Below, piece by piece: positions 1-64,000 of a DNA stretch of 64,000 nt. This DNA comes from Pararhodobacter zhoushanensis (GTDB lineage Bacteria > Pseudomonadota > Alphaproteobacteria > Rhodobacterales > Rhodobacteraceae). The position numbers and the translations under genes were made by a program. The stretch spans positions 1-64,000 of the forward strand of contig NZ_REEZ01000007.1 of NCBI RefSeq assembly GCF_003990445.1, given 5' to 3'. The notes beneath the pieces were generated by a model. The model made no database searches. It had not been told where the DNA came from and worked only from the letters and a program-made list of their open reading frames with translations. Within the stretch, counting starts at the first letter, position 1; each line of letters opens with the position of its first letter.

Positions 1-74
<74 letters not shown>

Positions 75-331
75 AAAATAATCGACATACCAAAGGCCTA
101 GACCCTGACCGTTCGAGTCGGGCTTTCGGCGGTCCAGTTCTTGTCGACGCCCAGTCAACGTTTGAAGCGGCCACCTACGCCGAACGACGAGCTCCGGCTT
201 CGGTTGGATGAAAGACAGTGGCAGAGCACGGTGAAGAGAAGCGGTCGATCTGCCTGCAGATGACGGCGGTAGAGCGACGGTGAGACGTTCTTTACGGGAA
301 TGCTTGTGGATGGCCTCAAGGGCTTACCTCC

Positions 332-697
332 TCCGTCGGGCAGATCATTGCTGGGCCCCTGCTCCATCATCGCTCTGTCGCCAGCGCCGCCGATGCCGCC
401 GATGTGGCGCAGCTGCTGCTGACCGCCGTAGACCTGCCGACCGACGCCGCAAACCGCTATCTGCACGCCTTTTCCGCCAGGCAGCACCAGCGCATCTCGA
501 TTGCCCGGGTGCTGGCCTCGCGGCACCGGGTCCTGATCTGTGACGTACTGAGCTCGGAGCTGGACCTGCCGGTTCGAGCGCAGATCCTGAACCTGATGAA
601 GGATCAGCAGGCGCGGCTTGGGCTGACGATCCTATTCATCAGCCAAGGCCTCTCGGTTCTGCGCGAGATCCCCAAGATCTCGGCCACAGTGGAACTG
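332..697 (+). pseudogene. Decayed oligopeptide/dipeptide ABC transporter ATPase fragment
   Basis: One frame reads like the middle of a Dpp/Opp-type ATPase: SVGQIIAGPLL, then FSARQHQRISIARVL where the family has the LSGGQ signature, LICDVLSSELD where Walker B is LICDEPTSALD, and LFISQGLSVLREI where the H-loop is LFISHDL. The signature glycines, the catalytic Glu and the switch His are all lost, and there is no Walker A. It is a relic, not a working ATPase. The open reading frame runs on to 859, but homology stops near 697. Bases 75-331 hold nothing recognisable. Confidence 0.75.
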
Positions 698-784
698 TTC
701 ACCTGCCCCGCTGCCCTGCCCACTGGTTCTGCAACGCTGGCGCGTTTCCTGCCCGGTTTGCGACCGGACAGGATTTCCCTGTGG

Positions 785-1606
785 TTACCGCATCCCGGCC
801 TTGACGAAACTGTCGATCACCTGCCGCTGCAGCGCGATATAGATCGCCAGCACCGGTAGACAGGCCAGCGAGGAAATCGCCATCAGCGGGCCCCATTGAT
901 TGCCTTCCTCGGTCAGGAACATCTGGATGCCGATTTGAATCACCGTGGAATTCTCGGACCTTGTCAGCAGCAATGGCCAGAAATAATCGTTCCAGGTCGA
1001 GATGAAGAGCAGGATCGCCAGCGCCGCCAGCGGCGCGCGCAGATTGGGGACGACCACCCGCCATAGCACCCGCCAGTGGCCAGCGCCGTCCATCTCGGCA
1101 GCCTCGATCACCTCAGTCGGAAATGACCGCATAGACTGCACCAGAAGCAGGATGGCGAAGGCAGAGACCATATTGGGCAAGAGCAGCGCCAGAAGATTGT
1201 CGACCAACCCCAGCCGCGAGACGAGGATGTAGTTCGGGATCATTACCACCTGAAACGGCACCAGCCAGGTTAGCGCGATCAACGCGAAGAGCAGCTTGTC
1301 CAGCGGAAAGCGCCAACGCACGAAGGCCCAGGCGGCCAGTACTGCGGTCAGCATTTGCGCCAGCGTGCTGGTCACCGCGTAGATCGCCGTGTTGCGCAGC
1401 ATCGGCCAGACGGCAATGGAGTCCATCGCGTAGGTATAGTTGTCCAGCGTCGGTGAGCCGGGCCATGGCAGGCTGCTGTAGATGTCATTCTCGGGCCGCA
1501 GCGAGGTCACGAACATCCACCAGACCGGAAAGATGGACACGATGGCCAACGGGATCATCACCGCATGCGGCACCCAGCCGCGTCCGGTTGCGGTTTTAGT
1601 TGTCAT
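785..1606 (-). CDS. Carbohydrate-type ABC transporter permease, MalG/UgpE family
   Basis: This 273-residue inner-membrane permease has six hydrophobic segments and the cytoplasmic EAA loop (EAAEMDGAG, about residues 178-186) that docks onto the ATPase. The length is normal for the family. It is the last gene of the minus-strand transporter operon, and its start overlaps the end of the upstream permease by 11 bases, so the two are probably translated in a coupled way. The C-terminus (SFVKAGMR) has the usual MalG form. The substrate cannot be read from the sequence; the neighbouring phosphatases suggest a phosphorylated one. Confidence 0.93.
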   Translation of the reverse strand: MTTKTATGRGWVPHAVMIPLAIVSIFPVWWMFVTSLRPENDIYSSLPWPGSPTLDNYTYAMDSIAVWPMLRNTAIYAVTSTLAQMLTAVLAAWAFVRWRFPLDKLLFALIALTWLVPFQVVMIPNYILVSRLGLVDNLLALLLPNMVSAFAILLLVQSMRSFPTEVIEAAEMDGAGHWRVLWRVVVPNLRAPLAALAILLFISTWNDYFWPLLLTRSENSTVIQIGIQMFLTEEGNQWGPLMAISSLACLPVLAIYIALQRQVIDSFVKAGMR

Positions 1607-2528
1607 GGAAAGTCACCCGGTTCATGAGCCACAGAAGGCCAGCGGCGACCACGCCGAAGCCCGCGAAGAGCAAGATGCCCGCAGCCGAGGCCCAGCCCGC
1701 CGCAAGGCTGCCGAAGCCGAACTGCCAGAGCAGATAATAAATGTTGTTGGAACTTCCCAAGGGTCCGCCCTGGGTCAAGACGTGGATGTAGGTGAAGCTC
1801 CATTGCGCGCCCAGCAGAATGGTCAGCAGCACCAGAAGGAAGATCACCGGCGACAGCAGAGGCAGGCGGATGCGCCGCGTGACCTGCCATTCGGTGGCGC
1901 CATCAAGGCGCGCAGCCTCGATCAGCGCGGGGTTGATATTGGCGAGGCTCGCCGAGACGATCAGCGTGGAAAAGCCGATCAGCTTCCAGCCGGTGATCCA
2001 GACGATGGTCCAGATCGCCAGATCGGGGCTTTGCAGGAACCGAACCGGGTAAAACCCAAGCGCCTGAATCGCCATGTTGACCAGCCCGAAGCCCGGGTCC
2101 AGCAACCAGCGCCAGACTGCGGCAGCGGCGACAGGCGCAATGATCAGCGGCACGAAGATCAGCCCGCGGTAGAGGTTGCGCCAACGCGGCGCCAGATCCT
2201 GGGTCAGGATCGCGGCGGCCACCGGCAGCGCGACGGTCAGCGGCAACAGGCCCAGCAGATACCACAGCGTGTTGCGCAGGGCCTGCGCCATTTCGGGCAG
2301 GTCGATCAGGCGTTCGTAATTCAGTGTCCCAACGCTGCGGATCGGCGCGAAGGGCAGCATGTTCCATTCGTGGAAGCTGAGCCACAAAGCGTAGCCCAGT
2401 GGTCCGTAGATCCAGACGGCCAGCGCCACCAGCGCCGGCGCCAGATAGAGCCAAGGCGCGAGGGGCTGGCGTAAGATGGCACTAAGCAGGCCGGCGCGGC
2501 GCGGAAATGGCATCGTCGTTTCGGACAT
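1596..2528 (-). CDS. Carbohydrate-type ABC transporter permease, MalF/UgpA family
   Basis: This protein of about 310 residues starts at the ATG at 2528, which follows an AAGGGGA ribosome-binding site; the reading frame is open further upstream but without homology. Six membrane segments follow a short cytoplasmic head (about residues 25-45 is the first). The EAA loop (EAARLDGATEWQ) is intact. It pairs with the overlapping downstream permease to form the channel heterodimer. It lies 53 bases after the second binding-protein gene, with a hairpin between. Confidence 0.93.
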   Translation of the reverse strand: MSETTMPFPRRAGLLSAILRQPLAPWLYLAPALVALAVWIYGPLGYALWLSFHEWNMLPFAPIRSVGTLNYERLIDLPEMAQALRNTLWYLLGLLPLTVALPVAAAILTQDLAPRWRNLYRGLIFVPLIIAPVAAAAVWRWLLDPGFGLVNMAIQALGFYPVRFLQSPDLAIWTIVWITGWKLIGFSTLIVSASLANINPALIEAARLDGATEWQVTRRIRLPLLSPVIFLLVLLTILLGAQWSFTYIHVLTQGGPLGSSNNIYYLLWQFGFGSLAAGWASAAGILLFAGFGVVAAGLLWLMNRVTFHDN

Positions 2529-2551
2529 CGGGCGTCCCCTTCTGGTGTAAT

Positions 2552-2574
2552 GGGGCAGGCCACCGGCCCGCCCC
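2552..2574 (-). terminator. Hairpin between binding protein and permease genes
   Basis: Inverted arms of 10 bases with one mismatch (GGGGCAGGCC / GGCCCGCCCC) around a three-base loop lie just after the stop of the binding-protein gene at 2582. There is no T-run. Such a stem is expected to stabilise the upstream message or partly terminate, giving more binding protein than permease. Confidence 0.45.
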
Positions 2575-2581
2575 CTTTGGA

Positions 2582-3871
2582 TCACGACGGCATCAGCGCC
2601 TGCGCGCGGCGTTGCGCGTCGGCCATCAGCGGGGCGATATCGTCCGACGGGCCGAAGACCGCGCGCTCGGCGGCGTTCACCATCGTCTGCACGATCTGGC
2701 TGTAGTTCGGCCCGGCATGCGGCATCGCCGGTTCCAGCCGCTCCAGTTGCGCCAGATTGGGCAGGATCAGCGGGTTCTCGCGGATCCACGGCGCAAGGAA
2801 TTCCTCGCTCTCGATGGCGTTGGGCCGCAGCGGCAGATAGCCGATTTCCGAGGTGATGACTGTGTAAGCCCAGTCCGAGGTGAGAAAGCGCATCAGATCC
2901 CAGGCCGCGCGCTGACGGGCCGGATCGCGGGTCATCAGCACCAGCGCCGAGCCGGAATTCGTCGGCCGCACCGGGAGGTCGCCGAAGGACGGCATCGTGG
3001 TCGCCCGCAATTCCCAGTTGCCCTCGGCGCCGCGCAGCAGGGTATTCTGCACCGCGCTGGTCTGCAGGTACATCCCGCCATTGCCCGCCGCCATCGCCTC
3101 GATGGCAGCGAAGTCGAAGACGGCTTCATAGGCGCCGGTCTGCGCGAGGCGGCGCAGAATAGTCAGCGCCTCTAGCGCTTCGGGTTCGGCAAACATCAAG
3201 GTGCTGCGGTCCTCGGACAGCACGCGCCCGCCGGCCGAGCGGATCACGCCCTGAAACAGCCAGTCGCCGGCCGTGTTGCCGAAGATGCCGGTCAGCAGTC
3301 CGGGCTTGCCGGTCGCCTGATGGATGGCGATGGCAGCGGCATGGACCTCTTCCCAGTTGGTTGGCGGGGCGTCCGGGTCCAGCCCGGCGGCGCGGAACAG
3401 GTCGGCGTTGTAGAACAGCACCGGCGTAGAAAAGACATAGGCCAGCCCGTAGGTCTTTCCGTCCAGCTGTCCCAGCCGCACGCCATTGGCCACCATCCCG
3501 GACAGATGCGCGTCGAGTTCCTCCTGCGGCACCGCGTCTTCCAGCGCCACGGCGCCCAGATAGTCACGCGCATAGGCAAGGCCCGAGAATGCCAGCTGCG
3601 CCACATCGGGACCGATGCCGGCGACCATATCGGCTTGAATGCGGCCCATCAGCTCCGACACGGGGACCGGCACGCCCTCGACGGCACGCTGCGGATGCGC
3701 CCCGGCGAAAGCGTCGAGCATCTTGCGGGTTGCCTCGGCACCGATCCCGGCCGAGGCGAGGTTGTAGTTATAGAAGCGCAGCGCGTCCTGTTGCTGGGCA
3801 AGCAGGCTGCGCGGCCGGAAAGTGGCGGTGGCGGCAAGCGCGCTCACCAGAAGGGTGCGACGGTCAAGCAT
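2582..3871 (-). CDS. ABC transporter solute-binding protein (family 1), second of two paralogues
   Basis: This 429-residue periplasmic binding protein starts with an arginine pair before a hydrophobic stretch (DRRTLLVSALAATATF), which may be a Tat-type signal. It then shows the same mature N-terminus as its neighbour (RFYNYNLASAGIG). By eye the two are well over half identical along their length, with shared blocks such as GLAYVFSTPVLFYNADLF and GMYLQTSAVQ, so they arose by tandem duplication. It probably captures a ligand related to that of the first copy and hands it to the permeases encoded downstream. The difference in signal type is a visible divergence between the copies. Confidence 0.9.
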   Translation of the reverse strand: MLDRRTLLVSALAATATFRPRSLLAQQQDALRFYNYNLASAGIGAEATRKMLDAFAGAHPQRAVEGVPVPVSELMGRIQADMVAGIGPDVAQLAFSGLAYARDYLGAVALEDAVPQEELDAHLSGMVANGVRLGQLDGKTYGLAYVFSTPVLFYNADLFRAAGLDPDAPPTNWEEVHAAAIAIHQATGKPGLLTGIFGNTAGDWLFQGVIRSAGGRVLSEDRSTLMFAEPEALEALTILRRLAQTGAYEAVFDFAAIEAMAAGNGGMYLQTSAVQNTLLRGAEGNWELRATTMPSFGDLPVRPTNSGSALVLMTRDPARQRAAWDLMRFLTSDWAYTVITSEIGYLPLRPNAIESEEFLAPWIRENPLILPNLAQLERLEPAMPHAGPNYSQIVQTMVNAAERAVFGPSDDIAPLMADAQRRAQALMPS

Positions 3872-3901
3872 AGGAAGAACTCCGGGGATGGGCGGAAGGG
3901 A

Positions 3902-3921
3902 CGGGCACCGCAGGGTGCCCG
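3902..3921 (-). terminator. Hairpin between the two binding-protein genes
   Basis: A perfect 8-base stem (CGGGCACC / GGTGCCCG) with a four-base loop sits 10 bases after the stop of the first binding-protein gene. There is no U-tract on the minus strand, so an attenuating or mRNA-stabilising stem is more likely than a full terminator. Confidence 0.5.
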
Positions 3922-3930
3922 CCGGCGGGG

Positions 3931-5229
3931 TCAGCGCGGGACGAGGGACTGCGCGCGGCTCTGGGCATCGGCTAGGATCGTCTCGATGTTGTCATCGGCG
4001 CCGAACACGGCCTGTTCCGAGGCATTCATCATCACCGTCAGGATCTGGCGGTAGCTGGGGCCGGGCAGCGGCACCCACGGCACCAGCGAGTCGAGCTGGT
4101 CAATGTTCGGCTGCACCACCGGGTTGGCCCGCAGGAAAGGCGCCAGATACTCCTCGCTGGTCACCGCATTCTGCCGCAGTGGCACATAGCCGATCTGCGA
4201 TGTGATCACGGTGTAGCCATAATCCGAGGTCAGGTGCTGCATCAGTTCCCAAGCCGCACGCTGGCGCACAGGGTCCTGCGTCATGATGACCAGTGCCGAA
4301 CCCGAATTGGTCGGCGTGGCCTGCTGATCACCGAAGGTCGGCATCGGCGCGGCGCGCAGGTCAAAGTTGCCTTCGGCCCCGCGCAGCAGAGCACCCTGAA
4401 CCGCGCTGGTCTGAAGGTACATGCCGGCGTTCCCGCTGGACATCGCTTCGATGGCGGAACTTGAGGGTACCAGCGGCATCGCCCCCGCCTGAGCGATGGC
4501 GCGCAAGGTGGCAAGCGCTTCGACCGCTTCCGGCTCGGCGAACATCATCGTGCCGCGGTCTTCGGACATCACTCGCCCGCCGTTCGAACGCAGGAAGCCC
4601 TGATACAGCCAGTCATAGGCCGAGGGTCCGAAGATGCCGGTCAGCAGGCCGGGGTTGCCGGTCGCCTCATGGATCGCGATGGCGGCGGCGCTGACGTCTT
4701 CCCAGGTGCGGGGCGGTTGATCGGGGTCGAGACCAGCCTCGATGAACAGATCGGCGTTGTAGAACAGCACCGGCGTCGAGAAGACATAGGCCAGCCCGTA
4801 AAGATCGCCGTCGACGCGCGCCAGTTCGATCCCACGCGGGAACATGCCCGACAGATGCTCGTCCAGTTCTTCGGCAGGGGCGATGTCATCCAGCGCCGGA
4901 ACGCCGAAGTTTTCCACCAGATAGCCGAGGTCGGCGAAGATGATCTGGGCGATATCCGGGCCTTGTCCGGCGATCACATCGGCCTGCACGCGGCTCATCA
5001 CTTCCGAAGACGGGACGGGTACGCCTTCGACATTGATCAGCGGATTGGCCTCGGCGAACGTTCCCAGCATCTCCAGCGTGCCCTCGCGGCCCAGACCGGC
5101 CGAGGCGAGGTTGTAATTGTAGAAGCGGATGGTGACCGGCTCTTCGATGGCAGGGGCCATCTGGGCGAAAGCCGGGAAAGGCAGCGCTGCGGCGATAGCG
5201 CCGAGCAGCAGGTGGCGGACGGTTTTCAT
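3931..5229 (-). CDS. ABC transporter solute-binding protein (family 1), first of two paralogues
   Basis: This 432-residue binding protein has an ordinary Sec signal peptide ending PAFAQ at about residue 23. The mature part opens with RFYNYNLASAGLG and shares long blocks with the paralogue just downstream (GLAYVFSTPVLFYNADLF, GMYLQTSAVQ, TNSGSALV). It is preceded by the phosphoesterase gene with 24 bases between and followed after 59 bases by the second binding protein. Its place ahead of the hairpin suggests it is the more abundant copy. The ligand is unknown. Confidence 0.92.
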   Translation of the reverse strand: MKTVRHLLLGAIAAALPFPAFAQMAPAIEEPVTIRFYNYNLASAGLGREGTLEMLGTFAEANPLINVEGVPVPSSEVMSRVQADVIAGQGPDIAQIIFADLGYLVENFGVPALDDIAPAEELDEHLSGMFPRGIELARVDGDLYGLAYVFSTPVLFYNADLFIEAGLDPDQPPRTWEDVSAAAIAIHEATGNPGLLTGIFGPSAYDWLYQGFLRSNGGRVMSEDRGTMMFAEPEAVEALATLRAIAQAGAMPLVPSSSAIEAMSSGNAGMYLQTSAVQGALLRGAEGNFDLRAAPMPTFGDQQATPTNSGSALVIMTQDPVRQRAAWELMQHLTSDYGYTVITSQIGYVPLRQNAVTSEEYLAPFLRANPVVQPNIDQLDSLVPWVPLPGPSYRQILTVMMNASEQAVFGADDNIETILADAQSRAQSLVPR

Positions 5230-5253
5230 GTCATATCTCCGGGGGTTAGCGTT

Positions 5254-6105
5254 TCAGGCGGCGAATTGGGCCGCGCGCGCGGCCTCATACGCCTGCAGCT
5301 GTTCGATGGTCGAAATTCCCAGCTCGCGCCGGTCGCTGGGCAGGGGCGCGCAGGTCACCGTCAGCCCGCTGTCGCGCAGCGTGCACAGCGAGAAGGACGT
5401 GCCCTGAACGGAACGGATGCTGTCCACCATGGGGTGCAGCGGATCGAGCGCCGCATGCAGGCCCATGCCGACGATCAGCGGGATGCCGTGCCAATGGGTG
5501 AAGCGGTCCTGATGGATATGGCCCGAGAAGATGCCGGCGATCTGACGGCCCTTCAGCATTTCGGCCAGCCGGTCGGTGGCGGCGAAGGACAGGCCCTCCC
5601 ATTCCCAGTCCGGGTCCTGATCCAGCGCCGGGGCATGGTGCATGACGAGGATCTTGGGAAGGTCAGGATGCGCATCGAGCGCCGCCTCAAGGAAGTTGAA
5701 CTGCGCCTCAACAAGATGCCCGCCGATACGCAGCGGGTTCGAGGTGTCGAGGGTGATCAGATGGATCCCGTCGATCACCTGATGATGGTCATAGGTCTGG
5801 TCGGCGCTGTCGGTCGATCCCAGAAGCCCGGCGTAGAACCCCTCGCGCGTGTCATGGTTGCCAAGCGCCCAGACGACGGGAATGTCGAACCCCTCCATCA
5901 TCCCGGCCAGCGCGCGGAACGAGGCCGCGTCGCCGTGGTTGGTAAGATCGCCGCTGGCGATGACGAAAGCGGGGCGCGGTTCGATCTGCCGGATCATCCC
6001 GAGCACTTTGCGGACTGTGGTGGTGGTGTCGCTGCGCAGCTTGCTGTCCATCAGTTCGGGGGCGCTGACATGCAGGTCGGTAATGTGGACGAAGGTAGTT
6101 TTCAT
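5254..6105 (-). CDS. Calcineurin-like metallophosphoesterase (CpdA/Icc-like)
   Basis: This 283-residue protein carries the complete dinuclear-metal motif set: D10-x-H12, G52-D53, G82-N83-H84-D85, a VMHH motif and GHIH near the C-terminal third. Members hydrolyse phosphodiesters or phosphomonoesters, including cyclic nucleotides and glycerophosphodiesters. There is no signal peptide, so it works in the cytoplasm. It lies between a phosphatase gene (24 bases upstream) and the binding-protein genes, so it probably processes the substrate after import. The exact substrate is an inference from context only. Confidence 0.9.
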   Translation of the reverse strand: MKTTFVHITDLHVSAPELMDSKLRSDTTTTVRKVLGMIRQIEPRPAFVIASGDLTNHGDAASFRALAGMMEGFDIPVVWALGNHDTREGFYAGLLGSTDSADQTYDHHQVIDGIHLITLDTSNPLRIGGHLVEAQFNFLEAALDAHPDLPKILVMHHAPALDQDPDWEWEGLSFAATDRLAEMLKGRQIAGIFSGHIHQDRFTHWHGIPLIVGMGLHAALDPLHPMVDSIRSVQGTSFSLCTLRDSGLTVTCAPLPSDRRELGISTIEQLQAYEAARAAQFAA

Positions 6106-6129
6106 CAGGTTTCTCCTTGGGGAAATTGT

Positions 6130-6885
6130 TCAGGTAAGGCTCTGCTCGACCCAGGCTTGGAACGGCTTCTCACCGCCCATCGCACGGGCGGCAAAAGCTT
6201 CCGCGCTGCTTTGCGTGCGCTTCAGCTCATCAAGTGCGGCGTCCAGATAGGCCGCCTCGATCCCGAAGATCGCGGCATGGGCGGTTTCCGGCACGCGGGA
6301 CAGCAGCGACGCATCGGGGCGCCAGAGCGTGCCGGTGGCAAGAAAATCCGCCATTACCTGTTCGCGCGGGACCCCCAGCGCGAGCAAGATCAACGCGGCG
6401 GCAAAGCCTGTGCGGTCCTTGCCGGCGGTGCAGTGGAAGAACACGCCGCGGCCGCTGGCGCTGGCGAGATGCCTGAGAAAATCGGCATAGACCGGCAGAT
6501 GCAAACTGGCGAAACCGGCATAGGCGCCGCGCATGGCGCTTGCGGCGCGCTCGTAGTTAGCCGCCTCAATCGCCTGCGCCAGTTTCGCGCTGGCGCCGCT
6601 GTCAATGGGCAGGGCGACGGCATGGTGGTGCAGATCCTGCGGCAGACGGTTCGGGCGCTCGGATACCTCATCGGCGCGGCGGAAATCCACGACCAGTGCC
6701 AGATCGCGCTCGGCCAGCAGGGTGCGCCACTGATCTTCGGTCAGGTCATGCAGCGCTGGGCCCCGCAGGAACGCGCCGCGCCGGACCTTGCGGCCATCGG
6801 CGGAAATGCCCTTCATCACCCGGAAATTGGGGTGAGACCCGTTGAAGACGGGGTCCCAGTCGTTGGTGGCGTTGGTGGTCTGCAT
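6130..6885 (-). CDS. Tyrosine-type protein phosphatase (CX5R family)
   Basis: This 251-residue protein has the phosphatase P-loop H151-C152-TAGKD-R158-TG, with nucleophilic Cys152 and phosphate-binding Arg158. A VDFRR segment near residue 67 is the usual acid-loop neighbourhood of the Y_phosphatase3 (Siw14/IphP-like) group. Such enzymes act on phosphotyrosine, inositol phosphates or phosphoinositides. It is the first gene of the minus-strand operon, divergent from the transporter ATPase, so small-molecule dephosphorylation linked to the importer is more likely than signalling. This is an inference from position. Confidence 0.88.
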   Translation of the reverse strand: MQTTNATNDWDPVFNGSHPNFRVMKGISADGRKVRRGAFLRGPALHDLTEDQWRTLLAERDLALVVDFRRADEVSERPNRLPQDLHHHAVALPIDSGASAKLAQAIEAANYERAASAMRGAYAGFASLHLPVYADFLRHLASASGRGVFFHCTAGKDRTGFAAALILLALGVPREQVMADFLATGTLWRPDASLLSRVPETAHAAIFGIEAAYLDAALDELKRTQSSAEAFAARAMGGEKPFQAWVEQSLT

Positions 6886-6994
6886 GTCCTGCTCCGGCCG
6901 CTAACTACCGGATCACCATGCGCCCTGCCCTGAATCGCCCCCGTGACACTGGCCCCACGCTTTTTTGAAAACCGCCAAACAATGTTCGGCAGAT

Positions 6995-7008
6995 GTCATG
7001 CGCATGAC
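6995..7008. promoter_or_regulatory. 14-bp perfect palindrome in divergent promoter region
   Basis: GTCATGCGCATGAC is a perfect 14-base palindrome in the 190-base space between the phosphatase operon (minus) and the ATPase gene (plus). Its position suits an operator for the TetR-family regulator encoded just beyond the ATPase gene, but no second copy was found. Confidence 0.4.
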
Positions 7009-7075
7009 GGCCGGCTGACACGTCCCCGATTCACCGCGGGCTTAGACAGGGGAAAACTGGAAGGGATATTCACCG

Positions 7076-8206
7076 ATGGCCAAGCTGATCTTCGAGGATG
7101 TAACCAAGTGTTTCAACGATGTCGTTGCCGTCGACCGCTTCAACCTCACCATTGCTGAGGGGGAATTTGTCGCCCTCGTTGGCCCGTCGGGCTGTGGCAA
7201 GACCACCTCGCTGCGGATGCTCGCCGGGCTGGAATCGATCAGCAGCGGCGCGGTGCATGTCGGCGACAAGGATGTTACCCGGCTCGCCGCCCGCGACCGC
7301 AATCTGGCGATGGTGTTCCAGTCCTATGCGCTTTATCCGCATCTGACCGCAGCTGAAAATATCGGCTTCTCGCTGACGCTGAAGAAGATGCTCAAGGCCG
7401 AGATCGCCACGCGCGTGCATCAGGCCGCAAACCGCATGGGGATCGCCCATCTTCTGCACCGCCGGCCCAGGGAATTGTCCGGCGGGCAGCGTCAGCGGGT
7501 AGCTGTGGCGCGCTGCATCGTGCGCGAACCGGCGGCCTTTCTTTTTGACGAGCCGTTGTCTAACCTCGACGCCAAGCTGCGCGGCACCGCACGGATCGAG
7601 ATCACCCGGTTGCAGAAGGCGCTGGGGATCACCACGCTCTATGTCACGCACGATCAGGTCGAGGCGATGACCATGGCCGACCGGATCGTCATCATGGAAG
7701 GCGGGCGCATTCGCCAGATCGGCGCGCCGATGGACCTGTATCACAACCCCTGCGACCTGTTCGTTGCCACCTTCCTCGGCTCACCGGCGATGAACGTGCT
7801 GACCGGGACGCTCGGCAGGGACGGGCACCGCGTGTCCTTCACCACAGGCGGCGTCACCTTGCAGCTGCTCGAAGGCATTGATTGCCCCGCCGGCCCCGCC
7901 ACGCTGGGCCTGCGGCCGGAACGAATCCGCGCGGAACCGGCCCATGCAGCAGGCGATCTGACGCTGCCGGCATCGGTGGTCCATGTAGAACGGCTGGGCG
8001 CCGAGACGCTGGTGCAGTTCGAGGTGACAGGCATGCCCGGGCTGGAATTGACCGCGCGGTTGTCGGGCACGCTGGCTCTGGCGCGGGGCGACAGGCGCGC
8101 CTTCTCGGTCCCCGCCGAGGCGCTGTATCTCTTCGATGCCGAAGGCCGCAGCGTTCCTGTCCGCCGCGCGCAGCGCTTCATCCCGGCTTTCAGCGAGGCG
8201 GTCTGA
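7076..8206 (+). CDS. ABC transporter ATP-binding protein, UgpC/MalK family
   Basis: The 376-residue ATPase has an intact Walker A (G36-P-S-G-C-G-K42-T), Q-loop (VFQSYALYPH), LSGGQRQRV signature, Walker B ending LFDEPLSNLD, and H-loop (YVTHDQ). A C-terminal TOBE/OB regulatory domain starts near residue 235. All catalytic residues are present. It energises the permeases encoded on the opposite strand and completes the importer. It is transcribed divergently from the rest and ends 3 bases before the convergent TetR gene. Confidence 0.94.
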   Translation: MAKLIFEDVTKCFNDVVAVDRFNLTIAEGEFVALVGPSGCGKTTSLRMLAGLESISSGAVHVGDKDVTRLAARDRNLAMVFQSYALYPHLTAAENIGFSLTLKKMLKAEIATRVHQAANRMGIAHLLHRRPRELSGGQRQRVAVARCIVREPAAFLFDEPLSNLDAKLRGTARIEITRLQKALGITTLYVTHDQVEAMTMADRIVIMEGGRIRQIGAPMDLYHNPCDLFVATFLGSPAMNVLTGTLGRDGHRVSFTTGGVTLQLLEGIDCPAGPATLGLRPERIRAEPAHAAGDLTLPASVVHVERLGAETLVQFEVTGMPGLELTARLSGTLALARGDRRAFSVPAEALYLFDAEGRSVPVRRAQRFIPAFSEAV

Positions 8207-8209
8207 GGC

Positions 8210-8905
8210 TCAGAACCGCAGCAGTGGCACCATTCCGGGGCCGGGGGCCGCAAACATCTGCACGGCGATGTCTAGGACGATTCCAATCACCACCTCGGGA
8301 TCATCCAGATCCAGCCGGTTGTCGATCAGCACCCGCATCCGCGACTCGCGGCCCTGGACATGGGTGCGGATGCCGAGGATCGCATGCACCCGCCACCCGA
8401 TCTCAGCCCGGCTGAGCCAGGGTGCCTGCGCCAGCAGGCTGTCGATGATGATCTGATGCGGCGTCATCTCGGTGTCGATCTTGGTCAGCTCGGGTGTCAC
8501 CGGCTTGACGAGCAGCGAGCCGATCTGTGACAGGAAACGGATCTCGGGGCTTTTGCCCACCGTCGGCCGGATCAGCGCATCCAGCACCTCGCGCAGCGGC
8601 GGCGCTCCGGCCTGCGAACGCTCCACCGCCTGTTGGAACAGCTCCACCCGGCGCAGGTTGATCCGCGCATAGACCCGTTGCGCGACCACCGCGATCAGCG
8701 CGTCCAGCGAGCCGAAATGATAGGACACCGCCGACAGACTGACCCCGGCGCGCTGCGCGATGGAGCGCACCGTAAGGTCACGCAGCTGCGCGCCATGACC
8801 GACAAGGTCGATGCAGGCGTCGATCAGCGCATTGGGGACCGTGGAGGCGGCGGGTAGAGCCATGAGCATCGCCTTGACCAGTGAGCGGCGCAGGATGGCA
8901 GGCAT
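8210..8905 (-). CDS. TetR/AcrR-family transcriptional regulator
   Basis: This protein of about 231 residues has a helix-turn-helix near residues 45-65 (VRSIAQRAGVSLSAVSYHFG) with the usual TetR form, and a helical ligand domain after it. The first ATG (8905) has no ribosome-binding site. An internal ATG at 8869 follows AAGG, leaves about ten residues before the DNA-binding helices and may be the true start. It converges on the ATPase gene and is the likely local regulator of the importer, possibly through the palindrome at 6995-7008. Confidence 0.85.
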   Translation of the reverse strand: MPAILRRSLVKAMLMALPAASTVPNALIDACIDLVGHGAQLRDLTVRSIAQRAGVSLSAVSYHFGSLDALIAVVAQRVYARINLRRVELFQQAVERSQAGAPPLREVLDALIRPTVGKSPEIRFLSQIGSLLVKPVTPELTKIDTEMTPHQIIIDSLLAQAPWLSRAEIGWRVHAILGIRTHVQGRESRMRVLIDNRLDLDDPEVVIGIVLDIAVQMFAAPGPGMVPLLRF

Positions 8906-9164
8906 TCGTAACGGTCCGATGACAGAAGAAAGCCTGCCCGCGTCAGCCGCCCGTCATCTTCCCGGGTCAGGCTGGACGCTTTACGGTTCTCGGCAGAGGG
9001 ACAAGTTCGAATTGCGCGTTTGTGGGGGGGAGAGCTCAACTATCATGGCCCCAGCCTGCTCAACCGAGTGATCGCATGCGTGCCGGAGAGGTGCGCCTTG
9101 TGCCAAGTCTGCGCGTTTGGGCACTGTGCGCCATCCGGAGGGTGACCAGACCGTCAAACACGGG
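8906..9164. other. Intergenic stretch with no recognised content
   Basis: These 259 bases lie between the TetR gene and a broken TRAP binding-protein gene. No coding homology, tRNA or strong hairpin was seen. It probably contains the TetR promoter and marks the start of the decayed island. Confidence 0.5.
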
Positions 9165-9490
9165 TCCGCAAGAAAGTTACAGACCCTTGGCAGGGTGATC
9201 GTGATCGCCGCGGGGGTCGGGAGCAGCGCTCGGGCACAGTAGGAACTGCGCTTTACCCCCTCTGTGCCGGCAAATTCCTTGATCTATGCCAAGTTCCTTG
9301 AAGACTGGGCGCAGCGCGCTACCGTGAAGTCCGAGGGAATGAGACCATCCGGTTGTTCCCGGCGGGCACTCTCGCGCGTGATGCGGCTAGCTACCTCGAC
9401 CGGATGCGCAGCGGCGGGATCGACATCGCCTGTTTCGTGCCGGGCTACGCGCCGGGCATGATGACCGAAGCGACCATTCCGGAAGCGGGA
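9165..9490 (+). pseudogene. Broken TRAP transporter binding protein (DctP) 5' fragment
   Basis: The frame gives a signal-peptide-like stretch (VIVIAAGVGSSARAQ), an in-frame TAG at 9240, then ELRFTPSVPANSLIYAKF and FLEDWAQR. After a one-base shift near 9340 it continues as LFPAGTLARDAASY and GGIDIACFVPGYAPG. This order matches the first third of DctP-type binding proteins. Homology stops near 9490, where phage-type sequence on the other strand begins. A stop codon, a frameshift and the truncation all show it is dead. Confidence 0.72.
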
Positions 9491-9499
9491 GGCTTCGGG

Positions 9500-9673
9500 C
9501 TAGGGAATGCGTCGACCAACGGCATCGTGGACAAAGACGTCCGAATAGTCGCCTGTCCGGGTGACTGGGTTCAGTCCGGAATGCAGCGTCTCCAGTTGCG
9601 TGTTTCGCACGCAGAGCATGGCCATGATCCTAGCCAACTTCGCCGCAATCCATTTTTCGTCGTCCTTTTTCAT
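9500..9673 (-). CDS. Small hypothetical protein, probably C-terminally truncated
   Basis: The 57-residue frame starts MKKDDEKWIAAKLARIMAML and ends abruptly after VGRRIP at the junction with the DctP relic. The even codon use and mixed-charge helix suggest a real gene that lost its 3' end when the island recombined. It follows the spanin-like genes at the end of the minus-strand lysis module. I do not know its function; it has no signal or membrane segment. Confidence 0.5.
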   Translation of the reverse strand: MKKDDEKWIAAKLARIMAMLCVRNTQLETLHSGLNPVTRTGDYSDVFVHDAVGRRIP

Positions 9674-9730
9674 TGCCCGAGGATAGCTGCATCCTTGCCC
9701 TCTCGCCACGATTCGGACCTTGCATCCCGC

Positions 9731-9985
9731 CTATCTTCTCGTACAGGCCCGTGCCTGGTCGCGAAGCACGGCATAATCGGCAAGCCAGCGCACAATCAGC
9801 GCCCCTTCGGACAGCACGGCGACTTCTTCGGCCACGCGTGCCTGCTCGTCCCGGCTGTACGCCACCACCGGCGGGCAGGCGCCGGGCGGGGCGTCAGAAT
9901 CCGCCGTCGCGCAGGCGGTCAAGGAGATCATCACGGCTGCGAGGGCGGCGCGCGGCGGCGCCCAGCATCTGGCGTTGGATCGCAT
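9731..9985 (-). CDS. Rz1-like outer-membrane spanin lipoprotein (phage lysis)
   Basis: This 84-residue product has a hydrophobic signal ending in a lipobox (SLTAC, Cys near residue 25), then a short periplasmic part with CPPV and a final RDQARAC segment. A small lipoprotein whose 5' end overlaps a membrane-anchored protein gene in another frame is the hallmark of phage o-spanins, which help fuse the inner and outer membranes during lysis. The overlap with the upstream gene is 92 bases. The family call rests on architecture and context rather than strong sequence identity. Confidence 0.62.
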   Translation of the reverse strand: MRSNARCWAPPRAALAAVMISLTACATADSDAPPGACPPVVAYSRDEQARVAEEVAVLSEGALIVRWLADYAVLRDQARACTRR

Positions 9986-10151
9986 CAGCGCGCTCCATCA
10001 TGTCGAGACGCTGGCCGGCGCGCCCTGCGCGCTCACCCATTCGGCGTAAGTTGAGGATGAACAAAGTGACCGTGAGCGCGACAATAACTATGGTCGCTGC
10101 TCGAAGTGCCCAAGACCGGGCAATTATCTGGGTCAGAAGCCAGCCGATCAC
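9894..10151 (-). CDS. i-spanin-like small membrane protein (phage lysis)
   Basis: This protein of about 85 residues has one N-terminal membrane segment (AATIVIVALTVTLFILNL) followed by a charged helical region likely to form a coiled coil. That is the inner-membrane spanin layout. The GTG at 10151 overlaps the endolysin stop as GTGA and follows AAGAGGGGG, so I prefer it to the upstream TTG at 10169. It overlaps the lipoprotein gene downstream. The alternative is a generic phage holin-associated protein. Confidence 0.6.
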   Translation of the reverse strand: MIGWLLTQIIARSWALRAATIVIVALTVTLFILNLRRMGERAGRAGQRLDMMERADAIQRQMLGAAARRPRSRDDLLDRLRDGGF

Positions 10152-10822
10152 CGCCGCCCCCTCTTCCAATCATCGATGCGCGCGTGGATCGCGACGGCGA
10201 TCCCGCCCAGCGCCACGGCGATGAACACCCATCGCAGGGTATCGAGATAGGGCACCAGCGGTTGGATCGACGATTGCGCTTCAGTAAAAGCCTCCTGCAC
10301 GACCTCCAACCCAGCGGCGCCGACAGTGGCCGCGCAGGCCGCTCCACCCCCACGCAGCGTCCGACTGTCGGCCAGGACCTCGCGCGCGGGCGGGACCTCC
10401 GCGGAAAACGGCACTGTGCGCGCCGCAAACGACTCACCCCAGGACCGCGTTGGGCCCAGATCGATGTGCATGAAGCCCAACCGAGGGTAGTACCCAAAGC
10501 CAAGGAACCCCACCGTGCGCGCTGCGGCCTCAAACGCCACCGGGTCGTGGTTTGACATGGCGATGTCGAAGGCGGTGCCCAGCATGTGCCTGGACGCCGG
10601 CGCGCCGCCGACGGCACGGTTGTGCTCGGGACTGCGATAGGCCGACAGCACGATGAGCGGCTTGGCAAGACGGTTGCGCAGGCGCTGCAACCTGTCCATC
10701 GCTTCCGTGTTGAACTTGAGGGCGCCAGTGCCGCGGCAGGCCATCTCGGCCGGAGAGTAGCTGGGCCAATGCCAGACGGTTTCGGGCACGTCGCGCCAGT
10801 GGGCATAGGTCAGGGTCGTCAT
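10148..10822 (-). CDS. Peptidase M15-family endolysin with C-terminal membrane anchor
   Basis: The 224-residue protein has an M15A peptidase core: the SAYRSPEHN region, SRHMLGTAFDIAM (zinc His and Asp) and FMHIDLG (second His). A single membrane segment near the C-terminus (WVFIAVALGGIAVAIHA) follows a linker. M15 enzymes cut D-Ala-containing peptide cross-links of peptidoglycan. The ATG at 10822 is fixed by the GGAGG six bases upstream; the upstream TTG lies inside that site. It heads the lysis genes and is preceded by a terminator hairpin. Confidence 0.85.
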   Translation of the reverse strand: MTTLTYAHWRDVPETVWHWPSYSPAEMACRGTGALKFNTEAMDRLQRLRNRLAKPLIVLSAYRSPEHNRAVGGAPASRHMLGTAFDIAMSNHDPVAFEAAARTVGFLGFGYYPRLGFMHIDLGPTRSWGESFAARTVPFSAEVPPAREVLADSRTLRGGGAACAATVGAAGLEVVQEAFTEAQSSIQPLVPYLDTLRWVFIAVALGGIAVAIHARIDDWKRGRR

Positions 10823-10842
10823 GATGTCCTCCAATTAGACAA

Positions 10843-10863
10843 AACCCGCCTTTGGGGCGGGTT
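10843..10863 (-). terminator. Rho-independent terminator
   Basis: An 8-base perfect stem (AACCCGCC / GGCGGGTT) with a five-base loop is followed on the minus strand by TTTTGT. It ends the transcript of the upstream tail-type genes just before the endolysin gene. Confidence 0.8.
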
Positions 10864-10898
10864 GCGGTGGGCAATGGGAAAGGGGGCTATGCGTAGCG

Positions 10899-11189
10899 CT
10901 AGGGGCTTGAACCAAAGATCTTGAGCTTGAGCGCGATCCCGGCGAGCAGGCCGAGCATGACGCCGGTGGTGATCATCCGCACGGCCGTCTGCATCGCGGT
11001 GCGACGTACGAGCCGGATGCAGTCGAGCAAGGAGCGCAGATCCCGGATGTCGAGGGCAGCCTCCTCGCCGTCGAGGCCGACATTGGCCAGGGCGCGCCTG
11101 GCGCCAGCTTCGGCGGCGCGCGCCAGCAGGTCCTCGAACTCGGCATCGGGCATGCGAATAGGGTGCTTGCCGGAGCGGCTTGGTGTCAA
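10899..11189 (-). CDS. Small phage-associated membrane protein (DUF6127-like)
   Basis: This protein of up to 96 residues has an acidic amphipathic N-terminal half (DAEFEDLLARAAEAGARRAL) and one C-terminal membrane segment (TTGVMLGLLAGIALKLKIF). The frame opens at a TTG at 11189; an ATG at 11153 (MPDAEFEDLL) is an equally likely start. It sits between tail-type and lysis genes. The layout would fit a holin-like or lysis accessory protein, but that is an inference; the DUF6127 match is from memory of the pattern. Confidence 0.6.
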   Translation of the reverse strand: MTPSRSGKHPIRMPDAEFEDLLARAAEAGARRALANVGLDGEEAALDIRDLRSLLDCIRLVRRTAMQTAVRMITTGVMLGLLAGIALKLKIFGSSP

Positions 11190-11250
11190 GGTGGCAAAAT
11201 CCTGCGTATTAATTCGTCGCGGTCGGACGAGAGAACTGACTGATCCGAGG

Positions 11251-12117
11251 TCAGGTCAGGGCGACTTTGTCCATCACCGCGGCGTTGTAGGGCCCCGCGA
11301 GCGGATCGAGGGCGAAGACCGTGTAGTCGAACCCGATGAGCGCCGGCAGCGAGAACTCCCCGCTGCCGTTACTCTGGCCGTGGAACAGGTATTTCTGATC
11401 CCCCCGGGCGACGGCGACCACGGGTCGTGAGACCGGCGCGTCGTCTGCGCGCACGATGCCCGAGAGCGCCCCGTACAAGGCTGGTGCGCTGTCACCCTCC
11501 GTGCCTGTCGAGAAATGCGACAGGTACGCGGGGAAACCTGTCCCGGTGCGACCGATCACCGAGAAGCCGGTATCGTTCGTGCTGGTATTGGACGCAGGGA
11601 CATCCCAGGCGACGGGCTCGGGCTCGCCGATCGGCCAGGCCTTGGCGAAGACGCTGACGGTCCCGGTGCCTTCGACCCGCAGGCGCACAGTGATGGGCCA
11701 GCGATTGCGGCCCAGCGCGGCCAGATCGATCGTCCCAAGGTCGCCCTCGGCGCCCGAGGTGTTCCGGCGTCGAACCGCGACCGTTGACGAATGCGGCGCG
11801 ACGAACACCGTACCATTCGGCGTCTGCGACCAAGTCTCGGGGGATCGGCAGAAGCACCGGCTGGTCTGATTGTTGAACGGGTACGGCACTACCGCGAGGA
11901 TCTCGTTGGTCTCGCTGGGTGTGTCATCAGCAGTGATCCGGAAACTCGACCCTCCACCGCCGCCGCCTGCGCGGCCAAAGACCGATTGCAATCCGCAAGG
12001 GCCAAAGAAGCTCTTGAACCCGCCGCTGGTCAGCAGGGCGAGATCGGCTTCGGTATTGCTGAAGGCGTTGTCGGGCGTGGCCCAGCGCGCTGGGGCCAGC
12101 CATCTGAAGTGGGCCAT
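11251..12117 (-). CDS. Phage tail-tip/structural protein, hypothetical
   Basis: This 288-residue protein starts MAHFRWLAPARWATPD and has a poly-Gly hinge near residue 50, beta-rich stretches and a C-terminal module (SNGSGEFSLPALIGFDYTVF) like carboxypeptidase-regulatory or Ig-type repeats found in phage tail appendages. No enzyme motif is visible. It lies 4 bases after the repeat-protein gene in the same orientation, as in tail-to-lysis gene order. I recognise the context but not a named family. Confidence 0.6.
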   Translation of the reverse strand: MAHFRWLAPARWATPDNAFSNTEADLALLTSGGFKSFFGPCGLQSVFGRAGGGGGGSSFRITADDTPSETNEILAVVPYPFNNQTSRCFCRSPETWSQTPNGTVFVAPHSSTVAVRRRNTSGAEGDLGTIDLAALGRNRWPITVRLRVEGTGTVSVFAKAWPIGEPEPVAWDVPASNTSTNDTGFSVIGRTGTGFPAYLSHFSTGTEGDSAPALYGALSGIVRADDAPVSRPVVAVARGDQKYLFHGQSNGSGEFSLPALIGFDYTVFALDPLAGPYNAAVMDKVALT

Positions 12118-12121
12118 GGTG

Positions 12122-12404
12122 TCAAAACTCCACGATGATGGTGTTGCTCGCCGGCGGGGCGAAGGGGGTGTCGGGCACAGTGAGGGTGATGTCCCCGCCT
12201 CGGGCGGCGCGTAGGGACCCGGCGCAGGCGGCGATGTCTCGCCGAACGCTAGGGTGAACGCTTCGCTTTCGGGCGGGCTGAAGGGCCCCCGCTGAAGGCG
12301 AGGACGATGCTGTCCGCCTCGGGTGGCTCATAGCGGTCCGGGGGTGGGGGCGCTGCACCACCGCGTTGGGCAAGAATCGCGGCCCGCATGAGGAGCAGGC
12401 TCAT
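12122..12404 (-). pseudogene. Repeat protein with PPE-type beta modules, two frameshifts
   Basis: Read across three frames the product is a chain of four short modules of the form (Y/F)xPPExxxIxLxF: YEPPEADSIVLAF, FSPPESEAFTLAF, YAPPEAGDITLTV, FAPPASNTIIVEF. It starts at an ATG overlapping the previous stop as ATGA. Two single-base losses, at GGGGGCCC and at GCGGGG, break the frame. Both lie in homopolymers, so the choice between true decay and sequencing error is open. A tail-fibre or tail-tip decoration role is a guess from neighbours. Confidence 0.6.
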
Positions 12405-12521
12405 GCGATGCTCCCCGCCAGCGCACACTGAATCACCCAGGCGTCGGCCCCGCGCTTGGTTAGGGCTGCGCCGGAACAAGGCCCGTCGAGGTCAACCGAT
12501 CCGGCAATCACGCCGTTCAGG
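12401..12521 (-). pseudogene. 3' remnant of a phage gene cut by an IS element
   Basis: The frame LNGVIAGSVDLDGPCSGAAL to ALAGSIA ends in TGA overlapping the ATG of the repeat protein. It loses its 5' end at about 12521, where IS3-type sequence from the other side stops. The coupling and codon use suggest the 3' end of a tail-region gene. No function can be given. Confidence 0.5.
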
Positions 12522-13231
12522 GAACCGGCGGCCATCGGTCAGAGCATCGCTGATGAAGTCGAGGCTCCAGCGTTCGTTGGCTACCTGTGGCACGACCATC
12601 GGACGCCGTGTGCCCAAAGCCCGTTTGCGTCCGCCGCGCTTGCGCACCTAGAGCCTGCGCAATTTCTTGAGGTTCATCACAATCCCTTGCCGGTCCAGCA
12701 TGATGTGAATGCGCCGATAGCCAAACCGGCGCCTTTCGGCCGCGACAGCCCTCATCGCAGCCCTCTCGGCGGCATCGTCCGGGCGGATACTCCTATAGCG
12801 GATGCTTGAACGCTCCACCGCCAGCACCTCGCACGCCCGACGCTGGCTTATCTCGTGCAACACCACGACATGCGCCACCGCCTCCCGCTTTGCATCGGGC
12901 GTCACATTTTTTTTGCTGCAACATCCTTCAGAACGGCCAGGTCGAGCATCGCCTCGGCCAGGAGCTTCTTCAGCTTGGCGTTCTCGTCTTCAAGCGCCTT
13001 CAGCCGCTGTGCCTCCGACACGTCCATGCCGCCAAACCACGCTTTGTATTTATAGAACGTCGCCGAGCTGATGCCGTGCTTGCGGCAAACCTCGGCCGTC
13101 GGCGATCCGCCCTCCTGTTCCTTCAGGATCCCGATGATCTGCGCTTGCGTGAAACGTGATTGCTTCATTGTCCGTCTCCTTGCGTGGACGGACTCTACCA
13201 AAAACTGCAGGAGGTTCAGGGGCTCAGGTCA
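12522..13231 (-). mobile_element. IS3-family element remnant 1 (orfA intact, orfB truncated)
   Basis: The 5' end starts at 13231 with TGACCTGAGCCCCTGAAC, a typical terminal repeat. orfA (13168 to 12902) encodes an 88-residue helix-turn-helix/leucine-zipper protein starting MKQSRFTQAQIIGILKEQEG. An A8 run near the end of orfA (T8 on the plus strand at 12907-12914) is the expected -1 frameshift site into orfB. orfB then runs from about 12905, has an in-frame stop after LKKLRRL, continues as RGGRKRALGTRRPM and WSLDFISDALTDGRRF, and breaks off at 12522. The DDE catalytic core is missing, so it is inactive. It is inserted into remnant 2. Confidence 0.85.
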
Positions 13232-13925
13232 AGTCCAATGACCAAAGCGCATTGGGATGCGCGGCAACCGGCATCGGCGCTCTCGTGCCGCGCGCCCGTT
13301 TCCGGCCGCGCCGTCGTCTCACCGACAGCCCTTCTTCGCGGTAGATCCTGTAGAGCTTCTTGTGGTTCATGCTCATGCCCTTGCGTTCCAGCAGCACGCC
13401 GATCCGGCGAAACCCGAACCGACGCCGCGTGCCGGCGATCTCCTGCATCTCCTTGCGGATCTCGGCGCAATCCGGCGGGCGCTCACGCCGGACTGTCTTG
13501 GGATCGACACCGACCAGCCTGCAGGCCGGGCGCTGCGAGATGTCATGATCCAGCATCGCCCTGAGCGCCGCCTCTGGCCGCCTGGTCAATGTTGTCGGTT
13601 CTTTCCCAGCAGATCTTTCAGAACCACGTTGTCGAGCATGGTGTCGGCTAACAGACGTTTGAGCTTGGCGTTTTCGTCTTCGAGCGCCTTCAGCCTGGCC
13701 GCCTCGGACACGTGCATGCCGCCATACTTGGCCTTCAGTTTGTAGAACGTCGCGGTGCTCAGCCCGTGCCTGCGGCACGCCTCAGCCGTCGGCATCCCGG
13801 CCTCCTGTTCCTTGGTCATCCCGATTATCTGCGCCTCGGGGAAACGGCTCTTACGCATGTGTCTGCTCCTTCAGAGTTGGCGCAGACCCTATATTAAAGT
13901 GACGGATTTCGCGGGGGGCAGGTCA
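13232..13925 (-). mobile_element. IS3-family element remnant 2 (orfA intact, orfB cut by remnant 1)
   Basis: The 5' terminus at 13925 reads TGACCTGCCCCCCGCG. orfA (13858 to 13586, 90 residues) begins MRKSRFPEAQIIGMTKEQE. orfB follows by -1 frameshift near GGGAAAG and is readable through RRFGFRRIGVLLERKGMSM and HKKLYRIYREEGL to NALWSLD, where it stops at the terminal repeat of remnant 1. Only the region before the DDE core survives. The abrupt junction at 13231/13232 shows that remnant 1 transposed into this copy. Confidence 0.85.
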
Positions 13926-13995
13926 GAGCCCAAAGCGACCCATCACTGTTTCTCGCTATACAATGAGTAACCGCCGTCCAGTATGAGGTCTTTTT

Positions 13996-14796
13996 ATGCG
14001 CATGTATCAGGTCGATGCCTTTTCCGATCAGCTTTTCACGGGCAATCCGGCTGCTGTTCTGGTGCTGGAAGACTGGCTTTCTGACGAGCTGATGCTGGCG
14101 ATCACGCAGGAAAACAACCTTGCTGAGACGGCGTTTGTCAAAGCTCGCCCGGAAGGTGCATGGGACTTGCGCTGGTTTGCCCCCGCGCATGAGGTGGATT
14201 TTTGCGGGCACGCCACTCTGGCAACGGCGCATATTCTGTTCACGAAACATGGGGCCGACGCCGATCTTGTGTTTCATACCCGCGTCGGCGAGCTGAGTGT
14301 GTCGAAAGAGGCAAAGGGATACAGGCTCGACATCCCTCGCTTGGATCCCGAAGCTATCGCCAGCTTGCCCTATGAAATAGCAGATATTTTTGTGACGACT
14401 CCCATAGGCATCTTTCGCAATTTTGAGAATTTCTTCGTGGATCTTGGCAGCGCCGACGCCGTGCGCAACTTCGTACCCGATCTCACAGCAATCGCGAAGC
14501 TCGGCTCAGTCGGCCTTGTGGTGACAGGCGCGGGAACCGGAGACGCGCGGGCGGACTTCGTATCCCGTTATTTCGCACCCGGTGCGGGAATCTCCGAAGA
14601 TCCGGTCACGGGTTCAATTCACGCAACCTTGGTGCCGTACTGGGCAGAAAAGCTGGGCCGATGCCGGATGATGGCCTGTCAAGCTTCGGTCCGCAATGGA
14701 TGGCTTGACTCTGAGTTAACCAAAGAGCGCGTCCTCCTGTCTGGCAATGCGGTGACATTTATGGAGGCGACGATTTTTCTTCCGAATTTTGCGTGA
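13996..14796 (+). CDS. PhzF-family isomerase
   Basis: This 266-residue protein has the duplicated diaminopimelate-epimerase fold of PhzF. Catalytic Glu44 is in NNLAETAF, and the family signatures FCGHATLATAH (near 69) and EDPVTGSIHA (Asp202) are present. The length is typical. Family members isomerise small acids such as dihydro-hydroxyanthranilate, but most are of unknown substrate. It stands alone between an IS remnant and a broken lysozyme gene, so it looks like cargo or a surviving core gene. Nothing nearby suggests phenazine synthesis. Confidence 0.9.
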   Translation: MRMYQVDAFSDQLFTGNPAAVLVLEDWLSDELMLAITQENNLAETAFVKARPEGAWDLRWFAPAHEVDFCGHATLATAHILFTKHGADADLVFHTRVGELSVSKEAKGYRLDIPRLDPEAIASLPYEIADIFVTTPIGIFRNFENFFVDLGSADAVRNFVPDLTAIAKLGSVGLVVTGAGTGDARADFVSRYFAPGAGISEDPVTGSIHATLVPYWAEKLGRCRMMACQASVRNGWLDSELTKERVLLSGNAVTFMEATIFLPNFA

Positions 14797-14938
14797 CCGA
14801 CCGGTAGGAAAGTCCGCTCACCGGACCTTGCAGCAAGACGCTGCGAACGACCGCCCTCCTCCCCCCACAAACCGCAGTGCGTATTTCCCCTCGCCCGAAC
14901 CCGTCATTTTGATCCCGAACTTACAGGGGGCACAGGGA

Positions 14939-15481
14939 TGCAGACGAGCGAGGGATTGCGTTCAACGAGCGGCTCGAGGGGGTTGTGCTGCGGGCCTATC
15001 TCGGCCCGGCGGGCCAATGGACCATCGGCGCCGGGCTGACCAAGGCCTCGGGCGTGGTCGATCGCAAGCCCGGCATGGTGATCACGGCGGTGGAAGCCTC
15101 GCGCCTGATGAGCGAAGTGCTGAGCACGCGTTACGAGCCTGCGTCACCCGCGCCATGCCCGGCGCAAAGCAGCACGAGTTCGACGGGGGCGTGTCGTTCC
15201 ACTGGAACACCGGCGCGATCACCCGGGCGAGCTGGGTGCCCGCCTGGGCTTCGGACAATATCGCCGCGATGCGCGAGCGCCTGGCGCGGTGGAACAAGGG
15301 CGGCGGCAAGGCGCCACCGGGCCTGACCCGCCGCCGCGAAGCCAAGTTCCGGCTGATCGCGTACCGCGATTGCGGCGTGCCGGTGCGCGTGCAGACTCCG
15401 CGCGGTCTCGCCCGGGAGACGCTCGATGTCGCCCCTGAGGAAGTCGCCGCCGCCCGCGCGGCGCTCACCGCGCGCGGCTAG
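14939..15481 (+). pseudogene. Broken phage-type lysozyme/muramidase
   Basis: Three frames must be joined: MQTSEG, then IAFNERLEGVVLRAYLGPAG and QWTIGAGLTKASGVVD, then AMPGAKQHEFDGGVSFHWNT and KGGGKAPPGLTRRREAKF. Together they match a lysozyme of the type used by roseobacter phages, including the Glu of ERLEG expected to be catalytic. The first shift is a lost G in a G-run at about 14957 and the second is at about 15135. It may be true decay or assembly error. It is on the opposite strand to the other lysis genes. Confidence 0.75.
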
Positions 15482-15791
15482 CCGACGCGCTTCAACATGC
15501 GATCGATCTTGATACTACCGACGGTGTGGGGACTGCAAAAGAAGATCGCGGAGAGGATTACGTCCTCGGGAAATACGTACCTTTGAACGAGATCGTATCG
15601 TGCTTTCCAATCGCCTTTGCTCATGGCAACAATTGTGGCTCCACAAGAAACCAATGGGCGACTGTCGAAGCGTGCAATAAGGCCTTCTCGCGAGCGTCTT
15701 CCTCGATCCCTTGTATCACCTGCCACCCGGCACGCTGCAGTTGCGCGAACGCATGCGGCAAAATTTCTGCGTGCAAGGGACTTGTCATCAT
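15478..15791 (-). pseudogene. Small unknown gene(s), either two coupled ORFs or one frameshifted gene
   Basis: Two short frames join as ATGA at 15621-15624. The first (15791 to 15621, 56 residues) starts MMTSPLHAEILPHAFAQLQR and ends LVEPQLLP. The second (15624 to 15478, 48 residues) runs MSKGDWKARYDLVQRYVFPE to DRMLKRVG. Open frame upstream of the second start (LIARFDSRPLVSCGATIVA) reads like protein, so one frame may have slipped into the other near 15680. The 3' end overlaps the lysozyme stop. No family is recognised. Confidence 0.35.
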
Positions 15792-16212
15792 CAACAAGCA
15801 ATCTAGAATAAAAGTTGAATTGAAAATGTACCTTAAGCAACTTCACCACGCAGCCAGGAAAGAGCGATGCATCACCACGATTCCCGTGCATCGACCCAGT
15901 ACAGCGTAATTCCCCGTCACGCGGCTGATCAGGCGGCGTTTTGCTCCTTTTATCGTGGTGATTCAACTTTGCGTCCTGTCTCAGACGGGACCGATTTTGC
16001 TTTCGACACGACCAACTCTGCAATCATGGACAACGGACCTGCCGAGGGGCAGAGCGCGCCACTGCGCCGGATGCGGCGTCCGGACAGCTATCGCGTTTTT
16101 GAAGACACCAACTGCAAGCATGGAATGCCAGCATGGACTGCTGCGTTTCTCGCGGCATCGACGTTTCCCATCACACTTCAACCAGCCCTTAGAGACCGAG
16201 GAGAACATCCCC
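15792..16212. other. Intergenic stretch with no supported gene
   Basis: Open frames exist here but lack start sites, ribosome-binding sites and protein-like composition. The stretch is less GC-biased than its surroundings around 15780-15850. It must carry the promoter of the lipoprotein gene that starts at 16213. Confidence 0.4.
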
Positions 16213-16521
16213 ATGAATTCATTTCCAAGCACCCTTGCTGCAATCCTGGGAGTGCTCGCCATTGCGGCCTGCACCACGCCAATCCGTAATCAGACCTATA
16301 CGGCGACCTCGGCAGCGCAGATACCGGAATCTCAGGCACGGGCTGAATGCCAGTTCGCTGTAGAGGCGGCGACGGCCTCAATCGGGACCAACCGTGTTCC
16401 GCGTGGTACGTCTTTTGACCAGGAAATCGCAGACGCTATCGCGGATGGCGTTATGAGGGGCGACGAGCAGAACACTCTGTTTGTAAGCTGCATGCGCTCG
16501 AAAGGGTTTGTCGGCGGCTGA
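16213..16521 (+). CDS. Small lipoprotein, hypothetical
   Basis: This 102-residue protein starts at the ATG after CGAGGAGAA and has a lipoprotein signal with lipobox LAIAAC (Cys about residue 19). The mature part has two more cysteines (ECQF and VSCM) that could form a disulfide. The sequence QARAECQFAVEAAT is like small roseobacter envelope proteins, but no named family is recognised. It is followed by a terminator hairpin and lies upstream of two more exported proteins. Confidence 0.72.
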   Translation: MNSFPSTLAAILGVLAIAACTTPIRNQTYTATSAAQIPESQARAECQFAVEAATASIGTNRVPRGTSFDQEIADAIADGVMRGDEQNTLFVSCMRSKGFVGG

Positions 16522-16534
16522 TCGGGATCAGGCG

Positions 16535-16566
16535 GTCCCTCTGCCGCTGTTCCACGGCAAAGGGAC
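16535..16566 (+). terminator. Terminator-like hairpin after lipoprotein gene
   Basis: Arms GTCCCTCTGCCG and CGGCAAAGGGAC pair over 11 of 12 positions around an eight-base loop and are followed by TTTA. It separates the lipoprotein gene from the next gene. Confidence 0.6.
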
Positions 16567-16659
16567 TTTAACGGGTCAAGCCTGAGTGCTGGTCCGCTGT
16601 AACTCACTCCCCGGATTGAAGCGCCAAAAGGCACACATAACGACAATAGGAGGCCACTC

Positions 16660-17064
16660 ATGCGGAAGAGATATCTACCCCTTGCGGTGATGTCACTGAT
16701 GGTATCACCAGCCTATGCCGACAGCTGCGACACGGCAGAGGATCAGGCAACGATGACGCTCTGCGCCCGGCAGTCTTATCAGGCGGTCGACGGGCACCTC
16801 AACGCGCTCTACCACCAGATCCGGCAGCGCCTTGGCGACGACGTCGACGCGCTGCGCCTGTTTCGCGATGCCGAGCGTCAGTGGATCGCGTTCCGCGACG
16901 CCGAATGCGAGTTCGCCACCGCGAGCGTGGCAGGCGGTTCCGTCTATCCGATGATCTATGACGGCTGCCTAGAAGAGCTGACCGCTGAACGTGTCGCGCG
17001 TTTCGAGACGTATCTTGCGTGCGAGGAGGGTGACATGAGCTGCCCGGTGCCTGCGGGCGAATGA
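16660..17064 (+). CDS. LprI-like secreted protein (PF07007 type)
   Basis: The 134-residue product has a Sec signal (MRKRYLPLAVMSLMVSPAYA, cleavage near residue 20) and the LprI N-terminal pattern: DCxTAxDQATMTLCA, a central RDAERQWIAFRDAECEF and a closing CLEELTAERVARFETYL. The conserved Cys residues at about 23, 36, 86 and 103 probably form disulfides. Relatives include lysozyme-inhibitor LprI and many uncharacterised periplasmic proteins. It overlaps the next gene as ATGATGA, so the two are co-translated. Confidence 0.85.
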   Translation: MRKRYLPLAVMSLMVSPAYADSCDTAEDQATMTLCARQSYQAVDGHLNALYHQIRQRLGDDVDALRLFRDAERQWIAFRDAECEFATASVAGGSVYPMIYDGCLEELTAERVARFETYLACEEGDMSCPVPAGE

Positions 17065-17579
17065 TGGGCACGCTGAAAACTGTCCCGGCGGCTGGCCTGT
17101 TGGCCGTGGCGGGGTTGGTCTTTGGAGATTCGCGCGCGCATGCCGAGATGGTCAGCGCCGGATATGGCCTAACGGTGAGCCTCGCGTTCTCGGAGCTGGC
17201 GCTTGCCACCTTGTCGCGCCGCGGCGAGGCGGTGATTGTTGACGCCTCGTATTGGGGCACGCCGACGCCCGCAGGGGCTGCCCAGGCGGATGAGGCAGGG
17301 CAGATCAACTTGGGCGGCGACGCCGTCGAAGTGCCCGCCATCGAGGGCGTGGTCGAGATCACCGGCCGAGGGGTTCTCACGGATATGCTGGAATGGACCG
17401 TGGCGGGCAGCATCGGCGTGAACGTCAATGTCTACAGTGCGCGGCTGAGCAGTGACGACAATCTGCTCAGTTGCGATTTCATCGACGGCCCGCTTGCCGA
17501 CGTGCAAACTTTAGCAATGCCGATCACCCTGAACTGCGGTCTGATCGAAGAGAATTTGGATACTGTGGCGCTACCCTGA
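17061..17579 (+). CDS. Exported hypothetical protein
   Basis: The 172-residue product starts inside the stop of the LprI-like gene and has a signal peptide ending AHA near residue 27. The rest is beta-rich with two cysteines (LLSCDFI and LNCGLI) suited to one disulfide. Blocks such as VVEITGRGVLTDMLEWTVAG suggest a small periplasmic beta domain. I do not recognise a family. Coupling with the LprI-like gene suggests a joint envelope function. Confidence 0.7.
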   Translation: MMGTLKTVPAAGLLAVAGLVFGDSRAHAEMVSAGYGLTVSLAFSELALATLSRRGEAVIVDASYWGTPTPAGAAQADEAGQINLGGDAVEVPAIEGVVEITGRGVLTDMLEWTVAGSIGVNVNVYSARLSSDDNLLSCDFIDGPLADVQTLAMPITLNCGLIEENLDTVALP

Positions 17580-17667
17580 CACAGGCCGCGCTTGCTTGGA
17601 TCCCCGTTCAGGGGACCGAGCGAACAAGGCTCGGACCATCGACTGACGCTGTTAACGGACCTCTGAC

Positions 17668-18807
17668 GTGAAAACCGTTCTCTCCTTTCTGAACCGGCGG
17701 CTGTCTCTGAAAGGGCTCAAGACGCTGGGGCTGGCAATCACGCTGGCAATCTGGGCCGGGCAGGTCGCGGCACAGGATGCTCCGGCGGCCGATATGCCGG
17801 TTGGAGAACGCAATCTGCGCGTCGGGGTCTATGTGCACCCTCCCTTTGTCATGCGCGACGGCGACACGTTCACTGGCATGGCCATCGACCTGTGGGAGCG
17901 AATTTCGCAAGAACTCTCGTTGCAGAGCATCTATGTCGAGCTCGACAATACCGGAGACCTTGTCACGGCTGTTGCGAACGCAGACGTCGCCGTCGCCGTT
18001 ACCAACCTGACCGTCACCAGAGCCCGCGCCGAGCGCGTTGACTTCACCCATCCGTGGTTCGACGCTGGCCAGCGCATCATGGTGAACGACGACCGGGGCG
18101 GCGGTTTCTGGGACGTCCTGAGGGGTCTTCAAGATTCAGGCCATCTGCGCGGCTACGCCTGGATAGCCTTCGTCATAGCCATGGCGACATTGCTGGTCAC
18201 GCTGTTTGATCGACGCTTCAACAAAGAGTTTCCGCGGCGCTGGCGCGATGGGATCGCCGAAAGCTTCTACGTCGTCATGTCCGTTGCGACCTCGGGAAAA
18301 TCGCCCACGCGGAAGAACTTTCTTGGCTGGGCCGGGCGCCTGTGGCAGGGGCTGTGGCTGGTCTGCGGGATTGCCGTTCTTGCCTATGTAACGTCATCGG
18401 TAACCAGCGTCATGACCACCTTGTCGCTGACCAACAAGATCAATAGCTTCGCTGATTTGCCCGGACGCGTTGTCGGCGTCCAGCCGGGCAGCGTGTCCGA
18501 GAGTTATGCGCAAGAGGCTGGCCTCACGACCCGTCCCTTTGCGCATATCGATCAGGCGGTCACAGCGCTTCTCGGCGGTCGGATCGACGCGATTGTCGGC
18601 GATGCGCCGGTGCTCGAATACTATGCGCACACGCACCCCGATCAACCCGTCAGTGTCGTTGGCCCAATCTTCGCACCCGACAAATATGCTTTCGGATTGA
18701 CCCAAGGCAGCGATCTGACCCGCGCTCTCACCGTCGAGCTTATCGGCGCTCACGAAACCAGTCAGATCGATGCCATAAGAACGCGGTATTTTGGAAGCGA
18801 TCCGTGA
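17668..18807 (+). CDS. Ionotropic-glutamate-receptor-like channel with periplasmic ligand domain
   Basis: The 379-residue protein has a signal (ending VAAQ, about 36), a split bacterial solute-binding family 3 domain (residues 49-155 and 255-377) and an inserted membrane module: TM1 about 163-180, a re-entrant segment about 196-215, TM2 about 221-245. That order is the GluR0-type receptor. The pore segment reads MSVATSGKSP where potassium-selective members have TVGYGD, so the potassium filter is absent. The ligand-site pattern TRARAERVDFTHPW (117-130) is kept. It may be a non-selective or differently selective ligand-gated channel. Confidence 0.85.
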   Translation: MKTVLSFLNRRLSLKGLKTLGLAITLAIWAGQVAAQDAPAADMPVGERNLRVGVYVHPPFVMRDGDTFTGMAIDLWERISQELSLQSIYVELDNTGDLVTAVANADVAVAVTNLTVTRARAERVDFTHPWFDAGQRIMVNDDRGGGFWDVLRGLQDSGHLRGYAWIAFVIAMATLLVTLFDRRFNKEFPRRWRDGIAESFYVVMSVATSGKSPTRKNFLGWAGRLWQGLWLVCGIAVLAYVTSSVTSVMTTLSLTNKINSFADLPGRVVGVQPGSVSESYAQEAGLTTRPFAHIDQAVTALLGGRIDAIVGDAPVLEYYAHTHPDQPVSVVGPIFAPDKYAFGLTQGSDLTRALTVELIGAHETSQIDAIRTRYFGSDP

Positions 18808-18917
18808 TGAGATGGTTCTGACAAGAACAACCTGATCCCGAATATGTCCACGTTCAGAGGTCGTTTCTGGTCACGTTTTGCCCGCCATTGACCGGTTTTG
18901 GAACTCACGCGGCGTGA

Positions 18918-19237
18918 GGCCTTGATGGTTACGCCGCAGCCACTCTCGTGGCGCGGATGGAAGACGCGTCCCTGGATCAGGCGGTTGTCTGGGACGATGT
19001 TGCCATCTTCGACGGCCGCCCTTGGCGCTGCGCGGTGGACATCGTCACTGCGGGCTATCCGTGCCAACAGTTCTCCGTCGCGCGAAAGCGCCGGGGCGCG
19101 GACGACCCGTAACATCGCTGGCCGCAGGTCGCCCGCATCATCGCCGAGGCCGAGCTGCCCTTCGTCTTTCTCGAGAATGTCGCCCATCATCTCCGCCTCG
19201 GCTTCCTAGAAGTTGCCGCAGGACTGGTCGGCATGGG
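18918..19237 (+). pseudogene. Phage-type cytosine-5 DNA methyltransferase fragment
   Basis: The frame reads LDGYAAATLVARMEDASLDQ, then DIVTAGYPCQQFS (motif IV with the catalytic Pro-Cys), RKRRGADDP followed by an in-frame TAA, then HRWPQVARIIAEAE and [15 protein letters not shown] (motif VI ENV). Motif I and the target-recognition region are missing and the frame is cut at 19237 by an IS terminal repeat. It is a dead remnant of a phage or prophage methylase. Confidence 0.82.
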
Positions 19238-19760
19238 TGACCTGCCACTGAACTTTAATCCAGCCGCGACCGGAGCCCAATTGGTGTTTACGCCGGTTGG
19301 CGCAGGTTGAGCAATCGCCCGGCGCGCGGAGCTATCATCTCGCGCAGCGGGGCGGGCGATTGCGGTGGTCAGGGTCCGCGCGTAGTCGACCGGGGACTGG
19401 TAATCCAAGGCCGAATGCGGGCGTTCGGCGTTGTAGTCGTTCGCCCCTGCGGCGATCACGACGTGCGCGTGTGTCAGGTTGCGGAACATGGTCTCGTTTA
19501 GCAGCTCATCGCGCATCCGCCCGTTGAAACTCCCGACGAACCCATTCTGCATTGGCTTTCCCGGCGCGATGTAATGCCATTCGACCTTGTGTTCGGAGCA
19601 CCATCGCAGGATCGCGTTACTGGTCCGTTCGGTCCCGTTGTCGCTGACAATAATCCCAGGCTTTCCGCGGCGTTCTATCAGAGCCGTCAGTTCACGCGCG
19701 ACACGGCGCCCCGAGATCGAGGTGTCTGGAACCAGCAATGCCTTGACCCGGCGATGGCCC
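19238..19760 (-). mobile_element. IS3-family element remnant 3 (3' half of orfB)
   Basis: The 3' terminal repeat TGACCTGCCACTGAAC lies at 19238-19253. The minus-strand frame (from about 19738) encodes the transposase C-terminal half: [35 protein letters not shown] (second Asp), [19 protein letters not shown] (catalytic Glu) and [13 protein letters not shown]. The 5' half is absent, breaking off near 19760. It interrupted the methyltransferase gene. It complements remnant 1, which keeps only the 5' half. Confidence 0.85.
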
Positions 19761-19849
19761 GCTCAGCATAAATCATATGTGTGTCATCCCGACATAAAAA
19801 CCGGCACACGTCGGGGTAGAAACCAACAGGCGGTTCTCACAGGCGACCT

Positions 19850-22633
19850 ATGACCAGCGACACGCAACACTCCCCGCTTCCTCGGCATCTTCGCCAGATT
19901 GTGGAAGCGATGGCCGGCAGGGTCGTCATCGTTGATGCGGCGCTTCGCATCACCTGGGCCAACCGCGCGTGGGAGCAGCGGACCGGCTGGTCGCTCGCAG
20001 AAGCGCGGGGGCGGGAGTTGGTGCATCTTGTCTGGGACGCGCAGGCCGACGAGATCGCGACGCTCACTGCCGCCATGGCCCGCGGAGACGCCTGTCAGTG
20101 CGAGACGCTCAGCCGTGACGCAACCGGAGAGCGACGCCCGGTCGAAGTCAGACTCGTACCGCTACAGGGTGACGACGGCGCGGTATCGGGCTTTGCCGTG
20201 CTCGACACAGACATCCCTGCACAGACGGATCACCGGGTCCACGCCGGGCGCCCTCTGGACGAGGCCGAGCGGGCCCGGGCGCAGCTGGCCAATGCCATAG
20301 AAGCGCTGCCCGACGGGGTGCTGGTGTGGGATGATCGCAACCGGCTGGTGATGGCCAATTCCGCTTACCGGCGCATGTATCCGCTGCTGGCCGATGTGCT
20401 GGTGCCCGGCGTCGACTTCGATCACGTGCTGGCCATAGGCGTGGAGAGGAACGTCTATCCCAATGCCAGCGGTCGCGAACAAGCGTGGCTGGCCGAACAG
20501 CACGCGCTTTTCATCAAGGGTTACGTGGGCGAAGTGCGCCTTGCCGACGGCCGCTGGATACGGCGACTGGATCTGCGCACCATCGATGGCGGTTGCATCA
20601 CCGTGCGCATCGAAACCACGGAACGCCACCGGCATCTGGACGCGCTGGACGCGGCGAACCGGGCCCTGGCAGAGGCGCGCCAAACGCTGAACCAGATCAT
20701 CGAAAGCACCGATGTCGGCACCTGGGACTGGAGCGTTGACGATGGCATTGAGCGCACCGGCGGGCGCTATGCGCAGATGCTGGGGTACGCGCCCGATGAA
20801 CTTAGCCCAACGCTGACAAGCGCGTTCACGGATCTGGCGCATCCCGACGACCTGGCCCGGGTCATCGCCACCGAGGAAAAAGATTTGGCACCGCCCGCGG
20901 ATGGCATCGAGAAGATCCGCGAACATTACGTGCGCATGCGGCGCAAGGACGGAAGCTGGGCCTGGATCCTGTCGCGCGCTTCGGTCACCGAACGCTTTCC
21001 GGACGGCCGGTTCCGACGGTTGGTCGGCATTCACATTGACGTGACGCGGCGCAAGCAACTGGAAGACGAAGTCGCCGCCAGCCGCACTTTTCTGAACGAG
21101 GTGATGGATGCCTCGATGTCGGCGATCGTGGTGACCGACCGCGACGGGCTGATCACCTACGCAAATGCAGAAGCCGGGCGCATTCTGGGCGTCGACCACC
21201 ACGATCTTGAGGGGGCTGATGTCGTTTCGTGGGAACTGACCGAGCCTGACGGATCGCCGATGCCGGTATCCTCTTATCCGCTGCGCCGTGCCTTGACCAA
21301 GGGTGAAACCGTGCGTGGGATGCGCATCGGGATCATCCGGGCGGACGGATCCCGATGCACCTTGTCGGTGAATGTGGCGCCGCACAGCACTGCACTGGCA
21401 GCGGATGCTCCGGCCCGTTTCATCATGTCCTTCGCCGATATAAGCGACGACATCGCCAAAGCGGTGCGGCTGGAGCAGGCCCTTGAGCAGGCGCAGGCGG
21501 CGAACCGGTCGAAATCGACCTTTCTGGCCAACATGAGCCATGAGATCCGCACCCCGCTGAACGGCGTCCTCGGCATGGCCGAGCTGCTGGACGAGAGGAT
21601 CACGACGTCGCCCGAGAAAAGCATGATCGGCACCATCCGTCAGTCGGGCGAGCTGTTGCTGAACGTGCTCAACGAAATCCTCGACATGTCGAAGATCGAG
21701 GCAGGCAAGATGACCGTCGAGGCCATCGCCTTTATCCCCGCGGATATTGCCCGCCAGATTGAACCGATGCACAGCCTGCGCGCGCAGGAAAAGGGTCTGC
21801 TCCTGGAGGTCTCAACCAGCCCGGGGGCAGAACGTGCCCGTCTGGGTGATCCGTTCCGCATCCAGCAGATTTTGAACAACCTGCTTAGCAATGCTGTCAA
21901 ATTCACAGAACGCGGCTCGGTGGCGCTGTCTCTTTCTGGCTCGGACGATACGCCGCTGACGATCGAGGTCCGGGACACCGGGATCGGCATGACACCTGAG
22001 CAGGTCGGCCGAGTCTTCGAGAATTTTGAGCAGGCCGAGAGCGGCACCATGCGGCGCTTCGGTGGCACCGGGCTGGGCATGACCATCGTGCGCAGTCTGA
22101 TCAGCCTGATGGGCGGCCACATCGCGATCTCAAGCACCCCCGACGCCGGAACGCGTGTGGAAATTTCGCTGCCGCTGCCGCTGGCCGACGATGCGCCGGC
22201 AGCGGATGTCCGCGTGGCTGACGCTATCACGTCGAACTCGCTGGTGGGGTTCAGGCTTCTCGTTGCTGATGATTCCATCACCAACCGCATAGTGCTGAGC
22301 GAGATGCTCAAGGCCAGCGGCGCGACCGTCGTGGTGGTGACCGACGGCGTTGAGGCCGTGAAAGAATGGCAACGGATGGTAGAGGCCGATACTCCCGCCG
22401 ATCTGCTGCTGTTAGATATCTCCATGCCGGTAATGGACGGAATCGAAGCCCTGGCGGCGATCCGCGCGACGGGTGGCGCCGGGCTTTGCGTTCCTGCCGT
22501 CGCGGTCACCGCCAATGCGATGGCGCATCAGGTCCAGGAATACCTGACCGCGGGTTTCGCCGCGCACGTGTCGAAGCCGTTCCGTCGTCCCGATCTGCTC
22601 GCGGCCATTACCTCTGTGCTGAAGCGCGGGTGA
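19850..22633 (+). CDS. PAS-domain hybrid sensor histidine kinase
   Basis: This 927-residue soluble hybrid kinase has an N-terminal PAS (about 15-115), a PAS-like region (about 140-250), PAS/PAC domains around 280-400 (DGSWAWILSRAS) and 410-530, a HisKA domain with phospho-acceptor His564 (FLANMSHEIRTPLNG), an HATPase domain (NLLSNAVKFTERG, DTGIGM, GTGLGM) and a C-terminal receiver with phospho-acceptor Asp856 (LLLLDISMPVMDG). There is no membrane segment, so it senses a cytoplasmic signal. All catalytic motifs are intact. No response regulator with an output domain lies beside it. It starts about 90 bases after an IS remnant. Confidence 0.93.
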   Translation: MTSDTQHSPLPRHLRQIVEAMAGRVVIVDAALRITWANRAWEQRTGWSLAEARGRELVHLVWDAQADEIATLTAAMARGDACQCETLSRDATGERRPVEVRLVPLQGDDGAVSGFAVLDTDIPAQTDHRVHAGRPLDEAERARAQLANAIEALPDGVLVWDDRNRLVMANSAYRRMYPLLADVLVPGVDFDHVLAIGVERNVYPNASGREQAWLAEQHALFIKGYVGEVRLADGRWIRRLDLRTIDGGCITVRIETTERHRHLDALDAANRALAEARQTLNQIIESTDVGTWDWSVDDGIERTGGRYAQMLGYAPDELSPTLTSAFTDLAHPDDLARVIATEEKDLAPPADGIEKIREHYVRMRRKDGSWAWILSRASVTERFPDGRFRRLVGIHIDVTRRKQLEDEVAASRTFLNEVMDASMSAIVVTDRDGLITYANAEAGRILGVDHHDLEGADVVSWELTEPDGSPMPVSSYPLRRALTKGETVRGMRIGIIRADGSRCTLSVNVAPHSTALAADAPARFIMSFADISDDIAKAVRLEQALEQAQAANRSKSTFLANMSHEIRTPLNGVLGMAELLDERITTSPEKSMIGTIRQSGELLLNVLNEILDMSKIEAGKMTVEAIAFIPADIARQIEPMHSLRAQEKGLLLEVSTSPGAERARLGDPFRIQQILNNLLSNAVKFTERGSVALSLSGSDDTPLTIEVRDTGIGMTPEQVGRVFENFEQAESGTMRRFGGTGLGMTIVRSLISLMGGHIAISSTPDAGTRVEISLPLPLADDAPAADVRVADAITSNSLVGFRLLVADDSITNRIVLSEMLKASGATVVVVTDGVEAVKEWQRMVEADTPADLLLLDISMPVMDGIEALAAIRATGGAGLCVPAVAVTANAMAHQVQEYLTAGFAAHVSKPFRRPDLLAAITSVLKRG

Positions 22634-22970
22634 CGACAGGATCGCCTGCGGATTCAAGGTGCCTGACCTGCGCCCCGGGTCATCCCTGAGTTAAAACGAG
22701 AGTCTTTGGGTTGATAGTCGTCGGTTTCGGGTGCGCGAAACCCCTGATCACCAAGTCCCCGCGCTTCTGCGGCACCCCTTGCCGGAGCGGATCGCAAGAT
22801 GGTCCGCTACCCGAGCTTGTTCGATCGATAGTGAGGGAGGGAGGAGACATCCACTGCGCGCTCGACCCTCCACCGGCAGACCACTCGCTAACACACCTGC
22901 GGCATAGCCCGATCGACCTAAGTTTGAGCGAAACCTGCAAACTTCCGAAAACCGTCTTCGCATGGCTCAC
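22634..22970. other. Intergenic stretch, no gene seen
   Basis: The 337 bases between the hybrid kinase and the next minus-strand gene contain only unsupported short frames. No tRNA, terminator with T-run or repeat was found. Confidence 0.5.
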
Positions 22971-23381
22971 TCAGCCGTTCTTGAGGCCCACGCCCTCTGA
23001 CAGCAGGGTCTCGGCGACATCCATCGCCTCTTTGCGAGTCACTGCAATCCTCAACGGAAAACCCCAGAATTTGGAAAAGACCGCGCCGAAAGTCTTGAAG
23101 GCCAGACGCTTGCCAGCGCTCGGCTCAATCACGATCATCGCCCGCACCAGCGTCCGCAATTCGGCCTTGTGCTTCTTCATCCACAGCGCGGTGCGCTTCC
23201 TTTCTTCCTGGCTGTGGTCGTGGTCTTCGTCTTCGGTCGGAGCATTATCGCTCAGGATCACGAACGGTGCGCCGCGCTTAAAGCACGCCTCGAGTGCCGA
23301 GAAATCCTCGTCGTGGTCGTGATCGGGCGCTTCGTCATAGCTCATCCAGACAAGCGGGAAGTTACTGATATCCAAGGGCAT
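22971..23381 (-). CDS. Hypothetical cytoplasmic protein, STAS/SpoIIAA-like shape
   Basis: The 136-residue protein starts at the ATG at 23381 after AGGAGACG; the longer open frame upstream lacks homology. It has an acidic His/Asp-rich stretch (DEAPDHDHDEDFSALE) and a second one (TEDEDHDHSQEERKRTALW) in loops, between beta-alpha units such as PFVILSDNAP and AMIVIEPSAGKRLAF. The overall pattern resembles small alpha/beta regulatory domains. The His/Asp stretches could bind metal. It follows a membrane-protein gene and probably shares its transcript. Confidence 0.7.
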   Translation of the reverse strand: MPLDISNFPLVWMSYDEAPDHDHDEDFSALEACFKRGAPFVILSDNAPTEDEDHDHSQEERKRTALWMKKHKAELRTLVRAMIVIEPSAGKRLAFKTFGAVFSKFWGFPLRIAVTRKEAMDVAETLLSEGVGLKNG

Positions 23382-23410
23382 GTTTCGTCTCCTGACGAGA
23401 ATGGACGGTT

Positions 23411-23809
23411 TCAGGTCGAGCGAATGTGCTGCCATGTAAAGAGAAGCGCGACCACGCCCGGCAGCGTGACAGCCAGCAGTTCCAGACCCACAAGATGGCC
23501 GCCATCGCGCAAGCCATCGAAGACGCCAGCGAGCGTGCTCATGACGAACAGCAGACCGCCGAGGACGAGCATCGCCCAATCGGTCGCCCGCCTTGCGACA
23601 AGCGCCAGCAAGGGCGGGACGACCCAAGCGCCATAGAAAATGGACACGCCCCACAAGGCGGCGGGATCGAACGTCATGGCCTGCATCGTTCCGCCGCTGC
23701 CGACATAGACGTTCAGATAGGAAAAGCACTGGATCGTGACAAAGAGTGCGGCACCAACTGCAGGGATGAGCCATGCGAGCGCGAGCTTGACCGGGGCATT
23801 GTCGATCAC
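23411..23809 (-). CDS. Four-helix membrane protein, hypothetical
   Basis: The 132-residue protein has four predicted membrane segments (about 10-30, 48-66, 78-96, 106-126) and no cofactor motif. It is divergent from an AraC-type regulator gene and lies 29 bases upstream of the 136-residue hypothetical gene. A regulator facing a small membrane protein suggests an inducible stress or transport function, but the sequence shows no more. Confidence 0.7.
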   Translation of the reverse strand: MIDNAPVKLALAWLIPAVGAALFVTIQCFSYLNVYVGSGGTMQAMTFDPAALWGVSIFYGAWVVPPLLALVARRATDWAMLVLGGLLFVMSTLAGVFDGLRDGGHLVGLELLAVTLPGVVALLFTWQHIRST

Positions 23810-23993
23810 GTGAAAACTCCTGTAGCTATGTGTCGGGCAGGTCAGCTCTGCCCCTTCAGTAACGGAGCGCGATCACAAGATCCGCCAGCCGCCTCTGCCC
23901 CACAGCAATACGCCAGCCGGCACGTGGCGTCATTGCGCAACCTTGCCATGATATGTTTCAATCCGGCCTGATCTGAGAATGCCGAGGTCTGAG

Positions 23994-24794
23994 ATGTATC
24001 TGGACGTCCGTCGCGACTGGCTCGCCTATGTCGACGAGATCCCGCGTGCGTTGGTGGCAGCCAACGCGGTCGCCACCCTTGACGCCCTGGAGCAATCGCC
24101 CCGGCACCACCATCAAAAGGCGCAACTGCTCTTCACGGTGCGGGGCGTCGTCAATTGCGAGGTCGACGGCGCAGTCTGGATCGTACCGCCGCAATGCGCG
24201 GTGTGGATTCCCGGCGGACTGCCCCATTCCGTTTTCGGCTCGGGCGAGGTGGAGTGTCTCTCGCTCTTCATTGATCCTCCCGACTCCGCGAACCTGCCGA
24301 AAGACTGCTGCACGATCACGGTGTCACGTTTTTTCCGTGAGTTGCTGATGCGGGCAAACGCTCTGCCGGACCTCTATGATGTCGACGGTCCGGATGGCCG
24401 GATCGTGTCCGTTCTCTTCGATGAGCTGGCGGTGGCACCGGTCGAGGATCTCTGCCTCCCCATCCCCGGCGATCCGCGCCTGAAGAAGCTCACCGACCTG
24501 TTGATCGCGGCGCCTGCGGATCATGCGAGCGTCGCGGAGTGGGCCTCCCGCGTCGCGCTCAGCGAGCGCAGCCTGAGCCGTCTGTTAGCCGAAGAGGTGG
24601 GCATGAGTTTCGGCCGCTGGCGCCGACAGTTGCATATCGTGCTTGCCTTGCGGCGGCTGAGCGCGGGTCAGTCGGTTCAGGCCGTCGCCATCGATCTCGG
24701 CTATGAAAGCGCCAGCAGTTTCGTGACCATGTTTCGAAAGATGGTCGGCAAGCCACCAAGCCGCTATCTGCTCGACCGGAGTCGTTTACGATAG
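23994..24794 (+). CDS. AraC-family regulator with N-terminal cupin
   Basis: This protein of about 266 residues has an N-terminal cupin (HHHQKAQLLFTVRG, PPQCAVWIPGGLPHSV) and two C-terminal helix-turn-helix motifs (WASRVALSERSLSRLLAEE and GYESASSFVTMFRKMVG) of AraC type. The ATG at 23994 follows GAGG at a good distance, so I prefer it to the ATG at 23979. The cupin-plus-AraC layout is like NimR-type regulators, which control a divergent membrane protein. Here the divergent gene also encodes a membrane protein. Confidence 0.88.
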   Translation: MYLDVRRDWLAYVDEIPRALVAANAVATLDALEQSPRHHHQKAQLLFTVRGVVNCEVDGAVWIVPPQCAVWIPGGLPHSVFGSGEVECLSLFIDPPDSANLPKDCCTITVSRFFRELLMRANALPDLYDVDGPDGRIVSVLFDELAVAPVEDLCLPIPGDPRLKKLTDLLIAAPADHASVAEWASRVALSERSLSRLLAEEVGMSFGRWRRQLHIVLALRRLSAGQSVQAVAIDLGYESASSFVTMFRKMVGKPPSRYLLDRSRLR

Positions 24795-24918
24795 GGAAGA
24801 GCGATCGGAGGTGCCGAGTGTCGTCCACAATCGCCGCTTGGCGAATGCTCCGGCGTGGCCCGCACCCCGGCACGCGACGTGTTCACGGTCAAAACCTCTT
24901 TGTGACACCAAGCAGGTC

Positions 24919-25341
24919 TCAGTGCTCGCTTTCGCACGCCTGATGATCGGCAAGGGCGTGCAGCACCCGGCAGGGTTCGCCATCGGACTGACCGTCGCAG
25001 GTGTTCACGACGCGTACCAATTCAGCCTCCAGCCGCCGCAACCGCGCGATCCGATCACGGATTTCGATAATCCGATCCTTCGCGATGCGGTGCGCGTCGC
25101 CATGGGCAGCATGGGGTGTCTCCTGCAACGCGATCAGTTCGGCAATGGCGTCGAGGTCGAAACCAAGCTGCCGGGCATGGGCGATAAAGGACAACCGGTC
25201 CAGCTCGGCATCGCCGTAGCGGCGCTGCCCCCCGCCCGTGCGGCCGGGATCGGGCAAAAGACCACGCCCCTCATAGTAGCGGATCGTGGTCACCTTCACG
25301 CCCGTGCGCCTGGACAGCGCACCGATGGAATGGCCCTGCAT
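24919..25341 (-). CDS. MerR-family metal-responsive regulator (ZntR/CadR-like)
   Basis: The 140-residue protein has the MerR winged helix (SIGALSRRTGVKVTTIRYYE), a dimerisation helix (residues about 80-110) and a C-terminal metal loop with cysteines near 114, 123 and 135 plus histidines. This pattern is closest to zinc, cadmium or lead sensors rather than copper. It is divergent from a cation-diffusion-facilitator gene, with a MerR-type promoter between. It would twist the long-spacer promoter into an active form when metal binds. Confidence 0.9.
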   Translation of the reverse strand: MQGHSIGALSRRTGVKVTTIRYYEGRGLLPDPGRTGGGQRRYGDAELDRLSFIAHARQLGFDLDAIAELIALQETPHAAHGDAHRIAKDRIIEIRDRIARLRRLEAELVRVVNTCDGQSDGEPCRVLHALADHQACESEH

Positions 25342-25353
25342 CGCAATTACCCC

Positions 25354-25384
25354 TTGAAGCTACAGTGGCTGTAGATCGTATCTA
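25354..25384 (+). promoter_or_regulatory. MerR-type promoter/operator of the CDF exporter
   Basis: A -35 box TTGAAG (25354-25359) and a -10 box TATCTA (25379-25384) are 19 bases apart, the overlong spacing that MerR regulators need. The spacer contains the dyad CTACAG-TGG-CTGTAG (25360-25374). The promoter points towards the exporter gene. Confidence 0.85.
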
Positions 25385-25416
25385 CCATGGGGACGAAACG
25401 AATCAAGAGCACTGCC

Positions 25417-25539
25417 ATGACCAACCTACACCGCCGCAGCCCTGACCTGCCGGGCTTCGATGCCCCCACAATCCACCGCGGGATAAACGCGCATGTCGCG
25501 CGCCCGGCTGACACGGGCCTTTGGGCGGAGGGGCGGTGA
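25417..25539 (+). CDS. Short leader ORF coupled to CDF exporter
   Basis: A 40-residue frame (MTNLHRRSPDLPGFDAPTIH onward to WAEGR) lies downstream of the expected transcription start. It ends in TGA that shares its A with the exporter ATG (TGATG). The in-phase upstream ATG at 25387 would be at or before the transcript start. The purpose may be translational coupling; no motif is known. Confidence 0.4.
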   Translation: MTNLHRRSPDLPGFDAPTIHRGINAHVARPADTGLWAEGR

Positions 25540-26534
25540 TGGGACACGATCACAGTCACGATCACAGTCACGGGCACGGGCACGATCACGCAAACGGGCA
25601 TGGGCACAGCCACGCACATGGGCACGCGGGCCATTCGCACGGCCCGACCCTCTCGGCCAATGACACGCCCGAGGCGCGCCGGTCCAAGGAACGCGCCATC
25701 CTCATGGCCGCGGCCCTTACGGGCGGCTTCATGGGGGCCGAGGTCCTCGGCGGGCTCATCTCCGGATCGCTCGCGCTCTTGGCCGACGCGGGTCACATGC
25801 TGACCGACTTCGCCTCGCTCCTGCTGGCATGGTTCGCCTTCCGGCTGGCGCGTCGACCGGCGGACTGGAAGCGGACCTACGGCTTCGACCGCTTCTCGGT
25901 GCTGGCCGCTTTCGTGAACGGGGTCACGCTGTTCGCCATCGCGGGGTGGATCGTCGTCGAGGCCATCCAACGCCTGCGCGATCCGCATGAGGTGCTGGGC
26001 GGGCTGATGCTCTGGGTCGCCGTGGGGGGGCTCGTGGTGAACGTTCTGGCCTTCTGGGTGCTCAGCCGCGCGGAGGGCAACAACCTCAACGTCCGTGCCG
26101 CCGCCCTGCACGTCATGGGAGATCTGCTCGGCTCGGTTGCGGCGATTGCGGCCTCTCTCATCATCATCTGGACAGGTTGGACCCCCATCGACCCGATCCT
26201 GTCGGTGCTGGTTGCTCTCCTCATCCTGCGCTCGGCGTGGTCCGTGGTGCGCGAGAGCGGCCACATCCTGCTCGAAGGCGCGCCCGCCGGCTTCGATCCC
26301 CGCGCCGTCGCGGCCGACCTGGAAGCCACGCTGCCCGGCGTGGCCCGCGCCCATCACGTCCACGCCTGGTCGATCACTCAGGAGCGGCCCATGGCCACGA
26401 TGGAGGTAGAGCTCGCGCCGGGCGCGGTGGCGGACGACGTGCGCCGCGCCGTGAAAGGCCGCGTGCGCGAGACGACCGGGATGGAGCACGTAACCGTCGA
26501 GGTGACGGCATGCGTAGAGCGCCGGACGGGTTAG
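25539..26534 (+). CDS. Cation diffusion facilitator, CzcD/ZitB-type zinc exporter
   Basis: This protein of about 331 residues starts at the ATG following GGAGGGGCGG; the in-frame TTG 18 bases earlier is less likely. A His-rich N-terminus (HDHSHDHSHGHGHDH) and a second His-rich stretch precede six membrane segments. The metal site HxxxD pair in TM2 (LLADAGHMLTD) and TM5 is present, and a C-terminal cytoplasmic domain begins near residue 220. It exchanges protons for zinc, cadmium or cobalt at the inner membrane. The MerR regulator is next door. Confidence 0.93.
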   Translation: MGHDHSHDHSHGHGHDHANGHGHSHAHGHAGHSHGPTLSANDTPEARRSKERAILMAAALTGGFMGAEVLGGLISGSLALLADAGHMLTDFASLLLAWFAFRLARRPADWKRTYGFDRFSVLAAFVNGVTLFAIAGWIVVEAIQRLRDPHEVLGGLMLWVAVGGLVVNVLAFWVLSRAEGNNLNVRAAALHVMGDLLGSVAAIAASLIIIWTGWTPIDPILSVLVALLILRSAWSVVRESGHILLEGAPAGFDPRAVAADLEATLPGVARAHHVHAWSITQERPMATMEVELAPGAVADDVRRAVKGRVRETTGMEHVTVEVTACVERRTG

Positions 26535-26758
26535 ACGCGATCCATCCCCGGCCAGGAACGGGCCATGGGTGTATCCGAACACGTCAGGCCTTTGCGCGTA
26601 GCGTCGCGAAAGCCTGGTTTGTCCAAGGTTTGTTGCTGCTGTCATCGCGAGATGCAGCGGCGATAAATCTGACAGTGAGCAAAGCGCGGGCGGAATTCCC
26701 TCCCCCGACGGGTTCTACACGTGCGCACGGCTACGTCGGGCAAGTCGTATCGCGGTGA

Positions 26759-27127
26759 TCACCCCGTCCACCAAACCCAGACAAAGGCTGCGCCAAGCAC
26801 CGCCTCCGCGATGGCAGACCGAAAGATGCCTGCGCTGGCACGCCGGGCGAGGAACTCGTAAAGACCGAGGCCCGCCAGCAAGACCGCTATTCCGCCCATG
26901 ATCAGGCACATCGCCGAGCGGATGTCCGAAGGGCCGGCTGTTCGCGCGATGAAGAACACCAGCGCGAGGCCGAGGTACATCAGGCTCATCCGCCGTAGCA
27001 GGATGAGCGCGCCCGTGGTGCTCTCAAGTCCCCACTCTGTCAGCAGGCCACGACCGAAGAACAGGAAGCGGGCACCGAGACCAATGCACGCGGCTGTCAT
27101 GACGAGTGCCAATATCTGGAAGGTCAA
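26759..27127 (-). CDS. Small membrane protein (four TM), DUF4345-like
   Basis: The 122-residue protein has four hydrophobic segments. I place the start at a TTG (27127) with GGAG seven bases upstream, because it begins right before the first membrane segment; the frame is open to 27199. No catalytic motif is visible. It is divergent from an AraC-type regulator gene, which probably controls it. Confidence 0.65.
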   Translation of the reverse strand: MTFQILALVMTAACIGLGARFLFFGRGLLTEWGLESTTGALILLRRMSLMYLGLALVFFIARTAGPSDIRSAMCLIMGGIAVLLAGLGLYEFLARRASAGIFRSAIAEAVLGAAFVWVWWTG

Positions 27128-27229
27128 AGGTCGTCTCCATTTATCAAACCATTGCTGGATTCGAAAATAGGCAGTCGACGTCGGACGAACTATGCGCAAA
27201 ACTCCATTCTTTGTTGGAGATCATCCAGA

Positions 27230-28165
27230 ATGGACCCGCTGTCCGACATCATCTCGTTTCTGCGCCTGAGAAGCTATCTCGTGGGCGGCTTCGAGGCCGG
27301 TGGGAACTGGTCGGTCGGCTTTGACGCGCATGACGCCGTCAAATGCTACACCGTCGCCAACGGCTCGTGTTGGATCGCAGTGCAAGGCTTGGACGCGCCT
27401 GTGTTTCTGCAAACGGGTGATTGCTTCATCCTTCCCCGAGGCCAACCGTTTCACATCGCCAGTGATCTGAGCCTGCCCCCCGACGATTGGCAGCGCCACT
27501 TTCTCGGCGCTGAAGAAGGCACATTGGTTAAGCTCAACGACGGGACCGATGTGACCGTGCTCGGCGGACATTTTGCCCTCGCGGGGCCGCAGGCCGAGAT
27601 TTTGCTCGGTATGCTGGCGCCAATCGTCCATTTGCGCGATAGGCCTGCGCGTGAAACGCTACGCTGGGCCTTGGCGCTGATGCGGCAGGAACTCGTCGAT
27701 CTAAAGCCGGGTGGCATCCTTGTGGCGCAGCAACTCGCCTCTATGATCTTCATCCAGGCACTCCGCCTGCATCTCACTGAGAGCAAGGGTATCGGCTGGC
27801 TGTTCGCGCTGTCGGACAAACGCGTCGGCGCCGCCATTCAGGCGATCCATCGGGAGCCGTCGCGACGTTGGACGGTGGAGACCCTTGCCACTGAGGCCGG
27901 CATGTCGCGCTCCGGCTTCGCGGCGCAGTTCCGACACTTGGTTGGCGAAAGCCCGATCGAGTACCTCACACAGTGGCGCATGCGCCTCGCCGGACGCAGT
28001 CTGGAACAGGGCGAGCCGATCGGCGCGATTGCCCATGCCCTTGGCTATGAATCAGAAAGCGCGTTCAGAACGGCATTCAAGCGCGTCACGGGCAAGAGCC
28101 CCCGGCAGCACGCAAGGTCATTCGGAGGCGGCGACGCGATGCATTCCTCCTTGCCTCGGGGTTAG
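27230..28165 (+). CDS. AraC-family regulator with cupin (Cupin_6-type)
   Basis: The 311-residue protein starts MDPLSDIISFLRLRSYLVGG, which is the standard N-terminus of this AraC group, so the upstream ATG at 27152 is not used. The cupin domain spans about 1-190 (FILPRGQPFHIAS) and two helix-turn-helix motifs are at about 220-300 (TLATEAGMSRSGFAAQFRHL and GYESESAFRTAFKRVTG). It probably controls the divergent small membrane protein. Similar regulators are often paired with oxidoreductases. Confidence 0.9.
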   Translation: MDPLSDIISFLRLRSYLVGGFEAGGNWSVGFDAHDAVKCYTVANGSCWIAVQGLDAPVFLQTGDCFILPRGQPFHIASDLSLPPDDWQRHFLGAEEGTLVKLNDGTDVTVLGGHFALAGPQAEILLGMLAPIVHLRDRPARETLRWALALMRQELVDLKPGGILVAQQLASMIFIQALRLHLTESKGIGWLFALSDKRVGAAIQAIHREPSRRWTVETLATEAGMSRSGFAAQFRHLVGESPIEYLTQWRMRLAGRSLEQGEPIGAIAHALGYESESAFRTAFKRVTGKSPRQHARSFGGGDAMHSSLPRG

Positions 28166-28410
28166 GTGGGTCAGGCTTCCTAGCCTTCGCAAGCGGGCGC
28201 TCGCAAAGTGAGCGCGGAGACTTGAGCCGTGCACGCGTTGCGCTCAGAACATGCTCCCTCAGCAACGTGTAGGTGCGCAGCGAAAGGCCGGTTTGAAGAC
28301 GCTGCAGCGCACTATCAACTTGACCGACGAACGGCAGGTCTGGGCCGCGATTGACACTTGGCACCGACAACAGACCCTCATTGTCAGCCTCAGGCGTCCG
28401 CAATTCGTGC

Positions 28411-29049
28411 TCAACGCGCAATCGAGAGGGCGAAGGGGATCATGCCGTCGCGCGCCATCAAAGGCGGTACGAAGAGCATGAAGCTCTCGGGTCCGCTGGC
28501 GGTCGCGATCCCGCCGAGATCCTCGATCATGTCTTGTGCCCAGCCGAGATTTTCCAAAAGGCTTCGGACCCGCATTTTCGCATCCGGGTCATTGCCTGAC
28601 AGAAAAACACTCGGCGGGCGCGACAGCAGGCCCGGATTGGCCATGACAATGAACAACATCGTATTCAGGGCTTTGACCACGCGCACATCGGGGAGCGTGT
28701 CTTGCAACGCCGACGCAACGCTGCCGTTGGGGTAGAGCAATCCGATCGGGCGGCCAGCGTCATCCCGCTTCAACGCGTTGGACACATCCAACAACACCTT
28801 GCCCCGCAATCCGCCGGCATGCGGCGCAAGATGCGCGATCGAGGTCTCACCCGGCGTTGCGTTAATGATGATCTCGGCGCGGCTTATCGCGGCCGCCGTG
28901 GTTTCAATTGCAAGGCTTTCCGTGGCCCATTCCGGGCGGGGGCTTTGGGGATCGCGGCGCCCCAGAGTGACAGTGTGGCCTGCGCCGAGCAGACCTTTGG
29001 TCAGAACGGACGCCACCCGTCCCGAGCCCAGAATTGCTATCTCAGTCAT
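28411..29049 (-). CDS. NADPH-binding F420-reductase-like oxidoreductase
   Basis: The 212-residue protein has an N-terminal Rossmann motif (IAILGSGRVASVLTKGLL, residues 4-21) with a TLGRRDP segment after beta-2 suited to NADP. A conserved VVKALNTM segment is shared with the NADPH-dependent F420 reductase/YrpA group. The length is normal. It overlaps the upstream IMPase-like gene by 8 bases, so the two form an operon. The real acceptor is unknown since F420 is not expected in this lineage. Confidence 0.85.
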   Translation of the reverse strand: MTEIAILGSGRVASVLTKGLLGAGHTVTLGRRDPQSPRPEWATESLAIETTAAAISRAEIIINATPGETSIAHLAPHAGGLRGKVLLDVSNALKRDDAGRPIGLLYPNGSVASALQDTLPDVRVVKALNTMLFIVMANPGLLSRPPSVFLSGNDPDAKMRVRSLLENLGWAQDMIEDLGGIATASGPESFMLFVPPLMARDGMIPFALSIAR

Positions 29050-29872
29050 CTAAGCCACCTTCGTAAGAGTTTGATATTTCGGAGAGAGCAGCACAAACGC
29101 CGTTTGTGAATTGGGGCGGCGTGGCGACGAAGTCCCGAGCGTGAAGGGTCCAGTCGTTGCCTGCGCAATCCGTCACCCGGCCGCCTGCCTCGGACACCAG
29201 CAAAGCGCCCGACACCAGCCCGGAAAGCACGCCGCTGAACTGCCAGAATCCGTCCATGCGCCCGGCTGCGACCTGAACCAGTTGCAGCGTTGCGGGGACC
29301 GAAACCCGCACGGTCAGGACGTTGCCCAGCATCGCTGTCACCGAGGCGCCGATCCGGGCGTGGATGTCTGCGCCTTCGCCGGGGGCCGCCTGTCCGGTTC
29401 CCATCATGGCACCGTTCAGGTCAGGCTTGTTCGAGACCCTTATAGGGTGCCCGTTCAACCATGCACCTGTGCCTGCCGTCGCGGTGTAGAGGTCATTTTG
29501 AAGCGGCAAGAAGACGGTCGTCAGGACGATGGCATCATCGCGGATGAGGGTCGCAGTGATACACCAATCCGGCAGGCCGTGGATCTGATTTATCGCACCT
29601 TCGACCGGGTCGACCACCCAGAAGTCCCCGGCACCAAACCCGCCCGTCGCAAGTTCGTCTTCGATCACTCGGGAACCCGGAACGAGCGCCTCAAGACGAG
29701 GGACCAGTATCGCCATCGAAATGGCGTCATTGGCCGCGATCATCGCGCCGATATCGCGGCGGTCCTTGGGGCGGGCATCCGGTGAAAAGCGCGCCAGTAT
29801 CGCCGCGCCCGCCTCGCGCACGGCGGCTTCGGCGCCTTTTGATAACTCTGAGAGGATGACAGGTTTTTGCAT
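29042..29872 (-). CDS. Inositol monophosphatase-family protein with altered active site
   Basis: This 276-residue IMPase-fold protein keeps VIEDE (metal Glu71, Glu73) and WVVDPVEGAIN, but the canonical DPxDGT has Glu91 in place of the second Asp. In the third motif the usual WDxAAG reads SGLVSG, so the metal- and substrate-binding Asp is missing. It may be a pseudoenzyme or act on an unusual substrate. It is divergent from a TetR gene and overlaps the oxidoreductase gene downstream. Confidence 0.85.
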   Translation of the reverse strand: MQKPVILSELSKGAEAAVREAGAAILARFSPDARPKDRRDIGAMIAANDAISMAILVPRLEALVPGSRVIEDELATGGFGAGDFWVVDPVEGAINQIHGLPDWCITATLIRDDAIVLTTVFLPLQNDLYTATAGTGAWLNGHPIRVSNKPDLNGAMMGTGQAAPGEGADIHARIGASVTAMLGNVLTVRVSVPATLQLVQVAAGRMDGFWQFSGVLSGLVSGALLVSEAGGRVTDCAGNDWTLHARDFVATPPQFTNGVCAALSEISNSYEGGLDD

Positions 29873-29946
29873 CTGCGCCTTCTTGCGGTTTTTCGGGTTT
29901 CACCATATTTACGAGCTATCGCTCACATTGGAAACTCGCATTGACC

Positions 29947-30546
29947 ATGGCCAAGACCGATGCCCTGACAGTGCGCAAAACACCGCGTCAGACCCGATCC
30001 GCGGCCACGGTTGACGCAATCCTGGAAGCAGCTGCTCGCATTCTGGAGACTGGTGGTCTGTCCGAATATTCGACCAATGCCGTCGCCCGGCGGGCCGGGG
30101 TCAGCGTTGGATCGCTCTATCAGTACTTTCCGAACAAGGACGCGATCACCCGGGAACTGACGTTTCGACGGATCGCCGATCTGGTCGCAGATATTGACGC
30201 GGCTTTCTCTGGTGCGTCGAAAGTTTGCGCGCTGTCACAAGTCATCGACATCGCCGTCCGGCACCAACAACAACGCCCAAGACTGTCGCGGATACTGGAC
30301 GCTGAAGAAAGCCGGCTTCCGCCCGATCCCGCGTTAAGGGAGTTGGCTCTAGGAGTGTTGGCGCATCTTCAACGCGGTCTTCATGCGAACGGGTATGAAG
30401 GAGACACAATGGAAGCGTCGCTGGATATCATGGCCATCATTCGCGGTATGGTCGATGCAGCAAACGCGCGGGGCGAGGATGATCCTATCAGCTTGTCATC
30501 GCGTGTTCGGCGTGCGGTGTTCGGCTATCTTGAGCACGGCGCGTGA
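29947..30546 (+). CDS. TetR-family transcriptional regulator
   Basis: The 199-residue protein has a typical N-terminal helix-turn-helix (STNAVARRAGVSVGSLYQYF, residues 40-60) and an all-helical ligand domain. The ATG at 29947 is preferred to the TTG two codons upstream. It is divergent from the IMPase-like/oxidoreductase pair, which it probably represses, the usual arrangement for TetR proteins beside a small redox operon. Confidence 0.9.
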   Translation: MAKTDALTVRKTPRQTRSAATVDAILEAAARILETGGLSEYSTNAVARRAGVSVGSLYQYFPNKDAITRELTFRRIADLVADIDAAFSGASKVCALSQVIDIAVRHQQQRPRLSRILDAEESRLPPDPALRELALGVLAHLQRGLHANGYEGDTMEASLDIMAIIRGMVDAANARGEDDPISLSSRVRRAVFGYLEHGA

Positions 30547-30892
30547 GCACCGACAGTCGCGGCGCCGCCGTTTAGACGTCCCGACCAGGTGAGCGCTGGG
30601 TCTCCGGGTGACACTATCTCGGCGCAGTTGGCGTGCGTGTGGCTTTCCTTTCGGTGCCAAAAAGCTGGACGAGAGAATACCGCAGTAGGCAGGATAGTCT
30701 CAGGGGGGGCAACGGTTTAGATGCCCGACCTCCTGTACTCGGCATAGGGATGCAAGCAGTCGTTCCTGAGAGCGAGGGGACAGGCCCGGTATCCCCCTAT
30801 GAGCGCTTGATCTGCGCGCCCTGATGCGCCGCGCGATCTCTTGCCGGCCATGGCACTTCCTGCCCGTATGGCTTTCCTGTACGATTGTCATC
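30547..30892. other. Intergenic stretch, no gene seen
   Basis: The 346 bases between the TetR and IclR genes contain a few unsupported frames only. No strong hairpin or repeat was found. It presumably holds the IclR promoter. Confidence 0.45.
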
Positions 30893-31657
30893 ATGGAGCC
30901 CGCCCAGCAAAAGACGGTCCGCTCGGTCGAGCGCATCTTGCAGATCCTCGAATTGATGAACCGTGCGCCGGTGGTGCGCGTGCAGCACCTCGCGCAGGAG
31001 ACAGGTCTCCCCGCGCCGACGGTCGTGCGCCTGCTGGAGACGCTCATGAGCGCGGGATACGTGCGCAAGATCGGGCGGCAGGCCGGGTACTGCGTGACCG
31101 AGAAGGTCGCGGCGCTCGGGGCGGGGCATCACGGGTTGCCTCAGGTTTTCGACGTGGCGCGTGAGTCGGCAGAAGCGCTGACCCGCCGCACGCTCTGGCC
31201 GACGGCGCTGGCGACGCTGGACGTGGATGCGCTGGTGATCCGCTTCAGCACCATTCCCATGAGCCCGTTGTCGCATTACCAGTCGACGATCAACCGCCGG
31301 ATGACGCTGCTGGATTATGCCCACGGACGCGCCTACCTCGGTTTCTGTCCCAAGGAAGAACGCACGCATCTCGTGGCGTTGCTCCAGCAATCCGCGGCAA
31401 CCCCGGCGGAGGCGGAGGCCATAGCGCAGCGCGCGGACTCGGTCGTGGCGCTCACCCGGGCCAGCGGCTTTGGCGAGCGCACCGGTAATATTCAGCCCGA
31501 AACACATTCCATAGCCGCACCGCTGCGGCTGGGGGCCAAGCTGGTCGGCACGCTGGGGATCACCTATTTCGCGCGCACCCATGTCGACGTGGCCGCGCTG
31601 AAGACCGAATTGCGCGCTGCCGCAGAGGCCTGCGAAAGGGGCGAGACCTACGTGTGA
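30893..31657 (+). CDS. IclR-family regulator (MhpR-like)
   Basis: The 254-residue protein has an N-terminal winged helix (residues about 8-65; HLAQETGLPAPTVVRLLETL) and a C-terminal IclR effector domain. I start it at the ATG before EPAQQKTVRSVERILQILEL because the family N-terminus aligns there; no clear ribosome-binding site is present. MhpR-like regulators control aromatic catabolic genes, and a catabolic operon lies 3 kb away. Its stop overlaps the end of the reductase gene on the other strand by 10 bases. Confidence 0.85.
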   Translation: MEPAQQKTVRSVERILQILELMNRAPVVRVQHLAQETGLPAPTVVRLLETLMSAGYVRKIGRQAGYCVTEKVAALGAGHHGLPQVFDVARESAEALTRRTLWPTALATLDVDALVIRFSTIPMSPLSHYQSTINRRMTLLDYAHGRAYLGFCPKEERTHLVALLQQSAATPAEAEAIAQRADSVVALTRASGFGERTGNIQPETHSIAAPLRLGAKLVGTLGITYFARTHVDVAALKTELRAAAEACERGETYV

Positions 31658-32250
31658 GCGGCTGCATCCTCGGGGTAGACGGTGCGCGCTCGGTCGTCGT
31701 CCTTTCCGGACGCGATGAGGCGCGGTTCGGCGTGCCGGAGATGGTGCAGATAAGCTTGCGCAGAGGCCGCGATCGCCGCGTCATCGCATTCGCGCGCGCC
31801 GGTTAGTGTAAAGGGCGGCAGATAGTGCATGCCGGTATGGACGGCCATCAGTTCGAAAGGCACGGCGACCTCGTCGAGCGTCCGACCGTATCGGCCGTCT
31901 GGCTGGTAGTCGCGGCCGTTTGACCCGGTAGAGAACGCGATGCCCAGCGTCTTGAGCCGCAGCGCTCGCCCACCGGGACCATAGGCCCAGCCGCGTTTCA
32001 TGATCTCGATCTGCCAGAACGATAGCAACGGCGGGCAGGAATACCAAGTCAGGGGAAATTGCAGCACGATGCGGTCGTGATCGGCCACCAGTTGCCGCTC
32101 TGCCTCTCCGTCGATCTGCCCATCGGGGTAGCGCGCGTAGAGGTCGTGCAAGGTGATGTCGCCTGCGGCGCGGATGGCATCGGCCCAACAGCGGCTGATG
32201 CGGCTGCAGCCCATGTCGGGGTGGGCGAGAATGACGAGCGTTCGGGTCAT
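31648..32250 (-). CDS. Flavodoxin-fold NAD(P)H:quinone oxidoreductase (KefF/MdaB-like)
   Basis: The 200-residue protein has the flavodoxin-like start TLVILAHPD, the VLQFPLTWYSCPPLL segment that shapes the flavin site, and the TLGIAFSTGSNGRDY loop typical of the NQO1/KefF group. It carries FMN or FAD and reduces quinones by two electrons. The ATG follows GGAGACC. Next to aromatic catabolism genes it may detoxify quinones formed from catechols. Confidence 0.88.
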   Translation of the reverse strand: MTRTLVILAHPDMGCSRISRCWADAIRAAGDITLHDLYARYPDGQIDGEAERQLVADHDRIVLQFPLTWYSCPPLLSFWQIEIMKRGWAYGPGGRALRLKTLGIAFSTGSNGRDYQPDGRYGRTLDEVAVPFELMAVHTGMHYLPPFTLTGARECDDAAIAASAQAYLHHLRHAEPRLIASGKDDDRARTVYPEDAAAHT

Positions 32251-32407
32251 AGCGGTCTCCGTTTCCGCCAGTCGTTGCACCGCTAGCGAACGCGCACAAG
32301 CGCGTGCCCGCCCAATTCCGCAGCGTGGAACAAGCGCGCGTTTCCCGTGCGCCGCGCGTTCCGTCATGCGAGTTGGAAGACCACCGCAGACAACACGCAG
32401 GCCCCCC

Positions 32408-33316
32408 ATGTTCGATGACAGCGATCCGCGCAAGGCACTCACGTCCATGTCGAAAGAGCGCCGTTTCTCCGGGCCTTTCTGCGCCCCCGAAGTGGGCCAT
32501 TTCAGCCAGGAGCCGCCGCAGCAGACGGGGGAGGGCTGGCAGGCATGGATGATGCGCTGCACCAACCTCGTGGTGCGGCTGGTCCGACTGGAGGGCGCCG
32601 CCACCTTTGCCCGTGCTGGGCAGATGGACGAGTACATGGTGTTTTCGACCGATGCCGAAGTCCGTTTCGACATCGAGACCGCGGCGGGCGCAGTTACCGA
32701 CCATCCGGGCAATCACCTGTTTGTCGTCCCGCCGGGAGACAGCACCGTGACGATCCGTGGCACGGGGCAGGTGAGCTTTCTCTTCACCACGCGCTCTGCC
32801 GATCTTGTGGCGCAATGCGCCAACCCGAAGATCCCGGCCAATCCGAATATTCCGCCTTTCCAGCAATGGCCCGATCCGGTCGGCGGCTTTCGCCTGCGCG
32901 CCTATGACCTTGACGTGCCGGAGCAGGACGGCCGCTTTGGCCGCATCTTCCGCTGTACGACGATGATGGTGAACGTGCTGCCGCGTTTTACCGCGCCGCG
33001 CGATGCCTCGAAGGTCTCGCCGCATTACCACGCCAGCTTCGAGCAGGTCAGCCTGACGCTGGAAGGGGATTTCGAGCATTTCCTGCGTTGGCCCTGGACG
33101 TCTGACATGGCGGACTGGCTGCCGGACATGCACGTCCGTTGCGCCAGCCCTTCGGTTGCCGTGCTGCCGCCACCCGCGATCCACACGACGTTGTGGACCT
33201 CGGAGGCGACGCAGATCGTCGACATCTTCTCGCCGCCGCGCATGGATTTCTCGACAAAGAACGGATGGGTGCTGAACGCCGCCGATTACCCGTTGGCGCA
33301 GACCGAGATCGAGTGA
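32408..33316 (+). CDS. Bicupin-like protein, hypothetical
   Basis: The 302-residue protein appears to hold two cupin barrels. The first is near 60-130 (EYMVFSTDAEVRFDIETAAG, NHLFVVPPGD) and the second near 185-265 (SPHYHASFEQVSLTLEGDF, with H207, H209 and E212 plausible as metal ligands). No named enzyme is recognised. It stops 2 bases before the convergent TetR gene and faces away from the reductase gene, so it probably belongs to the same catabolic regulon. Confidence 0.7.
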   Translation: MFDDSDPRKALTSMSKERRFSGPFCAPEVGHFSQEPPQQTGEGWQAWMMRCTNLVVRLVRLEGAATFARAGQMDEYMVFSTDAEVRFDIETAAGAVTDHPGNHLFVVPPGDSTVTIRGTGQVSFLFTTRSADLVAQCANPKIPANPNIPPFQQWPDPVGGFRLRAYDLDVPEQDGRFGRIFRCTTMMVNVLPRFTAPRDASKVSPHYHASFEQVSLTLEGDFEHFLRWPWTSDMADWLPDMHVRCASPSVAVLPPPAIHTTLWTSEATQIVDIFSPPRMDFSTKNGWVLNAADYPLAQTEIE

Positions 33317-33318
33317 CC

Positions 33319-34062
33319 CTAATCCGCGATGTCACCAAGCGCGGGCATCGAAGCGATGACGATGGTGTCATGCGCGATTGGCGGCAGGGTGGGCAGGGGC
33401 CGGCGTGACAGGTCGCGCGCCGCGGCCTGAGACATTCCGAAGGCCATCAGAATGTGTTCGGATATCTGCTCGGGGTAGTCGCCGGGGGTCGTGCCGCTGG
33501 TGATCGACACCATGGCCGCTGCGACCGCACCCATGAGGATGTCGCGACCGATCTCTGCCGTGGGAATGTGGAACAGTCCTTCGTCCACGCCGCGCCGGAT
33601 CGTCACCAGCGAATTGTGCCAGACCATCTCGCCAAAGGTATGCCCCGGTGCGCTGGAATGGATCATCGCCCAACCCCACGCGGGGTTCTTTTCCGCCGCA
33701 TGCAGATAATAGCGGATGGCGACAGCGCTTTGTTCGGCGGCATTTTCCAGCGCGCCGAACATGTGATGCACAGCGCGGTCGAATTCCCCGGTCATTTCTT
33801 CAAGCAGCTGGTAGCGCAGCGCTTCGAGATCGTCGAAGTGGTTGTAGAAGGTGCCCCGCGCAACGCCCGCCGCCTTGCAGATGTCCTCGATCCGGACACT
33901 GCGTCCGTCCGCACGCCCGTAGCAGTCGAAGGCTGCGGTGAGAATCGTGTTGCGCGACTTGGCCCGACGCGCGGCGCCAATCTCGGCACGGCGGTGGTTC
34001 TGCGCAGTGCGATACCCCAAGCGGACAATGACGTCGTCGGCGTTCCCGGTATTTTCTGGCAT
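33319..34062 (-). CDS. TetR-family regulator of the catabolic operon
   Basis: The 247-residue protein starts MPENTGNADDVIVRL; the open frame upstream has no homology. The helix-turn-helix (IEDICKAAGVARGTFYNHF) is at about 55-75. It is divergent from the extradiol dioxygenase operon across about 445 bases and so is the likely repressor, with an aromatic substrate or CoA ester as inducer. Confidence 0.88.
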   Translation of the reverse strand: MPENTGNADDVIVRLGYRTAQNHRRAEIGAARRAKSRNTILTAAFDCYGRADGRSVRIEDICKAAGVARGTFYNHFDDLEALRYQLLEEMTGEFDRAVHHMFGALENAAEQSAVAIRYYLHAAEKNPAWGWAMIHSSAPGHTFGEMVWHNSLVTIRRGVDEGLFHIPTAEIGRDILMGAVAAAMVSITSGTTPGDYPEQISEHILMAFGMSQAAARDLSRRPLPTLPPIAHDTIVIASMPALGDIAD

Positions 34063-34176
34063 GCGCGAAAAAAGGCCTCCGGCGATGGATTGCGACTGGC
34101 TACTTCCAAGGTATGCCGCAGCCGCAAAGCCAGGGCCACCCCGAAGTGGCACCACCCAGCCAATTCCACTCTGCGA

Positions 34177-34205
34177 AATTTGCAAAATGACTATTTGTTC
34201 AAATT
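34177..34205. promoter_or_regulatory. AT-rich dyad, candidate TetR operator
   Basis: AATTTG and CAAATT form an inverted pair 17 bases apart inside an AT-rich patch that stands out in this GC-rich region. It lies between the TetR gene and the operon it probably controls. Confidence 0.3.
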
Positions 34206-34507
34206 ACGATCTGCTGTAGGCTTTGGATATGGCGGCGGTAGGGCTGCCAGCAACGAGGGCCCGGGAGAGCCCGCAGGGAGGACAGCAACATGAACACACG
34301 ACAACGACCGGGTTAAGCCGTCCGGAGGCGCGATCCCGCGCCATCACCCGACATTTCCGTGACTAACGCAACAGCGCGCGAGACGCACCCATGGGGGCGC
34401 GGCGGCTTCTGTTTGCCTGGTCTTTGGTGGGCGCTCTGCGCCAGCCGTCACACGGCGCCGAAACGGCGACCGTCCCGAAAACTTTTGACTGAGAGAAGGA
34501 TAACATC
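34206..34507 (+). other. Leader region of the meta-cleavage operon
   Basis: The 302 bases hold a strong ribosome-binding site (GGGAGGACAGCAAC) before an eight-codon frame MNTRQRPG ending TAA (34290-34316). A 33-codon frame (34391-34492) starts MGARRLLFAWSLVGALRQ. Neither has known relatives. A GAGAAGGATAAC site serves the dioxygenase start. The short frame with a good site suggests a leader peptide or the scar of a lost gene. Confidence 0.4.
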
Positions 34508-35422
34508 ATGGGGATTAACCGTATCGACCACGCCGCCATCAGGGTCGGCGATCTCGGCCGCGCGCTTGCCTGGTACGAGGACGTGCTGGGCCTGACCGTG
34601 CTGTCGCGTGACGCCGAAACCGTCCACCTGGCGTGCCGCGGCAAGGCCGCAGACATTACGTTGGTCAAGGGCACGCAATCGCTGGAAAACTTCACATTTG
34701 GCGTCGACGACCAAGAGGATCTCGACCGGGTCGAGAGCATCCTGAAAAAGGAAGGCGTGGCGGCCGAGCGTCTGAGCGGCGACAGCCGTCCGGGCGAGGG
34801 CGCGACGCTGAAATTCCACCTGCCGTCGGGCCACGAGCTGCGGCTTTGCACCGGCGGGGCCGAACGCCGCGCAGGCATTTCGGACTTCGATGCCAAAGGC
34901 TCGCACATTCCGACCGACATGGACCACATCAACCTTCTGGGCGAAGTCGATCCGGCGGTGATGCGCGACTTTCTGATGATGATCGGCTTCAAGTCGTCCC
35001 TGAACATTTCCGTGGGCGGGCAACTGGCAGGCATCTGGCTGCGCGGCTCGGCCTTTGACCATGACATCGCTTACATGCAGGCGACGCGCCCGTCAGATCG
35101 TCTCCACCACGTCGCCTTTGCCGTAGAAGACGGCAACCATTACTTCCGCCTGTCCGACCGCCTGCTGGAAAGCGGCCATCGCTGGGAATTCGGCCCGGGA
35201 CGGCACAATGCGGGTCTGGGCAAATCCACCGGCTTCGGCACCAACAACTACGCTTATGCCTTCGACCCCTTCGGCAACCGCAATGAGTTCTCGTCGGGGA
35301 TGGAGCAATTCGCCGACGACGCGACCCCGCTCGACGTGAACATCGCACCCGAGCAACTGACGGACGTGATGAACGGCTGGGGCTACGAGATGGCCGAGAC
35401 CTTCATGACGGTGGGATCGTGA
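34508..35422 (+). CDS. Extradiol (type I) ring-cleavage dioxygenase, HsaC/BphC-like
   Basis: The 304-residue two-domain glyoxalase-fold protein has iron ligands H140 (DMDHINL), H201 (RLHHVAF) and E260 (NRNEF) in the C-terminal half, with the conserved tyrosine in NNYAYAFDPFG and a catalytic-type His at 200. Such enzymes open catechol rings next to the diol with O2 (meta cleavage). The N-terminal half (RIDHAAIRVGDLGRALAWYE) is the non-catalytic repeat. It is the first gene of an eight-gene operon. Confidence 0.93.
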   Translation: MGINRIDHAAIRVGDLGRALAWYEDVLGLTVLSRDAETVHLACRGKAADITLVKGTQSLENFTFGVDDQEDLDRVESILKKEGVAAERLSGDSRPGEGATLKFHLPSGHELRLCTGGAERRAGISDFDAKGSHIPTDMDHINLLGEVDPAVMRDFLMMIGFKSSLNISVGGQLAGIWLRGSAFDHDIAYMQATRPSDRLHHVAFAVEDGNHYFRLSDRLLESGHRWEFGPGRHNAGLGKSTGFGTNNYAYAFDPFGNRNEFSSGMEQFADDATPLDVNIAPEQLTDVMNGWGYEMAETFMTVGS

Positions 35423-35889
35423 GCCTGTCGGCTGAAACCTTCCTGGCGGCGCAGGACCTTGTCCTGCGCTTCTGGGCGGTGGTGGACGAGGTGGACGACA
35501 CGCCCGGCGCGGCTCTGTTCACCCCCGAAGGCGCGCTGGTGATCGAAAGCTTTCGCGCCGAGGGCACGGCAGAGCTGTCCCGCTACTTCGCCGCCCGCCG
35601 CACCCTGTCTGCCGAACGGCAACGCAGCACCCGGCATCTGTGTACCAACCTTCGGGTGCTGCCCGGCGAGGGCATACGGCTCGCGGCGACGGTAACGGTG
35701 TTCTCCGGCACGGGGTCACGCCCCTTGCCACTGGAGGCGCCGTCCTCTCTGGCGGACTTCACTTTCGATTGCCTAAAGACGCCGGACGGCTGGCGGTTTC
35801 GCGAAGTTCGCGGGAAGCTGGTGTTTGCCGGGGCCGACACGCCCGACCTGACGAAAGCCGCGCAGGCAGCCAAGGGAGCCCCGGCATGA
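35419..35889 (+). CDS. NTF2/SnoaL-like protein
   Basis: The 156-residue protein starts at a GTG overlapping the dioxygenase stop (GTGA). It has the cone-shaped NTF2 pattern: a starting helix (FLAAQDLVLRFWAVVD), ALFTPEGALVIESF and a C-terminal sheet (GWRFREVRGKLVF). Proteins of this fold act as isomerases, hydratases or small subunits of aromatic oxygenases. In this operon it could supply the isomerase/hydratase step that otherwise seems missing; that is an inference. Confidence 0.75.
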   Translation: MSLSAETFLAAQDLVLRFWAVVDEVDDTPGAALFTPEGALVIESFRAEGTAELSRYFAARRTLSAERQRSTRHLCTNLRVLPGEGIRLAATVTVFSGTGSRPLPLEAPSSLADFTFDCLKTPDGWRFREVRGKLVFAGADTPDLTKAAQAAKGAPA

Positions 35890-36560
35890 AGCGGGTCGCA
35901 CTTGTCCACGGCTGGGGCGGCTCCTACGCCGCGACATGGCAGGCCGATGGTTGGGACGACGCGCTGCGCGACGCGGGGTTCGAGCCGGTCGGCGTCGACA
36001 TCGCGGGGCATGGTCCGCAGGGCGGTCCGCATGATCCGCAGGCCTATGCCGATCTTGCCAGCGATCTTGCCGCGAAACTGCCCGCCGGGTTGCACGGCGC
36101 CATCGGGTTTTCGCTGGGGACCAAGCTGCTGTTGGAACTGGAGGCACGCAATCCCGGCGCGAACGGCAGGCTGGTGCTGGGCGGGATCGGCGACAACCTC
36201 TTTGCCCCCGAAGCCGCCGGTCCGGCCCTTGTCGCGGCCCTGCGTGGTGAGGCGACGGACCATGCGCCGCAGGTCGCAGCCCTTCTGGCTTACGCGGCCA
36301 AAAGCGGATCGGACCCCGCCTGTCTGGCCGCCGTGCTGGAGCGACCCGCGAACCCGGTCCTCACGGCGGAACGCCTCGCCGCCGCAACGGCGTCGATCCT
36401 GATTTTCAACAGCCGCGCCGATGCCGTGGCGCAGCCCGATGCGCGGCTCGTCTCGGCCCTGACAGGCGCCACGCATCAACTGATCGATGGCCCCGGCCAT
36501 GTCGGCCTGACAGCCGACGACCGCTTTCGTGACGCGGCCATCGCATTCCTGACTGATTGA
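35886..36560 (+). CDS. Alpha/beta hydrolase, probable meta-cleavage product hydrolase
   Basis: This 224-residue hydrolase has the oxyanion motif VHGWGG, nucleophile elbow GFSLG (Ser76), acid Asp179 and His205 (GPGHVGL). It is shorter than the usual 270-290 residues of HsaD/BphD, with a small lid. The ATG overlaps the upstream stop (ATGA). In context it should cut the C-C bond of the ring-opened product to release an acid and a dienoate. Confidence 0.85.
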   Translation: MKRVALVHGWGGSYAATWQADGWDDALRDAGFEPVGVDIAGHGPQGGPHDPQAYADLASDLAAKLPAGLHGAIGFSLGTKLLLELEARNPGANGRLVLGGIGDNLFAPEAAGPALVAALRGEATDHAPQVAALLAYAAKSGSDPACLAAVLERPANPVLTAERLAAATASILIFNSRADAVAQPDARLVSALTGATHQLIDGPGHVGLTADDRFRDAAIAFLTD

Positions 36561-36583
36561 ACCGCATAGGGAGGAGAAGACCC

Positions 36584-38355
<1,772 letters not shown>

Positions 38356-38399
38356 GCCCCGGCTTTCGCCGTCTTCGAAAAACTCAGCGAGGAGACCTT

Positions 38400-38648
38400 G
38401 TGACGGTGACCTACACCCTTGGCGACGCAGCGGTCGCGCTGACCGTGGCCGCCGAACCAGCCCAATCCATCGACGGGGGGGCGGCGGATTACACAATCCT
38501 GCCAGGCGGCACGACGCCGGGGATGCTGTACGCGAAGCAACAGTCATGGGGCACGTTGCGGCTGAACGGCGCGACCAAGATCCAAGCCCTGTATGGCAAG
38601 GATTTCAACGTCGAACGCGGCTTTGAATGCGATGTGAAGGTGTTCTGA
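38400..38648 (+). CDS. Unrecognised 82-residue protein in the catabolic operon
   Basis: The GTG at 38400 follows GAGGAGACCTT. The product (VTVTYTLGDAAVALTVAAEP start; GKDFNVERGFECDVKVF end) is a small, probably all-beta protein with one cysteine and no signal or membrane segment. I know no family for it. Its tight placement between the reductase and BKACE genes suggests a subunit, chaperone or small isomerase for the pathway. Confidence 0.65.
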   Translation: MTVTYTLGDAAVALTVAAEPAQSIDGGAADYTILPGGTTPGMLYAKQQSWGTLRLNGATKIQALYGKDFNVERGFECDVKVF

Positions 38649-38701
38649 AACCGTCCAAGACCCGGAGGCGATCCGGGCTGACCCAAACCAAAGGATTCCC
38701 C

Positions 38702-39637
38702 GTGCCTCGGACTTCGAAAAAGACCATCATTTCCTGCGCCGTGACCGGCTCCATCCACACGCCGTCCATGTCCCCTCACCTGCCGGTGACCGCCGATCAG
38801 ATCGCCGAAAGCGCCATCGCCGCCGCCGAGGCCGGGGCCGCCGTGTTGCACCTGCACGCGCGCATGCCGAAAACGGGCGCGCCGAGCCAGGATCCTGCGC
38901 ATTATGCCGCCTTCCTGCCGCGCATCCACGCGGCCACGGATGCCATCGTGAACATCACCACCGGCGGCGGGTTGGGCATGTCGATGGAGGCCCGCATCGC
39001 CCCTGCGCTGCAGGCCGCACCAGAGCTGGCCTCGCTCAACATGGGGTCGTTCAACTTCAACATCGCGGCGGCGGAAAAGAGCTGCCGCGATCCACAGCCG
39101 TGGGAGATCGACTACCTGCGCGGCACCCGCGACCTCATCATGTCCAACACCTTCACCCAGATCGAGACGGTTCTGGCCAAACTGTCCGAAACGGGCACCC
39201 GTTTCGAGTTCGAATGCTACGATACGGGCCACCTTTATAACCTAGCGCTTTTCGCGGACCGGGGTCTGGTGAAGCCGCCGTTCTTCGTGCAGGCGATCTT
39301 TGGTATCACCGGGGCGCAGGGCCCCGACCCCGAAAACCTCATGCACATGCGCGCCACGGCAGAGCGGCTTTTCGGCGACGATCACCTGCTGTCGGTGCTG
39401 GGCGCAGGCCGGTCGCAGTTCCCTTTGGTCACCATGGGGGCGATCCTTGGCGGGCATGTCCGCGTCGGGCTGGAGGACAATCTCTATATCGCCAAGGGTC
39501 AGCTCGCGCAGAGCAATGCGCAGATGGTCACCAAGATCCGGCGTATCCTTGAGGATCTGGGCCACGAAATCGCCACCCCGGACGAGGCGCGCGCGATGCT
39601 CGGGACCAAGGGCCGGGACAAGGTGTCTTTCGGATGA
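38702..39637 (+). CDS. BKACE-family beta-keto acid cleavage enzyme (DUF849)
   Basis: This protein of about 311 residues starts at a GTG and opens KKTIISCAVTGSIHTPSMS. Zinc ligands H50 and H52 are in VLHLHAR, and the ECYDTGHL and GAGRSQFPLVTMG segments fit the TIM-barrel active site. BKACE enzymes condense a beta-keto acid with acetyl-CoA to give acetoacetate and a new acyl-CoA. This suggests that the operon makes a beta-keto acid. It overlaps the aldolase gene downstream (ATGA). Confidence 0.9.
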   Translation: MPRTSKKTIISCAVTGSIHTPSMSPHLPVTADQIAESAIAAAEAGAAVLHLHARMPKTGAPSQDPAHYAAFLPRIHAATDAIVNITTGGGLGMSMEARIAPALQAAPELASLNMGSFNFNIAAAEKSCRDPQPWEIDYLRGTRDLIMSNTFTQIETVLAKLSETGTRFEFECYDTGHLYNLALFADRGLVKPPFFVQAIFGITGAQGPDPENLMHMRATAERLFGDDHLLSVLGAGRSQFPLVTMGAILGGHVRVGLEDNLYIAKGQLAQSNAQMVTKIRRILEDLGHEIATPDEARAMLGTKGRDKVSFG

Positions 39638-40377
39638 GGGCCGGATTTCGCGCCCGCCTGCGCGCGCCCGAGCCGGTGCTGGGCACCTTTCTCAAGATCC
39701 CCTCGACCCAGCCCGCCGAGATCCTCGGCTCTCTGGGCTTCGACTTTGTCGTCATCGACGAGGAACACGCGCCGCTGAACCCCGAGACGACCGATGCCAT
39801 CCTGCTGGCCTGCCGGGCGCACCGCATGGCGGGACTGGTGAGGGTACGTCAGCCCGGCGACATCCTGCGCGTGCTGGACAGCGGCGCCAATGGTGTGCTG
39901 GTGCCGCATGTGACTTCTGCCGCCGTCGCCCGCGAGATCGTCGCCCTTGCGCGGTATGCGGGTGGGCGTGGCCTCTCCCCCACCACCCGCGCCGGAGCGT
40001 TCGGTGGCATGCCCGTGGCGGACCACATGGCGGCGCAGGATGCACGAACTGCCGTCATCGCAATGATCGAAGACGCCGAAGCCTTGGACCGGATCGATCA
40101 GATCGTCGCGACCGAAGGACTCGACGCGATCTTCATCGGCCGCGCAGACCTTGGGGCAAGCATGGGCGCGGCAGCGCAAGATGGGGGGCTGGACCGCGCG
40201 GTCGCGGGTCTCTTGACCGCGGCGAAATCATCGGCTCTGCCCGCCCTCGTGCTTGCAGCCGACCGCACCGACGCCACCGCGATGCGCGATCTGGGGGCGA
40301 CCGGGTTTCTGACGGGGTCTGATCAAGGGTTCCTGAGGACTGCCGCAACCGCCGCACGCACCCGATTGTTCGAGTGA
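39634..40377 (+). CDS. HpcH/HpaI-family class II aldolase
   Basis: The 247-residue TIM-barrel protein has IDEEHAPLN (catalytic His45), AMIEDAEAL with the metal Glu, and IFIGRADLGASMG with the metal Asp. Such aldolases split 4-hydroxy-2-oxo acids to pyruvate and an aldehyde. It is the last gene of the operon and its start overlaps the BKACE stop. An aldehyde dehydrogenase partner is not nearby. Confidence 0.9.
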   Translation: MRAGFRARLRAPEPVLGTFLKIPSTQPAEILGSLGFDFVVIDEEHAPLNPETTDAILLACRAHRMAGLVRVRQPGDILRVLDSGANGVLVPHVTSAAVAREIVALARYAGGRGLSPTTRAGAFGGMPVADHMAAQDARTAVIAMIEDAEALDRIDQIVATEGLDAIFIGRADLGASMGAAAQDGGLDRAVAGLLTAAKSSALPALVLAADRTDATAMRDLGATGFLTGSDQGFLRTAATAARTRLFE

Positions 40378-40550
40378 CAAAACGCCAGACCGATAGCGGC
40401 GCGATGTGGTTCGGCAAACCGTTTCGCCACACGGCAGTTTGCGCGCGGCGGCAAATTCCTGATCGATCCGAAGCGGGAAGAGCATGCGCACCGCTCCTTC
40501 TATAGGGTGTACGCACTGTCACTGGATGAAGTCGGTGACCGTCGCGGCGG

Positions 40551-40854
40551 TCAGCGGCGCGAGCGCAGGCGGCCCAGAATCTCATCCGCGTTTAACGGAA
40601 CGCCGGGCGCAGCACAGCGTTGCGACAGGACCACATCGCGATTGTCGAAGATGACGGTGCGAAACCCGGTGGCGGCGAAACCGTCGATCGGCGCCTGTGG
40701 CCAGTGCGCAATTCGGCTGCCTTGCCCGTGAATGAGAACCAAGGGCGTCGCAGATTTGGGGGCCGTGGTATTCAACCGCGATTGAGAGGCCGTTTGCCCG
40801 AATGATCTGGCTTCCATAAGGTTTTCCGTTCTTCAGCAAGGTCCGAATGTGCAT
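40551..40854 (-). pseudogene. Truncated alpha/beta hydrolase coupled to dabA
   Basis: The ATG at 40854 shares its A with the dabA stop (TGATG). The first frame reads MHIRTLLKNGKPYGS and RANGLSIAVEYHGP. A one-base shift near 40755 then gives LVLIHGQGSRIAHWPQAP and FRTVIFDNRDVVLSQR, the first strands of an alpha/beta hydrolase. The nucleophile region and everything after it is missing. It was once the third gene of the dab operon. Bases 40378-40550 hold nothing recognised. Confidence 0.75.
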
Positions 40855-43220
40855 CACGCCACGGCGTCAAGGCGTCCGGCATCTTTGCCACGAACAACCC
40901 AGCTTCCTTTTTTGTAGCGCTGAGCATACCCTTCACTGCCTTCCAGTGTCACAAGCGTCAGCCAGTCGTTGTCGAAAAGCGTCCGGACATCAGGCTTGCG
41001 TTCCAGAACGCGGTCGATCATCACGACGGGTGCCTCGATGGCGACGACGAGCCGGCTTGGCACATGGCGCTGTGCCGCACCGTCGTGCACGGATTGCCAC
41101 GGCAAGCCGACCCTGAGCGGACCGCCGTTGCCCTCGAGCACGCCGAACCCGCCGACGACGTTGTGCAACAGCTTGTTGCCCGCTCCGAACATCTCGGACG
41201 CGACCGTCGAGCCGTGATATTGCAGCGCGATCCAGCTTGCGACGACGACCGGGGCGCTCAGGATCAGTTCCAGCGTCCTTGCCCCCTCGTCCTGCCGCCA
41301 GTCGTAGTCATGGAGAAAGACTTGGCCATCGAGGTCGCGCCCGACTGTCCGGGTCCGTGGTGCGGCAATGAAACCACGGCATCCCGCAAGCCCCCATTCG
41401 GGCCGGACTTCGGACCAGTCGCGTCCCCGCCGCGCCAGCGATTCAGCCGATCCGCGCGGCAGCGTTTGCGCACGTTCTGTGCGGGTCAGCGCGCCGGCCA
41501 TCGACAGCGCGGCACGAAGACGATCGACATCAGCCCGGTGGCTCGCGGGCACCGCGTCGGCAAACAACTGAACGCTATCAGCGACCGTGTCGTGCAGTCC
41601 GGCAACGAAAAGCGTCTCAGCAGGGATCGTCACACCGCGGCTTTTGAGAGCGCCGCGCACAGCCTTGTCGTTCAGGAGCGCCGCTAGAAGGCGCGCGTTG
41701 ACGTCGCCGGCGAACCCGCCACAGGCCCCGCATTGCAGCGCGCTGGCTTGGGGCGCATTGGCGACTTTTGCGCCGTGTCCACAGACCAGCACGAGTGGGG
41801 CAAAGCCCTCTGTCAGCGACATTGCCCGCAAAGTGCTGTACGCAAACGCCGTGCGTTCGTCGAGAGACAGGTCGAGCTCCGGGGCTGGATCGTCTGACGA
41901 GGAGAAGGCAAGGCCGAGGCCGTCCTGGACGAGCTTGCCGACATAAAGCGGCCCTGCGGCCTCGACGAAAGCGAAGGCCGAGACAGCCGCTCGTTTGAAG
42001 CGTCCCCAGGCCCGAACAGTCCGCAGCCGGACCCGCGTGCGTGTCTCCGCCTGAGCATCTCCCGGTGAATGGGTCGGGATTCCAGGGGCCAGCAAAACCG
42101 GGCAGCGCGCTTCGTGCGTGTCCGAGGAAAAGGCTTTGTGGCGGATCGGAAGCCCGAAGAAACCCGCGAAGCCGATCGTACGGATCGTCGGATCGGATGC
42201 TTCCAGCGCGCGGCGCAGGCGTTCTGAGCGCACATCAATGCAAAACGCGGCCTGAATCGCGGGCGGGCCGGCTGGATGCGTGCCCGTCTCCCCGCAGAGC
42301 GACACGGCCAGACGGCGTTCCGCGCTCAGATCGACAGCGTCCTGAAGCGCGGCATCAAGCAGCATGTCCGGCGCAATCGGGATCGGCTGCGCACAGGCGG
42401 TCTTCACCCGCTCCCATGCCGCAAGCCGCGCCGCACCGCCTGCCTTCAGAAGGGCAACCTCCCAGACAAGGCGCAGGGTCAGCAACTCGAACAAACTGCT
42501 GTCGCGGGTCCCGTCGCGTTCGGCGGTCCAGCCGAAATGGCGGGCGTATTGCGCCCAGCCTGAAAGCGTCACAAGCAGCCGGTGGAAATAGAGCGGTGCG
42601 GCCTCGGCGGGCAGTTCAAGTGTCTGACAGGCATCCGCGAAGGCCGCGCGCGCGTCCGTCGGCATCGCCGCCACAAACGCAGCGAACCCGGGCAGGCCCG
42701 CAAGCCCCACGGTCAGGTCGCGGCTGGCATAGGCCCGCCACGCCGCCCAGACCCCGGTCTCGGGCGCGGGCCAGAACGCCTGCCCCCGGTCGAAATGCGC
42801 CGCCGCCCAATGACCGATGCGTTCCTCGACAAGGGCTGGCCAGTCGACGCCGTCGTTCTCGAACGCAATGTCGGCAAGCGTTGGCAGCCCCTGCTCAGTC
42901 GGTGATGCCGTCTTGCTTGCTTGGGCAAGGCGGTCCGCGTCGATACCTTTGGCCGCTGCGGCGTCGTTTAGATCCGCCGCGCTCACCTCGCCAGCCTTGA
43001 TCATCGCGGCCACCGTTTCGCGCGGCACAAACAGCCGGCCCGCACCGACGCGCGCCATGCGTGCGGCCGCTTCAAGGCGGCTCTCGCCCAGCTGGCCGAG
43101 CCAGGGATTAACCGCGACGGTCGCTTCGAGCGGAAAGGCAGGCGGGATCTGCCGCATGGCATCCTCGGCCGCGGCGAAGAGTTCGAGGGTGTGACCGGGC
43201 CAGGTCATGTACGCTTTCAT
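40854..43220 (-). CDS. dabA: Inorganic carbon accumulation protein DabA (DUF2309)
   Basis: The 788-residue protein shows the zinc site of DabA: C327 and D329 (FCIDVRSERLR), H482 (GHGAKVA) and C497 (LQCGACGG). The His-Cys spacing of 15 equals that of characterised DabA. This carbonic-anhydrase-like subunit turns CO2 into bicarbonate in the cytoplasm, driven by the ion gradient through DabB. It is somewhat shorter than the largest homologues. It overlaps dabB (43217-43220). Confidence 0.95.
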   Translation of the reverse strand: MKAYMTWPGHTLELFAAAEDAMRQIPPAFPLEATVAVNPWLGQLGESRLEAAARMARVGAGRLFVPRETVAAMIKAGEVSAADLNDAAAAKGIDADRLAQASKTASPTEQGLPTLADIAFENDGVDWPALVEERIGHWAAAHFDRGQAFWPAPETGVWAAWRAYASRDLTVGLAGLPGFAAFVAAMPTDARAAFADACQTLELPAEAAPLYFHRLLVTLSGWAQYARHFGWTAERDGTRDSSLFELLTLRLVWEVALLKAGGAARLAAWERVKTACAQPIPIAPDMLLDAALQDAVDLSAERRLAVSLCGETGTHPAGPPAIQAAFCIDVRSERLRRALEASDPTIRTIGFAGFFGLPIRHKAFSSDTHEARCPVLLAPGIPTHSPGDAQAETRTRVRLRTVRAWGRFKRAAVSAFAFVEAAGPLYVGKLVQDGLGLAFSSSDDPAPELDLSLDERTAFAYSTLRAMSLTEGFAPLVLVCGHGAKVANAPQASALQCGACGGFAGDVNARLLAALLNDKAVRGALKSRGVTIPAETLFVAGLHDTVADSVQLFADAVPASHRADVDRLRAALSMAGALTRTERAQTLPRGSAESLARRGRDWSEVRPEWGLAGCRGFIAAPRTRTVGRDLDGQVFLHDYDWRQDEGARTLELILSAPVVVASWIALQYHGSTVASEMFGAGNKLLHNVVGGFGVLEGNGGPLRVGLPWQSVHDGAAQRHVPSRLVVAIEAPVVMIDRVLERKPDVRTLFDNDWLTLVTLEGSEGYAQRYKKGSWVVRGKDAGRLDAVA

Positions 43221-44776
43221 TTTGTTGCTCCCTGTTTCGGGGTCCAGCGACCGGACAGCCGGTCCGAGATGGCGTTGAGGTAAAGGCCGTTCATCAAGTG
43301 GACCCGCAGTCCCGCCGCCGCCGGGTGCCCGGCCCAGAGCGGAAAGGTCGTCTGTGCCACCGCAGCAACCGCGAAGCTGGCTAGCGCAAGCACGATCGTC
43401 GCCCAGATCAGCCCGTCAGGTGGCGGGGGCGGTGGTAGCGTCCCTGCCGAGAGCCATGTCGCGGACTGCTGGAACGCAAAATAGGCCACCGTCGCGCCGA
43501 CCGACAACGTGATGGTGCGCCAGGTGAGCGCGCGCGGTGCCAGATCAGCAAGCCCTTGGGCGATCAGGTAGACGACGCCAAAGATCAGGATCGCACCCAG
43601 AGCGACAGTCTGCGGCGGCTTCGCGGTGATCCCGAAACCCAGCCCGACGATGACATAAAGCGCGAGCGCCAAGCCGAAGGCGCGCGTAACCGCAGCCAAG
43701 TTTGGCACTGCAACGGCTCCGGGGCGGCGGATAGACGCCACGTCCTTCACCGCGCCGCCCGAGGCAAGAAAGGCATGCGCCTTGTAGAGCGAATGGGCCA
43801 CTATATGCAGCAGCGCCAGCGGGAAAAGCGCGAGTCCGCATTGAAGCACCATGAAGCCCATTTGCGCGCAAGTGGACCAGGCGAGCGCCGTCTTTACAGC
43901 CGGTTGCGTCAAGGACACGGCGGCACCAAGAAGCGCACTGAACCCACCGATCAACGCCAGCACGGCAAGCACGCCCGGTACGCTGATGAGGACATCTGCA
44001 AAGCGGATCAGAAGAAACCCGCCCGCGTTGACCACTCCGGCATGCAAGAGTGCAGAAACGGGCGTCGGGGCTTCCATGACTTCGGTCAGCCACCCATGCG
44101 TCGGCAGGAGCGCAGACTTGATGACCGCAGCAAGCCCCAGAAACAGCGCGGCCAGCCACAGCCAGTTCGCCCCCTCGCCGACCCGTGCCGCCGCATTGAT
44201 TGTTGCAATGTCCGAAGTGCCGAAGCCCGCGACAAGGATGCCGCCCGCGATCAGCAGCGCCGCGGTTGCGACGATCCCGCTCACCGCCTTTTTGCGGGCG
44301 GCGCGACGTGCCCGTGGCCGGTCCGGGTAATGCACCAGCAACCGATGCAGCGTTACGCCCGTCGCGGCCCAGCCGACAGCAAGCTGGATGGCGTTCCCCG
44401 CGCTGACCAGAAGCAGAACGCAGGCAATTGTCGCCGCCATCCAGCCCATGAACGCGGGCTGCCGTGCGTCACCGTCGAGAGCCACACGGGAAAACCGCAG
44501 GACGATCCAGCCAACGAAGGCGACTGTCAGCGTCATCGCGACGCTGACGATGTCGGTGCGCGCCGAAAAGCCAATCGACGCTGCGCCCAGCAGCGGGCTG
44601 GTCGAGGCTCCCGTCAGCGCGAGACCTGCAGCGGCGACAATTCCAGCCGCCAACGCCCCGAGAGCCGCAAACTCGGGAAGCCGCAGTCGCCAGTGTGCCC
44701 GTGCGGGTGGCTTGAGACCTAGTGCAAGCGTAGCGGCGGCAAGGGCCGCTGGGGCAATCAGAAGCAAGAAACTCAT
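43217..44776 (-). CDS. dabB: DabB, NuoL/MrpA-like membrane subunit of the DAB carbon pump
   Basis: The 519-residue protein has about 13 membrane segments and the proton-channel signatures of the NuoL family (LLPTHGWLTEVMEAPTPVSA, LLHAGVVNAGGFLLIRF). It is next to and overlaps dabA, which separates it from true complex I subunits. It should pass protons or sodium ions inward to power DabA. It starts 90 bases from a divergent LysR regulator gene. Confidence 0.94.
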   Translation of the reverse strand: MSFLLLIAPAALAAATLALGLKPPARAHWRLRLPEFAALGALAAGIVAAAGLALTGASTSPLLGAASIGFSARTDIVSVAMTLTVAFVGWIVLRFSRVALDGDARQPAFMGWMAATIACVLLLVSAGNAIQLAVGWAATGVTLHRLLVHYPDRPRARRAARKKAVSGIVATAALLIAGGILVAGFGTSDIATINAAARVGEGANWLWLAALFLGLAAVIKSALLPTHGWLTEVMEAPTPVSALLHAGVVNAGGFLLIRFADVLISVPGVLAVLALIGGFSALLGAAVSLTQPAVKTALAWSTCAQMGFMVLQCGLALFPLALLHIVAHSLYKAHAFLASGGAVKDVASIRRPGAVAVPNLAAVTRAFGLALALYVIVGLGFGITAKPPQTVALGAILIFGVVYLIAQGLADLAPRALTWRTITLSVGATVAYFAFQQSATWLSAGTLPPPPPPDGLIWATIVLALASFAVAAVAQTTFPLWAGHPAAAGLRVHLMNGLYLNAISDRLSGRWTPKQGATK

Positions 44777-44834
44777 CGGTGACCTCCGGGGCTAGGGCTC
44801 CGGTCGATGTAGAGAGGCTGTCGATTGAAGAAAA

Positions 44835-44845
44835 ATACATTGTAT
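44835..44845. promoter_or_regulatory. ATAC-type palindrome in dab/LysR intergenic region
   Basis: ATACATTGTAT is an 11-base perfect palindrome in the AT-rich 99 bases between dabB and the LysR gene. LysR regulators bind ATAC-like dyads of the T-N11-A type. The position fits autoregulation and control of dab. Confidence 0.45.
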
Positions 44846-44875
44846 GGATAGATTTGTTCTATTTAAGTGAACGTC

Positions 44876-45754
44876 ATGCGTCTGAACTATCATCATCTCA
44901 GGTATTTTCAGCAGGTCGCCCGGGAAGGGAACCTGACCCGTGCCGCAGCGCAGCTTAACCTGTCGCAATCTGCGCTCTCGACACAGATCCGGCAGCTTGA
45001 GGAGCGGCTGGGGCACGCGCTGTTCGAGCGCACAGGTCGGACGATGAAATTGACCGAGGCCGGACGGATCGCGCTCGATCATGCCGACCGCATCTTCGAT
45101 GTCGGAGACGATCTGCTGGCGACGTTCACTGGAAAAAGCGCAGCGTCCGCACCCCTGCGGGTTGGTGCGCTGTCGACGCTGTCCCGAAACTTCCAGCTTC
45201 GTTTTCTGCGACCGGCTCTGGCCGGGAATGCCGAACTGGTGCTGTCCTCAGGCAGCAGCCAGCCATTGCTGCGGGCGCTGGAGGATCTCGCCCTGGACGT
45301 TGTGCTGCTGACCGATTCCCCGCCGCGCGACACGTTCCCGTCGCTTGTTGCACACCGTATCGCCGAGCAGCCGGTTGCCCTGCACGGAAGGGCATACCGC
45401 CTTGACCATCCCACGCTTGCCGATCTGCTGGCGTGTGAACCCGTGATCCTTCCGACCGAAAGCTCGATCCGCACAGGGTTTGACAGTCTGGCCGCACGCC
45501 TTGGCGTAAGCCCAAAGATTGCCGCGACAGTCGACGACATGGCTATGGTCCGGCTGCTTGCACGCGAAGATGTCGGGCTGGCGATCACACCTGCTGTTGT
45601 GCTGGCTGACGAACTGGCGCTGGGGCTGCTCGCCACCGCGCGTTTCCCGCTCGATATCGTCGAAAGCTTTTATGCCGTGACCGCTCCCCGCACGTTTCCA
45701 CATCCTTTGCTCGAAAGGCTGATAGCGCACCCGATGGAGGCCGAGGAGACGTGA
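44876..45754 (+). CDS. LysR-family regulator divergent from dabAB
   Basis: The 292-residue protein has an N-terminal winged helix (LTRAAAQLNLSQSALSTQIR, about 20-40) and the LysR effector domain (APLRVGALSTLSRNFQLRFL). The ATG before RLNYHHLRYF is the family-typical start; a GTG three codons earlier is in frame. NhaR-like LysR proteins often flank dab operons and probably respond to carbon or ion status. Confidence 0.9.
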   Translation: MRLNYHHLRYFQQVAREGNLTRAAAQLNLSQSALSTQIRQLEERLGHALFERTGRTMKLTEAGRIALDHADRIFDVGDDLLATFTGKSAASAPLRVGALSTLSRNFQLRFLRPALAGNAELVLSSGSSQPLLRALEDLALDVVLLTDSPPRDTFPSLVAHRIAEQPVALHGRAYRLDHPTLADLLACEPVILPTESSIRTGFDSLAARLGVSPKIAATVDDMAMVRLLAREDVGLAITPAVVLADELALGLLATARFPLDIVESFYAVTAPRTFPHPLLERLIAHPMEAEET

Positions 45755-45799
45755 AGCAAGCCAGCTTTGCGGACGCTAGCCGATCATGCTCTGAAGCAC

Positions 45800-46543
45800 T
45801 CAGCCTTCCGTGTGAGTGCTGCCTTTTTCGGCCTGTGACCGAAGAAGTCGTACAACGGCTTCTTTGGAGAGGCGGATCGTCTCGGCGTTGACTGTACCTG
45901 CCCGTTCGGAATCGCCACGCTCGATCGCTTCTACCAACTGGCCCCAGAGCTGCGCGGATTCAGTGCGGCGTTGCGGGCTGTGCAAGCCAAGCTGGGCATA
46001 ACGCAGGGTTTGACGCCATAGCGTTTTCAGCATCGCCAACAACCGCGGGTTTCTGGCGGCGTCTGCAATGATCTGTCCACATTGAGAGCTGAGGGCTGAG
46101 TAAAGGTTGGTATCAGCGGCGTCAAAGCTCTGCATATCTTTAACGATATTCTTGAGCTGTTGCAGAGCTTTAGGTGTAATGTTCTTCGCAGCGTTCTGCG
46201 CCGCGAGCGAGGACAACACAGCGCGAATGTCGAACAACTGCTCGACCTCGTCGATGGTCAGTTCGGTAACTTGAGCGCCCCGTCGCGGGGAAAATGTCAC
46301 CAGGCCTTCCTGTTCGAGAAGGCGCAGGGCTTCGCGGATAGGCCCGCGGCTTACATTATACGTTGATGCGAGCGGAACCTCGCGGATCCGCTCGCCAGGC
46401 TGATACTCGCCCGCAAGGATAGCCGAACAGATCCCATCCGCGATCTGTTCGGGCAGGCTAAGCATCGTGCCCTGCGGACGAAAGCGGATCGTATTCTGAA
46501 GGGTCTGCTGCGGCAGATTTTCCTGTTCGCGGTCAGAGTTCAT
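45800..46543 (-). CDS. GntR/FadR-family regulator of the carboxylase cluster
   Basis: The 247-residue protein starts MNSDREQENLPQQTLQ. The winged helix is at about 28-95 (VPLASTYNVSRGPIREALRL) and an FCD helical effector domain follows. It is the last gene on the minus arm of the biotin cluster, after the carrier gene. Such proteins repress until a carboxylate or acyl-CoA binds. A TTGTCAACAA site in the central promoter region fits its class. Confidence 0.9.
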   Translation of the reverse strand: MNSDREQENLPQQTLQNTIRFRPQGTMLSLPEQIADGICSAILAGEYQPGERIREVPLASTYNVSRGPIREALRLLEQEGLVTFSPRRGAQVTELTIDEVEQLFDIRAVLSSLAAQNAAKNITPKALQQLKNIVKDMQSFDAADTNLYSALSSQCGQIIADAARNPRLLAMLKTLWRQTLRYAQLGLHSPQRRTESAQLWGQLVEAIERGDSERAGTVNAETIRLSKEAVVRLLRSQAEKGSTHTEG

Positions 46544-46625
46544 CGTATCGCCTCTGCAACAGACGTGGCATTCCACGCCTAACATCAAATACCCGCCTGC
46601 GTCCTGACATTCCGGGCGAAGGGGG

Positions 46626-46850
46626 TCACGGACGCAGCCGTGCAACCGTCTGTCCCTCTGCCACAGGGTCATCCTTGCTGACAAGGATTTCCACGATTTC
46701 ACCGGAGCAGGGCGCCCCGACCGGGATTTCCATCTTCATGGATTCGAGTGTGACGACAGGATCGTCTTCGTCAAGGCGCTGTCCGACTTCAACGTCTACG
46801 GTCCAGACGACTCCGGTGATGTTGGCAACGATGTCGATGGTCTTGGTCAT
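46626..46850 (-). CDS. Minimal biotin carboxyl carrier protein
   Basis: The 74-residue protein is only the biotinyl domain: ITGVVWTVDVEVGQ, then ESMKMEIP with biotin acceptor Lys39, then GEIVEILVSKDDPV and a final TVARLRP. It carries carboxybiotin between the biotin carboxylase (54274-55656) and the carboxyltransferases. The lack of a Pro/Ala linker and N-terminal part is unlike AccB and more like carriers of decarboxylase complexes. It lies 38 bases after the first carboxyltransferase gene. Confidence 0.93.
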   Translation of the reverse strand: MTKTIDIVANITGVVWTVDVEVGQRLDEDDPVVTLESMKMEIPVGAPCSGEIVEILVSKDDPVAEGQTVARLRP

Positions 46851-46888
46851 AGTGGTCTCTCAGGTTGAGGTTTTGGAAGGGGAAGCGC

Positions 46889-48400
46889 TCAGGCGTATGG
46901 CCAGTTTGCCAAACGCCGTTTGCCGAGGCCGCCTGTCGGCGCGCGGTTATGCAATTCCAGGGCGCGGATCAGATGAGATCTGGTCTTTTCGGGCGTGATC
47001 ACGGCTTGGGCCGAGAACATTCCCGCAAGCTCAAAGGGGGAGCTATCCGCCGAAAGGGACGCGTGAAGTGACTTGAATTGCTCTGGGTCGTCGCGGGCGC
47101 TGACACCATGCACGATATTCACGGCGATTCCCGGATCCATGAAGCTGGCTTCCGCCCGGTCCCATAGAATGAACTCGTCAGAATTCGCGCCGCCGCCCAT
47201 GTTGACGAAGGCAGCACCATAGGTTTTGCGCAGCACGACAGACAGTTTGGGCACAGACGCCATTTGCAGCGCCTGAATGTTAGACATGATTTTTGCGGGC
47301 ATCCCGCGCAGTTCACCCTCCATCCCAACCAAAAAGCCGGGCTGGTCGACCAGCTGGACTACCGGGACGTTAAACGAATCGCACAGAACCAGCAGGTTAA
47401 TTGCTTTGCTACACGCGTCGTAGTCGAGAGCACCGCCTTTGTGCATCGGGTTGTTCGCGATGATACCAACGGTCCGTCCGTCGAGCCGCGCGAGTCCCGT
47501 AACCAAATTCTGCGCGAACCGCTGCTTGAGGGGAAAGAAGCTGTCAGCATCGACCAGCGCATCCAGAACCTTGCGCATGTCGTATACCCGCGCGCGGTTT
47601 TCGGGGACGATTGTACCCAGCATCTCTGGGTCCACTTTGGGCGCAATGCTTGCCACGCGGGGCGGTTGTTCCCCGGCGTGAGACGGCAGATAGCTCAGGA
47701 ATGTGCGGATCGCGGCGATCGCTTCTTCATCCGTATCGACAACCTGGTCAATCAGGCCTGATTTGCGGGCATGCATTTCGCTGCCGCCCAACTCTTCGGG
47801 GTCGATGTCCTGGCCGATCGCCTGAGCGGTCACGCGCGGGCTGGCAACGGCCAGGATGGCGCCTTTGCGCATGACAGCGAAATCCGAAAGGCAGGTGTAC
47901 CAGGCGGACGAACCAAATGCCGGCCCCAGAACGGCGCTGGCCCAAGGGGTTTCGCGGATCCGTGCGTATTGCTGGGAATCCCAAGCCGACGCCCCCATAC
48001 CGCGTGCGCCCATATTGTCCGGGATCCGTCCGCCCGACGATTCGCCCAGAAATACCAGCGGCAGGCCGTTGGCGCTGGCCATTTTTTTGGCATAGGCGAT
48101 CTTGCGACCATTAACGGTGCTCGACGACGCGCCCATGACCGTAAGGTCGTTGGAAACTGCCGCAACCTGGCGACCGTCGACAGCGCCAAAGCCCAGCACC
48201 TTTCCGTCTGCCGGGGTACGATCGCGGTCTTCAGCGCGTTCCGAGGCCGCGAAGAGCCCAGCCTCATGAAACGCGCCATCATCAAACAGCAGTGCCATGC
48301 GTTCGCGGGCGTTCAGCAGCCCGGCGTTACGGCGGGCCGCCAGTTTCCGTGGTCCGCCCATCCCCAGCGCCCTGGACTTGCGAAGTTCGTAATCTGTCAT
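46889..48400 (-). CDS. Acyl-CoA carboxyltransferase subunit (first of two)
   Basis: The 503-residue crotonase-type double domain starts after GGGGAGGAAGCC. It has the acyl-CoA pocket region VFLGESSGGRIPDNMGARG, the KGAILAVASPRVTAQAIG biotin-facing segment, and the C-terminal QLVDQPGFLVGMEGELRG and FVNMGGGANSDE motifs. The length is that of PccB. It is the first gene on the minus arm and is a clear but distant paralogue of the plus-arm carboxyltransferase. Confidence 0.93.
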   Translation of the reverse strand: MTDYELRKSRALGMGGPRKLAARRNAGLLNARERMALLFDDGAFHEAGLFAASERAEDRDRTPADGKVLGFGAVDGRQVAAVSNDLTVMGASSSTVNGRKIAYAKKMASANGLPLVFLGESSGGRIPDNMGARGMGASAWDSQQYARIRETPWASAVLGPAFGSSAWYTCLSDFAVMRKGAILAVASPRVTAQAIGQDIDPEELGGSEMHARKSGLIDQVVDTDEEAIAAIRTFLSYLPSHAGEQPPRVASIAPKVDPEMLGTIVPENRARVYDMRKVLDALVDADSFFPLKQRFAQNLVTGLARLDGRTVGIIANNPMHKGGALDYDACSKAINLLVLCDSFNVPVVQLVDQPGFLVGMEGELRGMPAKIMSNIQALQMASVPKLSVVLRKTYGAAFVNMGGGANSDEFILWDRAEASFMDPGIAVNIVHGVSARDDPEQFKSLHASLSADSSPFELAGMFSAQAVITPEKTRSHLIRALELHNRAPTGGLGKRRLANWPYA

Positions 48401-48439
48401 ATGGCTTCCTCCCCGCATATGCTTCGGGCACGATTGAAA

Positions 48440-48500
48440 GATTGTCAACAATCATAAAATCAACAATAGGGTTGACGACAGTCGGACTGGTGTGAATGAT
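48440..48500. promoter_or_regulatory. Divergent promoter with GntR-type operator
   Basis: GATTGT-CA-ACAATC (48440-48453) is an inverted repeat containing TTGTCAACAA, the shape expected for FadR/FCD operators; a second half-like site ATCAACAAT lies 8 bases away. For the plus strand, TTGACG (48472-48477) and AATGAT (48495-48500) form a promoter with a 17-base spacer ahead of the CoA-transferase gene. On the minus strand TTGACA overlaps the operator. Confidence 0.6.
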
Positions 48501-48524
48501 CAGGGCCGAAGCAGGGAGGACATT

Positions 48525-49760
48525 ATGCAAGGCACGACAGACGAACGGCGGGGGCCGCTGGCTGGATACAGAGTGCTGGAACTATGCAGCACCATCGCCG
48601 GTCCTGCTTGTGCCAGGCTGTTTGCCGACTTTGGTGCCGAGGTCATCAAGGTCGAGCCGCGCGACGGCGATTCCGTGCGCAGCATCGGCGGGCTGGACCG
48701 CAACGTTTCTCTCTATGGCGCAGGAATTTTGCGCAATAAATCAACGGTTTCAATAAACCTGAAAACCGATGAGGGGCGCGATTTGCTCCTTGATATGGCC
48801 CAGAACGCCGACATCGTGATCGAGAACTTTCGCCCCGGCACGATGGAGCGGCTCGGCTTGGGCTATGATGTGCTTTCTGCGCGTAACCCGCGCCTGGTTC
48901 TGGTTCGGATCAGCGGCTACGGGCAGGATGGCCCCTTGGCGACAAAGCCTGGATACGGCGCGATCTGCGAGGCCTTTGCCGGTGTCCGGCATCTGACCGG
49001 CGATCCTGATCGCCCACCTACACGCACCGCGCTTGCTGTGACGGATTATGTCACCGCAGTCTACGCGGCGTTTGGCGCGCTGATGGCGCTGATGGAAGCT
49101 CAGAAAACCGGACAGGGGCAAGTTGTCGACGCCGCGCTGTATGAAGCAGCGTTTTCCATGATGGAAATGGTGGTGCCCGATTACGACCGCCTGGGCGTGG
49201 TCCCGTCCCGCCAAGGGTCGCGGTTGCCTGGCACGGCGCCCAACAACCTCTACCGGGCTTCGGACGAACGCTATGTGTTGATCGCGGCCAACAACAATGC
49301 AGTGTTTGAGCGCATGGCGCGCGCGATGCAGCGCGATGACCTTTGGAAAGACCCGCGGTTTAATACGATCCGGGGACGCAACACCAACCACACGATCCTG
49401 GACGAAGAGGTCGCAGCCTGGGCAGCAACGCTGCCCGCCGCAGAAATCGTTGAGCGGATGGAGGCCGAGGGCGTTCCGGTATCGCTTGTGAACACTATCG
49501 CCGACATTTTCGTCGATCCGCATTTCAGGCATCGTGAGATGTTGCTCGAGCTTCCGCATCCTGTCCTGGGAACCGTAATGTTGAACGGCGTTGTGCCGAA
49601 GCTCTCGCGCACCCCGGGCGAGGTTCGGCATGCGGGCCGCCGCATCGGCGAAGATACCCATGCTGTCCTTAGCCGTCTCTTGGGACTGTCAGACGTGCAG
49701 CTTGCCCATCTCACCGAGACCGGCGTTATCCACCAGAATGCAGGGGTGGCCAGCGAATGA
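48525..49760 (+). CDS. Family III CoA-transferase (CaiB/BaiF)
   Basis: The 411-residue protein starts after GCAGGGAGG. Family features are VLELCSTIAGPACARLFADF, the ADIVIENFRPGTMERLG segment and catalytic Asp174 (AVTDYVTAVYAAFGA). It moves CoA from a donor such as succinyl- or acetyl-CoA to a carboxylic acid. It heads the plus arm and overlaps the second carboxyltransferase gene (ATGA), so it probably makes the acyl-CoA that is then carboxylated. Confidence 0.94.
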   Translation: MQGTTDERRGPLAGYRVLELCSTIAGPACARLFADFGAEVIKVEPRDGDSVRSIGGLDRNVSLYGAGILRNKSTVSINLKTDEGRDLLLDMAQNADIVIENFRPGTMERLGLGYDVLSARNPRLVLVRISGYGQDGPLATKPGYGAICEAFAGVRHLTGDPDRPPTRTALAVTDYVTAVYAAFGALMALMEAQKTGQGQVVDAALYEAAFSMMEMVVPDYDRLGVVPSRQGSRLPGTAPNNLYRASDERYVLIAANNNAVFERMARAMQRDDLWKDPRFNTIRGRNTNHTILDEEVAAWAATLPAAEIVERMEAEGVPVSLVNTIADIFVDPHFRHREMLLELPHPVLGTVMLNGVVPKLSRTPGEVRHAGRRIGEDTHAVLSRLLGLSDVQLAHLTETGVIHQNAGVASE

Positions 49761-51340
49761 AGACCGATACAAAGCCGGTTTGGCACACCGAAATTGCTGA
49801 TATCGAACATCGCCGCGCCCTTGCGCGCGAGATGGGCGGAGACGAGGGCATCGCAAGGCAGCGTCGTTCCGGCAAGCAGACTGTCCGTGAGCGCGTCGAC
49901 CAACTCTGCGATCCTGACAGCTTCCGCGAGTTCGGGTCTCTGGTTGGCAAGGCCGTCTATGGCGACGACGGCGCGCTGGAATCCTTCACGCCGGCGAACG
50001 CGGTTGTCGGCACCGGAAAGGTCGACGGCAGGACCATTTGTGTTGCCGCAGATGATTTCACCATCCGGGGTGGCTCGTCCGAGGCCGCAAATCCCGATAA
50101 ATGGGTCTACCTTGAGCGCCTTGCGTTGGAGTCAGCCAAGCCGCTGGTGCGACTGGTCGATACGGCCGGCGGCAGTATCAAGCTCCTCGATCAGAACCAG
50201 ACGACGCGGTTCCCCGACTATTCCAAGTGGCCCATCCTGCCGTTGCTGGAAGCGGTGCCGGTTGTGAGCGTGGCCATGGGGGCATGCGCGGGACTGGGCG
50301 CGCTGAAGGTCGTGGCGTCGCACTTCTCCGTCATGGTGCGCGATACAAGTCAGGTTTTTGCCGCGGGCCCGCCCTTGGTGCGGCAAGCGCTGGGGGTCGA
50401 GATCGACAAGAACGACCTTGGCGGATACCGCGTTCATTCGCGAAAATCGGGCATGGTGGACAATGAAGCGGTCGACGAGGCCGACGCCTTGGACCAGACG
50501 CGCCGATTCTTGTCATTCCTGCCGCCGAATGTCTGGACGCTGCCGCCGGTCGTGAAGACTGACGATCCTACTGACCGCGAAGATGCCTGGTTGGACTCGG
50601 CAATCCCTCACGACCGCCGCAAGGTTTACGATCCGCGTAAGATCCTGGACACGATCTTTGATCGCGGCTCTCGGTTTGAGATCGGTCGCTATCACGGCAA
50701 ATCCGTGATCACGTCGCTTGCGCGTCTTGGTGGGGTGCCGGTCGGCGTCATGGCCGGGGACCCGCGTGAGATGGGGGGGGCAATGACCGCCGCTGCATGC
50801 CGCAAGATGGAACAGTTCATTGAACTGTGCGACCGGTTTCACTTGCCAATGATCAATTTGGTCGATCAGCCGGGCACGATGGCGGGGCTTGACGCTGAGC
50901 TTGCCGGAACTGTCGGCAATGCTTTCCGCATGATGAAGGCGATCGAGCGGGCCAAGATCCCGTGGGTTACGATTGTCCTGCGCCGGGCATTTGGTCTGGG
51001 TGGAGGACTGCACGGAGCGCAGTTTGGCCTTGATGGGGCCCGTCGCCCGCTCAACCATCGCTTCGGATGGCCTTCAGCGCGGTGGGGGTCGATCCCCGTC
51101 GAAGGCGGAGTACGGGCTGCTTTCCGGCGCGATATCGAAGCCGCTGAAGATCCCGCAGGGACGCAAGCAGAGCTTGAAGCGCACTATCACGCGCTCAGTA
51201 ATCCCATGCGGACTGCCGAGCGGTTTCTGATCGTCGATATCGTCGAGCCACGAACAACACGACGGCTTTTGTGCGAATGGGTCGAGCTGTGCTCGGACAG
51301 ATTGCGCATGATCGTTGAAGGAGTTCCGAGACAGAACTGA
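49757..51340 (+). CDS. Acyl-CoA carboxyltransferase subunit (second of two)
   Basis: The 527-residue double crotonase-domain protein has VRLVDTAGGSIKLLDQN, VSVAMGACAGLGALKVVASH, VFAAGPPLVRQALG and the C-terminal NLVDQPGTMAGLDAELAG and RRAFGLGGG motifs. It differs from the minus-arm copy in the acyl-CoA pocket (DTAGG against ESSGG). The two may form a mixed hexamer or act on different substrates. It overlaps the CoA-transferase gene and precedes the TRAP genes. Confidence 0.93.
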   Translation: MKTDTKPVWHTEIADIEHRRALAREMGGDEGIARQRRSGKQTVRERVDQLCDPDSFREFGSLVGKAVYGDDGALESFTPANAVVGTGKVDGRTICVAADDFTIRGGSSEAANPDKWVYLERLALESAKPLVRLVDTAGGSIKLLDQNQTTRFPDYSKWPILPLLEAVPVVSVAMGACAGLGALKVVASHFSVMVRDTSQVFAAGPPLVRQALGVEIDKNDLGGYRVHSRKSGMVDNEAVDEADALDQTRRFLSFLPPNVWTLPPVVKTDDPTDREDAWLDSAIPHDRRKVYDPRKILDTIFDRGSRFEIGRYHGKSVITSLARLGGVPVGVMAGDPREMGGAMTAAACRKMEQFIELCDRFHLPMINLVDQPGTMAGLDAELAGTVGNAFRMMKAIERAKIPWVTIVLRRAFGLGGGLHGAQFGLDGARRPLNHRFGWPSARWGSIPVEGGVRAAFRRDIEAAEDPAGTQAELEAHYHALSNPMRTAERFLIVDIVEPRTTRRLLCEWVELCSDRLRMIVEGVPRQN

Positions 51341-51405
51341 GGAACGATTCCAGAAGCCCGGGGAGGGGTGTCTGGGTAAAGACCAACAACCACAGGGAGG
51401 AAACC

Positions 51406-52407
51406 ATGAGCTATTCAAACGTCCTGTTCAGGCTGGCAGGTGCCGCGCTGACGGCAGCACTGGCTCTACCAAACGTCGCCATTGCAGCCGATTTCACCAT
51501 GCGTCTGGCACACCACTATCCCGATGTGCACATTCAAGCCGGTCCGCTGCGCACCTTCGTGGAAGAGGTCGAGCAGAACTCGGAAGGGCGCATCGAGATC
51601 AGTGTGTATCCGGCCGAGACACTGGTTTCGGGCCGCGAGATGCTGGAGGCGGTCGAAGGCGGTGTCGTGCAGGTCGCGCCGATGCCGGGGAACTACCAGA
51701 CCGGTGCAATTCCGCAGCTGGACTACATGACTTATCCCTTCATGTTCGACGATGCCGAGCATTTCCGGCGCGCTGTCGATGGTGGAATCTTTGATCTGCT
51801 CGCCACCGAGTACGAGCAGCGCGGGATTACCTTGTTGAACTACTATCACAAGGGCGCGCTGCACTTCATGCACCGCTCGGCCTTCCTGAACACCCCTGCC
51901 GCCTTCGACGGCGAGCGTATTCGCAGTCTGGGTTCGACGATCAGTGCGCTGATCGAAGCCATGGGCGGCAATGCTCTTTCGGTCCCTTTGGGTGAAGTCG
52001 ACGCCGCCATCGAGCGGGGCATGATTGACGCGATTACCACCAACTGCGCCGCTCATCTGTCGCGTGGCTGGTCGCGTGGGCTGCCTTACGTGACCTACGT
52101 GGACATGTCGCAGGGCGGCGAAGGTCTGGGCATCAACACGGATTTCTTCGAGAGCCTGCCAGACGACCTGCAGCAGGTTGTCAGTGACGCGGCGCAGCGG
52201 ATGGCTGATGCAGAATGGGATCTGATGATCGAATACGACACCCAAACCTGTCCTCGCCTCTGGCAGGAAGCGGGGATCAACGTTCATCGCACGACGGACG
52301 AAGAACGTGCTGCCTTTGTCGATGTGACCCGCCCGATATTTGCGCGCGCAGTTGCCGACAATCCTGCGCTTCAAACCTATCTCGACATCGCTGACCAGAC
52401 CCGGTGA
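51406..52407 (+). CDS. TRAP transporter solute-binding protein (DctP)
   Basis: The 333-residue periplasmic protein has a Sec signal cleaved after NVAIA (about 27) and mature start ADFTMRLAHHYPDVH. The conserved substrate-carboxylate arginine is in GERIRSLGSTISALIEAMGG. TRAP binding proteins of this type take C3-C6 carboxylates. It follows the carboxyltransferase gene after 65 bases with AGGGAGGAAACC, and should bring in the acid that the CoA-transferase activates. Confidence 0.94.
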   Translation: MSYSNVLFRLAGAALTAALALPNVAIAADFTMRLAHHYPDVHIQAGPLRTFVEEVEQNSEGRIEISVYPAETLVSGREMLEAVEGGVVQVAPMPGNYQTGAIPQLDYMTYPFMFDDAEHFRRAVDGGIFDLLATEYEQRGITLLNYYHKGALHFMHRSAFLNTPAAFDGERIRSLGSTISALIEAMGGNALSVPLGEVDAAIERGMIDAITTNCAAHLSRGWSRGLPYVTYVDMSQGGEGLGINTDFFESLPDDLQQVVSDAAQRMADAEWDLMIEYDTQTCPRLWQEAGINVHRTTDEERAAFVDVTRPIFARAVADNPALQTYLDIADQTR

Positions 52408-52411
52408 CCCC

Positions 52412-52900
52412 ATGACCCAGCCCCGCAAACCCCTCATTGACCGGCTGGCGTCTGCCCTTCAGATGTTGGCGGGGCTGGTGATCCTTGTCACTGCTGCCGG
52501 TGTCACGCTGAACGCCCTTGCGCGGTTCGCCTTTAGCCGAGACCTCTCGCTGATCAGCGAGCTAGGCGGGTTCGTCTTTCTCGTGGTCATTTTCCTCGGC
52601 CTTGCTGCAACCTTCCTATCAGGGTCGCATGTCTCGGTTGAGCTGCTCTCACTGGTTGTTCCCGAACGCTTCTCGCGTTGGTTTGAAACGACTGTAGTGC
52701 CGGTCTTGTGTTTCATCTTCGTGACTGCCCTCCTGGTGACCTCGACGATGATGACACTGCGGTACTTTCATTCTGGCCGCGTCACGATCGGCCACTACCC
52801 GTTGCCGTATTGGGCGATCATCGCGGTTGTTCCGATTGGAACGCTGATGCTCGACCTTGTGCTCATTCGTCTCATCATCCTCAGACTGCGTGGCCGCTGA
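52412..52900 (+). CDS. TRAP transporter small permease (DctQ)
   Basis: The 162-residue protein has four membrane segments with the family features ARFAFSRDLSLISELGGFVF and GSHVSVELLS. It begins 4 bases after the dctP stop. It forms the permease with the 12-helix DctM protein encoded 37 bases downstream. Confidence 0.9.
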   Translation: MTQPRKPLIDRLASALQMLAGLVILVTAAGVTLNALARFAFSRDLSLISELGGFVFLVVIFLGLAATFLSGSHVSVELLSLVVPERFSRWFETTVVPVLCFIFVTALLVTSTMMTLRYFHSGRVTIGHYPLPYWAIIAVVPIGTLMLDLVLIRLIILRLRGR

Positions 52901-52937
52901 GCGCCGTTCTGCTGATCCTAGGACTCCGGGAGTTCCC

Positions 52938-54248
52938 ATGCCTATCGAGCTAATTGCCGTCATTTTCTTGGCGGGGATGTTGATCGCCATTTTCATTGGC
53001 CTGCCGGTCGCCATTGCCCTTGGAAGCGTCGGCATGCTGGGTCTGCTGTATGTCGGGGGGACGCAGACACTGGTCATCATGACCGGCAGTACCGCCCTGC
53101 ATGAGTTGTCGCATTTCGGGTTGCTCGCCATTCCGCTCTTCATGCTGATGGGGGCCATTGTGACGGCCTCGGGCATTGGCAGCGCGATCACCGATGTCGT
53201 CACAAAATGGCTTCACCGCATCCCCGGCGCCCTGCATTCTGCGGCGGCCGTATCCTGCGCTCTCTTTGCCGCGATGTCATCGTCGTCTGTCGCCACTGCG
53301 GCTGCGATCGGGGGGTTCATGCTTCCCGAGTTCAAGCGGCGGGGACACAACCTGCGCCTTGGAATTGGCGCGATTGCCGTGGGGGGCACCCTGGGCATCC
53401 TTATTCCACCCAGCAACTATTTCATCATGTACGGAGTGTTGACTGAAACCTCGATCATCGAGTTGTTTCTGGCCGGTATCGTGCCCGGTATCATGATCAC
53501 TGTCGTGATCGTTGTCTTCAACACGATCCTGTTCTGGATAAAGCCGTCTCTGAACGATGAAACCCTTGTCGAGGACGCCCCGAGTTGGGCGGACAAATGG
53601 CTGGCGCTGCGTCACGCCTGGACTGGCATCGTGCTGATCACCGCAGTTATCGGCGGGATCACGCTGGGTGTCGTGACGCCGACCGAAGCTGGCGGACTGG
53701 GTGCGATCCTTGCGCTGCTTATCGGTACGTTTGTGCTTAAGAAGATTAATTTCGGGCGAATGGCCGGGATCCTGATCCAGGCGGTGCAAGCGACCAGCAT
53801 GATGGGTTTCATCATCTTTGGCGGTCTGCTGCTGGCACGGTCTTCGACGATGCTCAACATCTCGGGCTGGCTGATCACCGCCATTTCCGACAGCGAGCTT
53901 TCGCCTTGGACAGTGATGCTATGCATCAACGTGTTCCTTCTGCTTCTGGGCATGTTCATGGATGCATCAGCGATCACGATGCTGACGGTCCCGCTGCTCT
54001 TCCCGGTGGTCACCGCGCTGGGTTTTGATCCGATCTGGTTCGGGGTCGTGGTCGCCATCAACATGGAACTGGCACTGGTCACACCGCCGCTGGGACTGAA
54101 CATCTTTGTCCTGAAGGCTGTTTCCGGCGCGCCAATGCGCGACGCAATTCTGGGCACGCTGCCCTATGCCGGGCTGTTGTTCATGTGCCTTGTCCTGATC
54201 ATCGCCTTCCCGGCGATCACCCTGTGGCTGCCTGGCCTCGTATACTAG
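52938..54248 (+). CDS. TRAP transporter large permease (DctM)
   Basis: The 436-residue protein has about 12 membrane segments and DctM signatures: FGLLAIPLFMLMGAIV, SSSSVATAAAIGGFMLPEF, GGTLGILIPPSNYFIMYG and FMDASAITMLTVPLLFP. It is a sodium-driven importer subunit. The ATG at 52938 is chosen because the first membrane helix starts there. The next gene (biotin carboxylase) begins 25 bases later in the same operon. Confidence 0.94.
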   Translation: MPIELIAVIFLAGMLIAIFIGLPVAIALGSVGMLGLLYVGGTQTLVIMTGSTALHELSHFGLLAIPLFMLMGAIVTASGIGSAITDVVTKWLHRIPGALHSAAAVSCALFAAMSSSSVATAAAIGGFMLPEFKRRGHNLRLGIGAIAVGGTLGILIPPSNYFIMYGVLTETSIIELFLAGIVPGIMITVVIVVFNTILFWIKPSLNDETLVEDAPSWADKWLALRHAWTGIVLITAVIGGITLGVVTPTEAGGLGAILALLIGTFVLKKINFGRMAGILIQAVQATSMMGFIIFGGLLLARSSTMLNISGWLITAISDSELSPWTVMLCINVFLLLLGMFMDASAITMLTVPLLFPVVTALGFDPIWFGVVVAINMELALVTPPLGLNIFVLKAVSGAPMRDAILGTLPYAGLLFMCLVLIIAFPAITLWLPGLVY

Positions 54249-54273
54249 ACGTTGACGAACTGGAGATACCCTC

Positions 54274-55656
54274 ATGAAACGCATCCTGATCGCTAACCGG
54301 GGTGAGATCGCCCGCCGCGTCATCCGATCTGCGCGCGCGCTGGGACTGGAAACCGTTGCCGTTTATTCCGACGCCGACGCAGGCGCCCTGCATGTCAGCG
54401 ACGCGGATCAAGCCATCGCAATCGGGCCCGCCCCTGCGCGGTTGAGCTATCTGAACGCTGAAGCGGTCCTCAATGCCGCGCAGCTTTCCGGGGCTGATGC
54501 TGTCCATCCGGGCTATGGCTTCTTGTCCGAGAATGCCGATTTCGCCCAGGCGGTAAAAGACGCCGGGATGATCTGGATCGGACCGGACCCGGAAACGCTG
54601 CGCTCTATGGGCGACAAGCAGCGCGCGCGGGAAATCGCGCGGGCTGCAGGTGTGCCGGTCGTGCCGGGCAGCGAGCGCTTCGGCGATACGGTCACGGCAG
54701 AGACACTGTTGGCCGCTGCGCAGACGGTCGGCTATCCGTTACTGGTGAAGGCAGCGGCGGGTGGTGGCGGCATCGGGATGCGCCGCGTCGATGGCCCTGA
54801 AACTCTGGTGGACGCGGTGCGCACGACGCAATCGCTGGCCGCCCGTGCGTTTGGCGATGGCACTGTGTTTCTTGAGCGTTTCGTCCCCCGTGCCCGGCAC
54901 ATCGAGGTGCAGGTCTTTGGCTTCGGGGACGGCAACGCCGTTCATCTGTACGAGCGCGACTGTTCGCTTCAGCGGCGCTTTCAAAAGGTGATCGAAGAAA
55001 GCCCGGCGCCCGGTTTGCCGGATGCGAAGCGTGCCCGGATGGCTGACGCGGCGATCGCGCTCTGCGCAGCAACCAAGTATCGCGGGGCAGGGACCGTCGA
55101 GTTCATTGTCGATGCCGACAGCTTCGATTTCTACTTTTTAGAGATGAACACACGGATTCAAGTCGAGCACGCGGTCACCGAAATGGTCACGGGTGTTGAT
55201 CTGGTCGCGATGCAGATTGATTTCGCGCGAGGTCAATTGACGGGGATGGAGCAGGACGCAATTGCAGTTGAAGGCCACGCCATCGAATGCCGGTTGTATG
55301 CCGAAGATCCGCTGCGCAAGTTCCAACCGTCACCCGGCGTACTTGAAGAGTTGTCCCTTCCCCACGAGGGACCAGCCCTGCGTGTCGATTGCGGCTACCG
55401 CACCGGCGACAACGTCACACCCTATTATGATCCGATGCTCGCCAAACTGATCGCGTCAGGTGCGACGCGCAGCGAAGCCATCGCTGGCGCTCTGCGCGCG
55501 CTGGATCAGATCCGGGTTCAGGGTCCGAAAACAAACAGCGCCTTTCTGGCAGCGTGTCTCGGCAACGAGGCATTCGGGAAAGGCGACGTGCATACGGGCT
55601 TCATCGACGCATCCGGTGACGCTTTGCTCAAATCCAAGGAAAGGAATGAGATATGA
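54274..55656 (+). CDS. Biotin carboxylase subunit (AccC-like, stand-alone)
   Basis: The 460-residue protein has the N-terminal RILIANRGEIARRVIRSARA, the ATP-grasp Gly loop KAAAGGGGIGMR (about 158-169) and EMNTRIQVEHAVTEM near 290-304. It carboxylates biotin with ATP and bicarbonate. It has no attached carrier domain, which fits the separate 74-residue carrier. It overlaps bioY and is in the operon rather than beside a housekeeping accB, so it is specific to this pathway. Confidence 0.94.
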   Translation: MKRILIANRGEIARRVIRSARALGLETVAVYSDADAGALHVSDADQAIAIGPAPARLSYLNAEAVLNAAQLSGADAVHPGYGFLSENADFAQAVKDAGMIWIGPDPETLRSMGDKQRAREIARAAGVPVVPGSERFGDTVTAETLLAAAQTVGYPLLVKAAAGGGGIGMRRVDGPETLVDAVRTTQSLAARAFGDGTVFLERFVPRARHIEVQVFGFGDGNAVHLYERDCSLQRRFQKVIEESPAPGLPDAKRARMADAAIALCAATKYRGAGTVEFIVDADSFDFYFLEMNTRIQVEHAVTEMVTGVDLVAMQIDFARGQLTGMEQDAIAVEGHAIECRLYAEDPLRKFQPSPGVLEELSLPHEGPALRVDCGYRTGDNVTPYYDPMLAKLIASGATRSEAIAGALRALDQIRVQGPKTNSAFLAACLGNEAFGKGDVHTGFIDASGDALLKSKERNEI

Positions 55657-56234
55657 CTTCGAAATCGGCGACACTTTTTCTGACAATGGTTCCGCCCACG
55701 GCGAGCAAAGAGGCCCGCTTCTGGCGCGACGCTTTGATCGTCGTGTCGGGAACCGTGCTTCTTGCCCTCTCGGCCCGTGTGCAAGTGCCGATGTGGCCGG
55801 TGCCGATGTCGATGCAATCGCTTGCGGTGCTGATGCTCGCGATGACCTTGGGCGCGCGTTTGTCCGTCGCCACTGTGGCCGCCTATGTGGTTCAGGGTGC
55901 CGTCGGTATGCCCGTCTTCGCTTCAGGTGCAGGGCTTGCCTATCTGGTCGGACCGACGGGCGGATATATCATTGGGTTCGTGGCGCTGGCAGCAGTCACA
56001 GGCTGGTTGAGCGATCGTGGATGGACCCGCAGCTTTCTGCCCGCGCTGACCGCGGCTTTGGTGGGGTCGGCAGTCTTGTATGCCTGCGGTGCGACATGGC
56101 TGGCAGCGAGTATCGGCTTTGACCGGGCGGTGGAGTTGGGCGTCTTGCCGTTCTTGCCGGGGGATCTGGTAAAGGCTGCACTCTCTGCGCTCGCGGTGTC
56201 TGCCGCATGGGCTGCCCGGCGTCGTCAGCAGTGA
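55653..56234 (+). CDS. bioY: Biotin transporter BioY (ECF S-component)
   Basis: The 193-residue protein has six membrane segments and BioY motifs: VQVPMWPVPMSMQSLAVLML, GAVGMPVFASGAG, GPTGGYIIGF and LPFLPGDLVKAAL. It binds biotin with high affinity. It overlaps the biotin carboxylase stop (ATGA), so biotin supply is tied to the making of the biotin enzyme. No BioMN partner is in the window, but BioY can also work alone. Confidence 0.94.
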   Translation: MTSKSATLFLTMVPPTASKEARFWRDALIVVSGTVLLALSARVQVPMWPVPMSMQSLAVLMLAMTLGARLSVATVAAYVVQGAVGMPVFASGAGLAYLVGPTGGYIIGFVALAAVTGWLSDRGWTRSFLPALTAALVGSAVLYACGATWLAASIGFDRAVELGVLPFLPGDLVKAALSALAVSAAWAARRRQQ

Positions 56235-56241
56235 CCTTGGG

Positions 56242-56276
56242 GACTGGCAAGAACGTTGCTGACCGTCTTGCCAGTC
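56242..56276 (+). terminator. Hairpin after bioY
   Basis: An 11-base perfect stem (GACTGGCAAGA / TCTTGCCAGTC) with a 13-base loop begins 8 bases after the bioY stop. There is only TTGCC after it. It probably ends the long plus-strand operon before the convergent LysR gene. Confidence 0.6.
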
Positions 56277-56338
56277 TTGCCTCTGCGGAAGAGGAAACCG
56301 GGTTGGCGCTGCTCGACGAGCGCGCGCCACCACTGTCG

Positions 56339-57211
56339 CTAAGTGCGCAGCGACGCAAGGAAGTTCTCAGCAGCGCGGCTGAGGCTGCGCTCGCTGTGGC
56401 TGAGGGCGATAAAGGCGCGTTCGGGGAAGCTGAAAGGCACCTCGAACACCCGCCCGGCAGCGCAATGCGGGGCGGCGGCGTGCTCGGACAGGACGGTGGC
56501 GCCATGTCCGGTTTCGACGGCGGCGATGCAGGCCTCGTTTGAGGGCAGTTCCAGCATCGGCGTGACCGGATCGATCCCGTGTCCCTGCAACGCTTCATCG
56601 AACAGTGCGCGCGTCCCTGATCCGGCTTCGCGCAAGACCCAATCGGCGGCGGCCAGCGCTGTTGCAGTCAGCTGCGGCTGTTGCTGCCAAGGGTGGCTCT
56701 TGCCGACCAGAAGCACCAGGCGATCGCCGCCGACCGTCGTCTGGCGCAGGCCGTGGCTGTCAACCCGGCCTTCGACGATTCCCAGATCAGCCTCGCCCGA
56801 GCGGACAGCAGCGGCCACGGTGGCGGTGTTGCCCTGAATGAAGTGCAGCGTTACGCGCGGATGCAGGCTCTGGAAGCGGATCAGATGGCTGGGCAGGAAG
56901 TAGGTCGCCACAGTCTGGCTGGCCTGCAAGCGCAGCGTTCCGACCTCACCGCCGCGCAGTTCGGCGAGCCAGTTCTCAGCTTCGTTTGCGCGTCTGAGCA
57001 CCGCTTCTGCCAGCGGTGTGAACATCCGTCCGGCATCATTCAGCACGATCCCTCGCCCAACCCGGTCGAAAAACGGTACGCCATGCTGCGCTTCCAGTGC
57101 GGCCAGCGAGGCGCTGACTGCGGACTGGGTGAGGTGCAGCGTCTCGGAAGCGCGAGTCACATGCTGAAGGCGCGCAACCTCAAGGAAAATGCGCAGTTGT
57201 TCGAGGGTCAT
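56339..57211 (-). CDS. LysR-family regulator (YeiE/CysB-like)
   Basis: The 290-residue protein starts MTLEQLRIFLEVARLQHVTR, with the winged helix at 15-40 (ASETLHLTQSAVSASLAALE) and a LysR effector domain. The ATG at 57211 is chosen over the upstream frame because this is the standard N-terminus. It is divergent from a YeiH-type transporter gene, an arrangement seen with YeiE/YeiH and sulfite-responsive relatives. Confidence 0.9.
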   Translation of the reverse strand: MTLEQLRIFLEVARLQHVTRASETLHLTQSAVSASLAALEAQHGVPFFDRVGRGIVLNDAGRMFTPLAEAVLRRANEAENWLAELRGGEVGTLRLQASQTVATYFLPSHLIRFQSLHPRVTLHFIQGNTATVAAAVRSGEADLGIVEGRVDSHGLRQTTVGGDRLVLLVGKSHPWQQQPQLTATALAAADWVLREAGSGTRALFDEALQGHGIDPVTPMLELPSNEACIAAVETGHGATVLSEHAAAPHCAAGRVFEVPFSFPERAFIALSHSERSLSRAAENFLASLRT

Positions 57212-57353
57212 CGCGGATCTTCCGGGCTGAGCTGGGTGGCTTCTGGGGGATATGTTCGTCAAAGCAGATCATTTTATCAATAACAATAAATTGGATTGTT
57301 GGAAGGGCGGTCTGTAGACCTCTGCCAAGACCTTGCCGTCGACAGGAGCCCCC

Positions 57354-58415
57354 ATGACCGCCCTCGCCAACCACTTTCTTGAGACACTGCGCGGTCTGTT
57401 CCCGGGGTCGCTGCTTGTTGCGGTCGTCACTGCTGCTGCGTTTCATGCCCACAGCTTGCCCGGTCTGGTTGGCCTTAGCCCGGTGATTTTGGCCATCCTG
57501 CTGGGCATGACCTATGCGAATGTGGTTGGCGTAAACGAGGCTTGCGGCCCCGGCATCGCGTTTTGCGCGCGCCGGGTCATGCGCACTGCCGTGGCGCTCT
57601 TGGGCGCGCAGATAACCGTGGGCGATCTGATGTCCTTTGGCTGGCAAGGGCTGGTGGGCATCGTCGCAGCCGTGGCAGTGACGCTGCCCGTTTCTTATGC
57701 CGTCGGTCGGAAACTGGGGGTGGCGCGGGATCTGTCGATGCTGATCGCAACCGGCAGCGCGGTTTGCGGGGCCTCGGCCATTGCCGGGGTCAATACTGTC
57801 ATCCGTGCGCGTGAGGATTCCGTCAGCTATGCCGTCGCTGTCATCACGCTGTGGGGTACGGTGGGGCTGTTTGCCGTGCCACTGCTGAGCGACCTTCTGG
57901 GGCTGAGTGCCGTGCAGGCGGGCCTGTGGGCGGGGCTGTCGCTGCACGAGGTCGCGCAAGCCGTCGGTGCCGGTTTTGCGGGGGGCGATGCGTCTGGTCA
58001 TGCGGCGGTCGCGATGAAACTGGGGCGCGTGCTGATGCTGGCCGGGGTGATTTTCGCGCTTGCCCGCGCATGGCGGCAGTCGCCGGGAACGATGGGGGAG
58101 CGCCCGCGTGCGGTGCCGGAGTTCCTGATCGCGTTCCTTGCGCTCTGCGGGCTGAATTCGCTGGGCCTGTTGCCGGACGAACTGCGCAGCGCTGCGGTGA
58201 TCGCGACGCCGTTGTTACTGGCGGCGTCGATGGCGGGACTGGGGATGAACACGCGCTTCGCCAGCCTGCGCGCGCTCGGCCATGCGCCGCTTTGGCAGGG
58301 CGCGGTGACGTTCGCCGTCATCTCGGGGCTGGGTCTTCTGGCGGCGGTGTGGATCAGCGACTCCGCGACCGCGCGCGGGATTGCGACGGCGGTGGCGGCA
58401 ACGCAGCAACCGTGA
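57354..58415 (+). CDS. YeiH-family putative sulfate exporter
   Basis: The 353-residue protein has about ten membrane segments and the family features GLSPVILAILLGMTYANV, GIAFCARRVMRTAVALLGAQ and GSAVCGASAIAGVNTVI. The ATG follows GACAGGAGCCCCC. It lies divergent to the LysR gene. The family is linked by context to sulfite/sulfate or taurine metabolism; direct transport data are scarce. Confidence 0.9.
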   Translation: MTALANHFLETLRGLFPGSLLVAVVTAAAFHAHSLPGLVGLSPVILAILLGMTYANVVGVNEACGPGIAFCARRVMRTAVALLGAQITVGDLMSFGWQGLVGIVAAVAVTLPVSYAVGRKLGVARDLSMLIATGSAVCGASAIAGVNTVIRAREDSVSYAVAVITLWGTVGLFAVPLLSDLLGLSAVQAGLWAGLSLHEVAQAVGAGFAGGDASGHAAVAMKLGRVLMLAGVIFALARAWRQSPGTMGERPRAVPEFLIAFLALCGLNSLGLLPDELRSAAVIATPLLLAASMAGLGMNTRFASLRALGHAPLWQGAVTFAVISGLGLLAAVWISDSATARGIATAVAATQQP

Positions 58416-58531
58416 CGTGCAGCGCCCGGTACGACCGCTGAGGCGTCAATAGCCGCTGTCCCGTCAGCGACCTGGCCCGCGTGCACCTGCGCTGCGAGCG
58501 GCTGCTGAAACCTTGATCTTCGTGTCGTGCA

Positions 58532-58568
58532 GATCGCCTTCGGCGGGAGCGCGGGCGATCGGTTTTTC
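58532..58568 (+). terminator. Rho-independent terminator after yeiH-type gene
   Basis: Arms GATCGCC and GGCGATC flank a GC-rich loop and are followed by GGTTTTTCTT. It lies about 115 bases after the transporter stop and just before the next gene. Confidence 0.7.
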
Positions 58569-58594
58569 TTATCGCGTGCAATTGTCGATAAAAT

Positions 58595-60646
58595 ATGCAC
58601 AATTGTTCAGAGTCCCCGATGTACAGGTTTGCCGTGTCCCAGGCGTTGGTTCCGAGTACTCTGTTCGACGTTCCAGACAGATTCCACCGGCAGGCGGTTT
58701 GGTTGATCTGCTGTGCCGTACTGATCGCCTTTGCGGTGTTGATCTTCGGCTGGGGGTTTGGGATCGACCGGTTCGTGCGCATCCAACAGCCCTTTCCAGC
58801 GATGGTGCCGCTGACTGCCTTCAGTATCATCGCTGCCGGGGTCGGGTCTTTGATGATGCGCACTGCGCCGGGGAAGGCTGCGGGCATCCTGTGCGCCGTG
58901 CTGATCGTGGGCAGTGTGCTGCTCGAAGACGTCTCGGATCTGCGTTTGCTGTTTCACGATGCCGATGAAGGGATGTCCTGGGCCTCGCAGGCGGCTGCCT
59001 TGCTGGCAGCGGCTGCGCTGCTGGCGCAAGCGATGATGCCCGATTGGCGGCGTCTGATCACGCGACTGGATTCGGTCGGGTTGTGCGTCGCCTGCCTGCC
59101 GTTGCTCGGATACATCTTCAACTCCGAGGCGCTTTTTGGCAACGTCGTTTACACCAAGCTGGCGTTGCATACGGGGATCGCCTTTTTCCTGCTGTTTGCC
59201 GGTCGGCTGATGATGCGCGCCGATGAGACCTGGATCGGTGTTCTGTACGCACAAGAGCGTGGCAGTCAGGTGGGCCGGCGGATCCTGCCGGTGGTGATCC
59301 TGGGGCCCATCGTGATGTGCTATCTTGCGCTGGTCGCCACAGAGCAACAGTTCGTCACCGCTGACTTCCGGCTGACCTGTCTGGCGTTTGCGGTCGTGGC
59401 AATGGGTACCATTGCCGTGGTGACGGTGGCGGACCGGGTCAACCGGCTGGAACGCTCAGCCCGCGCCTATGAAGAAGAACTCAAGGAACGTGATCTGGAA
59501 CTGGTCCGGTCACAGAAGGTTGCCGTTCTGGGGCGGCTGGTCGGTGGTGTGTCGCATGACTTCAACAACTTGCTGTCCGTCATCATTGGCAATCTTGAGC
59601 TGTTCGATCATGATGAAAGCCCCGAGAACCGCGATCATTACAAAGATCAGGCGCTCAAGGCTGCGTCAAACGCGGCAGCGCTGACGCGTCAGTTGCTGAC
59701 CTATGGCCGAAAGTCGCGGCTCGATCCGGAACCGTTCGTGCTGGACGAGTCTGTCGCAGAGACATTGCAAATGTTCCGCCGGATCGTCGATCCGGGCCTG
59801 CGGATCATCGAGCAATTCACGGTGCCGGGTCATCAGGTCTTCCTTGATCCGTCGAATTTTCAGCAGGTGCTGCTCAACATCCTGATCAACGCGCGCGATG
59901 CGATGGACACGCAGGGGATCATCTTTGTCACCACGGGTCTGGTCACCGATGTGCCGTCGCCCCGCGTCGCAACACATGATGAGGGGCCGCTGAACGAAGG
60001 GCCGTATGTGACTGTTCAGGTGCGCGATACCGGCAGCGGGATGGCGCCGGGCGTGCTGGAGCGTATCTTTGAGCCTTACTTTACCACCAAGGGTGTGGGC
60101 GAGGGATCAGGGCTTGGCCTGCCGATGGCGCAGGGTTTCTGCCGTCAGTCGGACGGGGATATTCGCGTCGACAGTGCTGTGGGCCTTGGCACCACCGTCA
60201 CGCTGTACTTCCCGCTCTCGGGCACCGTCGAACGCGCGGTGGTGCCCATCACTCGGCCCAAGCCGCACACGCCAAAGGGGCGGGCCCGTATCCTTGTTGT
60301 CGATGACGAGGACGCGATCACCGAGATGATGGCGACCCAGCTGAGCCAGGACGGCTATGAGGTCGAGACAGCCAAGGACGCCCGCGCAGCGCTGGATCTG
60401 TTCGAGTCGTCGCCGCGTTTCGATCTGGTCATCTCGGACGTGATCATGCCAGGCGACTTGCAGGGCCACCACCTTGCAGGCCGGGTTCATGCCCTGTGGC
60501 CCGATGCCAGGGTGTTGCTGATGTCGGGTTATGAATCGAACCGGCTGCGCGAGCAGTTCACCTTCGCGGGCCGGATCGAGTTTCTGCAAAAGCCGATTGA
60601 TCGCAAGACGTTGCGGCGCACCATCACCGAATTGCTCGAGTCGTGA
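58595..60646 (+). CDS. Membrane-anchored hybrid histidine kinase
   Basis: This protein of up to 683 residues has an N-terminal membrane block of about seven helices (residues 28-285), a HisKA-type region with phospho-acceptor His321 (GGVSHDFNNLLSVIIGN), an HATPase domain (NILINARDAMDTQG, DTGSGMAPG, GEGSGLGLPM) and a receiver with Asp615 (FDLVISDVIMPG). HDFNN kinases of this form are common in alphaproteobacteria. An ATG at 58619 is an alternative start; neither has a strong ribosome-binding site. It ends at a bidirectional terminator facing TRAP genes. Confidence 0.92.
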   Translation: MHNCSESPMYRFAVSQALVPSTLFDVPDRFHRQAVWLICCAVLIAFAVLIFGWGFGIDRFVRIQQPFPAMVPLTAFSIIAAGVGSLMMRTAPGKAAGILCAVLIVGSVLLEDVSDLRLLFHDADEGMSWASQAAALLAAAALLAQAMMPDWRRLITRLDSVGLCVACLPLLGYIFNSEALFGNVVYTKLALHTGIAFFLLFAGRLMMRADETWIGVLYAQERGSQVGRRILPVVILGPIVMCYLALVATEQQFVTADFRLTCLAFAVVAMGTIAVVTVADRVNRLERSARAYEEELKERDLELVRSQKVAVLGRLVGGVSHDFNNLLSVIIGNLELFDHDESPENRDHYKDQALKAASNAAALTRQLLTYGRKSRLDPEPFVLDESVAETLQMFRRIVDPGLRIIEQFTVPGHQVFLDPSNFQQVLLNILINARDAMDTQGIIFVTTGLVTDVPSPRVATHDEGPLNEGPYVTVQVRDTGSGMAPGVLERIFEPYFTTKGVGEGSGLGLPMAQGFCRQSDGDIRVDSAVGLGTTVTLYFPLSGTVERAVVPITRPKPHTPKGRARILVVDDEDAITEMMATQLSQDGYEVETAKDARAALDLFESSPRFDLVISDVIMPGDLQGHHLAGRVHALWPDARVLLMSGYESNRLREQFTFAGRIEFLQKPIDRKTLRRTITELLES

Positions 60647-60656
60647 ACCCTGCCGT

Positions 60657-60694
60657 CCCCCTCTTTCGCGGCGCGCTGGCGGCGAAAGAGGGGG
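60657..60694. terminator. Bidirectional terminator between convergent genes
   Basis: A perfect 13-base stem (CCCCCTCTTTCGC / GCGAAAGAGGGGG) with a 12-base loop fills the gap between the histidine kinase stop (60646) and the TRAP permease stop (60701). Confidence 0.8.
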
Positions 60695-60700
60695 CACTGG

Positions 60701-61993
60701 TTACATTGTGCTGGGCAGGAACAGCACAAGGCCCGGAAAGACAACCAGCAGGATCAGCCGCAGGATGTCCGTCGCGATGAAGGGCAGGACGCCGCGAAAG
60801 ATCGTCCCCAGCGGTACGTCTTTGGCGATGGTATTTATCACGAACACATTGATCCCCACCGGCGGCGTGATCAGGCCCAGCTCGGCGACCATGACGATGA
60901 TGATGCCGAACCAGATCGGATCAAAACCCAGCTGAATGATCACCGGATACACGATCGGCACCAGCAGCAGGATCATGGCCATGGTGTCCAGAATGCACCC
61001 GGCGATAACAAAGGCGATCAGGATCAGCGCCAGCGTTCCATGCGCCGAGAAATCCAGATCCACCAGCCACGCCGTCAGCTTTTGCGGCGACCGGGTGATG
61101 GCAAGGAAATAGCTGAACAGCATCGCGCCGATCAGGACCGAATACACCGACACCGAGGTGCGCAGCGCCTCGACCAGACTGTCGAGGATCTCTCGCGGGC
61201 CCAGTCGGCCACGGACCACGCCAAGGACCATGGTCAGCAAGGCACCAACGGCGGCGGCTTCGGTGGGGGTTGCGATGCCCATGTAGATGACACCGATCAC
61301 CCCAAGGAACAGCACGATCACCGCCCAGACGCCGGACAGCGCCGACAAGGCTTCCTGCAGGTCAAACGGGGTGCCGGCGGGAAGGCCGCGACGATGCGCG
61401 GTGAGGATCGTCACCATGTAGAGGATGACGGCCAGAATGCCCGGAACGATACCCGCGATGAACAACTGACCGACGTCGGTTTCGGTGATGTAGGCATAGA
61501 TCACCAGCACGACAGACGGCGGGATCATGATGCCCAGCGTCCCGCCCGCCGCGATCACGCCTGTCGCGGTATCCTCGCGATAGCCGAAGCGGCGCATTTC
61601 GGGCAGGGCGATCTTGGTCATCGTGGCAGCTGTGGCGACCGAGCTGCCACAGATCGCAGCGAAGCCCGAGCAGGCGGCAATGGTCGACAGCGCGACACCG
61701 CCCCGGAACTGTCCCAGCCATGAATTCGACGCGCGAAACAACTCTCGACTCATGCCTGAATTGGTTGCCAGCACGCCCATGAGGATGAAAAAGCTTACCA
61801 CGCTCAGGTTGAAGTCGGTGACCACGCGGATGGGTGAGGTTGCCAGGACGTTGAGGGCCGGGGTCAGGCCGCGCATCGCGCCATAGCCGGCCACGCCAAC
61901 CAGACCCAGCGCCACACCAATCGGTACCCGCAACAGCAACAGCGCAAAGAGGCTTACAAAGCCCAGAATTGCGATCAGGTCAGCGTTCGCCAT
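60701..61993 (-). CDS. TRAP transporter large permease (DctM), second system
   Basis: The 430-residue protein has about 12 membrane segments and DctM motifs: SGFAAICGSSVATAATMTKI, GGTLGIMIPPSVVLVIYAYI and CILDTMAMILLLVPIVYPVI. It overlaps the small permease gene by 14 bases. It is unlike the other DctM in the window and belongs to the operon encoded by dctP and dctQ upstream. Confidence 0.94.
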   Translation of the reverse strand: MANADLIAILGFVSLFALLLLRVPIGVALGLVGVAGYGAMRGLTPALNVLATSPIRVVTDFNLSVVSFFILMGVLATNSGMSRELFRASNSWLGQFRGGVALSTIAACSGFAAICGSSVATAATMTKIALPEMRRFGYREDTATGVIAAGGTLGIMIPPSVVLVIYAYITETDVGQLFIAGIVPGILAVILYMVTILTAHRRGLPAGTPFDLQEALSALSGVWAVIVLFLGVIGVIYMGIATPTEAAAVGALLTMVLGVVRGRLGPREILDSLVEALRTSVSVYSVLIGAMLFSYFLAITRSPQKLTAWLVDLDFSAHGTLALILIAFVIAGCILDTMAMILLLVPIVYPVIIQLGFDPIWFGIIIVMVAELGLITPPVGINVFVINTIAKDVPLGTIFRGVLPFIATDILRLILLVVFPGLVLFLPSTM

Positions 61994-62507
61994 GAGAGGC
62001 CTCTTCCAATTCGCGATCGTCGGCCGAGTCGACCAATTCGCGTCCCGTGATTATGCGCAGCAATTTGACACTGACGGTCACGACACTTGCTGCGGCGCCA
62101 AGCCAGATGACGCCCAGAAAGGGCCAGGCTGCGAGGCGCAGTTCAAACGTGCTTTCGTTGGTGCGCATCGCGCTCTGAACGCGGCCCAGCATCTTCCAGG
62201 CGATCAGGGCGATGAACAGCAAGAGCAGGGCCCAGGCGAAGGTGTCGATCCAGCGGCGGGCGCGCGGGCCGACAAGATCGGCAATGATGTCGACCTGAAT
62301 GTGCCCGCCTCGCAGGCCGATGACGGCAAAGCCCCACATCACGCAGGCACCCAGCAGGTAGCGCGAAATGTCAAAGCTGTCAGGGACAGGCATGGCAAGG
62401 GCGTAGCGACCAAAGGTCGACACGACGACCAGAAGCATGACGATACCCAGAAGGATCGCTGCGATCGTTTCAACCGTTCGACAAAAGACTTCGATCAGGC
62501 GGGACAT
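61980..62507 (-). CDS. TRAP transporter small permease (DctQ), second system
   Basis: The 175-residue protein has four membrane segments and the small-permease features VVVSTFGRYALAMPVPDSFD and RGGHIQVDIIADLVG. I start it at the ATG at 62507 (MSRLIEVFCRTVETI). It overlaps dctM and lies 80 bases after dctP, separated from it by a strong hairpin. Confidence 0.9.
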   Translation of the reverse strand: MSRLIEVFCRTVETIAAILLGIVMLLVVVSTFGRYALAMPVPDSFDISRYLLGACVMWGFAVIGLRGGHIQVDIIADLVGPRARRWIDTFAWALLLLFIALIAWKMLGRVQSAMRTNESTFELRLAAWPFLGVIWLGAAASVVTVSVKLLRIITGRELVDSADDRELEEASHGER

Positions 62508-62544
62508 GGGTGCTCCGTCACTGCATTTGGCTGAAGAAAGGGGA

Positions 62545-62578
62545 TGTCCCCGGCCTGCGCGCGGGCACGCCGGGGACA
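62545..62578 (-). terminator. Attenuating hairpin between dctP and dctQ
   Basis: A 9-base perfect stem (TGTCCCCGG / CCGGGGACA) with a 16-base GC-rich loop lies 10 bases after the dctP stop, without a T-run on the minus strand. Its place suits excess binding protein over permease. Confidence 0.65.
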
Positions 62579-62587
62579 AGGATGGCC

Positions 62588-63616
62588 TCAGGGCTGATAG
62601 GCGCCGTCAGCGGCGACAAGGCGCGCCTCAAGATCGGCCAGTGCTGCTGCCGGATCGGCCAGACCAGCTGCGGTGGCGTTGGTCGCCCATTCGGCGCGCA
62701 GCTCTTGCGACAGCTCTTGCCACTGCGCCAGTTGCTCGGCGTTCGGCGTGTACATCGTGTGGCCTTCGGTCTCGACGAAGTAGGGCCGCGCCTCACGCTC
62801 TTGCATCGCCCAGGGCGTGCTGACGCGCTCGGACCATTCGGGCGTGCAGTGATGGTCGATCACGGCGCGGTTCTCGTCCGAAAGGTTGTTGTAGACGTCA
62901 AGGTTGATCGCCCAGACGAAGGCCACCGAATAGAGCGGCAGGTCCAGATGGTGCGTCACGATGTCTTCAACGCCGAACAGGCGAAGGCTGTTCCACGGTC
63001 CGCTGGTCACGTCGGCACCGCCGCTCGACAGGATCTCGCGCATTTCAGGCACCGGCACCTGTACCGGGCTGGCACCCATGTTGCTGATCAGGCGGGCGAT
63101 GGTGCCCTGCGGCGGGCGCACGTTCATGCCGGCGAAATCGTCAGGGCCGGCGATCGGGCCGCGGGTGGCGTGGAAGGTGCCCGGTTCGTGCAGGTGGACA
63201 AGGCAGACATGCACATCGCCCATTTCCTGCTCGGCGTATTGTGCATACCATTCGTGCAGCGCACGGCTTGCCGAGGTGCCGTTCGACACCAGGAACGGCA
63301 GCTCTGCCGCTGCGATGATCGGGAAGCGGCCCGCCTGATAGCCGGGGTTGATGAAGCTGATATCGACAACACCGTCGCGCGCCATGTCATAATGGTCCGG
63401 CGCTGCGCCCAATTGCTGGGCGGGATAGATGTCGACCTGAATGCGGCCGTTCGATTCCTCGGCGATGGATTGCGCCCAGGGCACCATCCCCAGCGTGTCG
63501 ACGGTGTGCACCGGCGGCACCCAATGCGACAGGGTGAGCGTCACTTCCTGCGCCTGCACGACCGGCGCGAACGCCAGGCCAAGCGCGGTCGATGCCGCGA
63601 ATACGGATTTTTTCAT
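62588..63616 (-). CDS. TRAP transporter solute-binding protein (DctP), second system
   Basis: The 342-residue protein has a signal peptide cut after VVQAQ (about 23), a mature start EVTLTLSHWVPPVHTVDTLG and the conserved arginine in FAGMNVRPPQGTIARLISNM. It has VDISFINPGYQAGRFPI like many carboxylate- or aromatic-acid-binding TRAP proteins. It is the first gene of the minus-strand dctPQM operon, preceded by a MarR-type gene in the same direction. Confidence 0.94.
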   Translation of the reverse strand: MKKSVFAASTALGLAFAPVVQAQEVTLTLSHWVPPVHTVDTLGMVPWAQSIAEESNGRIQVDIYPAQQLGAAPDHYDMARDGVVDISFINPGYQAGRFPIIAAAELPFLVSNGTSASRALHEWYAQYAEQEMGDVHVCLVHLHEPGTFHATRGPIAGPDDFAGMNVRPPQGTIARLISNMGASPVQVPVPEMREILSSGGADVTSGPWNSLRLFGVEDIVTHHLDLPLYSVAFVWAINLDVYNNLSDENRAVIDHHCTPEWSERVSTPWAMQEREARPYFVETEGHTMYTPNAEQLAQWQELSQELRAEWATNATAAGLADPAAALADLEARLVAADGAYQP

Positions 63617-63702
63617 GGTCTTCCTCCCTCAATGTGGCGCAGCCCCCCGCCGCGCCGGTACCCGTCGCCACCATGGCGGCGGGTCGGTCTGTTGTGGCGG
63701 GC

Positions 63703-64000
63703 TCAGCCGCGCCGCAAATTGGTGATGACCCGGTCCATAAGCCCGAGCAGTTGATCGGTTTCCTCGGCGCTCAGCCCGTCCAGCGTGCGCGTTTCCAGTT
63801 CAAGCGCCTGTGCCGTCAGGTCGGCGACTACCGCCTGGCCATGGTCCGTCGGCCAGACCGCGTTCGAGCGCCGGTCGCCATCGACCGCGCGGCGCTCGAG
63901 AATGCCGTTGGCTTCCATCTTGTCCAGAATCGGCACCAGGCTTGAGCGTTGCAGGCCCACGGCCTCGGCCAGCTTGATCTGCGACTGGCCGGGGTTCTGG
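63703..64000 (-). CDS. MarR-family regulator, 5' end outside the window
   Basis: The last 98 codons of a MarR protein are present: QSQIKLAEAVGLQRSSLVPI is the recognition-helix region, RRAVDGDRRSNAVWPTDHG is the wing, and a C-terminal dimerisation helix ends NLRRG. It lies 86 bases upstream of dctP in the same direction and may control the TRAP operon. An imperfect hairpin at 63660-63682 lies between. Confidence 0.85.
   Translation of the reverse strand, partial: QNPGQSQIKLAEAVGLQRSSLVPILDKMEANGILERRAVDGDRRSNAVWPTDHGQAVVADLTAQALELETRTLDGLSAEETDQLLGLMDRVITNLRRG

What the first reader, a model, noticed from the sequence alone, without database searches (positions are those of the whole stretch)
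34508..40377. Meta-cleavage operon ending in a beta-keto acid cleavage enzyme
The genes supply hydroxylation (two-component flavin monooxygenase), extradiol ring opening and C-C hydrolysis, as in HsaABCD, but the usual dienoate hydratase and acylating aldehyde dehydrogenase are not seen. A BKACE enzyme, an NTF2-like protein and an 82-residue unknown protein take their place. BKACE needs a beta-keto acid and acetyl-CoA, so the side-product acid may be a beta-keto acid, implying an aromatic substrate with a 3-carbon or longer oxidised side chain.
Basis: partly seen in the sequence, partly recalled or inferred. Interest (0 to 1): 0.78.

Follow-up and report, generated by a model that had tools for sequence, protein, structure and literature searches.

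The report
Mobile ring-cleavage cassette making beta-keto acid
A twelve-gene package that moves between marine bacteria probably breaks open a phenol by an uncharted route ending in pyruvate plus a beta-keto acid; relatives in distant bacteria pair the same end-step genes with three kinds of enzyme that use up beta-keto acids.

Summary
The genes are real, but the picture changes. The 82-residue "unknown" is the in-frame deletion remnant of an outer-membrane protein (PF13557), intact in relatives. The operon ends in an HpcH/HpaI aldolase that overlaps BKACE. The unit is larger: a sharply bounded 12-gene cassette (about 30.8-40.4 kb) seen in nine carriers with unrelated flanks. The oxygenase resembles p-hydroxyphenylacetate hydroxylase but has Ile at the Arg263 place in 8 of 8 cassettes tested. 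A Rhodococcus homologue cluster (dioxygenase 60%, same dioxygenase-NTF2-hydrolase order) has the aldolase fused to acetoacetate-CoA ligase, with a thiolase nearby; two other loci have CoA-transferase genes; two actinomycete-class genomes carry cupin-aldolase-BKACE contiguously. So a beta-keto acid product is well supported, but BKACE is optional (two Sinirhodobacter carriers have none), and the acid probably comes from ring carbons rather than an oxidised side chain. Favoured mechanism (inferred): hydroxylation to an alkylpyrogallol-like ring, extradiol opening, lactone hydrolysis, hydration, retro-aldol to pyruvate plus R-CO-CH2-COOH. The substrate is unproven and nothing was assayed. New variant of a known kind.

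The parts
30824..31657 (+). IclR-family regulator (start uncertain; 30878 also possible)
   Evidence: PF09339; NF007342, 408 bits, cut-off 251; first gene of the cassette
31648..32250 (-). Flavodoxin_2-type NAD(P)H oxidoreductase, likely quinone reductase (role inferred)
   Evidence: PF02525 128.9 bits; KefF model 167.5 bits, below its cut-off of 210
32408..33316 (+). Cupin-like protein with no Pfam, NCBIfam or PDB sequence match; proposed hydratase/lyase step
   Evidence: H206, H208, H259 invariant in 27 distinct homologues, E212 in 93%; the name 'cupin' rests on a recalled motif
33319..34062 (-). TetR regulator, divergent from the catabolic operon
   Evidence: PF00440, PF21306
34508..35422 (+). 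Type I extradiol dioxygenase
   Evidence: PF00903; aligned with catechol 2,3-dioxygenase 3hpv; H140, H200, E260 invariant in 4 distinct loci including Rhodococcus (role as metal ligands recalled)
35419..35889 (+). SnoaL_4/NTF2-like protein, proposed tautomerase or hydratase
   Evidence: PF13577; homologue in the same place in Rhodococcus, 29% identical over 130 columns, E 3e-13 in a one-to-one comparison
35886..36560 (+). Alpha/beta hydrolase, proposed lactonase or C-C hydrolase
   Evidence: PF12697; S76, D179, H205 invariant in 5 distinct loci
36584..37756 (+). Two-component flavin monooxygenase, oxygenase part (HPAH C2-like, R263 replaced by I231)
   Evidence: NF045920 695 bits, cut-off 650; 546 bits to 2jbr with alignment; I231 in 8 of 8
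37763..37793 (+). Intergenic RNA hairpin between oxygenase and reductase genes
37834..38355 (+). Flavin reductase
   Evidence: PF01613 145 bits
38400..38648 (+). 82-aa in-frame deletion remnant of a PF13557 (Phenol_MetA_deg) protein
38702..39637 (+). BKACE, 3,5-dioxohexanoate-type model
   Evidence: PF05853, NF053538 over cut-off; PDB relatives 3e02, 3e49, 8rio/8rip
39634..40377 (+). HpcH/HpaI-family aldolase, last gene
   Evidence: PF03328; alignment to GarL; H45, R70, E146, D172 invariant in 25 distinct homologues (catalytic roles recalled)

Best explanation
A horizontally moving 12-gene cassette for a neutral phenol. Shown by sequence: gene content, mobility, enzyme families, loss of the Arg263 site in the oxygenase, and association of the cupin/aldolase pair with beta-keto-acid consumers. 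Inferred chemistry: (1) the two-component oxygenase hydroxylates a 4-R-phenol or -catechol to a 5-R-pyrogallol-like ring, the flavodoxin-type reductase keeping quinones reduced; (2) the extradiol enzyme opens it to a 2-hydroxy-4-R-muconate, a diacid that can close to a 2-pyrone-6-carboxylate; (3) the hydrolase re-opens the lactone; (4) NTF2 and cupin proteins tautomerise and hydrate it to 4-hydroxy-4-R-2-oxoadipate; (5) the HpcH/HpaI aldolase releases pyruvate and R-CO-CH2-COOH, a ketone product, so no acylating aldehyde dehydrogenase is needed; (6) BKACE, with acetyl-CoA, turns this beta-keto acid into acetoacetate and R-CO-CoA. It would be the logic of the gallate/protocatechuate-4,5 lower pathway rebuilt from other enzymes, with an alkyl-like R instead of COOH.
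For: Rhodococcus: dioxygenase (60%), NTF2, hydrolase in the same order, cupin 44%, the aldolase in one 923-aa protein with acetoacetate-CoA ligase (TIGR01217 813 bits, cut-off 521), a thiolase 1.3 kb further on, and a LigM/DesA-like protein close by; a second genome has the same fusion. Aldolase within 10 kb of the cupin in 25 of 27 loci; BKACE, ligase or CoA-transferase in 13 of 27. Controls: BKACE in 0 of 11 oxygenase-paralogue loci, and none outside the cassette in 10 flank stretches. Hydrolase (5 loci) and DUF6282 (20 loci) never occur together in the 27, as alternative lactonases would. R263 replaced by Ile in 8 of 8. P. denitrificans BKACE15, a close sequence relative (350 bits), accepts beta-ketopentanoate, beta-ketohexanoate and 3,5-dioxohexanoate (PMC11961710 passages). 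A. baumannii HPAH makes trihydric phenols (PMC10816480 passage); [quoted passage not shown]
Against: No enzyme was assayed and the ring substrate is not fixed by sequence. Cupin and NTF2 roles are guesses. 14 of 27 cupin loci show no beta-keto-acid consumer within reach, and 3 of the 10 BKACE matches are distant (33-39% identity: L095, L103, L107). The 11 control loci are mostly actinobacterial, where BKACE is rare (none in whole genome G780), so that control is weak. BKACE is absent from the whole genomes of two carriers, lost from one decaying cassette, and has a stop near its usual start in another. R. opacus 9 pairs NTF2, hydrolase, cupin and aldolase with a BphC-type enzyme over the biphenyl-2,3-diol cut-off, which suits a 3-substituted catechol rather than a pyrogallol. 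The hydrolase gives no clear family: the window's matches only BioH (21 bits); the two Rhodococcus homologues match PcaDC (53, 56 bits) above HsaD (30, 35), but PcaD alone scores 37 and 33, all far below cut-offs. The LigM/DesA-like neighbour is below its models' cut-offs, and the two Rhodococcus loci are 96% identical DNA, so they count once. The pyrogallol-to-pyrone paper used an intradiol enzyme.
Confidence: 0.36

Rival explanations
1. Flavonoid/chromone-like A-ring route, as in ifc/fde clusters: hydroxylation, extradiol opening beside a pyranone, aldolase removes pyruvate, hydrolase removes a C1 or acyl unit, cupin opens the remaining 4-hydroxy-2-pyrone to a 3,5-dioxo (beta-keto) acid, BKACE consumes it.
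For: Similar architecture: FAD monooxygenase, glyoxalase-type dioxygenase, alpha/beta hydrolase and cupins in ifc; cupin IfcD converts 2-hydroxy-5-(4-hydroxyphenyl)-4H-pyran-4-one to two C10 products (PMC11069340 sections 15, 16, 19 and passages; that this is ring opening with loss of CO2 is my reading). R. opacus 9 has an FAD monooxygenase, BphC-type enzyme, NTF2, hydrolase, cupin, aldolase. The BKACE model is for 3,5-dioxohexanoate.
Against: Homology of this cupin to IfcD could not be tested. In the paper, deletion of the hydrolase gene did not affect daidzein loss. Only 3 of 305 genomes of the order of G1612 (a betaproteobacterial MAG) carry this cupin family; the three loci were only partly annotated, and the one with a dioxygenase (L120) has a Rieske oxygenase.
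Confidence: 0.23
2. One reading: 3-(2-oxoalkyl)catechol; hydrolase releases a beta-keto acid from the side chain and a dienoate; NTF2 or cupin hydrates the dienoate; aldolase gives pyruvate and acetaldehyde.
For: Extradiol enzyme, hydrolase, aldolase and BKACE all present; BphC-type enzyme in R. opacus 9.
Against: No full acylating acetaldehyde dehydrogenase found in the genome; aldolase fused to acetoacetate-CoA ligase in Rhodococcus; cupin-aldolase-BKACE sets exist where no dioxygenase or homologous hydrolase was detected.
Confidence: 0.15
3. Orcinol-type route: a 2,3,5-trihydroxy ring opens to a 2,4,6-trioxo acid, which the hydrolase splits into pyruvate and a beta-keto acid.
For: Gives a beta-keto acid from ring carbons; trihydroxytoluene and 2,4,6-trioxoheptanoate appear in the fenitrothion pathway (PMC8571283 passages).
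Against: Leaves the conserved aldolase, cupin and NTF2 without a task.
Confidence: 0.1
4. BKACE is a passenger acting in unrelated acid metabolism; the cassette is an ordinary meta-pathway using host enzymes for the rest.
For: BKACE relatives on plasmids sit in varied contexts, no ring-cleavage gene annotated in the six; BKACE is dispensable.
Against: BKACE next to cupin in 10 of 27 loci, and possible substitutes in 3 more.
Confidence: 0.1

Closest known systems
HsaABCD (steroid ring A meta-cleavage)
   Same: Two-component oxygenase, extradiol enzyme, hydrolase
   Different: Oxygenase scores 695 bits to HPAH and 311 to HsaA; dioxygenase best model is catechol 2,3-dioxygenase; adds cupin, NTF2, BKACE
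p-Hydroxyphenylacetate hydroxylase C2 (A. baumannii, 2jbr)
   Same: Over NCBIfam cut-off; H120, S146, Y398 kept
   Different: R263 is Ile; the genome seems to have a separate homoprotocatechuate gene set
Aph alkylphenol meta-pathway (Rhodococcus; PMC6710988, passages)
   Same: Two-component hydroxylase plus extradiol enzyme for alkylphenols on a genomic island
   Different: Aph has a semialdehyde dehydrogenase and tautomerases and is deduced to give pyruvate and butyryl-CoA; no such dehydrogenase or tautomerase family matched here
Gallate/protocatechuate 4,5-cleavage lower pathway (Lig/Gal; recalled)
   Same: Proposed logic: ring to diacid, lactone opening, hydration, aldolase to pyruvate plus keto acid
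   Different: Different enzyme families (recalled); product would be a beta-keto acid, not oxaloacetate
ifc/fde flavonoid A-ring pathway (PMC11069340)
   Same: Monooxygenase, glyoxalase-type dioxygenase, alpha/beta hydrolase, cupin
   Different: Group A FMO instead of a two-component oxygenase; no BKACE or aldolase named in the sections read
BKACE15 / triacetate acetoacetate-lyase (PMC11961710, PMC10470551, passages)
   Same: Same BKACE family; BKACE15 close in sequence (350 bits)
   Different: TAL acts in anaerobic phloroglucinol degradation; BKACE15's role is stated as unknown

Membership tests
BKACE | PF05853 over cut-off; subfamily model NF053538 over cut-off | tested here: met
BKACE | Zn-dependent beta-keto acid:acetyl-CoA cleavage | not testable with these tools
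   needs assay
p-hydroxyphenylacetate 3-hydroxylase (C2 type) | NCBIfam equivalog cut-off | tested here: met
   NF045920 695 vs 650 bits
p-hydroxyphenylacetate 3-hydroxylase (C2 type) | Arg263, the site changed to accept tyramine (PMC10816480 passages; its role as carboxylate binder is recalled) | tested here: not met
   Ile231 in 8 of 8
HsaABCD | HsaA/HsaB models over cut-off | tested here: not met
   310.8 vs 450; 163.4 vs 230
HsaABCD | HsaC and HsaD models match | tested here: not met
   no HsaC or HsaD match for the window's dioxygenase and hydrolase at E 0.001
Classical meta-cleavage lower pathway | dienoate hydratase, aldolase, acylating aldehyde dehydrogenase | tested here: not met
   only an HpcH/HpaI aldolase in the operon; genome searches with TIGR03215 and TIGR03220 gave nothing over cut-off
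HpcH/HpaI pyruvate aldolase | family match and catalytic His/Arg/Glu/Asp | tested here: met
   (roles recalled); no equivalog model over cut-off
Gallate-like lower pathway | LigI/LigJ/LigK-type enzymes | not tested
   no such family search was run; claim is analogy only
ifc/fde pathway | cupin homologous to IfcD | not tested
   IfcD sequence was not found or fetched

The most novel reading that the evidence does not exclude
An unnamed, cross-phylum catabolic module: an unclassified cupin plus an HpcH/HpaI aldolase convert ring-fission products (or, with DUF6282, imported lactones) into pyruvate and a beta-keto acid, which is then taken up by interchangeable enzymes: BKACE, a fused acetoacetate-CoA ligase, or a CoA-transferase. 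The finding's cassette is its mobile aromatic version and gives this BKACE subfamily a physiological role.
Probability: 0.48. Interest if true: 0.75.

Novelty: new variant of a known kind. Interest (0 to 1): 0.6.

Why it matters
An extradiol ring opening followed by direct release of a beta-keto acid would be a lower meta-cleavage route that avoids semialdehydes and aldehydes. It would give a natural role to BKACEs of this kind, whose well-studied member BKACE15 is said to have an unknown role (PMC11961710 passage), suggest functions for an unnamed cupin family and for DUF6282, and bear on pyrogallol/2-pyrone-6-carboxylate, whose further catabolism is called unclear in work on syringol conversion (PMC6628648 passages). 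It also warns that NCBI's equivalog name for the oxygenase may mislead here.

Tried and rejected
Rejected: the 82-aa ORF as a new catalytic protein (deletion remnant). Rejected: cassette as the 4-hydroxyphenylacetate pathway (R263 lost; what look like homoprotocatechuate genes elsewhere). Rejected: BKACE context as a guide to substrate; of eight plasmid neighbourhoods fetched for BKACE out of 148 records, six show no annotated ring-cleavage gene, S. granuli has bphC beyond an IS6100 element, and the unannotated Variovorax one showed none of the cassette's other genes. Led nowhere: cupin and NTF2 against PDB sequences; papers on DUF6282 (none), propylsyringol/alkylpyrogallol (no bacterial pathway evident in the titles and abstract starts of the 30 of 95 listed), BKACE with triacetate (none), 3-keto-5-aminohexanoate cleavage with ring cleavage (none of the 15 of 313 listed holds the BKACE name). 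Class-wide dioxygenase search found only the own genome (1 of 385). The cupin structure job had not finished, so no fold comparison was made; the NTF2 job was never accepted. An early cupin translation was in a wrong frame and was replaced from then on.

The 27 cupin loci are not independent: window, L026 and L009 are one cassette type, L103/L104 one genome, L100/L101 one genome (so one CoA-transferase locus shares a genome with a BKACE locus), L109/L110 one genus. They span about 8-10 kb per side, L009 and L102 less on one side; detection needed over 80 bits (60 for NTF2). Of 27 plasmid records with the cupin, 12 were looked at. Leaving out the 3 cassette-type loci, BKACE is near the cupin in 8 of 24. 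Chance estimate by hand: 4 BKACE genes in 4.83 Mb gives about 0.017 per 20 kb.

Full report
What is there. Searches confirm the dioxygenase, SnoaL/NTF2 protein, alpha/beta hydrolase, two-component oxygenase and reductase, an 82-aa ORF, BKACE, and a terminal HpcH/HpaI aldolase that the finding's reason does not name. Dioxygenase/NTF2, NTF2/hydrolase and BKACE/aldolase overlap by four bases (coordinates), so co-transcription is likely, though no transcript data exist. The promoter scan found no sigma-70-like site (1.0 expected) and 7 terminator-like sites (5.6 expected).

The 82-aa protein. In S. pallidus (L005), GAI101 (L007), Sinirhodobacter (L009, L010), S. thiooxidans (L008) and P. pseudonitzschiae (L026) the same place holds a 287-290-aa protein; the three scanned match PF13557 (88.9-98.3 bits, cut-off 22). 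The window keeps the N-terminal part and a short C-terminal part in frame; its DNA on both sides aligns to T. alexandrii (L006) with about 600 bases missing between. It is a deletion remnant.

The true unit. Nine carriers were seen: window, S. pallidus, Tropicibacter alexandrii, GAI101, S. thiooxidans, two Sinirhodobacter, a P. pseudonitzschiae plasmid with insertion sequences on both sides, and the unnamed G051. The twelve genes from IclR to aldolase are all found in six (window with a porin remnant, S. pallidus with a stop near the BKACE start, T. alexandrii, GAI101, P. pseudonitzschiae, G051); Sinirhodobacter lack BKACE; S. thiooxidans lacks BKACE and aldolase and has a shortened flavodoxin-type reductase and cupin. 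Flanks of all nine (short for S. thiooxidans, S. hankyongi and the plasmid) share no gene order; only isolated matches of 28-45% appear. The dioxygenase is rare: E<=1e-60 in 4 of 394 family genomes including the own.

The oxygenase. It aligns end to end with A. baumannii HPAH C2 (2jbr, 546 bits). H120, S146 and Y398 are kept, but R263 is Ile231, in 8 of 8 cassettes tested (G051 not tested). R263 variants of the A. baumannii enzyme accept tyramine (PMC10816480 passages). A phenol without the carboxylate is therefore likely; the NCBI equivalog name should not be taken at face value.

BKACE is accessory. Both Sinirhodobacter genomes have no BKACE at all, S. thiooxidans lost the cassette copy (it has four elsewhere), and in S. 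pallidus the frame has a stop at the seventh codon of the usual start, leaving a 298-aa frame from a later GTG. It is present without such damage in the window, T. alexandrii, GAI101, P. pseudonitzschiae and G051.

Distant relatives. A Rhodococcus opacus plasmid (L027) has the dioxygenase (60%), an NTF2 homologue (29%) and the hydrolase (39%) in the same order, and divergently the cupin (44%) and a single 923-aa protein joining an HpaI-like aldolase (residues 10-251) to acetoacetate-CoA ligase (268-915; 813 bits, cut-off 521), with a thiolase further on. G1045 has the same fusion in DNA 96% identical over 20 kb, so the two count once. A LigM/DesA-like protein and folate genes lie beside it; its scores (254-267 bits) are below the models' cut-offs.

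The cupin/aldolase pair. The cupin has no Pfam, NCBIfam or PDB match. Homologues were found on 27 plasmid records, in 4 of 296 genomes of G1045's class, 9 of 299 phylum genomes and 3 of 305 genomes of the order of G1612. In 27 loci examined together an aldolase homologue lies within 10 kb in 25 (not L106, L108); BKACE in 10 (window, L026, L090, L095, L098, L099, L100, L103, L106, L107; three of them 33-39% identical), acetoacetate-CoA ligase in 1 (L027), CoA-transferase in 2 (L094, L101): 13 of 27. Not in that count are the three loci: L121, a 3-kb contig, has aldolase before cupin; L120 has the cupin beside a BphC-type dioxygenase with a Rieske/LigXa-type oxygenase, a reductase and an FAA hydrolase; in L119 no BKACE showed. 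In L099 and L100 cupin, aldolase and BKACE are adjacent. DUF6282 is in 20 of 27 and never together with the hydrolase, which is in 5. Controls: BKACE in 0 of 11 loci chosen for an oxygenase paralogue (weak, mostly actinobacterial), and none outside the cassette in ten flank stretches of five carriers.

Reading. Because cupin-aldolase-BKACE also occurs where no dioxygenase or homologous hydrolase was detected, and the aldolase is fused to acetoacetate-CoA ligase elsewhere, the beta-keto acid is most simply a product of these back-end steps. Retro-aldol of a 4-hydroxy-4-R-2-oxoadipate gives pyruvate plus R-CO-CH2-COOH; such a compound follows from opening and hydrating a 5-R-pyrogallol. This needs no acylating dehydrogenase, in line with the failure to find one. 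P. denitrificans BKACE15, a close relative, takes C5-C6 beta-keto acids. All of this chemistry is inference. The main rival is an ifc/fde-like route in which the cupin opens a hydroxypyrone (PMC11069340; outline, sections 15, 16, 19 and passages); both make the beta-keto acid from ring carbons.

Scores. Beta-keto acid as a product: about 0.75. The alkylpyrogallol mechanism as stated: 0.36. None of the listings shown by the paper searches (open-licence library, capped lists) names this cassette; most subscription journals are not in that library. Papers seen as passages only: PMC10470551, PMC11961710, PMC8571283, PMC10816480, PMC11303751, PMC6628648, PMC6710988.

Noticed in passing
window 37763-37793: Strong hairpin between oxygenase and flavin reductase genes (z -2.5); a stem forms there in the five relatives folded although the sequence differs (z -3.5 to +0.9). 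Possibly an mRNA processing or stability element.
   Followed up: partly
L090, L091, L092, L094, L103, L104, L109-L111: DUF6282-cupin-aldolase sets, many with IclR regulators and TRAP or tripartite transporter genes; perhaps a separate acid-uptake pathway with unknown substrate.
   Followed up: partly
L096 4304-10701: R. opacus 9 plasmid: MhpA-like FAD monooxygenase, flavin reductase, NTF2, hydrolase, BphC-type dioxygenase, cupin, aldolase; may be an actinobacterial relative of flavonoid A-ring clusters.
   Followed up: partly
L120 7382-14303: Genome of the order of G1612: Rieske/LigXa-type oxygenase and reductase with cupin, BphC-type dioxygenase and FAA hydrolase.
   Followed up: partly
L098: Sphingopyxis granuli RW412 plasmid has two BKACE genes, two HPAH-like oxygenases and a P450 around a cupin-aldolase pair.
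   Followed up: no
window 40854-44776: Large minus-strand pair next to the cassette (788 and 519 aa) with no match in the compared flanks; not annotated with a tool here.
   Followed up: no
G1045:C2 both ends: A 36-kb perfect inverted repeat at the two ends of a 7.8-Mb contig carries the Rhodococcus version, so it is duplicated.
   Followed up: no
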